A stretch of 37,662 nucleotides of DNA from an uncultured Pelagibacteraceae bacterium. Its GTDB lineage: Bacteria; Pseudomonadota; Alphaproteobacteria; Pelagibacterales; Pelagibacteraceae. The position numbers and the translations under genes are program-made. Of this stretch, positions 1-37,662 are shown piece after piece (position 1 is the first letter of the stretch; each line of letters opens with the position of its first letter). Under the pieces are notes generated by a model, which saw only the letters and a program-made list of their open reading frames with translations, had not been told where the DNA came from and ran no database searches. The stretch lies in assembly GCA_902603945.1 (NCBI GenBank), contig CACKWP010000008.1, positions 1 to 37,662 of the forward strand, read 5' to 3'.

Positions 1-1
1 T

Positions 2-682
2 ACCAATTCGATTTGGGGAAATCAATCATCCATTTTAGTTGGTGACTATCTGCTTAGTAGATGCTTTGAAATGATGGTAGAGGATGGTGACTTAGAAGTT
101 TTAAAATTATTATCATCAACATCTGCAAAAATTGCACAAGGTGAAGTTTTACAACTTCAGCATAAAGGTGAAGCTGACCTTCTAGAGGAAACATATATAG
201 AAATTATTAACTTAAAAACCGCTTCGCTCTTTTCTGCTGCCACTAAAACTGGAGCTTGCTTATCTGGGAGTAACGACAAAGAAAAAAAAGCATTAGAATC
301 TTATGGAAGAAATCTAGGCTTGGCTTTTCAAATTGCGGATGATGCTCTCGATTATTATGCTAAAGAAAAATTATTTGGAAAAGAGATTGGTAAAGATTTT
401 TTTGAAGGTAAAGTAACTCTACCCTTAATTACTATTTTTCAAAAAGGAAATGAAGAAGAAAAAAGTTTTTTAACTGAAGTTATGAAAAAAGAAAAAAGAA
501 ATGAGGACGATTTTAGTGAGACACTTGCTTTAATTTATAAATATAAAGCAGTTGAAGCTACTTTTAAGAAAGCAGAATATTTTGTTAATGTTTCTTACGA
601 TTCTTTAGCAATTTTTGCGGACTCAGAGGATAAAAAAATCTTGCAAAACTTAACAAGCTTTAGTCTTAACAGATCATATTAA
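2..682 (+). CDS. ispB: Polyprenyl diphosphate synthase, octaprenyl-type (5' end cut off by the window)
   Basis: This is the C-terminal part of a long-chain trans-prenyl diphosphate synthase. The family condenses isopentenyl diphosphate onto an allylic primer to make the ubiquinone side chain. The frame is open from base 2, so the true start lies upstream; the first ATG inside, at 71, is internal. Fragment residues 1-20 (TNSIWGN..., GDYLLSR) match the region after the first Asp-rich motif. The second Asp-rich motif DDALDY lies near residue 113 of the fragment, followed by GKDFFEGKVTLPL. The first Asp-rich motif is outside the window. The gene converges on pdxH and their ends overlap by 4 nt. 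The family is clear; the chain length of the product (C40 or C50) cannot be read from the sequence, so the ispB symbol is a best guess. Confidence 0.88.
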   Translation, partial: TNSIWGNQSSILVGDYLLSRCFEMMVEDGDLEVLKLLSSTSAKIAQGEVLQLQHKGEADLLEETYIEIINLKTASLFSAATKTGACLSGSNDKEKKALESYGRNLGLAFQIADDALDYYAKEKLFGKEIGKDFFEGKVTLPLITIFQKGNEEEKSFLTEVMKKEKRNEDDFSETLALIYKYKAVEATFKKAEYFVNVSYDSLAIFADSEDKKILQNLTSFSLNRSY

Positions 683-1311
683 GGATAAAGAAGTTCTTTT
701 TCCCATTTGCCCTCTTTTTTTTTATAATTTAATCTTTCGTGAATTCTTCCCTCACCATCCAACCAAAATTCTATTTCATCTGGTAGCAGTCTCCAACCTG
801 ACCAGTACGAAGGTCGTGGAACATTATTTTGATCAGGATATTTCTTTTCAAACTCTTTAATTTTTTCTAAGAAAGTCTCTCTTTTATCGAGTACTTTTGA
901 TTGTGTCGATGCCCACGCACCTATTCTATTCTTATATGGGCGAGAATTAAAATAATCGTCAGCTTCCTGCGCTGAAACTTCCTCTACTCTTCCGATAGTT
1001 CTTACCTGACGTCTTAAACTTTTCCAATGAAAACACATTGATGCTTTTTGATTCTCTTTCAGTTCACTGCCTTTTCTACTTTGAAAATTAGTGTAAAAAA
1101 CAAATCCCTTGTCGCTCAAACCCTTGAGTAATACCATCCTGACATTTGGTTGGTTATCTTTGTTTGAAGTTGCAACAGCAACAGCATTAGGATCATTTAT
1201 TTCGCTTTCTTCTGCTTTAGAAAACCACTTTTTGAACAATTCTATAGGGTTGTCCAGGTCTTCAAAGCAAATATCGATGCCCAGTGAATTTTTGCCATTT
1301 TTTTGATTCAT
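679..1311 (-). CDS. pdxH: Pyridoxamine/pyridoxine 5'-phosphate oxidase
   Basis: PdxH is the FMN-dependent oxidase that converts pyridoxamine or pyridoxine 5'-phosphate to the active cofactor pyridoxal 5'-phosphate in the cytoplasm. The 210 aa length is normal for the family. Visible motifs are NVRMVLLKG (56-64), FYTNFQSRKG (72-81), WKSLRRQVR (96-104, FMN/substrate binding), RIGAWASTQS (129-138), the PRPSYWSGWRL segment near 165, and the C-terminal RIHERL plus terminal LLYP that end PdxH proteins. The start at 1311 gives a short, plausible N-terminus ahead of the conserved region. Its 3' end overlaps the polyprenyl synthase by 4 nt. It is divergent from aroC across only 34 nt, so the two may share a promoter region. 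Assignment is confident. Confidence 0.95.
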   Translation of the reverse strand: MNQKNGKNSLGIDICFEDLDNPIELFKKWFSKAEESEINDPNAVAVATSNKDNQPNVRMVLLKGLSDKGFVFYTNFQSRKGSELKENQKASMCFHWKSLRRQVRTIGRVEEVSAQEADDYFNSRPYKNRIGAWASTQSKVLDKRETFLEKIKEFEKKYPDQNNVPRPSYWSGWRLLPDEIEFWLDGEGRIHERLNYKKKEGKWEKELLYP

Positions 1312-1345
1312 AATTTCTATAAAATAATTTATACATTAATTATCT

Positions 1346-2428
1346 ATGTCTTTTAATACTTTTGGAAAAATTTTTAGGTTTACTACTTGGGGGGAGTCTC
1401 ATGGGCCAGCCATTGGTTGTGTTATTGATGGTTGCCCGCCCAATATTCCTTTATCAGAGAGGGATATTCAAAAAGATATGGATAGAAGAAGGCCTGGACA
1501 ATCAAAGTTTACTACACAGCGAAAAGAGTCTGATAAAGCTTTAATTCTATCAGGAGTATTTGAGGGTAAAACAACTGGTACGCCTATTTCAATTATAATC
1601 CACAATGAAGATAAAAGATCTAGAGATTACGAGACCATAAAAAATAAATTTAGACCAGGGCATGCTGATTATACTTATTTTAAGAAATATGGAATTAGAG
1701 ATTTTAGAGGTGGCGGTAGACAGTCTGCAAGAGAAACTGCTTGTAGAGTTGCTGCAGGTGCAATTGCTAAAACTGTTTTAAAAAAAATGTTAGGGTTAAA
1801 ATTCAATGTAATTGGTGCAGTTACACAATTAGGATTAATGTCTTGTGATAAATTAAATTGGGATAATAACGAAATCAGAAAAAATCCCTTTTTTTGCCCT
1901 GATAAAAAATCTGTGAAACTTTGGGAAAAATATCTTCTCGCTGTAAGAAAAGCAGGTTCATCATGTGGAGCAATTATTGAATTAAGAGCTTCTGGAATTC
2001 CTGTGGGTTTAGGCGCTCCAATTTACTCTAAACTAGATACTGATATCGCTGCCGCACTAATGAGCATTAATGCAGTTAAGGGCGTAAATATCGGCGCTGG
2101 TATGAATGCAGCTTTTTTAAGTGGAGAAGAAAACTCAGATGAGATGGGTAAAGGTTCTGGAGGAATAAAATTTAAATCGAACAAAGCTGGAGGTATTTTA
2201 GGTGGAATTTCTTCAGGCCAAGACATAATTGCATCTTTTGCAGTTAAACCTACATCTTCAATATTAACAAGCAGAGATACAATTGATAAAAAAGGGAAAA
2301 ATACAAAAATATCTGTAAGAGGAAGGCACGATCCATGTGTTGGTATTAGAGCTGTACCAATTGGTGAGGCAATGATTAGCTGTGTGCTTTTAGATCATTT
2401 GCTAATGCATAAAGCTCAGTGTGGTTAG
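1346..2428 (+). CDS. aroC: Chorismate synthase
   Basis: AroC performs the last step of the shikimate pathway, trans-elimination of phosphate from EPSP to give chorismate, using reduced FMN. The 360 aa length is standard. The N-terminal signature [13 protein letters not shown] (12-24) and the RRRPGQSK segment near 47-54 are present. The central [21 protein letters not shown] signature and the C-terminal [18 protein letters not shown] signature are also visible, with small substitutions (Gln for the usual Ser in GGGRSSARE; Gly for Val in VEAM). The protein starts directly with [10 protein letters not shown], as family members do. The 3' end overlaps dxs by 4 nt in convergent orientation. Assignment is secure. 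Confidence 0.97.
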
Positions 2429-4344
2429 TTTGTAAATTTATTTTTATTTTTTGCTAATATTATTTTTGAATTTAAAGTTTCTTCTACTTTATTAAATATT
2501 GATAAACTGTCTAAACCTGCTATTTCATACATTTTTTCAGGGGTATCCTGATCAATAAAAATATCTGGTAAAATCATAGATCTGAATTTCAAACCAGTAT
2601 CAAATACACCTCTTTCAGATAATAATTGAGACACGTGAGATCCAAAACCACCAATTGAACCCTCCTCTATTGTTATAAGTACTTCATGATTGGTTGCAAT
2701 TTCAATTATTAATTTTTCATCTAGTGGTTTTGCAAATCTAGCATCCACAATAGTACATTCTACTCCTTTTTTTGAAAGTTTATCTGATGCCTTTTTGCAT
2801 TCTTCAAGTCTAGTACCAAAATTTAATAAAGCTACTTTTTTTCCATCTTTAATAATTCTACCTTTTCCGATTTCTAAAACTTCATTTGTTGAAGGTAGTT
2901 CAACTCCAACGCCATTACCACGAGGATATCTAAAAGCTGAAGGACGATCATTTATATTAATTGAGGTATTAATCATTTTTACGAGTTCAGCTTCATCGCT
3001 CGCAGCCATAACCACAAAATTAGGTAAAGTTGATAAATAAGTAATATCAAATGAACCAGCGTGTGTAGGTCCATCAGCACCTACTAATCCTGCGCGATCT
3101 ATAGCAAATCTTACTGGTAATGATTGTAAAGCTACATCATGTACAACTTGATCGTAAGCTCTTTGTAAAAAAGTAGAGTAAATCGCTGCGTAGGGTTTAT
3201 AACCCTCTGTTGCTAATCCTGCTGCAAAAGTAACTGCATGTTGTTCTGCTATTCCAACATCAAAAGTTCGATCAGGAAATTTTTTTTCAAATAAGTTCAA
3301 TCCTGTCCCTGAAGGCATTGCACCAGTAATACCAACGATTTTTGTATCTTGCTCTGCATGTTTGATTAAAGTTTCAGCAAACACTTTAGTGTAAGAGGGA
3401 ATGTTTGACTTAGATTTTGTTTGCTCTCCTGTTGAAATATTAAATTTTGAGACGCCGTGATATTTATCACCGGAGTCTTCAGCTGGCTTATAACCTTTAC
3501 CCTTTTGCGTTCTCACATGTATCAATACAGGGCCTTGATGATTTGAATTTTTTACATTTTCAAAAATCTGGACTAAATTTTCTACATCATGTCCATCAAT
3601 CGGACCCACATAATAAAATCCTAACTCATTAAATAATGTTCCTCCGGTAACAATATTTCTAAATAAATCTTCAGCTTTGCCAGCTTTTTGACTAAACCTT
3701 TTGGAAAAAGATGAAATTATCATTTTTATAGTTTCTCTTAGACTAAAATATAATTTTCCTGATAATAATTTGGCCAAATAGTTACTCATAGCTCCCACCG
3801 GTCTAGCAATCGACATATCATTGTCATTTAAAACAACTATTAAGTTAGATTTTAAAACTCCAGCATTATTCATTGCCTCATATGCCATCCCTGCACTCAT
3901 AGCGCCGTCTCCAATTACAGCTATGACATTATTTTTATCATTTGATAATTTTTTTGCTACAGCCATTCCTAAAGTCGAGGAAATAGATGTTGAACTATGT
4001 GCTGCTCCAAAAGGATCATATTCACTTTCAGTTCTTTTAGTAAATCCAGATAATCCGCCGCCCTTCCTTAGGGTCTTAATTCTATCTCTTCTACCAGTTA
4101 TAATTTTATGAGGATAACATTGATGACTAACGTCCCAAACTAATTTATCTTTAGGAGTGTTAAATACATAATGTAGAGCTACAGTTAATTCAACCACTCC
4201 TAGGCCCGCACCTAGATGTCCTCCTGTCTCAGAGACAACATCAATTAATTCATCTCTTAATTCATCTGAAATTTGTCTCAGATCATCTTTTTTAAATTTT
4301 CTTAAATCTGCAGGAAAGTTTATTTGCTTGATAAGTCTACCCAT
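2425..4344 (-). CDS. dxs: 1-deoxy-D-xylulose-5-phosphate synthase
   Basis: Dxs condenses pyruvate and glyceraldehyde 3-phosphate with thiamine diphosphate to form DXP, the entry step of the MEP isoprenoid pathway. It is 639 aa, usual size. Residues GGHLGAGLG (41-49) and HSSTS (116-120) match the active-site histidine regions. [18 protein letters not shown] (145-162) followed by NDNDMSI is the thiamine-diphosphate motif. Further on are DGPTHAG and [15 protein letters not shown] of the pyrimidine-binding domain, then a transketolase C-terminal domain. The start overlaps the ispA stop as TAATG, giving the order xseB-ispA-dxs seen in many bacteria. Dxs also draws on thiamine, which links it loosely to thiD and the ThiE-like gene in this window. 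Confidence 0.97.
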
Positions 4345-5219
4345 TAAAATTTTCTTTCTAGTATAAATTCAATTGTTTTAACTAATTCATTCGCTTTTTT
4401 TCCATGTTTTTTCAATTTACGCAATATTTTTCTCTTTAAATTATTAGCATACAAATAAGCTTTTTTTTCACCCATCAACTTTAATAAAGTTGATTTACCT
4501 TTTTTATTATCTTTTTTTACAGGCTTACCAACTAAGCTCAATGATCCCTTTTTATCTAAAAGATCATCAGCCAACTGAAATAACAAACCTATTTCTTCAC
4601 CGAGTTTACTTAAAAATAATTTTTCACTTTTATCTTTATTTGCTACAACGCCAACAGAATATAAACAGAAGTTAAATAGTTTCCCAGTTTTTTTCTTCTG
4701 CATTTCAATAATTTGATTTATTGATTTTTTTTTATTTTCGTATCTAAGATCTAATTCTTGGCCTCCAGCAATACCGGTATGTCCTGAACAACTTGCTAAA
4801 TGTCTAGCTATCTCATTTTTAATTTTTGAGTCGAGATTAAATTTTTTGCTAGTGATAATTTCAAAAGCTAAAGTTAAAAGTGAGCTACCAGCTAATACCG
4901 CTGATGCTTCTCCAAATTTAATATGTGTCGATGGTTTTCCTCTTCTTATTGAGTCATTATCCATACAAGGCAAATCATCATGTATTAAAGAATATGAATG
5001 TATACACTCTACAGCAGCGCAAATATTTATCAGTTTTTTTTCACTTAAATTATATATTTTACCCGTATCAAAAATTATAGATGATCTAATTTTTTTTCCT
5101 CCTGATATAACTCCATATTTCATTGGCTTTATGAGTAAAGATTTATTTTGTGATTTTAAGTAATTAAGTAAGAATCTATCAACTTTTTTTGCATTCTTTT
5201 TTAATTTTATTTTGATCAT
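4344..5219 (-). CDS. ispA: Short-chain polyprenyl (farnesyl/geranyl) diphosphate synthase
   Basis: This is a class I trans-prenyltransferase that builds farnesyl (or geranylgeranyl) diphosphate from IPP and DMAPP in the cytoplasm. At 291 aa it matches IspA length. The first Asp-rich motif DDLPCMDND is at 81-89, preceded by HSYSLIH. The second, QLADDLLD, is at 215-222. GGKKIRSSI (40-48) is the IPP-binding region and GGQELDL (152-158) is also typical. It lies 0 nt downstream of xseB and its stop overlaps the dxs start, so one polycistronic transcript is likely. It supplies the allylic primer used by the longer-chain synthase at the left edge. The exact product chain length is inferred from the family, not from a specific residue. 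Confidence 0.92.
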
Positions 5220-5426
5220 TTATTTTTTTCCTGAAATTTCCTTGAATTTTTTTTTGAACAATTCATCAATATGTTTATTGAGCTGTATAAGTCTTTGGTA
5301 ATCACTCATTGAGTCATCTAGATTGGTCTTTTGATTTTCTAATTTGCTCAAAATTTCATCTATTTCCCTTCTAGTCTCTTTTAATGATTTACTTTTAATA
5401 TCAGCTGGAATATTTTCATTTTTCAT
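5220..5426 (-). CDS. xseB: Exodeoxyribonuclease VII small subunit
   Basis: XseB is the small helical subunit of exonuclease VII, which degrades single-stranded DNA together with XseA (not in this window). The product is 68 aa, matching the family's 60-80 aa. It has the expected two-helix pattern: an acidic/basic first helix containing SLKETRREIDEILSKLEN, then a second helix ending in FKKKF. The ADIKS-SLKE N-terminus resembles XseB. It is the first gene of the xseB-ispA-dxs operon, a common bacterial order that strengthens the call. The start at 5426 leaves only 21 nt to the divergent tsaC, so its promoter probably extends into the neighbouring coding sequence. Confidence 0.88.
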   Translation of the reverse strand: MKNENIPADIKSKSLKETRREIDEILSKLENQKTNLDDSMSDYQRLIQLNKHIDELFKKKFKEISGKK

Positions 5427-5447
5427 CTAATAAATAATAATTACATT

Positions 5448-6404
5448 ATGAAAAATAGCTATTCAAATATATATACTTTCAACGAAAAAATTCTTAACAA
5501 ATTGATTAATAGTTTAAAAAACGGGGGTGTTGCTGGACTTCCAACAGAAACAGTGTATGGGCTGGGAGGTAATGCTTATTTAAAAAAATCTGTTGAGAAG
5601 ATATTTCAATTAAAGGGGAGGCCAAAAAATAATCCACTTATAATTCATTATCATAATTTAAATGACGCAAAGAATGACATTGAAATTAATAATTGTTTAG
5701 TAAATTTATATAGAAAATTTTGTCCGGGACCTATTACATTTATTTTGAACCGAAAAATGAAATCTAAAATACATCCTTCCGCATGTGCAAAATTAAATAC
5801 AGTTGCTGTCAGATTTCCAAAGCATAGAATAGTGAGAACTTTGTTAAAAAAAATAAAGTTTCCTCTGGCCATGCCTAGCGCAAATAAATCTTCAGGTGTA
5901 AGTCCAGTTAGCCCAAAAGATGTTTTTGAAGAATTTAAAGGAAAACTTAAGTTAATTATAAACGGTGGAACTTGTAAAATAGGAATAGAGTCAACTGTAA
6001 TTGATTTAACTGGTACACCACAAATTTTACGGCCAGGCATTATTGATAAAATTTTAATAGAAAAATCTTTAAAATTAAAAGTTCTTTACAATTTTAAAAA
6101 TAAAAAAATTATCTCCCCGGGGATGATGAAAAAACATTATTCCCCAGGAATACCAGTTTTAATTAATCAAACAAAACATGACGGGAAAAGTGCGTTTATT
6201 TACTTAGGATATAATCACAAATATAAAAATTCTTTTTTTTCTTTAAGCAAAAAATCAAATTTAAAAGAGGCAGCGACAAATTTATACAGGATATTTAGAT
6301 TAATAAAAAGAAAAGGCTATAAAAAAATCCAAATATGTAAAATACCAAACACGGGTCCTGGAATAGCAATCAATGATAGGATAAGAAGAGCATCAAAATT
6401 TTAA
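5448..6404 (+). CDS. tsaC: L-threonylcarbamoyladenylate synthase, Sua5 type
   Basis: This enzyme makes threonylcarbamoyl-AMP from threonine, bicarbonate and ATP, the first step of t6A37 modification of ANN-decoding tRNAs. The N-terminal YrdC/Sua5 domain (about 15-200) shows LPTETVYGLGG (31-41), KGRPKNNPLI (56-65), a PSANKSSG motif near 143 and ILRPG. At 318 aa it is longer than plain TsaC (about 190 aa), because it carries the Sua5-specific C-terminal domain from about 210, preceded by the SPGMMKKHYSPG linker. It is therefore the Sua5 (YwlC) type. The stop is followed directly, with no spacer, by the ABC transporter ATPase ATG. It is divergent from xseB across 21 nt. Confidence 0.93.
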   Translation: MKNSYSNIYTFNEKILNKLINSLKNGGVAGLPTETVYGLGGNAYLKKSVEKIFQLKGRPKNNPLIIHYHNLNDAKNDIEINNCLVNLYRKFCPGPITFILNRKMKSKIHPSACAKLNTVAVRFPKHRIVRTLLKKIKFPLAMPSANKSSGVSPVSPKDVFEEFKGKLKLIINGGTCKIGIESTVIDLTGTPQILRPGIIDKILIEKSLKLKVLYNFKNKKIISPGMMKKHYSPGIPVLINQTKHDGKSAFIYLGYNHKYKNSFFSLSKKSNLKEAATNLYRIFRLIKRKGYKKIQICKIPNTGPGIAINDRIRRASKF

Positions 6405-7139
6405 ATGAAATTAGAAATAAAAAATCTAGTCAAAAAGTTTGAGTCTGTAACAGCTGTAAATAATATTAGCTTCACATTAGAAAAAAATAGCACATTAGGT
6501 CTTCTTGGTCCTAATGGATGTGGAAAAACTACCTCAATAGGAATGATGCTTGGTTTGATAACTCCAACTAGTGGAAAAATATATATAAATGACATTGTCT
6601 TGGAACCAAAAAATAGAATTGAATTATTGACTATGATTAACTTTGCTTCCCCTTACATCGAATTACCAAAAAAACTTACTGTAAAACAAAATCTAGAGGT
6701 TTATGCGAGATTATACGGAGTAAAAAAAATCTATGAAAGATTAAGTGAATTAGTAGAGGATTTAAATTTGCAAAAATTTTTAAATAAAAAAACTGGTGAA
6801 CTTTCTTCTGGTCAAAAAAATAGAGTATCTTTAGCCAAATCCTTAATTAATAAACCTAAATTATTATTTTTAGACGAGCCTACAGCTAGTCTAGATCCTG
6901 ATGTTGGGGACTTTGTTAGAGAATATATTGAGACCTATAAAAAAAATAATGAGCTTACAATATTATTAGCTTCACATAATATGAAAGAAGTTGAAAGACT
7001 TTGTGATAAAGTTGTAATGATGAAACAAGGTGAGATAGTAGATAGTGGAACTTGCGGAGAATTAATAAAAAAACATGGAAGAACAAACTTAGAGGATACT
7101 TTTTTAAAAATAGCTAGGAGCAAAAATGAATTGGGGTAA
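6405..7139 (+). CDS. ABC-2 type transporter, ATP-binding protein
   Basis: This is the cytoplasmic ATPase of an ABC exporter of the NodI/CcmA-like class. Walker A GPNGCGKTT is at 35-43, the signature LSSGQ at 133-137, Walker B LLFLDEPTASLDP at 153-165, and the H-loop histidine follows in LLASHNM (H191). The usual Q-loop glutamine is not obvious: the expected position reads NFASPY (79-84). The next gene, overlapping by 14 nt, is the matching ABC-2 permease, so the two form one transporter. The ATG begins at the base after the tsaC stop, implying translational coupling. The cargo is unknown. Polysaccharide, lipid or drug export is typical of the class, and the glycan-type genes downstream make a surface glycan or lipid possible but unproven. 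Confidence 0.9.
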   Translation: MKLEIKNLVKKFESVTAVNNISFTLEKNSTLGLLGPNGCGKTTSIGMMLGLITPTSGKIYINDIVLEPKNRIELLTMINFASPYIELPKKLTVKQNLEVYARLYGVKKIYERLSELVEDLNLQKFLNKKTGELSSGQKNRVSLAKSLINKPKLLFLDEPTASLDPDVGDFVREYIETYKKNNELTILLASHNMKEVERLCDKVVMMKQGEIVDSGTCGELIKKHGRTNLEDTFLKIARSKNELG

Positions 7140-7917
7140 AGTATTTGCTTTGAGTTTAAGGCATATATATTTAATTAAAGGTTCTTTCCCAAGAATTCTA
7201 GATCTGATTTATTGGCCTACAATTCAAATATTTTTGTGGGGATTTATATCTAAATTTTTTACACTAAGTTCCTCATATTTTGAAAACACTGTAGGAATAA
7301 TTTTGAGTGCTGCAATACTTTACGATTTTCTTTTTAGATCCAGCATAAGTTATAATATGATGTTTCTAGAGGAAATCTGGAGTAGAAATTTCACAAACTT
7401 ATTTATCGCACCAATTAAACTTAGTGAAATAATAACTGCATTGACTTTTACAGCAATTTTTAGAACATTAATTGGGTTAGTTCCAGCAGCATTAATAGCA
7501 ATTCCTCTTTTTGGTGTTTCTATTTTTAAAATTGGAGCTCCATTAATATTTTTACTTATAACACTTTATATTTTTGGAGTTACGTTAGGTCTTTTGGTAA
7601 CTGCAGGATTAGTGAGATTTGGGCCATCATTTGAAAACATAGCTTGGGCGAGTTTATTTTTTTTAGCGCCCCTAGGATGTATCTACTATCCTATTGAAAT
7701 ATTACCCGAGTGGCTTCAAGTTATTGCTAAATTACTACCCTTAGTTCACATTTTTGAAGAGATGAGAAATATTTTAATTCATGATATTATAAATTATAGT
7801 CAAATATTGAAAGCTATCTTCATATCTTTTCTTTATTTTTTGATAGGAATACTCATTTTTTACCTATCTTATAATGGAGCCAAAAATAGGGGTACTTTAA
7901 TTAATATGGGAGAATAA
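7126..7917 (+). CDS. ABC-2 type transporter, permease protein
   Basis: The product is a 263 aa integral membrane protein with about six hydrophobic segments: roughly 28-48, 53-75, 105-130, 137-165, 170-190 and 230-252. This is the fold of ABC-2 exporter permeases of the NodJ type. A gene-family hallmark near residues 180-195 is the FFLAPLGCIYYPIEILPEWLQ region, which matches the conserved loop before the last helices. It overlaps the ATPase gene by 14 nt and is followed 3 nt later by a putative oxygenase. Together with the ATPase it should form an inner-membrane exporter. The substrate cannot be deduced. Confidence 0.88.
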   Translation: MNWGKVFALSLRHIYLIKGSFPRILDLIYWPTIQIFLWGFISKFFTLSSSYFENTVGIILSAAILYDFLFRSSISYNMMFLEEIWSRNFTNLFIAPIKLSEIITALTFTAIFRTLIGLVPAALIAIPLFGVSIFKIGAPLIFLLITLYIFGVTLGLLVTAGLVRFGPSFENIAWASLFFLAPLGCIYYPIEILPEWLQVIAKLLPLVHIFEEMRNILIHDIINYSQILKAIFISFLYFLIGILIFYLSYNGAKNRGTLINMGE

Positions 7918-7920
7918 AAT

Positions 7921-8628
7921 ATGCATAAGAATATAGAAGAAATAAAAAAATTAGAGGGATCACCAAAGATAATTAAAAATTTGTTTAATAAAAATGAATT
8001 AGAAAGATTTTTAAAGCTTTATCAAGACTTACCAACTACAGTTCACAACAAAAAACAAAATGTTATAAAAAAAAGATGGCTAAAAAATTATAGCAGTGAA
8101 CTTGAGTCTCTGTTTTATAATAAAGTAAAAAATGAAATTGGAGAGTTCAAAATGGATAATCTTAAAGATGAAAATAATGATGATATTTTAGGTCTTTTCC
8201 AAGAAAGCTATAATCCTATAGGCTTACATGTTGATGCAGGCTTTAATTTAGATGAGATAATTTTTAAACAAACTTTAATTCCACTTACTTCCAAAGGTAG
8301 TACGGTTGTTTTTAAGAATAAATTCTACGGAAATTCAACTAACTTTACAATTGATGAAAATGAACTAAAAATTACCGATCTTAAATATGGTCAAAACATA
8401 AGGTCTTCGGAACATTTAAATTTGTACAAAAAAAAGCCATTTAACAAAGAAAATCATCAAAAGTATTTAAAACATGAAAGAATTGAAAATCTTGAGGGAC
8501 TAGAAATTGATATAGTCTATGAATGGGAAATGGGTTCGATGTTGATTTTTGATAGGACTAGACTTCATTGTTCATCGTCTCTTATCGATGGAAAGAAAAT
8601 AGGCCTTACTACATTTACAAAAAAATAA
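7921..8628 (+). CDS. Putative Fe(II)/2-oxoglutarate-dependent oxygenase
   Basis: I do not recognise an exact family. The 235 aa protein carries a plausible non-haem iron facial triad: H103 and D105 in GLHVDAG and H216 in RTRLHCSS, with K226 in the following GKKIGLT strand placed where a 2-oxoglutarate-binding basic residue would be. This H-x-D...H...K/R order and spacing in a jelly-roll-like protein suggests a hydroxylase of the 2OG-Fe(II) superfamily, related to prolyl-hydroxylase-like or SAM-independent tailoring enzymes. It has no signal peptide and is Lys/Asn-rich. It lies 3 nt after the ABC permease and 13 nt before an FkbM methyltransferase, suggesting co-transcription and possibly a shared substrate. 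Function is inferred from motif geometry only. Confidence 0.5.
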   Translation: MHKNIEEIKKLEGSPKIIKNLFNKNELERFLKLYQDLPTTVHNKKQNVIKKRWLKNYSSELESLFYNKVKNEIGEFKMDNLKDENNDDILGLFQESYNPIGLHVDAGFNLDEIIFKQTLIPLTSKGSTVVFKNKFYGNSTNFTIDENELKITDLKYGQNIRSSEHLNLYKKKPFNKENHQKYLKHERIENLEGLEIDIVYEWEMGSMLIFDRTRLHCSSSLIDGKKIGLTTFTKK

Positions 8629-8641
8629 ATATTTTCTAAAT

Positions 8642-9586
8642 ATGAAAATAAAAATCCAAAAATTTTTTAGAAGTTTAATAAAACTTTTACTACCCATTAT
8701 TTACAAAATATTAATTTCATTAAAGTTAAATAGAAGAGTTATCAATTTTTTGAGTGAAAAGGCTTACAAAAGTAATGAAAAATATAATTTTAAAGAACAT
8801 ATAGAAAATTTACTCAAAAATAATAAGATTACAGCATTAGATGTTGGTGCCCAAGGAGGGTTTAATTCTGACAATTTTTTTCCTAATCAATATAACCAAT
8901 ATTTTCAAAGTATTTTAGTAGAACCTATAAAAGATGAGGCTAATAAATTTAAGGGACAAAAATTTGTTATTAATAAAGGTCTTTGGAGTAATAAAGAAAA
9001 GAAAAATTTGTATGTTTTAGATAATAGATTGGGAAGTTCATCTATGTACATGCCGAATGAGGAAGCTTTCGATTTACACAGGATTAAAAAAAAGGATTTC
9101 CAAAATTATAAAGTAACCCGAACCATTCAAATAGATTGTGATACGATAAGTAATCAACTTTCTGAACTTAATATTAAAATGTTAGATTATCTTAAGATTG
9201 ACACTCAAGGAGCTGAACTTGAAATTCTTAAAGGAATAGGAAATTTTCGACCGCTATTTCTTAAAATAGAGGCACATTTTTTTTCAATTTATAAGAATAC
9301 TCCGAGTTGGCATGAACTAGTTAATTTTCTTTATGAATTGAACTATGTTTTAATTGATTGGAAAGGAATTGGAAGTCATAGCACGAGAATTCCAGCCGAA
9401 GTTGATATGATATTTATACCAAATTTTGATAATGACTCTGGTAAAGAGTTGATAAAAGCAAATATTGAGAAATTTACAAGCTTGATGCTAATTTTTGGTC
9501 AATTAAAAGTTCTGCAAGTTATATTAAAAAGATTTAAAATTAGTGACAATAAAATAGAACAATTAGAGGATTACTACTTCAATTAA
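8642..9586 (+). CDS. FkbM family methyltransferase
   Basis: This is a SAM-dependent methyltransferase of the FkbM type, commonly found in polysaccharide and secondary-metabolite clusters. The SAM-binding motif I reads ALDVGAQGG (65-73), followed by LVEP (92-95). The hallmark YLKIDTQGAELEILKG is at about 183-198, then KIEAHF near 208-213. Residues 1-40 form a basic, hydrophobic N-terminal extension (KFFRSLIKLLLPIIYKIL) that may associate with the membrane. Length is 314 aa. Its stop overlaps the next gene's start by one base (TAATG). The family often O-methylates sugars; the actual acceptor here is unknown. Composition is very A+T-rich, as in the two neighbouring accessory genes. Confidence 0.82.
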   Translation: MKIKIQKFFRSLIKLLLPIIYKILISLKLNRRVINFLSEKAYKSNEKYNFKEHIENLLKNNKITALDVGAQGGFNSDNFFPNQYNQYFQSILVEPIKDEANKFKGQKFVINKGLWSNKEKKNLYVLDNRLGSSSMYMPNEEAFDLHRIKKKDFQNYKVTRTIQIDCDTISNQLSELNIKMLDYLKIDTQGAELEILKGIGNFRPLFLKIEAHFFSIYKNTPSWHELVNFLYELNYVLIDWKGIGSHSTRIPAEVDMIFIPNFDNDSGKELIKANIEKFTSLMLIFGQLKVLQVILKRFKISDNKIEQLEDYYFN

Positions 9587-10386
9587 TGGCTATTTATGAT
9601 TGCTTTCAATACTTTAATGAAGATCATATCGTTGATCTAAGATTAAATGTTTTGGATAAGTTTGTTGATTATTTTGTCATTTCTGAGTCAACTAAAACTC
9701 ATCAAGGTAAAACTAAAAAATTAAATTTTGATGTAAAAAAATTTTCTAAATTCAAAAAAAAAATTATTTTTATAGCAGCTGATTATAAAGAACATGTCGA
9801 CTTTGACAAACACACTGGCGGCGAGTCTCCTATAGAACAGCATCAAAGAAATGCATTAATGGAAGGTGTAAAAAAAGCTTCCCCAGAAGATCTAATAATT
9901 TTGTCTGATTCAGACGAAATTCCTGATCTCACAAAATTATCAAAGATAAATAATAAAAAAAAATTTGTAGCATTTTCTCAAAAAATGTTCATGTACAAAT
10001 TAAACTTACAAAACTTGGAAGAGAGTAATTGGATAGGTTCGAGAATTACAAAAAAGAAAAATATTAAATCATTTCAAGATCTAAGAAATTTAAAATTTAA
10101 AGATTATCCTTTTTGGAGAATAGATAAATTGAATCAACAAATAATAAATGGGGGATGGCATTTTTCATATATGCAAACGCCATCTCAAATATTAAATAAG
10201 ATAAAATCCTTTTCTCACGGAGAATATAATAATGACAATTTAAGTGAAAAAAGTATCCAAAAGAAAATATTGTCAAATGAGGATATTTTTGGAAGAGGTA
10301 TTAGATTAGAAAAAATTAAAATTGATAATACTTTCCCTGAATATATTATTCAAAATTTAGATAAGTATTCAGATTGGATAATTTAA
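9586..10386 (+). CDS. Glycosyltransferase family 17-like protein
   Basis: The 266 aa protein resembles GT17, the family of beta-1,4-N-acetylglucosaminyltransferases. The N-terminus MAIYDCFQYFNE and the LNVLDKFVDYFVISES segment (22-35) are typical. HQRNALMEG (86-94) and the metal-binding DSDEIPD (108-114) are the family's main signatures. A later GGWHFSYM segment (about 188-195) is also characteristic. It has no signal peptide or membrane segment, so it is presumably cytoplasmic, working on a nucleotide sugar. It is translationally coupled (TAATG) to the FkbM methyltransferase and is the last gene before an oppositely oriented tRNA-Arg. The acceptor is unknown; a surface glycan is a reasonable guess. 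Confidence 0.78.
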   Translation: MAIYDCFQYFNEDHIVDLRLNVLDKFVDYFVISESTKTHQGKTKKLNFDVKKFSKFKKKIIFIAADYKEHVDFDKHTGGESPIEQHQRNALMEGVKKASPEDLIILSDSDEIPDLTKLSKINNKKKFVAFSQKMFMYKLNLQNLEESNWIGSRITKKKNIKSFQDLRNLKFKDYPFWRIDKLNQQIINGGWHFSYMQTPSQILNKIKSFSHGEYNNDNLSEKSIQKKILSNEDIFGRGIRLEKIKIDNTFPEYIIQNLDKYSDWII

Positions 10387-10391
10387 AGGAG

Positions 10392-10469
10392 TGGTGCGCC
10401 GGATAGGAGTCGAACCCATAACCTCCGGAGCCGAAATCCGGCGCTCTATCCAGTTGAAGCTACCGGCGC
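10392..10469 (-). tRNA. tRNA-Arg (anticodon TCG)
   Basis: On the minus strand the sequence folds as a complete cloverleaf. The 7-bp acceptor GCGCCGG pairs with CCGGCGC, followed by discriminator A and an encoded CCA. The D arm is GCTT/GAGC. The anticodon stem CCGGA/TCCGG closes a 7-base loop TTTCGGC, giving anticodon TCG (reads CGA/CGN, Arg). The T arm ATGGG/CCTAT carries the loop TTCGACT. It lies antisense to its flanking plus-strand genes, in the only spacer longer than 100 nt in the window, between the GT17 gene and the pseudouridine synthase. Confidence 0.95.
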
Positions 10470-10493
10470 AATGTGAATAATTTAAATTAATTT

Positions 10494-11474
10494 ATGAATA
10501 ATACAATTAAATTTTCTGTTAATACTAAAAATAGTGGAAAAAGATTAGATATTTTTTTAACAGAAAATATAAATGATTTCACAAGATCGTATTTAAAAAA
10601 ATTAATTACCGATAAACAGGTAAAAATTAATGGTTCTGTAAATGTGTTACCATCAGCTAAAGTGAAATATAATGATCAAATATCAATAAACCTTATTCAA
10701 AAAAATATTCAAACTATTGCTCCAAAAAATATTAAATTAGAAATAATTTATGAAGATAAAGATTTAATGGTAATAAATAAACCAAAAGGTATGGTTGTTC
10801 ATCCGGGAGCTGGAAATTATGAAAATACTTTAGTTAATGCTTTGTTATTTAAATACAAAAAAACTTTATCTGATTTAAACGGAAAATTACGACCTGGAAT
10901 TGTTCACAGAATTGATAAAGATACTAGCGGATTAATTGTAGTAGCTAAAAATAATTTAGCTCATGCTAATCTAGGAAGTCAATTTAGCAACCACTCTATT
11001 AAAAGAAAATATCTTTGTCTATCATGGGGTGTGATCAGACCTCTTAATGGGAAAATAATTACCTTGATAAAAAGAGATCAAAAAAATAGACAATTGATGA
11101 CGGTAAGTGATATTAGCGGAAAAAAAGCTATAACAAATTACAAGACTGTAAAGGTTTTTGATATAAAAGACATTCCTAAAATAAGTTTAATTGAGTGCAA
11201 TTTAGAAACAGGAAGGACGCATCAAATCAGAGTTCATTTAAAATACAAAGGTGCCTCTTTGTTGGGAGACAAGCAGTATGGTAAAAAAAATATTAGTTTT
11301 AAAAAAGTTAACAGTGATTTTTTTACAAAATTAAATAAATTAACTGGACAAGCTTTACATGCAAAAACTTTAGAATTTTACCACCCTTCTACAAAAAAAT
11401 GGATGAGGTTTAATTCAGATCTTCCAGATGGTTTTAAAAAGATATTGAATTTACTTGAAAATTTAAGTGGTTGA
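10494..11474 (+). CDS. rluD: RluA-family 23S rRNA pseudouridine synthase (RluD-like)
   Basis: This enzyme isomerises specific uridines in 23S rRNA to pseudouridine. An N-terminal S4 RNA-binding domain covers about 16-70 (KRLDIFL ... VKING). The catalytic domain shows VINKPKGMVVHPG (93-105) and the active-site motif GIVHRIDKDTSGL (135-147), with catalytic D141. ETGRTHQIRVH, another RluA/RluD hallmark, follows near 240-250. The 326 aa length with an S4 domain favours the RluD type (helix 69 sites), but RluC cannot be excluded. Its stop is 30 nt before rpoH, and rluD-rpoH adjacency occurs in other Alphaproteobacteria. Confidence 0.9.
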   Translation: MNNTIKFSVNTKNSGKRLDIFLTENINDFTRSYLKKLITDKQVKINGSVNVLPSAKVKYNDQISINLIQKNIQTIAPKNIKLEIIYEDKDLMVINKPKGMVVHPGAGNYENTLVNALLFKYKKTLSDLNGKLRPGIVHRIDKDTSGLIVVAKNNLAHANLGSQFSNHSIKRKYLCLSWGVIRPLNGKIITLIKRDQKNRQLMTVSDISGKKAITNYKTVKVFDIKDIPKISLIECNLETGRTHQIRVHLKYKGASLLGDKQYGKKNISFKKVNSDFFTKLNKLTGQALHAKTLEFYHPSTKKWMRFNSDLPDGFKKILNLLENLSG

Positions 11475-11504
11475 AATAATAAATTAAATCTATAAATAAA
11501 AAAT

Positions 11505-12401
11505 ATGGGTGAAAAAAATCAAATTAGTAATCTTCCTGTACCTTCGGTTGGAGGTCTATCAATTTATTTAGCGCAGATAAAAAAATTTCCTATGCTCGAT
11601 GCCGAGGAAGAGTATATGCTTGCAAAAAATTGGAGAGAGAATGGAAATTTAAAAGCAGCACATAAATTAGTAACTAGTCATTTGAGACTAGTTGCAAAAA
11701 TAGCTATGGGTTATCGTGGCTATGGACTTCCTGTAAATGAATTAATTTCAGAGGGAAATCTTGGATTAATGCAAGCTGTAAAGAAATTTGATCCAGACAA
11801 AGGGTTTAGACTTGCAACCTATGCAATGTGGTGGATAAAAGCTGCAATTCAAGAATATGTTTTAAGATCATGGAGTTTGGTTAAAATGGGGACCACTACC
11901 GCTCAAAAGAAGCTTTTTTTTAATTTAAAAAAACTTAAAAATCAAATCGCTCCAGGTCAAGATGGAGATCTAAAAGACGAACATGTAAAAGAAATTTCTA
12001 AAAGATTAGACGTGGAGTCTCATGAAGTTGTGAATATGAATAGAAGAATGATGGGTCAAGAAAAATCTTTAAATGATCCTATTAAAAGTGGAGAGACGGA
12101 TGAGTGGCAAGACTGGTTGGTTGATGATACTTTGGATCAAGAATTAATAGTTTCTCAAAAACAGGAATATGATGACAAAAAAGAATTGTTGAAAAGTGCT
12201 ATGAATATTTTAAATGAAAGAGAAAAAGAAATAATTACCGCCAGAAGACTTTCCGAAGAACCAAAAACTTTAGAGGAATTAAGTAAAAAATACAAAATCA
12301 GCAGAGAAAGAATAAGGCAAATAGAAACTAAAGCTTTCGAAAAACTGCAAAAATCTATGATTAGTGCCAGTAAATCAAAAAATTTATTACCAGCAAACTA
12401 A
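11505..12401 (+). CDS. rpoH: RNA polymerase sigma factor RpoH (sigma-32)
   Basis: RpoH is the alternative sigma factor that directs RNA polymerase to heat-shock promoters. The 298 aa length is typical. Region 2 shows [18 protein letters not shown] (55-72), [18 protein letters not shown] (80-97) and [20 protein letters not shown] (101-120). The RpoH box, which separates this family from RpoD, reads [10 protein letters not shown] (134-143). The C-terminal helix-turn-helix with [12 protein letters not shown] (region 4.2) ends the protein. The start is supported by conserved N-terminal [19 protein letters not shown]-like box at 11491-11496 lies just upstream of the ATG. The gene is convergent with purA, overlapping by 4 nt. 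FtsH, which degrades RpoH in enterobacteria, is also in this window. Confidence 0.95.
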
Positions 12402-13690
12402 TTATTAAAAGGGTCTTCTACCAGTATAGTATCATCTCTTTCAGGGCTCGTGGAAATACTTGATATTCGAGCACCAATAAAATCTTCTAAAGCATGAATG
12501 TATCTCTTTGCTTTATCTGGAAGATCTTTTAGATTTCTAATACCTTGAGTTTTAGTTTTCCAACCTGGAAATGATGTATACACAGGTTTTATATTGAACT
12601 GATCTTCTGTTGCTGCCGGTAAATAATCTATTTTTTTTCCATTTAATTCATATCCCACACACATTTTGATTTCATCTAATTCATCAAGTACATCAAGTTT
12701 AGTAAGGGCTATTCCGTTTATACCTGAGATTTTAATTGTTTGCCTAACTAAGACTCCATCAAACCATCCGCATCTTCTTTTTCTCGCAGTTACTGTGCCA
12801 AACTCTTTACCTCTCTGACCAAGACTTTCTCCAATTTCATCTTTTAATTCTGTTGGAAATGGACCGCTTCCTACTCTTGTAGTGTAAGCTTTTGTGATGC
12901 CTAAAATATAATTAATATTATTAGGACCTGAGCCAGAACCAGTTGCTGCCATAGCTGGGACTGTGTTTGAAGATGTTACATAAGGATAAGTCCCATGATC
13001 TACATCTAAAAGTATTCCTTGAGCACCCTCAAATAATATCTTTTTTCTTTCGTTTTTAAACTTATCTAGCTTAAGCCAGACGGGTTGAGCAAATTTTAAT
13101 ATTTCCGGTGCAATTTTTAATAATTCTTTTTTGAGCTTATCTTTTTCAAATATTTTTTTATTCAAACCTTTTCTGATTGCGTTGTGATGTAGCAACACGT
13201 TTTCTAATCTATTATCTAAATTACTTTCTAGCCTTAAATCCATAACTCTTATTGATCTTCTTCCAACTTTATCCTCATAACACGGTCCTATTCCTCTTCT
13301 AGTAGTTCCAATTTTTTCTTTACCTGCTGCATCCTCTCTGATTTCATCCATCTCTTGATGAAATGGTAAAATAAGTGATGCTGACTCCGAAATCATAAAG
13401 TTTTCAGGAGTTACTTCTATACCTTGTTTTTTTATATCTTCTATTTCGCTTAAAAGTGCCCACGGATCAATAACTACTCCATTACCAAGAATTGAAATTT
13501 TTCCTTTTCTAACAATACCAGATGGTAATAATCTTAATTTAAATACTTTTTTATCAATAACTAAAGTATGACCAGCATTGTGACCTCCTTGAAATCTTAC
13601 TACCACATCTGCCTCACTAGATAACCAGTCAACTATTTTTCCTTTTCCCTCGTCTCCCCACTGGGATCCTACAACAACAACATTTTGCAT
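12398..13690 (-). CDS. purA: Adenylosuccinate synthetase
   Basis: PurA links IMP and aspartate, using GTP, to form adenylosuccinate, the first committed step to AMP. The 430 aa length is normal. The P-loop-like [11 protein letters not shown] (8-18) is present, followed by [10 protein letters not shown] (35-44). Other family blocks are [12 protein letters not shown] (near 130), [31 protein letters not shown] and [10 protein letters not shown], the last in the IMP-binding region. The start ATG overlaps the thiD stop by one base. The gene converges on rpoH. Assignment is secure. Confidence 0.97.
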
Positions 13691-14502
13691 TAATTAATCT
13701 TTTTATTTAACATAATAGAATTTAAGTGATTTATTGGACCGTTTCCTTTTCCTAAATTTAAATTTGATCTTATTGCTTCATTAACATATTTAATTCCAAG
13801 CTCACAAGATTTAATCAAATCTTTTCCACATGATAGTTTAGTTGCAATAGCAGTAGACAAAGTACAGCCGGTTCCATGAGTATTTTTTGTTGAGTACTTT
13901 CTGCTTTTAAATATTTTTACATTTTTTTTATTTAACAAAACATCATTCATTTCGTTAGATCTTAAATGTCCACCTTTTATAAGCACATTTTTTGCTCCTA
14001 AGTTAATTAATATTTTTCCTGCTTTTATCATATCTTTTAGGGAATTAATTTTTGTTTTTGTTAAAATTTCTGCTTCTGGGATATTAGGTGTTATCAAAAA
14101 AGTTTTTTTAATTAATTTATTTTTTATAAAATTTATTGCTGAATTATTGAGTAATTTGGTGCCACTTTTTGCAACCATCACAGGATCAAGAACTACCTTT
14201 TTAACTTTAATTTTTTTCAAAGATTTGAGCACAGAAAGAATAACTCCCTTCGAATGTAACATGCCAATTTTTATTGCATCTGGTTTTATATCTTTTGATG
14301 TAAACTCAATTTGTTTGGATATTTCTTTAGGCTTCACCGGTACAATCGATTTAACACCAGTGGTATTTTGAGCTGTAATTGCTGTTATAGCTGTCATTGC
14401 GTAACAGCCTAAAGCTGTAACGGTTTTAATATCAGCTTGAATTCCAGCACCTCCAGAAGAGTCTGAACCTGCAATTATTAATATTTTAGATTTTGGCCTC
14501 AT
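13690..14502 (-). CDS. thiD: Hydroxymethylpyrimidine / phosphomethylpyrimidine kinase
   Basis: ThiD phosphorylates 4-amino-5-hydroxymethyl-2-methylpyrimidine (HMP) to HMP-P and then HMP-PP for thiamine synthesis. The protein has 270 aa and the ribokinase-like fold. The N-terminal substrate motif [17 protein letters not shown] (11-27) is clear. A central [12 protein letters not shown] is present, and the C-terminal anion hole and catalytic base appear in [14 protein letters not shown], near 204-217. It sits between glmM (3 nt gap) and purA (1 nt overlap). No TPP-riboswitch-like element is visible upstream, since the gene is embedded in a long operon. Known SAR11 strains salvage an HMP-like pyrimidine; this gene and the ThiE-like gene at 32419 fit that, by inference. 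Confidence 0.94.
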
Positions 14503-14505
14503 TAA

Positions 14506-15837
14506 TTAATAAATTTGTTTTTTTACTAAATCTATACATTTGTTCATTAAAGAGCGATTGAAAGTCTCACACATAATTCTAATTTTGGACTCTGTGCCAG
14601 AAGATCTAACTAATAACCTTCCCTTATTTTTAATTAGTTTATTCGCATATTTAATAGCTTTTTTACATTTTGGAGAGTTTATAATTTGCTTATTTTTCAC
14701 TTTTATATTTATAAGTTTTTGGGGAACTGGTTTGTAAACTCTAAAAATCTCACTAGCTAATTTTCCTTTTCTTAAAGCAAATAATATTTCCAAGGCTACT
14801 AGAATGCCGTCCCCTGTCGTAGCAAAATTACCTAAAATTATATGACCTGATTGTTCCCCGCCAAGATTAAAATTATATTTTTTCATCATTTCCTTCACAT
14901 ACCTGTCACCCACGTTTGATCTTTTAAATCTAATTTTCTCAGAGTTAAAAAATTGCTCTAAACCATAGTTCGACATCAAGGTGCCTATTACACCACCTTT
15001 AAGAATTTTTTTCCTTTTCCATCTTTTTGCAATCATTGCAATAATTTGGTCACCGTCAATTATTTGAGATTTTTCATCACACATAATGACTCTATCAGCA
15101 TCACCATCAAGAGCTATACCTAAGTCTGCCTTAAATTTTTTTACACTTTTCTTTAAAACACCAGGAAATGTTGATCCACAGTTATCATTAATATTTAGTC
15201 CATTAGGTGATGTGCCAATTGCAAATACTTTTGCCCCTAAATCAGATAGTAGTTTTGGAGCAGATTTATATCCTGCTCCATTAGCGCAATCTATTACTAT
15301 TCGCATATTTTTAAGACTAAAATTACTAGGAAAATTTTCTTTTAAAATCTTCATATACTTATCATTGCCATCTTCTAATCTTTTTACTCTTCCTAAAAAT
15401 TTTGGTTCAGACAAATGGTTTATTGTTTTTTTATCAATTAAATTTTCAATTTTTTTTTCTATCTTATCTGATAACTTCATTCCGTCCGGCCCAAATAATT
15501 TTAAACCATTGTCATGAAAAGGGTTGTGTGAAGCTGTTATCATTATACCAAGATTAGCTTTCATTTTTTTTGTAAGCATGGCCAATCCATTGGTAGGCAA
15601 GGGGCCTAAAGTAAATATATGCATCCCAGCTGAAGCTAAACCTGAAACTAAGGCTGGTTCTAGAGTGTATCCAGATAATCGGGTGTCTTTAGCTATAATT
15701 GCAACTTGTTTTTTTTTTTTCAAATTTTTGAAGTATGTTCCAGCAGCTAAACCAAATTTAAAAAATTTTTCACCATTAATATTTCCAATATTTACTGTTC
15801 CTCTAATACCATCTGTGCCAAAATATTTTTTTTTCAT
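14506..15837 (-). CDS. glmM: Phosphoglucosamine mutase
   Basis: GlmM converts glucosamine-6-phosphate to glucosamine-1-phosphate on the way to UDP-GlcNAc for peptidoglycan and LPS. It has 443 aa, the family's size. The N-terminal FGTDGIRG (6-13) is typical. The phosphorylated serine lies in ITASHNPFHDNGLKLF (S103). The metal loop is LDGDADRVI, the sugar-binding motif is GGEQSGHI and the phosphate-binding motif is RSSGTESKIRIM. It overlaps folP by 4 nt, and the ftsH-folP-glmM order is conserved in many bacteria. UDP-GlcNAc made from its product is also the usual donor for GT17 enzymes, though no direct link is shown. Confidence 0.96.
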   Translation of the reverse strand: MKKKYFGTDGIRGTVNIGNINGEKFFKFGLAAGTYFKNLKKKKQVAIIAKDTRLSGYTLEPALVSGLASAGMHIFTLGPLPTNGLAMLTKKMKANLGIMITASHNPFHDNGLKLFGPDGMKLSDKIEKKIENLIDKKTINHLSEPKFLGRVKRLEDGNDKYMKILKENFPSNFSLKNMRIVIDCANGAGYKSAPKLLSDLGAKVFAIGTSPNGLNINDNCGSTFPGVLKKSVKKFKADLGIALDGDADRVIMCDEKSQIIDGDQIIAMIAKRWKRKKILKGGVIGTLMSNYGLEQFFNSEKIRFKRSNVGDRYVKEMMKKYNFNLGGEQSGHIILGNFATTGDGILVALEILFALRKGKLASEIFRVYKPVPQKLINIKVKNKQIINSPKCKKAIKYANKLIKNKGRLLVRSSGTESKIRIMCETFNRSLMNKCIDLVKKQIY

Positions 15838-16892
15838 TTATTTAATAACGCTTCAAATACTAAAAGACTTTGCTTAACTTCACCAATATTGTGAACTCTA
15901 AAAATTTTAATTCCTTGTGAATAAGAAAAAATAATTGATGATATAGTTCCTCCAATTCTTTCTAAAGTATCGTAATTTCCAGAAATTTGTTCAATAAATC
16001 TTTTTCTAGATGTGCCAATTAATATAGGAAAACCGAGCGAATGAAATAAAGAAATCTTTCTTAAAATCATCAAATTATGTTTCAAGTTTTTTCCAAATCC
16101 AATGCCAGGGTCTAAAATCAGTTTTTTTTTTCTTTTATTTCCATCAAATTTTTTTATCTTATTTTCAAAAAAATCGTAAATATCAAGTAAAACATGGTCA
16201 TAGGTAGGATTAATCTGCATCGTTTGTGGAGTTCCTTGCATATGATGAATTATTTTCCATAAGTTTTTATTTTTTACTAAATCAAAAGATTTTGGATCAA
16301 ATTTAAAACAGGAAACATCATTAATAATATCTGCTTTATGCTTTATTGAAAAATTCATTACCAATGATTTTCTAGTATCGATTGACAATAAAGTTTTTGG
16401 AAATTTTTTTTTAAATTTTTCCAGTAATTTATATACTCTTTGTAACTCTTTTTTTGGAGTTATAATTTTAGATCCAGGTCTTGTTGACTCTCCCCCTATA
16501 TCGATAATATCAGCGCCAAATTTTTTTAGATTATTGATTCTAGCAATAGCTTTTACATAAGAGTTAAATTTACCTCCGTCTGAAAAGCTGTCTGGAGTCA
16601 TGTTAACTATACCCATCAACATATGATTTTTTTTTCTTAAAAAAACTCTTTTTGATGTAATCTTTTCAATATCCGAGTTAATTTTTTTTTTTAAAAAAGG
16701 ATTTAGTTTATTAATATCTTTAATATTTATAACTTTGGATTTTACTCTCTTTTTGTCTCTAGTAAAAATTTCTATTTGATTAAATGATATAGAGTTATAT
16801 CCACAAAGAGGGAGGGTTAATTTTTTCCTAATTAATTCTTTTGATTTTTGACCATAAAAAAAATTACACGCACGAGTGTAATATTTTTTCAT
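15834..16892 (-). CDS. folP: Dihydropteroate synthase
   Basis: FolP condenses HMP-dihydropterin diphosphate with p-aminobenzoate to form dihydropteroate in folate synthesis. The TIM-barrel core begins at GIVNMTPDSFSDGGKF (94-109) and continues with GADIIDIGGESTRPGS (about 130-145), SIDTRKS and the C-terminal GTSRKRFI. At 352 aa it is about 70 aa longer than E. coli FolP (282 aa). The extra length is a Lys-rich N-terminal segment of about 90 residues before the barrel; longer DHPS N-termini occur in other Alphaproteobacteria. The ftsH gene ends 5 nt upstream of this start. The start at 16892 is the furthest ATG in frame; a shorter start at M91 or M93 would remove the extension but still keep the barrel. 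Confidence 0.93.
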   Translation of the reverse strand: MKKYYTRACNFFYGQKSKELIRKKLTLPLCGYNSISFNQIEIFTRDKKRVKSKVINIKDINKLNPFLKKKINSDIEKITSKRVFLRKKNHMLMGIVNMTPDSFSDGGKFNSYVKAIARINNLKKFGADIIDIGGESTRPGSKIITPKKELQRVYKLLEKFKKKFPKTLLSIDTRKSLVMNFSIKHKADIINDVSCFKFDPKSFDLVKNKNLWKIIHHMQGTPQTMQINPTYDHVLLDIYDFFENKIKKFDGNKRKKKLILDPGIGFGKNLKHNLMILRKISLFHSLGFPILIGTSRKRFIEQISGNYDTLERIGGTISSIIFSYSQGIKIFRVHNIGEVKQSLLVFEALLNK

Positions 16893-16897
16893 ATATA

Positions 16898-18805
16898 TTA
16901 TATCGCTGGTTTAGGTTTTAATCCTAAAGAACCGAGGGCAGATGATGATTTACCATCATCATTTTCTTCCTCTTTAAAAGATCTTGTCGGTTTTATATCT
17001 TTTAAAATTAAATCTCTTATTTCATCTCCAGTTAGAGTTTCATAAACTAATAAAGCTTTAGCTAGTTTTATTAAGTCGTCTTTCTTTTCTGTTAAAATTT
17101 TAGTTGCAGTATTATATGCCTCATCAATTAGTTTTCTCACCTCTAAGTCAACTTTTTTTGCTATTTCCTCTGACATATTCTGTTGAGTTGCAACTGATCT
17201 CCCTAAGAATACCTCTTGCTCGTTTTCGCCATACTCTATAGGCCCTAGTTCTTCGCTCATTCCATATTTCATAACCATTTCTTTTGCTAATCGAGTTGCT
17301 TGATTTATATCAGATCCTTGGCCACCACCTGCTCCAGTTGATATATTTTCTTTTCCAAAAATCACTTCTTCTGCAACTCTTCCTCCAAACAATATTGCTA
17401 ATCGAGATTTCAATTGTTTTATAGATTTACCATACTGATCTCTCTCCGGAAGTTGCATAACCATACCTAGTGCTCTACCTCTAGGTATTATAGTTGCTTT
17501 ATGTATTGGGTCTGTATTTTTGACATTCAAAGCTACAATTGCGTGTCCTCCTTCATGATGAGCAGTTTTATTTTTCTCATCTTCTGACATAACCATGGTT
17601 CTTCTCTCTGCTCCCATCATTACTTTATCTTTAGCTTCTTCAACATCGGACATTGTAACAACTCTTTTATTCTTTCTTGCAGCAAGAAGCGCCGACTCAT
17701 TTATTAAGTTAGCTAAATCAGCTCCAGAAAAGCCTGGAGTCCCTCTTGCAATTGTTCTTAGTTTTACATCTGGCCCTGTGCTAATTTTTTTAACATGAAC
17801 TTTTAAGATTGCTTCTCTACCGATTATATCTGGATTACCCACTACGACTTGTCTGTCAAATCTTCCTGGTCTTAATAAAGCAGGATCTAAAACGTCTGGC
17901 CTATTAGTTGCAGCTATTAGAATAATTCCCTCGTTAGTATCAAAACCATCCATCTCTACAAGTAATTGGTTAAGAGTTTGTTCTCTTTCATCATTTCCTC
18001 CCCCTAAACCTGCTCCTCTGCTTCTTCCAACCGCGTCAATCTCATCTATAAAAATAATGCATGGTGAGTGTTTTTTTCCTTGTTCAAACATATCCCTAAC
18101 TCTAGATGCACCAACACCTACAAACATTTCTACAAAGTCTGATCCTGATATTGAAAAAAACGGAACATTGGCTTCGCCTGCAATAGCTTTAGCTAATAAA
18201 GTTTTACCTGTGCCTGGTGGGCCGATTAAAAGTGCTCCCTTTGGAATTTTTCCACCTAGACGACTAAATTTTTTTGGATCTTTTAAAAACTCAACAATCT
18301 CTTCAACTTCTTCTTTAGCCTCTTCAACGCCTGCAACATCGTTGAAAGTAACTTTACCTTGTGCTTCGTTCAAAAGTTTAGCTTTTGATCTTCCAAATCC
18401 CATTGCTCCTCCTTTGCCACCTTGCATTTGGCGCATAAAGAATATCCAAACACCAATTAGTAAAAGCATAGGAAACCAAGATAATAAAATTCCTAGTAAT
18501 GAAGGCATTTTATCTTCTTGAGGTGCAGCTACAATACTCACTCCTTTAGAAGAGAGCTTATCAACTAATTCTGGATAGTTTGGAGAATAAGTTTTAAAAG
18601 TCTTCCCATTAGCTAAAACACCAGAAATATTATTTCCTTGTATTTGAACCTCAACAACTCTTCCAGCATCAACCTCATTTAAAAAGTTAGAGAAAGGTAA
18701 TGTATTTTTCTCAGAATTTATTTTGTTTGGGTCCTGAAACATATTAAATAGTCCAACTGAAAGTAAGACAATTATGACCCACATTATTAAGTTTTTTAAA
18801 TTCAT
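16898..18805 (-). CDS. ftsH: ATP-dependent zinc metalloprotease FtsH
   Basis: FtsH is a membrane-anchored AAA+ protease that extracts and degrades damaged or regulatory membrane and cytoplasmic proteins. Its 635 aa contain an N-terminal helix (5-22), a periplasmic domain, a second transmembrane helix (about 103-124), Walker A GPPGTGKT (195-202), Walker [14 protein letters not shown] (about 249-261) and the arginine-finger region [20 protein letters not shown] (299-318). The zinc site is HEGGH (417-421), and GSDINQAT supplies the third ligand region. The gene follows tilS after a 96-nt spacer, the longest within the minus-strand block, so it probably has its own promoter. A -10-like TAGAAT lies at 18844-18849. 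Confidence 0.97.
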
Positions 18806-18843
18806 ATTTTTTAAATAGTAATTAATTTAATTAAAACAAGTGT

Positions 18844-18849
18844 ATTCTA
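18844..18849 (-). promoter_or_regulatory. Possible -10 box for ftsH
   Basis: The 96-nt spacer between tilS and ftsH (18806-18901) contains TAGAAT on the minus strand, about 38 nt before the ftsH ATG. Upstream there are only weak -35 candidates (TTGTCT at 21 nt, TTATTT at 16 nt). The spacer length itself suggests an independent ftsH promoter. No RpoH consensus (CTTGAA and CCCCAT-like) is clear. Confidence 0.3.
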
Positions 18850-18901
18850 ACATCTAATAAGTTGTAAATAAGACAAAAAGCAACAAATTTAATCAAAAAA
18901 A

Positions 18902-19921
18902 TTAATGTTTTTCAACTTTTAGACATAAATTTCCATCTTTTTTGAAAAAAATACATCCTCCAAGGGTAGATTTTTTAAATTCTTTTTTTTCAAAACTATT
19001 AATTAAATTATCTACTTTTTTCGATCTAAGATCATAGTAATTCTTTTTTAATTGTTTAATTGACTCATTTATAAGAGATATTTTTGTATCTTTACCAAGA
19101 CTTCTAAATTTTTTGAAATTTATCGAGATTTCGTCTTTTGTTTTTTTAATTAAATCTTTGAAAATCTTATCTAAATATTTTTCGAGGGTATTTTTACTTG
19201 AAGATAAGTTTTGAATAGATCTAAAGATTTGTTCGTACTTGATGCCACTGTTTTCAATAGGTTTTTTAAGACCTCTGATTTTAGTTCTTAAGTAATTTGT
19301 ATTATTGTTAGAAGGATCTTTAAAATAAGTTCCGAAAATATTCTTGGAGATTTTAATTAAATATTTTTTTTTAGTATCTAATAAAGGTCTATATAAACTA
19401 ACTTTATTATCAATCTTGCTAAGTGGTTTCATTGCAGATAAGCCTTTTAAACCACTGCCTCTTGAAAGTCTTATTAAAAAAGTCTCAACTTGATCTTCAA
19501 GATTGTGAGCTGTAAGAAGAATATTTGCATCGTTTTTCTTACAATATTTTATCAAGATATTGTATCTAACAGTTCTTGCTTCTGATTGAATATTTTTAGT
19601 AATTCTTTTTTTATTTAAGAATATTTTAAGATTTATACTGTTTTTTTTCAAAAGACTTTTTACATTTTGAGCCTCTTTATCAGAATTTTTTCTTAAACTA
19701 TGATCTACCAATACATAGAAAAATTTAGTTTTTTTGTGAAATGTATAAGCTTTAGTTAATGCTACAAGCGCTAAACTATCCGGTCCACCGGACACTGCAA
19801 CAACATATTTTGTTTTATTTAAATTGTCTAGTTTAGTTTTAAAGTTTAAAAATATTTTTGATAGGTCTTTATAATTTTTAAAGCCGTTGTTAAGATTTAC
19901 ACTTGAATTTTTTTTGCTCAT
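18902..19921 (-). CDS. tilS: tRNA(Ile)-lysidine synthase
   Basis: TilS attaches lysine to C34 of the CAT-anticodon tRNA-Ile, so that it reads AUA and is charged with Ile. The PP-loop SGGPDS is at 44-49, and HNLEDQVETFLIRLSRGSGLKGLSAM (about 140-165) is the TilS signature. At 339 aa it is shorter than E. coli TilS (432 aa), so the C-terminal recognition domains are reduced. The start ATG at 19921 lies inside cpoB (32-nt overlap), and no nearer ATG exists before the PP-loop. AUA codons are very common in this A+T-rich genome, so the enzyme should be essential. Confidence 0.93.
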   Translation of the reverse strand: MSKKNSSVNLNNGFKNYKDLSKIFLNFKTKLDNLNKTKYVVAVSGGPDSLALVALTKAYTFHKKTKFFYVLVDHSLRKNSDKEAQNVKSLLKKNSINLKIFLNKKRITKNIQSEARTVRYNILIKYCKKNDANILLTAHNLEDQVETFLIRLSRGSGLKGLSAMKPLSKIDNKVSLYRPLLDTKKKYLIKISKNIFGTYFKDPSNNNTNYLRTKIRGLKKPIENSGIKYEQIFRSIQNLSSSKNTLEKYLDKIFKDLIKKTKDEISINFKKFRSLGKDTKISLINESIKQLKKNYYDLRSKKVDNLINSFEKKEFKKSTLGGCIFFKKDGNLCLKVEKH

Positions 19922-20852
19922 ATTGAGCTTTTTGTAACACAGACTTGTTAGCTTTTGGATATTCTTTTTTAATACCTAAAATCATTTTACAACCTTGATC
20001 TTTTTCGCCAAGTTGTACCATTGTTATTCCAAGCTTTAAAAGATTATCAGGAGCTTTACTACTTTTTGGATAATTTTGATATCCGTCTAAGTAAGCTGTT
20101 GCAGCATCTGAATATAATTGTCTAATTCTAAAAGTCTCTCCATACCAATATTGTGCACTGCCAGCTAAGTCATGGTCTCTATTTTTGTCTATAAACTCTT
20201 TTAATGCAAATTCAGCTGTCTCATAATCTCCAATTTTCATAAAGCTTACAGCAAACTCGTATTGCTCCTTTGCTGGCTTGTCGGGGAGTAATGATTCTTT
20301 TTTTTCTGGTTCTTCAGCAATTACTGTTTTTGCACTTTCAACTGAATTAATTGATTGTTGTTCAGGTAGATTTGAAGTTTGGTAAGCGGGAGCAGCACCA
20401 AAATCTTGTGGTTTGGTTGAACCAGGGAGGATTGTTTTTTTTTCTTTAGGTGAGTTAATTGTTCCAGTTTCCAAATCAGAAAATCTTAATTGTGTATCTG
20501 ATTGAATTTTTGTAACACGAGTTGATAATTTGTCTAACTTAAAGTTTACCTCCTCAAATTTATTTGTAAGTTCCCTAAATTGATCTTCTATTTCATTTAA
20601 TTTTAAAAGATGCTTCGTCATAATATCTTCGTTAAGTCCAGCCGAACTTGTGGAACTAGAAGGCTTAGCAGAAATTAGGTCTGATTTTTGATAAACAGCT
20701 TTTTCTAAAGTTTTTAGATCTTTAGTTATGACTTGAATTTGATCAGAGATTGATTTTAAATAAATTTCCTCTTCTTCTGCATAAACGTAATTAGCTAAAA
20801 ATAAAAATAAAATTGATATTAAAATTTTATTAAATTTTAATCTAGATTGCAT
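19890..20852 (-). CDS. cpoB: Tol-Pal system protein CpoB (YbgF)
   Basis: CpoB is a periplasmic Tol-Pal partner that coordinates peptidoglycan synthesis with outer-membrane constriction at division. I chose the ATG at 20852 over an in-frame ATG at 20885, because it gives a clean signal peptide: basic QSRLKFNK, a hydrophobic core, then NYVYA with cleavage near residue 25. The shorter protein is 320 aa. A Glu/Lys-rich coiled-coil trimerisation segment follows (about 30-125), then a Pro/Ser-rich linker and a C-terminal TPR region with KEQYEFAVSFMKIGDYETAE and SAQYWYGETF. It lies downstream of pal but beyond a strong terminator, and overlaps tilS by 32 nt. Confidence 0.9.
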   Translation of the reverse strand: MQSRLKFNKILISILFLFLANYVYAEEEEIYLKSISDQIQVITKDLKTLEKAVYQKSDLISAKPSSSTSSAGLNEDIMTKHLLKLNEIEDQFRELTNKFEEVNFKLDKLSTRVTKIQSDTQLRFSDLETGTINSPKEKKTILPGSTKPQDFGAAPAYQTSNLPEQQSINSVESAKTVIAEEPEKKESLLPDKPAKEQYEFAVSFMKIGDYETAEFALKEFIDKNRDHDLAGSAQYWYGETFRIRQLYSDAATAYLDGYQNYPKSSKAPDNLLKLGITMVQLGEKDQGCKMILGIKKEYPKANKSVLQKAQYEQKKFKCKS

Positions 20853-20882
20853 GATACTTTCTTTAATAATTTCACAAAATGG

Positions 20883-20921
20883 CAAAAAAAAGACCCCTTA
20901 AAATGAATTTTAAGGGGTCTT
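20883..20921 (-). terminator. Intrinsic terminator downstream of pal
   Basis: A perfect 15-bp inverted repeat (arms 20890-20904 and 20907-20921, with a GACCCC/GGGGTC core) is followed on the minus strand by a run of eight T (complement of the A run 20884-20891, partly within the stem). It lies 20 nt after the pal stop codon. This is the clearest Rho-independent terminator in the window. Confidence 0.88.
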
Positions 20922-20941
20922 AGTATTTGATAAATTTATAA

Positions 20942-21418
20942 TTAATTTACTTTAACTGTAACAGATCTTCTGTTTTGAGACCATGCTAAAGGAGTAGAAG
21001 CTGGATTAACTGGTTTTTCTTTACCATAACTAATTACAGCTATTCTATTTCCAGAAATACCATATGTCATTAAATAATCTCTAGCAGCGTTAGCTCTTCG
21101 CTCGCCTAGAGCTAAGTTGTACTCTCTAGTACCTCGTTCATCAGCGTGACCTTCAATTGTTACATTAAGGCTTTTATTTTTTCTTAGATAAGTAGCCTGT
21201 TTTCTCAAAGTCTCTCTAGCAGCTGTTGTTAAAGATGATTTGTTTGTTGCAAAGAAAACTCTGTCAGGAACACCTGAAGCTAAATATTTAACAGTTTCTT
21301 TTCCTGTGTAAACATCGCCATCAATATCTCCTGATTTTTTTGCTGTAGAACATGCGCTTAAAATTAAAGTAGCAAAGATTACTAGTAATATATTTTTTAA
21401 ATTCTTATTAAACATCAT
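20942..21418 (-). CDS. pal: Peptidoglycan-associated lipoprotein Pal
   Basis: Pal is an outer-membrane lipoprotein that binds peptidoglycan and TolB. Its 158 aa open with a lipoprotein signal: hydrophobic residues 8-19 and the lipobox LSAC, lipidated C23. The C-terminal OmpA-like domain has VTIEGHADERGTREYNLALGERRA, the diaminopimelate-binding signature, near 105-128. The start region reads ATGATG, with the purine-rich AGGGGA 6-11 nt upstream as a ribosome binding site. The 78-nt spacer to tolB is long for this genome and may hold a separate promoter (TTGAAT-like -35). A strong terminator follows the gene. Confidence 0.96.
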   Translation of the reverse strand: MMFNKNLKNILLVIFATLILSACSTAKKSGDIDGDVYTGKETVKYLASGVPDRVFFATNKSSLTTAARETLRKQATYLRKNKSLNVTIEGHADERGTREYNLALGERRANAARDYLMTYGISGNRIAVISYGKEKPVNPASTPLAWSQNRRSVTVKVN

Positions 21419-21496
21419 TTTTTCCCCTGGGTTTTCATGTTGTTTTATTTCAAATTATTTAATGTTATTCAAGTGTATTTTACTTAAAATAGTACG

Positions 21497-22834
21497 TTAT
21501 TTTGATAAAAGAGAGGACCAAGATGGGTCGGAAGCATCAGTTTCAGTCTTTAGCCTTCTTTCATTATATCCAGTGATATCTATAGACCATAATTTAGCTG
21601 AGAAACCCTCTCCTTTTGATCCAGCTTTAGTTTCTCTGTAAAAAACTAATACTCGTCCATTTGGAGACCACGATGGTGCCTCTTGGTAATAATTTTCAGT
21701 TAATAGCCTTTCTCCAGATCCATCTGTTCTCATAACACCAATATAAAATCTTCCTTTTCGCATTTTAGTAAATGCTATCAAATCTCCTCTCGGAGACCAT
21801 ACAGGGGTTCCATATATTCCGTTTCCAAAAGTAATTCTCTTAACACCGCTCCCATCACTTCGCATAACGTATATTTGTTGTAATCCACTTCTATCAGAAT
21901 TGAATGCAATAAATTTTCCATCTGGTGAAAAAGATGGAGATGTATCAATAGATGAATGGTCTGTAATTCTTTCAACAACTCTTGAGTCTAAATCCATTGT
22001 ATAAATATCAGAATTACCGTCCTTTGCAAAACTCATAACTATTTTTTTTCCATCAGGTGAAAATCTTGGAGCAAATGTCATTCCAGGAAAATTTCCTACC
22101 ACTTCTTGAGTGCCGGTTTCTATATCAAGCAGATAAACTCTAGGCATGTTTCTAAAATATGACATGTAAGTGACCATTTGATTTGTAGGGTTAAATCTTG
22201 GAGTTAATACTAATTCATTTCCTAAAGTTAAGTATTTAGTGTTAGCTCCGTCTTGGTCCATAATTGCTAGCTTTTTGACTCTTTGGTTTTTTGGACCATC
22301 CTCTGATACATATATTATTCTTGTATCAAAATATCCTTCTTCACCAGTTAATCTCTCGTAAATTTTATCTGAAATGATATGAGCTACTCTTCTCCAATTT
22401 GAGGGAGTCGTTGTGAAAGCAAGTGCAGTCATTTCTTTTGCAGCTGCTAAATCCCAAAGTCTAAACTCTACTTTTAGTTTTCCATCTTTTACTAAAAGTT
22501 TTCCAGTTACCAAAGCTTGGGCTTTTATCAATCTCCAATCTTCAAATCTTGGCTTTAAATGTGCAATATCTGGTTTTTGGACAAAGGCCTCTTTCTTAAG
22601 TGGATTAAATAATCCTGTTGCCCTAAAATTATTTTCAATTATCTTTGAAATATTATCACCTAATTCTTTTATTTTAACACCTTCATAATTTTGGGAATTA
22701 ACATCAACATGTAAAGGAGATATTGCTATTGGCAGGGGATCTAGGTTACCTCTAGTAATATCAATTTCTATTAAAGCGTTAGATTTATTTATCAAAAAGA
22801 TATTTAAAATAAAGAATAAAATAATTTTCCGCAT
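21497..22834 (-). CDS. tolB: Tol-Pal system periplasmic protein TolB
   Basis: TolB is the periplasmic beta-propeller that shuttles between Pal and TolA. It has 445 aa with a signal peptide ending at SNA (residue 20). The N-terminal domain (21-170) is followed by a six-bladed propeller with repeated SPDGKKI / [15 protein letters not shown] / [10 protein letters not shown] / [12 protein letters not shown] motifs, each with downstream IY/LW and D-G elements. It begins 1 nt after the tolA stop. Membership of the tolQRAB-pal operon is clear from order and orientation. Confidence 0.96.
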
Positions 22835-22835
22835 T

Positions 22836-23645
22836 TTAACCTTTTAACATTTCTGTTGGATTAAAGTTTAATTGCAAATCTTTCCACTTATCATATCCTG
22901 TCGGGGGAACTTTAAGCGGTTGACACAACCTTACTGCTCTTAACGCACTCTCTGCTAAAACTTTATAAAATTTTTGTCCTGGTCTATTCATTCTTTGATG
23001 ATCTAAAATTTCTGATTTTAATATTGTACCATCTTTTTTTAATTTGAGTTTAATTCTTACGAGTAAATCTTCATCATATGGTAAACCTAAAGGAACACTC
23101 CAACAACCAAAAATTTGGGCTCTTAATGCATCTTCTTGAGAAAGTGTTAGTCCAGAGGCGAATGAATTTTTTTGACTGCTCTGCGTGATCTTGTTGATTT
23201 TTTTTTGTTTTACCGCTTCTTCTTCTTTTGCTTTATCAATTAAAGCTGCTATTTGATTTGTATCAACAACCTCTTTTTTTTCAAATTCAGAAGATTGTCT
23301 GATTTGAGGTTTTATTTCCTCTGGATTTTGTTTTTTTTTGACAATTTGCTTTTCTTCTTTTTTTTCATTTGGAAGAGGTATCCGATCAGGTTTTTCTTTT
23401 GCTTTTGCAGCAGGGGGTGCTTGCTCAGATACTAGTCTTTCCTTCTCTTTTTTTTTTGTCTCCTCAATTATTTTTCTTGCTTTAGGCGCGTATGGAATAC
23501 TTGTTTTATCTGTAATTTGTATCAACTCTACTGAAACTATTGGAGGAAGATCAATTGGCTCTCTAAGCATGAAAGGTAAACTTAAAATAGTTAATAAAAT
23601 TAGTAATGAATGAAAAGTTATAGAGTAAATTAAGCTTCTTATCAT
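22836..23645 (-). CDS. tolA: TolA-like protein with TonB-type C-terminal domain
   Basis: TolA spans the periplasm and links the TolQR proton-driven motor to TolB and Pal. The 269 aa protein has one N-terminal transmembrane helix (about 3-25, with His at 12), a long Lys/Glu/Pro-rich stalk (about 55-165) and a compact C-terminal domain ([17 protein letters not shown]... to the end) containing two Cys. The C-domain pattern [15 protein letters not shown] with a following [14 protein letters not shown] matches TonB/TolA. Sequence conservation is low, as usual for TolA, so its position between tolR and tolB carries much of the weight. Confidence 0.9.
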
Positions 23646-23653
23646 AGATCATC

Positions 23654-24067
23654 CTAGTTTTTATAAGGCTCTGAGATTAAAGCTACTTTAGAGAAACCTG
23701 CTCCAGAAAGTGTTCCCATGACCTCTAGAACTCTTCCATAATTAATATTTTTATCTCCTCTTACGTAAATTCTTGTATCTGTTCTATTCTTTGCAATGGC
23801 TAATAACTTAGGGATCATTTTTTGATATGTAACCTGATGTTCTTGTATATAAATTTCACCTTTTGAATTAATACTTAAAGTCAATGGTTCTTGATCATCA
23901 GGAAGTGAGTCCGCTGCGGACTCTGGTAAGTCTACTTGAACACCGACAGTCAATAGAGGTGCAGTAACCATAAAAATAATTAAAAGCACTAACATAACAT
24001 CTACGAAAGGAGTTACGTTAATCTCACTCATTGGTCCTTTTTTTGAGCGATTTAATTGAAATGCCAT
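23654..24067 (-). CDS. tolR: Tol-Pal system protein TolR (ExbD/TolR family)
   Basis: TolR is the ExbD-like proton-channel subunit. It has 137 aa: a short cytoplasmic N-terminus, one transmembrane helix (about 20-40) with the essential Asp D23 in NVTPFVDVMLVLLIIFMV, and a periplasmic domain. It starts 2 nt after tolQ ends. Function with TolQ and TolA is certain from family and context. Confidence 0.95.
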   Translation of the reverse strand: MAFQLNRSKKGPMSEINVTPFVDVMLVLLIIFMVTAPLLTVGVQVDLPESAADSLPDDQEPLTLSINSKGEIYIQEHQVTYQKMIPKLLAIAKNRTDTRIYVRGDKNINYGRVLEVMGTLSGAGFSKVALISEPYKN

Positions 24068-24069
24068 TA

Positions 24070-24750
24070 TTATATTATAGAAAGAAATCTTTTTGAAAAA
24101 TTTTCTATTCTTGAGAAATATTTTTGTGATTCGTTATTAAATTTATTGTAAGCTACAACAGCTGGTATAGCTGCTAATAAACCTAAAGCTGTTGCAAATA
24201 GAGCTTCAGCTATTCCAGGTGCAACAATAGCTAAGCTTGTGTTTCTTGAAATTGCAATTGATTGAAATGAATTCATTATTCCCCAAACTGTTCCAAACAA
24301 TCCAATAAACGGGGCAGTAGATCCCACAGTTGCTAAAAAAGTAAAATTTTTTTCAACTTTTTTCATTTCAGTATCGGTAGCTATTTCTAATATTCTTCCA
24401 ACTCTAGCTACTTGCACTGCTGATGATTGTCTTTTTGTTTTTAATAATTCAGCCATAGCTGTTTTAAAAATTAGCACCGCAGGATCTTTTGAATTTGCGG
24501 GCAAGCTATTATTAAAATTCTCAGCAGATTTTGCCTTCCAGAACTTTTTTTCAAAATCTTCTATGGAACGATTAATGTTTTTGAAAAGTTTAAACTTATC
24601 AAAAATTAAAGCCCATGAAAAAATAGAGCATGCTATTAGTAAGATAATTACGGATTTTACAACAAAGTCAGCCCTTAAAAAAAGCTTCCACAAGGTAAAG
24701 TCCGAAGAGCCACCTAATCCTACTACTTGAGTTGCTATATCTTGTTCCAT
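24070..24750 (-). CDS. tolQ: Tol-Pal system protein TolQ (ExbB/MotA family)
   Basis: TolQ forms the pentameric channel of the proton-driven Tol motor in the inner membrane. The 226 aa protein has three hydrophobic segments (about 30-50, 133-155 and 168-192). The ExbB signature FLATVGSTAPFIGLFGTVWGIMNSF lies in the second, and GIAEALFATALGLLAAIPAVVAYN in the third. It opens the tol block: upstream is a 57-nt spacer and then a RuvC-like gene. The thioesterase ybgC, which often precedes tolQ, is absent here. Confidence 0.96.
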   Translation of the reverse strand: MEQDIATQVVGLGGSSDFTLWKLFLRADFVVKSVIILLIACSIFSWALIFDKFKLFKNINRSIEDFEKKFWKAKSAENFNNSLPANSKDPAVLIFKTAMAELLKTKRQSSAVQVARVGRILEIATDTEMKKVEKNFTFLATVGSTAPFIGLFGTVWGIMNSFQSIAISRNTSLAIVAPGIAEALFATALGLLAAIPAVVAYNKFNNESQKYFSRIENFSKRFLSII

Positions 24751-24807
24751 TGAAGTTGATTACTTTTAGAATGTGTCATGAATTTGGCGTGAATAATTAA
24801 TTTGGGT

Positions 24808-25299
24808 TTAAATTTCTTCAGATAATCTTGTTTCACTGAAGAATCTTGCGATCAAAATCGCATCTGATTTGTTTACGTCTTTTTTTTTGGTAAGTTGATT
24901 TGATAGTTTTGGATACATTTCTATAGCTTTTGTTCTACTAGAGTCTTTTGATGAATTAATTAATTCGAAATGTTTTTTCCATTTAGAAGGTCTTACAAAA
25001 TAAATTGGCAACTCTAGTGCTGCACAAACACCTTTAATCGCTCCAAAAGTTTGTCCAAAATTAAACATGCTTGTAACTCCTTGGCCAGGCATGGCATTTA
25101 CTTGCTCTACAACAACAGCTATTTCCTCATTTTTTTCAATATTCTCTTTTATTAGATCAACCAAGTGTGAACTATTTAATTGTCTCTTGTTTTTTTTTCC
25201 CTCAGACATAACCGGCATATCAAATAAATTTAAAACTTTATTATTTTCTAATATCGCGATTGCTCCACTTAATCCTGGGTCTATTCCAATTATTTTCAT
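24808..25299 (-). CDS. RuvC-like Holliday junction resolvase (phage-type)
   Basis: The 163 aa protein is a RuvC/RNase H-fold nuclease, presumably cutting Holliday junctions. Acidic residues fit the fold: D7 in GIDPGLSGAIAIL, E65 in VVVEQVNAM, and D141/D146 in the C-terminal KKDVNKSDAILIARF. Its mid-section (MPGQGVTSMFNFGQTFGAIKG, then RPSKWKKHF) is the pattern I associate with resolvases of phages and prophages, not with cellular RuvC. It sits at the normal ruvC position after yebC (1-nt overlap), yet ruvA and ruvB do not follow. I leave the symbol empty because orthology to cellular ruvC is uncertain; most annotators would write ruvC. Confidence 0.82.
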   Translation of the reverse strand: MKIIGIDPGLSGAIAILENNKVLNLFDMPVMSEGKKNKRQLNSSHLVDLIKENIEKNEEIAVVVEQVNAMPGQGVTSMFNFGQTFGAIKGVCAALELPIYFVRPSKWKKHFELINSSKDSSRTKAIEMYPKLSNQLTKKKDVNKSDAILIARFFSETRLSEEI

Positions 25300-26027
25300 T
25301 ATTGTAAATTTTTCAAATTAGCATTTGTAAAAATATTTTGTACATCGTCAAGTTCATCAAGTGAATTTAAAACTTCTAAAATCTGCTCACTTTTTTCTTT
25401 GCTCAAATCTATATAATTTAAAGGCCTCCACTCAACAGAAGAATGATTTGAATTATCTATTTTTTTTTCTATTTCAGTTTTTATTTTATAGAAATCCTCT
25501 TTTTCAGTTATAATCTCAAAATTTTCACTTAAATTTAAACAGTCTTTAGCTCCTGCATTAATTGCTATTTCAAATATTTCTTCTTCCTTTATTTTTTTTT
25601 TATCAATGTGAATTATGCCTACATTAGAAAATAAATGTGACGTTGAACCAGTCTCACCTAATCTACCGCCATTTTTTTGCAGTATAGTTCTTATGCTTGA
25701 TGCTGATCTATTTTTATTATCTGTTAATGTCTCAATTATAAAAGCGATATTTGAAGGTCCAAATCCTTCGTACCTTAAACTTTCATAATTCTTGTCTCCA
25801 CTTATTTCTGATTTGCTAATAGCTCTTGTAATATTATCTTTTGGCATGTTAGCTTGCTTTGCTGCTTGAATTGCGGTCCTTAACCTTGGGTTCATATTTG
25901 GATCCTTATCACCTAATTTTGCTGCAACTGTGATTTCTCTGGAAAGTTTAGAAAATATTTTTGACCTCTCTTTATCCGCTCTTCCTTTTTTATGTTTTAT
26001 TCCAGCCCAATGTGAATGCCCAGCCAT
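25299..26027 (-). CDS. yebC: YebC/PmpR family protein (TACO1-like)
   Basis: This is a conserved cytoplasmic protein first described as a DNA-binding regulator; more recent work links the YebC/TACO1 family to helping ribosomes through difficult motifs such as polyproline. It has 242 aa. The N-terminal MAGHSHWAGIKHKKGRADKERSKIF is diagnostic, followed by GDKDPNMNPRLRTAIQAAKQANMP and YEGFGP. Its stop overlaps the resolvase start by one base and the phosphoesterase stop is 2 nt before its start. Since efp is also in this window, a translation role would fit, but that is inference. Confidence 0.93.
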   Translation of the reverse strand: MAGHSHWAGIKHKKGRADKERSKIFSKLSREITVAAKLGDKDPNMNPRLRTAIQAAKQANMPKDNITRAISKSEISGDKNYESLRYEGFGPSNIAFIIETLTDNKNRSASSIRTILQKNGGRLGETGSTSHLFSNVGIIHIDKKKIKEEEIFEIAINAGAKDCLNLSENFEIITEKEDFYKIKTEIEKKIDNSNHSSVEWRPLNYIDLSKEKSEQILEVLNSLDELDDVQNIFTNANLKNLQ

Positions 26028-26029
26028 AT

Positions 26030-26836
26030 CTATTGGTTTAAACTTCCTCCTAGAATCAATCTTCTAACTTTTTTTGCTAAACCTGTATTGTGATCACATT
26101 CCACGATTAAACCTGATAATGAACCAGCACCATTTGCTGGAAAGTTTTTATTAAAATCTTTTTCTTTCAAAAATTTTTTTAATGAATTTTCTTTATTCAT
26201 CCCAATAACTGAATTGTAATCACCGCACATTCCTATATCAGTTTGATATGCAGTTCCTTTGTCGAGTATCCTAGTGTCGGCAGTTGGAACGTGAGTATGA
26301 GTACCAACAACACATGTAGTTTTTCCATCAAAGAAATGCCCAATGGCCATTTTTTCACTGGTAATTTCACCATGGAAATCTATAATTAAAAAATCTACAT
26401 TTTTTTTAAGAGAAAATTTCTCTCTTAGTTGCATTGCTTTTTTAAAAACATCATCAGACTTTCTCATATAAACATTACCCATTAAATTTATAACACCGAT
26501 TTTAAATTTTTTATCTTTAGACAAAAATACTCCAAAACCGTTACCTGGGGATCCCTCAGGTAAATTTGCTGGACGTAATAATCGGTTTTCTATGTGGATA
26601 TGCTCTATTGTTTCTTTTTTATCATAAATATGATTTCCCGAAGTTATTACATCAACTCCATGATTAAAAAACTCATCCGCGATTGATTTAGTTATACCTA
26701 AACCATCATCAGCTGAATTTTCCCCATTTATAATTACAAAATTTAAATTTTCTTTTTCGATTAAATTTTCTAGATTTTTTTTTAACACTTGTCTTCCAGA
26801 CTCCCCCATTATATCTCCTAATATCAATATATTCAT
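26030..26836 (-). CDS. ymdB: YmdB-type metallophosphoesterase (TIGR00282 family)
   Basis: This is a calcineurin-like phosphoesterase of the YmdB family; the Bacillus member is a 2',3'/3',5'-cyclic nucleotide phosphodiesterase. The 268 aa protein shows the binuclear-metal ligands D8 in LILGDIMGESGR, E39-N40 in INGENSADDGLGIT, and N68-H69 in TSGNHIYDKKE, plus DFHGE and GTHTHVPTAD towards the C-terminus. It overlaps fthC by 4 nt, a neighbourhood common in Alphaproteobacteria. The physiological substrate is unknown here; the symbol follows the Bacillus name. Confidence 0.88.
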   Translation of the reverse strand: MNILILGDIMGESGRQVLKKNLENLIEKENLNFVIINGENSADDGLGITKSIADEFFNHGVDVITSGNHIYDKKETIEHIHIENRLLRPANLPEGSPGNGFGVFLSKDKKFKIGVINLMGNVYMRKSDDVFKKAMQLREKFSLKKNVDFLIIDFHGEITSEKMAIGHFFDGKTTCVVGTHTHVPTADTRILDKGTAYQTDIGMCGDYNSVIGMNKENSLKKFLKEKDFNKNFPANGAGSLSGLIVECDHNTGLAKKVRRLILGGSLNQ

Positions 26837-27387
26837 TCAATCAGTCCTTTATCTGTTAGAATAAAATCTAACTTTACGTCGTTTTTTGAAATAGGGAGTT
26901 TATGGTATCTTTGAAAAGAAAATGCAACACCAACTGTTAATATTTTTTTGTAATTTTTAATAAATTTAGTTAAATATCGATCATAAAAACCTTTTCCATA
27001 ACCAATTCTATATTTGAATTTATCAAAAACTAAAATTGGTACTAGAATTACTTCAGGCACTTTTGCCCTAGATTTGATTGGCTCTTGTATTCCATACTTA
27101 TTAATAAGTAAAACCTCATTTTTTTTCCAAGAAAAAAAATTCATTCTATTATTTTCCTCTATTTTTGGAAGAAGAGTATGTTTATTTAAGATATAAGGAC
27201 TTTCTAAGAGTTTAAGAACATTTAACTCAAAATTCGATGGATAATATAAAGCTAATTTAAAAGTTTTTTTTTTAAATTTTAATTTTAATAACTTAATTAG
27301 AGGGAAAAAAAATTTTTCATCTATTTCAAAATACCTTTTTTTTCTCAAGAGATAAAATTTTTTTCTTAGTTTGTTTTTTGAACTCAT
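26833..27387 (-). CDS. fthC: 5-formyltetrahydrofolate cyclo-ligase
   Basis: This enzyme uses ATP to turn 5-formyl-THF into 5,10-methenyl-THF, returning folate to the one-carbon pool. It has 184 aa with the family motif RIGYGKGFYDRYL (127-139) and the preceding VPILVFDKFKYR. The N-terminus is very Lys-rich and divergent. It follows zapA with no spacer. The combination zapA-fthC is widespread in Proteobacteria, usually with 6S RNA between them; here there is no room for it. Also known as ygfA or MTHFS. Confidence 0.9.
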   Translation of the reverse strand: MSSKNKLRKKFYLLRKKRYFEIDEKFFFPLIKLLKLKFKKKTFKLALYYPSNFELNVLKLLESPYILNKHTLLPKIEENNRMNFFSWKKNEVLLINKYGIQEPIKSRAKVPEVILVPILVFDKFKYRIGYGKGFYDRYLTKFIKNYKKILTVGVAFSFQRYHKLPISKNDVKLDFILTDKGLIE

Positions 27388-27834
27388 CTACTGTATTTTA
27401 GACAGTGACTCTGTGTTCGAAATTATTTTCTCTAACGATTGAGCGGTTTTATCAAGCATTGACTCATATAAAGAATTATTTTCCTCTATAGTTTTTTTGA
27501 AACTATCTAGCTCTTGATGCAATTTTTTTATTTCTATGTCTTTATCCTCTTTATATCTAATGGCTAAGGACCTAATTTCTTTAAACTTCTTTGAAATTTC
27601 ATCCAATTTATTTTTTTGATTTGTAACTTTTTGTTTTAGATCAAAATATTCATCAATTAATTTAATAGTTGTAATTAGTAATAATTTATTTTCTCCAATA
27701 TTTCCTAATTGATCTTTTAATTCTGAATATTTTTTATCTAAAAATTTAGTAAGCTTCTTTAGTGACTCCTCTTGACCATCATCACACGATAAAAGATAAT
27801 CTTTATTGTTAAATTTTATGTTTACATTTGCCAT
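27388..27834 (-). CDS. zapA: Cell division protein ZapA
   Basis: ZapA bundles FtsZ filaments at the division site. The 148 aa protein has an N-terminal globular domain (ANVNIKFNNKDYLLSCDDGQE, then LTKFLDKKYSELK) typical of ZapA and a long C-terminal coiled coil (about 60-140). It is somewhat longer than E. coli ZapA (109 aa). It overlaps the upstream coiled-coil gene by 13 nt and abuts fthC, which is the usual proteobacterial neighbourhood. Confidence 0.86.
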   Translation of the reverse strand: MANVNIKFNNKDYLLSCDDGQEESLKKLTKFLDKKYSELKDQLGNIGENKLLLITTIKLIDEYFDLKQKVTNQKNKLDEISKKFKEIRSLAIRYKEDKDIEIKKLHQELDSFKKTIEENNSLYESMLDKTAQSLEKIISNTESLSKIQ

Positions 27835-28145
27835 TTGTCGATTTCGCTCGCTAAATTCTCAGTTTCTTGGCTTAATTCCTCAATATCTTGATTAAATCTT
27901 TCCTCGAGTTTTGATTTTTCGTTTACCTCTAATTGAAGTTTTTTTATTTTTTCCTTTAAAAATTTGTGTTCCCTAATTAATTCTTGATTTTGTTTTTCAA
28001 TCTCTTTTTTTTTAATAATTAACTCTTTTTTTTCAGTTATAATTTTAGAAAGTTCGTAACTTGGCTGTGAATAACTTAATGAAATTGAATTTAATTTATC
28101 AATAAGCTGGTTCAAATTTTGTTCTTTCTTTTCAAAATTACTCAT
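27822..28145 (-). CDS. Small coiled-coil protein upstream of zapA (DUF4164/ZapB-like)
   Basis: The 107 aa protein is almost entirely heptad-rich coiled coil (about 25-103), dense in Glu, Lys, Leu and Gln, with no signal peptide or membrane helix. I do not recognise a specific family from sequence alone. A short coiled-coil protein next to zapA is common in Alphaproteobacteria (DUF4164-like), and a ZapB-like partner role in the division ring is plausible. It is the first gene of the long minus-strand block and is divergent from tkt across 58 nt. Confidence 0.7.
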   Translation of the reverse strand: MSNFEKKEQNLNQLIDKLNSISLSYSQPSYELSKIITEKKELIIKKKEIEKQNQELIREHKFLKEKIKKLQLEVNEKSKLEERFNQDIEELSQETENLASEIDKWQM

Positions 28146-28165
28146 AAAGTTTTTATAGCATATTA

Positions 28166-28194
28166 TTGATATAGTTAGTTTAAGTCTATATAGG
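28166..28194 (+). promoter_or_regulatory. Likely tkt promoter
   Basis: In the 58-nt divergent spacer, TTGATA (28166-28171) is followed 15 nt later by TATATA (28187-28192), or 17 nt later by TATAGG (28189-28194). The GTG start of tkt is at 28204, so the transcript leader would be very short. A TATAAA on the opposite strand (28152-28157) may serve the divergent zapA operon. Confidence 0.4.
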
Positions 28195-28203
28195 TAATTA
28201 CAA

Positions 28204-30186
28204 GTGAGTGTAAAATTTAACCAATTATCTAACGCAATAAGATTTTTATCAATCGATGCTGTGCAAAAAGCAAAATCGGGTCATCCAGGTATGCCAATGG
28301 GCATGGCAGATGTAGCTACTGTCCTATTTAAATACCACCTGAGGTTTAATCCGAAAAATCCTAATTGGATTAATAGAGACAGATTTATTTTATCTGCAGG
28401 TCATGGTTCTATGTTGCTATATTCGCTTCTTTATTTAAGTGGTTACAAAAGTATTACAATTGAAGATATAAAAAATTTTAGACAACTTAATTCAATTTGT
28501 GCAGGTCACCCAGAATATAAAGTAGGTACAGGGATAGAGACAACAACTGGTCCGTTGGGACAAGGTTTAGGGAATTCTGTTGGGATGGCAATAGCAGAGG
28601 AAATTTTTAGAAAAAAGTTTGGCTCAACAATAATTAATAATAAAACTTATGTAATTGCCAGCGATGGAGATCTAATGGAGGGTATTAGTCACGAGGCCAT
28701 GAGTTTAGCTGGTCATCTTAAATTAAGTAACTTAATTGTTTTTTTTGACAATAATAAAATTTCGATTGATGGTTCAACCTCTTTAAGTGTTTCAGATAAT
28801 TATAAAAAAAGATTTGAGTCATATGGCTGGAATTTTTTGGAAATAAATGGTCATAATGAAAAACAAATAACAAAAGCCATTTCAAAAGCTTCAAAAGCTA
28901 AAAAACCTACAATTATATCTTGCAAAACTTTAATTGGATTTGGCTCTCCTAATAAATCTGGGAAAGCTTCCTCTCATGGCTCTCCTTTGGGAGATGAAGA
29001 AATTAAATTAGTTAGAAAAAAACTAAAATGGAATTTTAAACCTTTTGAAATTCCACAGGAAATACTGGATGAATGGAGAGAGATTGGAAAAAAAGGTGAA
29101 CTGCTAGAAAGAAAATGGGAAGAGACTATCAACAATAAAAGTTCGAAAATAAAAGATGAGCTAGAAAAAAATTATATTAATTCTGATTTAAGAGATTTAG
29201 AAAGCATTATTGAAAAAGAAAAAACAAAATATTTTGAGTCTAAACCTAGCTTAGCAACTCGACAATGTTCGATGGCAGCAATTGAAAGCATTTCTGTTAT
29301 GCTACCACAACTTATTGGAGGATCTGCTGACCTGAGTGGATCAAATAATACAAAGACTAATAATTCTAAAATTATTAATTCTAAAAACTTTGACGGAAAT
29401 TATATTCATTACGGAGTTAGAGAACATGGTATGGCTGCTATAATGAATGGGTTGGCACTTTATGGTGGGCTTATACCTTATGGTGGAACATTTTTGATTT
29501 TCTCTGATTATTGTAAACCCTCTATAAGATTATCTGCTTTGATGGGTCTTAAAGTTATATATATTTTTTCTCATGACTCTATAGGTTTAGGAGAAGATGG
29601 TCCTACTCACCAACCCATTGAACAACTCGCTGGATTGAGAGCGATTCCGAACTTAAACGTGTTTAGACCTGCAGATATCAACGAAACTTTAGAATGTTGG
29701 CAGATAGCTTTAAAGAGTGAAAACACTCCTAGTGCGATTGCGTTATCGAGACAAAAAGTTGCTTATATTAATCCAGCAAATTCTAAAGAAAATAAATGTG
29801 AAAAAGGAGCATACGTAGTTAAAATTACTTCCCACGAAAGCAATGTAACTATAGTTGCCTCTGGCACTGAGGTAGAGCTTGCTTTGAAGGTCCAAGAAAA
29901 ACTGAAAGAGAATAATATTCATTCTAAAGTTGTTTCAATGCCATGTATGGAGCTTTTTGATAAGCAGCCTGAAAGCTTTCGCAGTGATATCATTGAACGA
30001 AATTCTTTAATAGTGACATTAGAAGCTGGGAGTATCATTTCTTGGCAAAAATATGTGAAAGATAAAGGAGTGAATTTAGGCATAGATCAATTCGGTGAAA
30101 GCGCTCCTTATAAAGAGGTATATGATCATTTTGACCTATCTGAAGAGAAGATAACAAATTTCATTCAGAATAAATTAAGAGAATAA
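28204..30186 (+). CDS. tkt: Transketolase
   Basis: Transketolase moves two-carbon units between sugar phosphates in the pentose phosphate pathway, with thiamine diphosphate. The 660 aa protein starts at GTG. SGHPGMPMGMADV (25-37) and SDGDLMEGISHEA (153-165, thiamine diphosphate and Mg2+ binding) are clear, followed by FFDNN. The second domain has REHGMAAIMNGLA, with the catalytic Glu, and SHDSIGLGEDGPTHQP with substrate-binding His. It begins a plus-strand operon. The next gene is pgk after 9 nt; in many Alphaproteobacteria gap lies between them, but not here. Confidence 0.97.
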   Translation: MSVKFNQLSNAIRFLSIDAVQKAKSGHPGMPMGMADVATVLFKYHLRFNPKNPNWINRDRFILSAGHGSMLLYSLLYLSGYKSITIEDIKNFRQLNSICAGHPEYKVGTGIETTTGPLGQGLGNSVGMAIAEEIFRKKFGSTIINNKTYVIASDGDLMEGISHEAMSLAGHLKLSNLIVFFDNNKISIDGSTSLSVSDNYKKRFESYGWNFLEINGHNEKQITKAISKASKAKKPTIISCKTLIGFGSPNKSGKASSHGSPLGDEEIKLVRKKLKWNFKPFEIPQEILDEWREIGKKGELLERKWEETINNKSSKIKDELEKNYINSDLRDLESIIEKEKTKYFESKPSLATRQCSMAAIESISVMLPQLIGGSADLSGSNNTKTNNSKIINSKNFDGNYIHYGVREHGMAAIMNGLALYGGLIPYGGTFLIFSDYCKPSIRLSALMGLKVIYIFSHDSIGLGEDGPTHQPIEQLAGLRAIPNLNVFRPADINETLECWQIALKSENTPSAIALSRQKVAYINPANSKENKCEKGAYVVKITSHESNVTIVASGTEVELALKVQEKLKENNIHSKVVSMPCMELFDKQPESFRSDIIERNSLIVTLEAGSIISWQKYVKDKGVNLGIDQFGESAPYKEVYDHFDLSEEKITNFIQNKLRE

Positions 30187-30195
30187 TTTAAATTA

Positions 30196-31386
30196 ATGGT
30201 AAAAATAAATTTTTTTCCTAATAATTTAGAAATACAAAGTCAAAAGATAATTTTAAGATTAGATTTAAACGTTCCTATTAAAGATAAAATAATTTTAGAT
30301 GATACAAGAATTGTTTTGTGTTTACCTTTTATTAAAAAATTAATCGAAAAAAAAGCGAAAATAATAATTATAAGTCATCTAGGTAGACCAAGAGGAATTA
30401 AAGACCCAAATTTATCCCTGATGCCAATTTATAAATATTTAAAAAAAACACTTCAAACAAATGTTTATTTTTTTATGGGAAATATTGACCATGAAGTTAA
30501 AAATAAATTCTCATATTTAAAAGAGGGAGAGGTAATATTAATTGAAAATATAAGATATTTTGAAGAAGAAACAGATAATGATGAAAAATTTTCAAAAATA
30601 TTAGCTTCTCTTGGAGATATTTATATTAACGATGCTTTTTCATGTTCTCATAGAAAACAATCATCTATCCATAAAATAACTAAGTTTATAGATAAAAGTT
30701 TTGCCGGTCCCCTTTTGAAAAAAGAGATCGATGCAATAAATCTTGTTATTAAGAATAAGAAAGAGCCAGTAACATGTATTATTGGTGGTTCCAAGATTTC
30801 AACCAAAATTAATGTTATTTCAAATTTAATTAAAAAAGTTAACAATCTAGTAATTGTTGGTGCTATGGCTAATAATTTTTTTTTATATAAAAATTTTAAT
30901 GTTGGAAAGTCTTTAGTTGAGGATAATACGAAAGAGCTTATTGAAAAAATTTACGAGGAGGCCAAAAAAAATAATTGTGAGATTACTATACCAGAAGACT
31001 GCGTTGTTTCCACTACTTTTGAAGGAGAGGGAAAAGACAAAAATTTAGATCAAATTGAAAATAGTGACATAATTTTAGACATTGGGGTAAATACCATAAA
31101 AAAAATTAAATATATAATTGATATTTCCAATACAGTGCTTTGGAATGGACCAGCGGGATATTTTGAAAATAAAAATTTTTTAAAAGGGACAATTTCAATT
31201 GCAGAAAATATTTCAAAAAATACTATTGATAAATCACTTGTTTCAGTTTTGGGTGGGGGTGACACACTTGCGGCGATTAATAAAAGTAAAAACAAACTTT
31301 CTTTCTCTCACTTATCAACAGCAGGTGGCGCATTTTTGGAATACTTAGAAGGAAAAGACTTGCCTGGCCTTAGTGTTTTAAAATAA
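30196..31386 (+). CDS. pgk: Phosphoglycerate kinase
   Basis: Pgk interconverts 1,3-bisphosphoglycerate and 3-phosphoglycerate with ADP/ATP. It has 396 aa. The N-domain shows LRLDLNVPI (substrate Asp/Asn), ISHLGRPRG and INDAFSCSHRKQSS. The C-domain has the nucleotide-binding LGGGDTLAAI near 353 and the terminal HLSTAGGAFLEYLEGKDLPG pattern. Lys and Ile content is high, matching the genome. It is flanked by tkt (9 nt) and fba (9 nt), so co-transcription is likely. Confidence 0.96.
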   Translation: MVKINFFPNNLEIQSQKIILRLDLNVPIKDKIILDDTRIVLCLPFIKKLIEKKAKIIIISHLGRPRGIKDPNLSLMPIYKYLKKTLQTNVYFFMGNIDHEVKNKFSYLKEGEVILIENIRYFEEETDNDEKFSKILASLGDIYINDAFSCSHRKQSSIHKITKFIDKSFAGPLLKKEIDAINLVIKNKKEPVTCIIGGSKISTKINVISNLIKKVNNLVIVGAMANNFFLYKNFNVGKSLVEDNTKELIEKIYEEAKKNNCEITIPEDCVVSTTFEGEGKDKNLDQIENSDIILDIGVNTIKKIKYIIDISNTVLWNGPAGYFENKNFLKGTISIAENISKNTIDKSLVSVLGGGDTLAAINKSKNKLSFSHLSTAGGAFLEYLEGKDLPGLSVLK

Positions 31387-31395
31387 ATAATCGAT

Positions 31396-32412
31396 ATGAC
31401 TTTAAATGAAATAGCAAAAAAAATGTGTGCTAAGGGCAAAGGAATTTTAGCTGCAGATGAAAGTACAGGAACGATAGCAAAAAGATTCAAAAGTATTAAT
31501 GTAGAAAATTTAGAAAAAAATAGATTAAATTTTCGTCAGACGTTATTTGATGCTAGTGCAATGAAAGATTATATAGGTGGCGTAATCCTTTTTGATGAAA
31601 CAATAAAGCAAAAAACCACATTAGGTCCAACTATTCCTGAATTGATCTCAAAGCACGGTGCTATTCCAGGAATAAAAGTTGATAAAGGAGCTAAACCTCT
31701 AGCTGGATCACATGAAGAAACTGTGACAGAAGGTTTAGATGGTTTGAGAGAGAGATTGAAAGAGTATTATAGTCTAGGTGCAAGATTTACAAAATGGAGA
31801 GCGGTATATAAAATTACAGAGAAATATCCCACATCTCAGTCAATCAAATCGAATGCGCACGCGTTAGCAAGATACGCTGCATTAGTTCAGGAAGCGGATA
31901 TGGTTCCTATTGTAGAACCAGAGGTACTCATGGATGGTTCACACAATATTGATAAATGTTATGAAGTTACAACAAATGTTTTAAATGAATGTTATAATGA
32001 ACTTAATATACACAAAGTTGATCTTAAAGGAACTGTGTTAAAACCTAATATGGTTATCCCTGGCTCAGAATGTAAAAATAAATCTAGCTCAGAGGAAATT
32101 GCAAAAAAAACTTTAGACTGTTTGAAGAAGAATGTGCCTAGTGAAGTTCCTGGAATTGCATTTCTATCAGGTGGCCAGTCTGAAATAGAGTCTAGTAAAA
32201 ATCTAAATGAAATTAATAAAATAAATGACAGCAATTTTTTAATTACCTTTTCATATGGAAGGGGATTGCAGGCCAGCGCTCTGAAGGAGTTCGGAAAAAA
32301 TCAAAATAATATCAAAAATATTCAAAAAGCTTTTAATCATAGAGCAAAAATGAATGGTTTATCTTCAAGAGGGGAATGGTCTGAGGACTTAGAAAAGGAA
32401 TCGGCGGCTTAA
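31396..32412 (+). CDS. fba: Fructose-bisphosphate aldolase, class I
   Basis: This Schiff-base aldolase splits or forms fructose 1,6-bisphosphate. It is of the class I, vertebrate-like type: ILAADESTGT (17-26), KWRAVY (133-138), IVEPEVLMDG (172-181), and LKPNMVIPG with the Schiff-base lysine K216. FLSGGQSE follows near 254. Length is 338 aa. A class I enzyme needs no metal ion, unlike the class II enzymes of many bacteria. It follows pgk closely. With gap absent locally, the cluster may mainly serve gluconeogenesis or pentose supply; that is inference. Confidence 0.95.
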   Translation: MTLNEIAKKMCAKGKGILAADESTGTIAKRFKSINVENLEKNRLNFRQTLFDASAMKDYIGGVILFDETIKQKTTLGPTIPELISKHGAIPGIKVDKGAKPLAGSHEETVTEGLDGLRERLKEYYSLGARFTKWRAVYKITEKYPTSQSIKSNAHALARYAALVQEADMVPIVEPEVLMDGSHNIDKCYEVTTNVLNECYNELNIHKVDLKGTVLKPNMVIPGSECKNKSSSEEIAKKTLDCLKKNVPSEVPGIAFLSGGQSEIESSKNLNEINKINDSNFLITFSYGRGLQASALKEFGKNQNNIKNIQKAFNHRAKMNGLSSRGEWSEDLEKESAA

Positions 32413-32418
32413 AAAACA

Positions 32419-33021
32419 TTGAAGCGATTTGTATATTTAATCTCACCAAATAAATTAAAACCTAACTTTTACCTAGACTTAGACAAAGTTTTATCTTTTA
32501 AAAATGTAAAATATTTTCAGCTAAGATTGAAAAATACAAAAAAGAAAAAATTTATTGCTATTTTAAACAAAATCAAAAAAATCACAGCTAAACATAAAGT
32601 GAAATTTATTATAAATGACAATTATAATATGGCTTTCAGACCCGGCGTAGATGGTTGTCATATGGGTCAGTTTGATGGGTCATTCAAAATTGCTAGAAAT
32701 AAACTTAAAAACAAAATTCTTGGAATTACATGTCATAACTCTAAAATTCTTGCAAAGAAAGCCTGTCAAAATAAAGCAGATTACATTGCTTTTGGATCAT
32801 TTTTTAAATCAAAACTCAAACCAAATGCAAAAAAAGCAAATCTAAATATTTTAAAATGGGCTAATAAGAATATAAAAAAACCAATTGTTGTTATAGGGGG
32901 AATTAGTGATTTAAACTATAAAAAATTAGTAAAAGCCGGAGCAAAATATATTGCAATATCAAGTTTTATTTGGGATAACCCAAAATTAAAACCAGAATTA
33001 GCAATTAAAAAATTTAAATGA
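32419..33021 (+). CDS. thiE: ThiE-like thiamine phosphate synthase family protein
   Basis: ThiE joins HMP-PP and thiazole phosphate to give thiamine phosphate. The 200 aa product has a TIM-barrel pattern: KFIINDNYNMAF, GVDGCHMGQFDG, LGITCHN, and VVIGGIS near the C-terminal phosphate site. The central segment reads DYIAFGSFFKSKLKPNAKKAN where classic ThiE has a GPxxxTxTK motif, so it belongs to a divergent subfamily and may not be the true catalyst. The start is TTG at 32419, 6 nt after fba; no ATG is suitable. Its stop overlaps the efp start by 4 nt (ATGA). Together with thiD it fits thiamine assembly from a pyrimidine precursor. Confidence 0.75.
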   Translation: MKRFVYLISPNKLKPNFYLDLDKVLSFKNVKYFQLRLKNTKKKKFIAILNKIKKITAKHKVKFIINDNYNMAFRPGVDGCHMGQFDGSFKIARNKLKNKILGITCHNSKILAKKACQNKADYIAFGSFFKSKLKPNAKKANLNILKWANKNIKKPIVVIGGISDLNYKKLVKAGAKYIAISSFIWDNPKLKPELAIKKFK

Positions 33022-33581
33022 AAATTACAGCTATTGAAATAAAACCAGGAATGATAATCGAACATAAAAATGATTATTGGAATGTTTTGAAAACTCAACA
33101 CGTAAAGCCTGGAAAAGGTGGAGCATTCAATCAAGTAGAATTAAAAAGTATTATAAAAGGAACGAAGTTGAATGAGAGATTTAGATCAAGTGAGACTATA
33201 GAAAAAGCTGAGGTTGATGAAAAAAAGTTTAATTTTTTATATATAGATGGTGAGAGTTGTCACTTTATGGACAATACAACTTTCGAACAAGTAGAAATTC
33301 CTAAATCAATCACTGGAGAACAGTACAAACTTTTAAAAGAAAATTTAGAAGTAACAATTACCTTTATGGAGGAAAAACCTATATCATTAGTGTTACCAAA
33401 TAATATTGAATGTACTATTGAAACAACTGATGCTGCAATAAAAAATCAGACTGCTTCTTCTTCATATAAACCTGCATTATTAGATTGTGGTATAAAAATT
33501 AATGTACCTCCATTCATTGAAAGTGGAGAAAAAATTGTTATTGATACTCGAACATTAGAATATATTAAAAGAGTCAATTAA
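33018..33581 (+). CDS. efp: Translation elongation factor P
   Basis: EF-P binds next to the ribosomal P site and relieves stalling at polyproline. The 187 aa protein has the three-domain EF-P layout. The tip loop KPGKGGAFNQ (30-39) carries K33, equivalent to the lysine that is modified in E. coli (K34). KGTKLNERFRSSETIEKAEV and the C-terminal VPPFIESGEKIVIDTRT signature complete the match. Modification enzymes are not in this window. It overlaps the ThiE-like gene by 4 nt and suhB by 1 nt (TAATG). Confidence 0.97.
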   Translation: MKITAIEIKPGMIIEHKNDYWNVLKTQHVKPGKGGAFNQVELKSIIKGTKLNERFRSSETIEKAEVDEKKFNFLYIDGESCHFMDNTTFEQVEIPKSITGEQYKLLKENLEVTITFMEEKPISLVLPNNIECTIETTDAAIKNQTASSSYKPALLDCGIKINVPPFIESGEKIVIDTRTLEYIKRVN

Positions 33582-34381
33582 TGAGATTAAATTCTCCTCA
33601 AATTAATTTGATGACTAAAGCGTGCATGAAGGCCTCAAGATCTCTGATTAGAGATTTTGGAGAAATTGAAAATTTACAAGTCTCAACAAAAGGTCCAGGT
33701 GATTTTGTCTCTTCAGCTGACAAGCGAACTGAAAAAATTTTAATAGAAGAATTGCAAAAAGCGCACCCTGAATATGGAATAATAACAGAAGAAACAGGGA
33801 TTATAAATAAATCAAATTTAAAACAAAGATGGATAATTGATCCTATAGATGGAACATTGAATTTTTTAAATGGTATTCCTCAATTTGCAATTTCTATTGG
33901 TTACGAGGAAGATGGAGAAATTAAAAGTGGGGTAATATTTAATCCTATTATGAATGAAATGTTTTGTGCAGAAAAAGGTAACGGAGCATATTTAAATAAT
34001 TCTAGAATACGAGTTTCTAACAAAAAATTAATTCAAAATGCTTTGCTTGTAACAGGAGGGCCTAAAGCAACAAGTAATATTAAAGATGAAATTTTTAAAG
34101 AATATGCAAAAATTTCTAGAAAAGTTTCAAACGTTAGAAAATTTGGAAGTGCGGCTTTAGATATGTCATATGTAGCCTGTGGTAGGTTTGATGGATATTG
34201 GCAAAGGGAATTAAATTATTGGGACATAGCAGCAGGAATAATAATTGTTAAAGAAGCAGGGGGGTTTGTTGATTATTTTGAGGAGGATAAAGATTTACCT
34301 TTGAAAAAGAATATTTTAGCCGCTAATTCTAATTTATACGAAAAATTAAAAGAATTTATAAATAAAAAAGATATTGAGTAA
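33581..34381 (+). CDS. suhB: Inositol monophosphatase family protein
   Basis: This is a lithium-sensitive phosphatase of the inositol monophosphatase family. Its 266 aa carry the metal ligands E70-E71 in IITEETG, and D87 and D90 in [12 protein letters not shown] (84-95), with a third Asp in YWDIAAG near 218. The E. coli homologue SuhB also binds RNA polymerase and supports rRNA transcription, and its place here beside efp and rpmE would fit a translation-linked role, but only by context. It overlaps efp by one base. Confidence 0.92.
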
Positions 34382-34410
34382 AAACTATTATTAATATAAA
34401 AACCTTGCAG

Positions 34411-34635
34411 ATGAAAAAAAATACACATCCAAATTACCACAAAATAAAAGTTGTAATGACTGATGGAACTGAATTCTTCACGAGATCAACTTGGGGTAAA
34501 GAAAACGATGTATTGAAATTGGATATTGATCCAAAGTCTCACTATGCTTGGACCGGTGGAACTCAAAAAGTTTTAGATAAAGGTAGAGTAAGTAAATACA
34601 ATAAAAAATTTAGCAACCTAAGATCAAAAAAATAG
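34411..34635 (+). CDS. rpmE: 50S ribosomal protein L31
   Basis: L31 is a small protein of the large subunit that contributes to an intersubunit bridge. I start it at ATG 34411, giving 74 aa beginning [19 protein letters not shown]; an upstream in-frame TTG at 34405 adds two residues but is unlikely. [16 protein letters not shown] and HYAWTGG are type A L31 motifs. The Zn-binding cysteines found in many L31 proteins are absent, so this is a zinc-free (C-) form. It is followed 3 nt later by trcR. Confidence 0.94.
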
Positions 34636-34638
34636 TTT

Positions 34639-35223
34639 ATGACAGACACTCCATTCATGCCAAAAGCAACTGCTGTTTGGTTAGTTGAAAATACAACATT
34701 AACGTTCAAGCAAATCGCAGAGTTTTGTAATTTACATGAGTTAGAAATTAAAGGAATAGCAGATGGTGATGTTGCAAAAGGTATAAAAGCATACAATCCG
34801 ATATTAGCTGGTCAGTTATCTAGAGAGGAAATAGAAAATTGTTCAAAAAACTCTGAAAGAAAACTAAAACTATTAAAAAAAATTGAAGAAGTTGAAGTTA
34901 AAGAAAGAAAAAAACCTAAGTATACACCTTTATCAAAAAGACAAGATAGACCGGATGCAATACTATGGTTATGTAAAAATGCTTCAGAATTAACAGATGG
35001 CCAAATATCGAAGTTAGTTGGTAGCACTAAAGGCACAGTATCTCTGATCAGAAAAAGAAGTTATTGGAATTTTTCTAACCTGAAACCAAGAGACCCGGTA
35101 ATTTTAGCATTATGTACTCAGGAAGTTTTCCAAAAAGCTCTCGATAAAGCCAAAAGAAGAGTTGAAAGAGAGAAAAAAGCAAAGATTAGAGAGGAAAAAA
35201 AAGCTCAGTCAGCTTCTCTCTAG
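34639..35223 (+). CDS. trcR: DUF1013 family cell-cycle transcriptional regulator TrcR
   Basis: The family is nearly restricted to Alphaproteobacteria. In Caulobacter the protein (TrcR) associates with RNA polymerase and promotes transcription of cell-cycle genes. The 194 aa product begins MPKATAVWLVENTTLTF after a short TDTPF leader, and has a predicted helix-turn-helix in each half: LTFKQIAEFCNLHELEIKGIADG (about 20-42) and LTDGQISKLVGSTKGTVSLIRKR (about 118-140). A Lys/Arg-rich C-terminal tail follows (165-194). It lies between rpmE and rpsU, in a translation-related run. The family match is from memory of the conserved motifs. Confidence 0.85.
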   Translation: MTDTPFMPKATAVWLVENTTLTFKQIAEFCNLHELEIKGIADGDVAKGIKAYNPILAGQLSREEIENCSKNSERKLKLLKKIEEVEVKERKKPKYTPLSKRQDRPDAILWLCKNASELTDGQISKLVGSTKGTVSLIRKRSYWNFSNLKPRDPVILALCTQEVFQKALDKAKRRVEREKKAKIREEKKAQSASL

Positions 35224-35274
35224 ACAAATAGTTTTTCAGATGATAACTACCATGAAAATTAACTGGAGGTTTTT

Positions 35275-35469
35275 ATAAAAATAGACGTAAAAGATAATAA
35301 TGTAGAACAAGCCATTAGGGTTCTTAAAAGAAAACTTCAAAAAGAAGGTTTTTTTAAAGTAATGAAGATGAAAAGTACTTACGAAAAACCATCTGAAAAA
35401 AAAAAGAGAGTTCAAACAGAAAATCTTAAAAGAATAAAAAAACTCCAAAAATTAAAAAATAGGTACTAA
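35275..35469 (+). CDS. rpsU: 30S ribosomal protein S21 with apparent ATA start codon
   Basis: A 64-codon frame encodes an unmistakable S21: after the first three residues it reads DVKDNNVEQAIRVLKRKLQKEG, then FFKVMKMKSTYEKPSEKKKR, and a Lys/Arg-rich tail to TAA at 35467-35469. No ATG, GTG or TTG is in frame between the upstream stop (35260) and the conserved core. ATA at 35275 occupies exactly the place of the normal start (I-K-I-D-V aligned to M-K-I-D-V), 5 nt after a perfect GGAGG at 35265-35269. A gene caller that only accepts canonical starts would miss this gene. S21 helps the 30S subunit in initiation. A sequencing error (ATG to ATA) is the main alternative. Confidence 0.88.
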   Translation: MKIDVKDNNVEQAIRVLKRKLQKEGFFKVMKMKSTYEKPSEKKKRVQTENLKRIKKLQKLKNRY

Positions 35470-35494
35470 ATTTATTAAAATGAAGGGATTAACT

Positions 35495-35698
35495 ATGCCA
35501 TCGGGTAAAGTAAAATGGTTTAACGCCAAAAAAGGTTATGGATTTATAACAGACGATAAAACACAAAAAGATATTTTTCTGCATGTATCAGCTTTAGAAA
35601 ATTCGAAATTAAGAGTGTTAAAAGAAGATCAAATAATTGTATACGATATAAAAGAAGAAAAAGATAAACTTCAAGCAATTAACATTAAGAAAAAATAA
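35495..35698 (+). CDS. Cold-shock domain protein (CspA family)
   Basis: The protein is a single OB-fold RNA chaperone with SGKVKWFNAKKGYGFI (RNP1 KGYGFI) and DIFLHVSAL (RNP2 FLHV). I take ATG 35495 (67 aa, MPSGKVKWFN), because the purine-rich GAAGGGA (35482-35488) then sits about 6 nt upstream; the earlier ATG at 35480 would add MKGLT. It lies 25 nt after rpsU and its stop is only 5 nt before the initiator tRNA, so both are probably on one transcript. The C-terminus is unusually Lys-rich (DKLQAINIKKK). Confidence 0.94.
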   Translation: MPSGKVKWFNAKKGYGFITDDKTQKDIFLHVSALENSKLRVLKEDQIIVYDIKEEKDKLQAINIKKK

Positions 35699-35703
35699 TT
35701 TAT

Positions 35704-35780
<77 letters not shown>

Positions 35781-35782
35781 AA

Positions 35783-37600
35783 ATGACAGAAACAATCAGA
35801 AATATAACAATCATCGCCCATGTTGATCATGGAAAAACTACTTTAATTGACAATTTAATGAAGCAAAGTGGAACGTTTAGAGAAAATGAAAATGTAGAAG
35901 AGAGAATTATGGACTCGGGTGAATTAGAGAAAGAAAGAGGTATTACAATTTTAGCTAAACCAACATCCATCAATTGGAAAAATTCTAGAATCAATATTAT
36001 TGATACTCCGGGCCACAGAGATTTTGCAGCTGAGGTGGAGAGGGTTTTACATATGGCTGATGGAGCCCTACTTTTGATTGACTCAGCTGAAGGTGTGATG
36101 CCTCAAACAAAATTTGTTTTATCTAAAGCCTTGAAACAGGGTTTAAAACCTATAGTAGTGATAAATAAGTTGGATAAACCTGATCAAAGAGCCAATGAAG
36201 TGCTCGATGAAACATTTGATTTATTTGTAAATTTAGATGCAAATGAGGAGCAACTCGACTTTCCGGTATTATATGCCAGCGGAAGATCTGGGTGGGCGTC
36301 AAAAGAAATAAACGGTCCAAGAGAAAATTTACAACCTTTACTTAATTTAATTATTGAAAAAGTAAAACCATCCTCTTCTGATAAGAAAAAACCTTTTGCA
36401 ATGCTTTCTACGCTTCTCTATGCAGATAGTTTTCTTGGAAGAAGTTTAGTTGGAAAAATTGCTCAGGGAACAGCAAAAGCTAATCAACAAATTAAAGCAA
36501 TTAATCTCGAAGGTAATAAAGTAGACGAAGGTAGATTAACAAAAATATTTAGATATGAAGGCACAAAAAAAGTTCCAATAGAGCAAGGGGAGGCTGGAGA
36601 TATTGTGATCATAGCTGGACTTGAAAAAGCAAACGTTGCCGACACTATATGCGATTTAGAGGTTAGTGAACCTATAAATGCTACGCCTATAGATCCCCCT
36701 ACTATGTCTATTACAATTACAGTTAATAGTTCTCCCTTGGCTGGTATGGAAGGAAAAAAACTTACAAGCACACTAATAAGAGATCGCCTTATTCTAGAAG
36801 CTGAAAATAATGTGGGCATTAGTTTTGCTGAAAATGAAAACAGGGACTCATTTATAATAAGCGGAAGAGGTGAGCTAATGTTAGAAATTCTTTTAACTCA
36901 GATGAGGAGAGAGGGATTTGAAATGACTGTTAGCCCTCCAAAAGTATTAATTAAAAAAGATACGGAAGGTAATAAGCTTGAACCTATTGAAGAAATAACT
37001 ATGGATCTTGATGAAGAGTTTTCGTCTAAAGTAATAGACTCAATGAATAGAAGAAAAGGAAAATTAATAGACTTGAAAGATACTGGGAAAGGAAAAAAAA
37101 GGTTGATTTTCCACGCACCAACTAGAGGACTTATGGGTTACACAAGTCGATTTTTAACTTTAACGAAGGGAACCGGTGTAATAAATAGAATTTTTCACTC
37201 TTATGGAAAATATACAGGAGAGATGGAAGGAAGAAGAAACGGTGCTTTAATTTCCATGGAGGACGGAAAAGCTGTAGCATTTGCAATTTTTAATTTACAG
37301 GCTCGTGGTGAGATGTTTGTAAAGCATAACGATCCAGTTTATAAAGGAATGATAGTAGGCCTTTCATCAAAAAGTGGTGATCTAGAGATAAATGTTTTAA
37401 AAGGAAAGAAACTTACTAATATGAGAACTCAAGGAACTGATGAAAACGTAGTTTTAACTCCAGTTAGAAAAATGGCTATTGCAGAGCAATTAAGTATACT
37501 CAATACGGATGAAGCGCTGGAAATAACACCCTTGTCTTGCAGGTTAAGAAAAGTAATTTTAGATACTCATGAAAGAAAAAGGCAATCAAAATCATCGTAA
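35783..37600 (+). CDS. typA: Translational GTPase TypA/BipA
   Basis: BipA is an EF-G-like GTPase that aids 50S assembly and growth at low temperature. The 605 aa protein has G1 AHVDHGKT (12-19), the switch region ERGITI (51-56), G3 DTPGH (74-78) and G4 NKLD (128-131), then domain II and III, and the BipA-specific C-terminal region with RGLMGYTSRFLTLTKGTG and the terminal LDTHERKR. The ATG is fixed by the conserved RNITIIAHVDH start. The gene begins just 2 nt after the CCA of tRNA-fMet, so no independent leader exists. Confidence 0.97.
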   Translation: MTETIRNITIIAHVDHGKTTLIDNLMKQSGTFRENENVEERIMDSGELEKERGITILAKPTSINWKNSRINIIDTPGHRDFAAEVERVLHMADGALLLIDSAEGVMPQTKFVLSKALKQGLKPIVVINKLDKPDQRANEVLDETFDLFVNLDANEEQLDFPVLYASGRSGWASKEINGPRENLQPLLNLIIEKVKPSSSDKKKPFAMLSTLLYADSFLGRSLVGKIAQGTAKANQQIKAINLEGNKVDEGRLTKIFRYEGTKKVPIEQGEAGDIVIIAGLEKANVADTICDLEVSEPINATPIDPPTMSITITVNSSPLAGMEGKKLTSTLIRDRLILEAENNVGISFAENENRDSFIISGRGELMLEILLTQMRREGFEMTVSPPKVLIKKDTEGNKLEPIEEITMDLDEEFSSKVIDSMNRRKGKLIDLKDTGKGKKRLIFHAPTRGLMGYTSRFLTLTKGTGVINRIFHSYGKYTGEMEGRRNGALISMEDGKAVAFAIFNLQARGEMFVKHNDPVYKGMIVGLSSKSGDLEINVLKGKKLTNMRTQGTDENVVLTPVRKMAIAEQLSILNTDEALEITPLSCRLRKVILDTHERKRQSKSS

Positions 37601-37662
37601 TTTAAGTTTACAAAATATGAATATACCCTTAATTTTACAACTATGAAGTATTTTAGCATAGA

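Follow-up and report, generated by a model that had tools for sequence, protein, structure and literature searches.

Three closely spaced genes (P1, P2 and P3) were found between an ABC-2 exporter pair, abcA and abcB, and a tRNA-Arg(TCG) gene in a 37,662-nucleotide stretch of Pelagibacteraceae DNA, hereafter the window, from a source genome of 838,220 bases in 29 contigs (Table 1). The names rluD, rnpA, yidC, dcd, tsaC and rpoH were in part given by eye and are presumptive. The open reading frames of P1, P2 and P3 all start with ATG and encode 235, 314 and 266 amino acids. A preliminary description of the window had reported that the trio is tightly packed and ends at the tRNA gene. Both observations were confirmed, with spacings of 3 nt between abcB and P1, 13 nt between P1 and P2 and -1 nt between P2 and P3, and with a gap of 5 nt before the tRNA-Arg(TCG) gene, which is convergent on the minus strand. 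Promoter and terminator scans gave results below the shuffled expectation.

Table 1. Features of the abcB-rluD locus, with positions in the window.
Feature	Position	Strand	Evidence and remarks
abcA, ABC-2 exporter ATPase, left flank	6405..7139	+	PF00005 2.2e-30; same order beside tsaC in other genera
abcB, ABC-2 permease, left flank	7126..7917	+	PF01061 5.9e-9
P1, predicted Fe(II)/2OG oxygenase of lineage-restricted family	7921..8628	+	AF2 model, PDB fold match, conserved residues
P2, FkbM-type SAM methyltransferase, in a subset of cassettes	8642..9586	+	PF05050, TIGR01444
P3, GT17-family glycosyltransferase	9586..10386	+	PF04724
tRNA-Arg(TCG), right boundary	10392..10469	-	ARAGORN; also at empty site
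rluD, right flank	10494..11474	+	ORF list

Enzyme families of the trio

The three enzyme classes first proposed were upheld, the oxygenase by its predicted fold and the FkbM and GT17 enzymes by HMM. P2 matched PF05050 (4.8e-14, 53.3 bits versus a gathering score of 22.7) and TIGR01444 (5.6e-10, 39.8 bits versus a cut-off of 37.7), and D67, G69 and D187-G190 were invariant among eight related sequences; with this score and its SAM motif P2 belongs to the FkbM enzymes. P3 matched PF04724 (5.5e-19, 68.9 bits versus a gathering score of 26) and carries an acidic metal motif, S107 D108 x D110 E111 I112 P113, that was invariant in 12 sequences, which places it in GT17. No solved structure was matched by sequence with the FkbM or GT17 profile, and the phage relatives of GT17 (7 records) were at most 31.1% identical.

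Profile searches of Pfam, NCBIfam and PHROGs gave no usable family match for P1, and comparison of its sequence with solved structures likewise yielded nothing credible. The 18 members of its alignment A1 had weak, scattered Pfam matches only, including WelO5 at 0.033 in one member, and a PHROG match labelled 'exonuclease' (1.6e-4) was set aside because it spans 49 residues only. The structure of P1 was predicted with AlphaFold2 from a 36-sequence alignment, giving a pLDDT of 92.6 and a pTM of 0.89; this deeper-alignment model superseded an earlier one from 18 sequences (pLDDT 73.3). The preliminary description had stated that a predicted structure of P1 without the jelly-roll metal site would refute its proposal, and in the model the oxygenase fold is seen, as a predicted double-stranded beta-helix of the Fe(II)/2OG superfamily. 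The top PDB fold match was SnoN (Z 13.7, rmsd 3.1, 164 aligned), followed by SnoK (Z 13.5), proline hydroxylase H11 (13.3) and GriE (13.2), with prolyl 4-hydroxylases (Z 12-13) and EvdO2 (Z 12.4) also present. The best 50 PDB matches listed had Z values of 12.3-13.7, and all 50 are annotated as Fe/2OG oxygenases or familiar as such. Foldseek placed WelO5 halogenase structures first (1.5e-6), with HygX at 1.3e-5, and in BFVD the viral protein A0A1B1ITW5 matched the fold with an E-value of 1.7e-11 and 17% identity. Over the structural alignments, P1 was approximately 8-15% identical in sequence to the matched solved structures.

The HxD...H iron ligands and the basic 2OG residue can be recognised in P1 on sequence alone, with H103 kept in 82 of 83 proteins and D105, H216 and K226 in 83 of 83 (protein numbering). 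The P1 of one genome (G010) lacks one iron ligand through the change H103Q. On predicted fold and conserved residues P1 is an Fe(II)/2OG oxygenase, sharing its fold with SnoN/SnoK, GriE, WelO5, EvdO2 and HygX, whose iron-binding motif is of the same type. The fold scores of the predicted model are so close that they count as ties; they point to no particular substrate and do not discriminate between oxygenases that act on sugars and those that act on proteins or metabolites; EvdO2 and HygX, which we take to be sugar-acting, are tied with many others. In WelO5-type 2OG halogenases the Asp of the HxD motif is replaced by Gly or Ala. P1 differs from such halogenases in keeping this residue in all 83 proteins, which argues against its being one of them.

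Gene content of the site and distribution of P1

The space between abcB and rluD varied from genome to genome, confirming the suspected variability of the tsaC-rluD interval, and the trio was absent from some SAR11 genomes. In two genomes of another genus, g6 (G399 and G489), the site is empty, reading tsaC-abcA-abcB-tRNA-Arg-rluD with nothing else between. The claim that the trio interrupts core genes stands relative to these two genomes, where abcB directly precedes the tRNA gene and rluD. Two g5 genomes have the exporter pair after tsaC and then other genes, and five g282 genomes (L215-L219) have GT17 alone between abcB and rluD. The order in the own genus is abcB-(P1)-(FkbM)-GT17-(extra)-tRNA-rluD, with variable genes in parentheses. 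Genome after genome of the genus repeats this order, so the arrangement of the trio is beyond chance.

GT17 was present in 25 of 25 own-genus loci unselected for the trio genes, P1 in 20 and P2 in 7; these loci came from a hand list of unsplit loci in which a single contig carries both tsaC and rluD, own genome included. A larger table comprised 103 genomes, 60 of them picked via GT17 matches, so that the presence of GT17 in those 60 is by construction. Among the 95 intervals counted as complete, from several genera, 78 contained P1 and 37 contained P2, and P2 was accompanied by P1 in all 37 (chance 7.7e-5 with relatedness ignored). One further genome (G107) has P2 without P1, with a different gene upstream on a short contig. 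The distance from abcB to rluD was approximately 0.1-4.6 kb in complete intervals, with 0-5 genes in the intervals examined. The extra genes after GT17 include an NAD epimerase (PF01370, 2.9e-53), DAO-type and Gfo/Idh oxidoreductases, a second 2OG oxygenase of the 2OG-FeII_Oxy_3 type (PF13640, 6e-17) and GTx, a recurrent gene with no Pfam match, which from the look of its sequence is presumably a transferase.

For composition, the trio was ranked together with 35 further ORFs of the window, each encoding 100 aa or more and with overlapping and short ORFs excluded, giving 38 genes in all. The GC contents of P1, P2 and P3 were 0.265, 0.259 and 0.254 versus a mean of 0.303 (sd 0.036), ranking 10, 7 and 6 of 38 from the lowest, and the neighbouring rluD (0.261) falls within this range. 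The GC3 values were 0.204, 0.197 and 0.192, with a mean of 0.192. Lys+Asn fractions were 0.234, 0.210 and 0.214 (ranks 31, 25 and 26 of 38 from the lowest), below the 0.236 of both rluD and tsaC, and in codon fit P1 and P2 were the fifth and sixth worst of 38 and GT17 the 26th. The impression that A+T and Lys/Asn are further enriched in the trio relative to its flanks was not borne out, given the comparable GC of rluD and the higher Lys+Asn of rluD and tsaC, and the composition of the trio is not foreign. The preliminary description had regarded presence of the trio in all SAR11 strains with core-like codon usage as evidence against its proposal; the trio is not universal, and its codon usage lies near that of other genes.

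Within the genus, P1 was found in 108 of 169 genomes, and in 11 of the 14 that were at least 90% complete, the genomes compared being mostly incomplete single-cell or metagenome assemblies. Across the family it was found in 106 of 297 genomes and 4 of 14 genera. Relatives of GT17 occurred in 158 of the 169 genomes of the genus, and multiple copies were frequent. Where loci with P1 relatives were named, 24 in all, they were from Pelagibacteraceae or Pelagibacterales, including the isolate HIMB058, and one was labelled Verrucomicrobia; HIMB058 is placed in SAR11 clade II in the accessible text of PMC4771312. In HIMB058 all three genes (P1, FkbM and GT17) are present, distributed over two contigs (L025 and L044). 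No P1 relative beyond the own genome was found in 385 genomes of the class or 299 of the phylum, both samples being poor in Pelagibacteraceae. There was likewise no match in 50,697 phage records, and none was confirmed among 326 pattern-matched viral stretches. Judged by these sequence searches, the P1 family has to date turned up in no bacterial family other than this one.

Away from the site, 16 copies of P1 from 15 genomes, part of those known, were inspected, and a glycosyltransferase or FkbM gene adjoined P1 in 14 of them; the neighbours of L190 were judged by likeness to L173, and among VTT genes that of L181 alone was scanned. The arrangements were VTT-P1-FkbM with or without GT17, VTT-P1-GT17 or P1-GT17 near a dcd-like gene, PMT-like-P1-GT2, GT17-P1-GT17 and GT4-P1-GT17. 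Eight of the copies, at the VTT site, occupy the same position in the chromosome and cannot be treated as independent. In the two exceptions (L177 and L188) no recognised sugar gene adjoined P1.

Apparent exchange of the cassette between strains

The divergence of the genes was compared over the 103 genomes after length filters had removed short or cut proteins, leaving 41 or 25 genomes for Mantel tests, 71 for trees and 86 for residue and pair counts. The Mantel correlation of P1 and GT17 distances was 0.80, and 0.78 as a partial correlation with abcB and rluD removed (n = 41). P1 or GT17 versus abcB or rluD gave 0.22-0.39 (n = 41; p 0.001-0.003, with p-values floored at 0.001), and the flanking genes gave 0.51 for abcB-rluD (n = 41) and 0.64 for tsaC-rluD (25 genomes). 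Since abcB is as near to P1 as GT17 is, distance along the DNA does not explain the co-divergence of P1 and GT17. The view of the trio as a module and not a set of chance neighbours is thus upheld, as P1 and GT17 co-vary and P1 recurs beside sugar genes elsewhere.

When trees of P1, GT17, abcB and rluD were tested (n = 71), every gene rejected each other gene's tree, in a test of 2,000 replicates, too few by the program's own warning. Of the other genes' trees, that of GT17 cost the P1 data least (1044 log units versus 1551 and 1802) and that of P1 cost the GT17 data least (967 versus 1826 and 1920). The abcB data were nearly indifferent, being 833 log units worse on the rluD tree, 861 on the P1 tree and 955 on the GT17 tree.

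Among 101 pairs of genomes with similar flanks, 9 had GT17 proteins that were at most 60% identical, and 7 of these 9 involved a single genome, G031. In the clearest pair, G010/G023, the DNA identity was 98.8% in abcA, 98.1% in abcB and 95.0% in rluD versus 77.5% in P1 and 65.1% in GT17; it drops a short way into P1 and is restored where GT17 ends, beside the tRNA gene. The accessible part of PMC12374537 describes genome-wide recombination in SAR11, so part of the mismatch between cassette and flanks needs no special site. Recombination itself is expected, and it is the contrast between cassette and flanks that stands out. Strains seem to swap the cassette mostly as one block. The share of G031 among the swapped pairs, the bare preference of abcB for the rluD tree and the significant correlations with the flanks count against exchange.

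Interpretation and known systems

The reading that we favour, at somewhat better than even confidence, is that the trio represents one allele of a small replacement island with a glycan-tailoring role, exchanged mostly as a unit within the HIMB058-related lineage. GT17 would transfer a sugar to its acceptor, either a glycan or a glycolipid, and P1 would oxidise, most simply hydroxylate, a carbon on that sugar, on the acceptor or on the sugar donor. FkbM, where present, may methylate a hydroxyl, perhaps the one made by P1. Homologous recombination between the conserved flanks would swap cassettes and give related cells different glycan ends, with a possible benefit in avoiding phages or grazers. 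The cassette probably changes a sugar of the cell surface. The sugar-type genes of the alternative cassettes, as assigned by family, count for glycan tailoring, and the window cassette contains no lipid or polymer assembly gene, which counts against it. Counting against the favoured reading, too, are the two off-site copies of P1 with no sugar gene beside them, the P2 of G107 and the H103Q change in G010.

Other functions were weighed against glycan tailoring. It is unlikely that the trio tailors a diffusible small molecule exported by the upstream ABC-2 pair. The gap of just 3 nt between abcB and P1 is in keeping with such a link, the ATPase and permease score on exporter models of the Drr/Nod type, though under the curated cut-off in every case, WelO5 structures are Foldseek's best PDB matches of P1, and oxygenases, FkbM enzymes and glycosyltransferases are common tailoring enzymes. 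However, no scaffold-making gene was recognised, and the pair is not tied to the trio. The abcB permease was found in 17 of 19 genomes tested, among them four, from two other genera, in which P1 had no match; where present in the stretches examined it follows tsaC and abcA, cassette or not, and the pair stands at the empty site. In g282, P1, P2 and GT17 are also located away from the pair. In one genome (G096, the L037 contig) the trio occupies the site and the pair is missing from it; the best match of abcA in this genome is 50% identical, lies elsewhere and contains an in-frame stop. The specific link to the pair that had been suggested is therefore unsupported, as the pair is common to the family and each occurs without the other, and export by the pair is possible and not indicated. 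Of the surface glycan or small molecule that the trio was first thought to decorate, the glycan is favoured as the likely substrate class and the exported small molecule is not. A role for P1 in hydroxylating a surface protein, in the manner of a prolyl 4-hydroxylase, with GT17 and FkbM glycosylating and methylating the hydroxylated residue, is similarly improbable. It would agree with the prolyl-hydroxylase structures among the fold matches (Z 12-13) and with the 2OG-FeII_Oxy_3 oxygenase of alternative cassettes, but the cassette has no candidate substrate protein, the fold matches are tied with small-molecule oxygenases, and we know of no GT17 enzyme that acts on hydroxylated protein residues.

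We consider it very unlikely that the trio is a recently acquired foreign island integrated site-specifically at the tRNA gene. It does sit at the 3' end of the tRNA and is missing from two genomes of another genus, but its composition is ordinary, GT17 is present in all 25 unselected own-genus loci and no integrase was among the genes identified at the site. An integrase-borne island would leave a directly repeated copy of the tRNA end at its other boundary, and no repeat of at least 14 nt touching the tRNA (10392-10469) was found within 7700-10600. Oxygenase/glycosyltransferase pairs that hypermodify DNA exist in phages, and that the trio holds such a pair is hardly credible, given that P1 has no useful PHROG match and none in the phage records, and that its cassette partners are sugar-type and FkbM genes.

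The putative glycan-tailoring cassette may be compared with two described systems, each taken from the accessible part of its source. The O-chain cluster (OBC) of Pelagibacterales occupies 10-90 kb between the 16S-ITS-23S operon and the 5S gene, except in Ib.4, where it has moved (PMC11898729). Like the cassette, it contains variable sugar genes at a fixed chromosomal site and has a GC content below the genome mean (PMC11898729), the difference being mild in the cassette. The cassette differs in location, having 0-5 genes between abcB and tRNA-Arg-rluD in place of the OBC position between 23S and 5S. The accessible text of PMC11898729 has its authors reporting no sign of a phage arms race there, a remark that by analogy may count against the favoured reading. 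Replacement flexible genomic islands, for which homologous recombination has been proposed, are defined as clusters of more than 10 kb (PMC4033161). They resemble the cassette in having the same position, core neighbours and different but functionally similar content (PMC4033161), the functional similarity of the cassettes being suggested by gene family. The cassette falls short of the island size at approximately 0.1-4.6 kb, and its GT17 is near-constant. In the literature searched, with most subscription journals outside its coverage, no paper describing the abcB-rluD cassette was recognised. A bolder reading, which we offer tentatively and at less than even confidence, is that P1 founds a glycan-tailoring Fe(II)/2OG oxygenase family confined to Pelagibacteraceae, which yields a C-H oxidised sugar, that FkbM caps this sugar with a methyl group and that the swapped cassette of one to three genes is a miniature serotype locus apart from the O-chain cluster.

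The oxygenase family of P1 is undescribed in Pfam, NCBIfam and PHROGs, and cassettes built around P1 that lie elsewhere in the chromosome of another genus offer an independent comparison. Unlike the OBC with its 10-90 kb, the cassette can be tested gene by gene. Given the streamlined genomes of SAR11, a locus that repeatedly exchanges a small number of sugar-type genes suggests that some particular feature of a glycan is under selection.

Atypical contigs and genes around the cassette site

The P1-FkbM-GT17 trio was also present in a record titled Verrucomicrobia bacterium Opi.OSU.00C (L036), where a 4.2 kb contig carries P1-FkbM-GT17-rluD-rpoH in the same order as the window, with proteins 91-98% identical to their window counterparts. 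This contig looks like SAR11 contamination in the Opi.OSU.00C assembly. On the short contig of G107 (L228), the left part lies directly before FkbM and matches, in opposite orientation, a gene of the window's 71-682 region. This contig is possibly either a chimeric assembly or an FkbM cassette without P1.

The final ORF of the L028 cassette gave no Pfam match. The C-terminal end of its product resembles a translated tRNA gene, and the ORF may therefore overrun into tRNA-Arg. The genome G096, whose site is without abcAB, contains an off-site abcA copy that is 50% identical and has one in-frame TGA.

The iron ligand H103 is replaced by Q in the P1 of G010, which may reflect an error or inactivation. 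The cassette of this genome differs from that of its near-identical relative G023.

P1 at other sites

Within the Pelagibacteraceae genus g282, P1 lies inside a second variable site, whose VTT-type gene adjoins rnpA/yidC (names assigned by eye). Its partners there vary between FkbM, GT17, a TylF-type methyltransferase, a DegT aminotransferase and an FAD oxidoreductase-like protein.

Features and their locations
Feature	Location	Remarks
Second P1 site (g282)	L175, L176, L178, L179, L181, L182, L183, L189	VTT-type to dcd-like gene; L189 from G676, assembly 5% contaminated
abcA copy (G096)	L287 (G096:C22:4919-5629)	
Final cassette ORF	L028:8350-9531	
P1 (G010)	L111:1912-2607	H103Q

In the genus of the window, the abcB-rluD site of G113 and G129 (L191, L192; L222, L223) holds GT17 alone and a P1-GT17 pair is located elsewhere, so that even among members of one genus P1 is able to change its chromosomal site.
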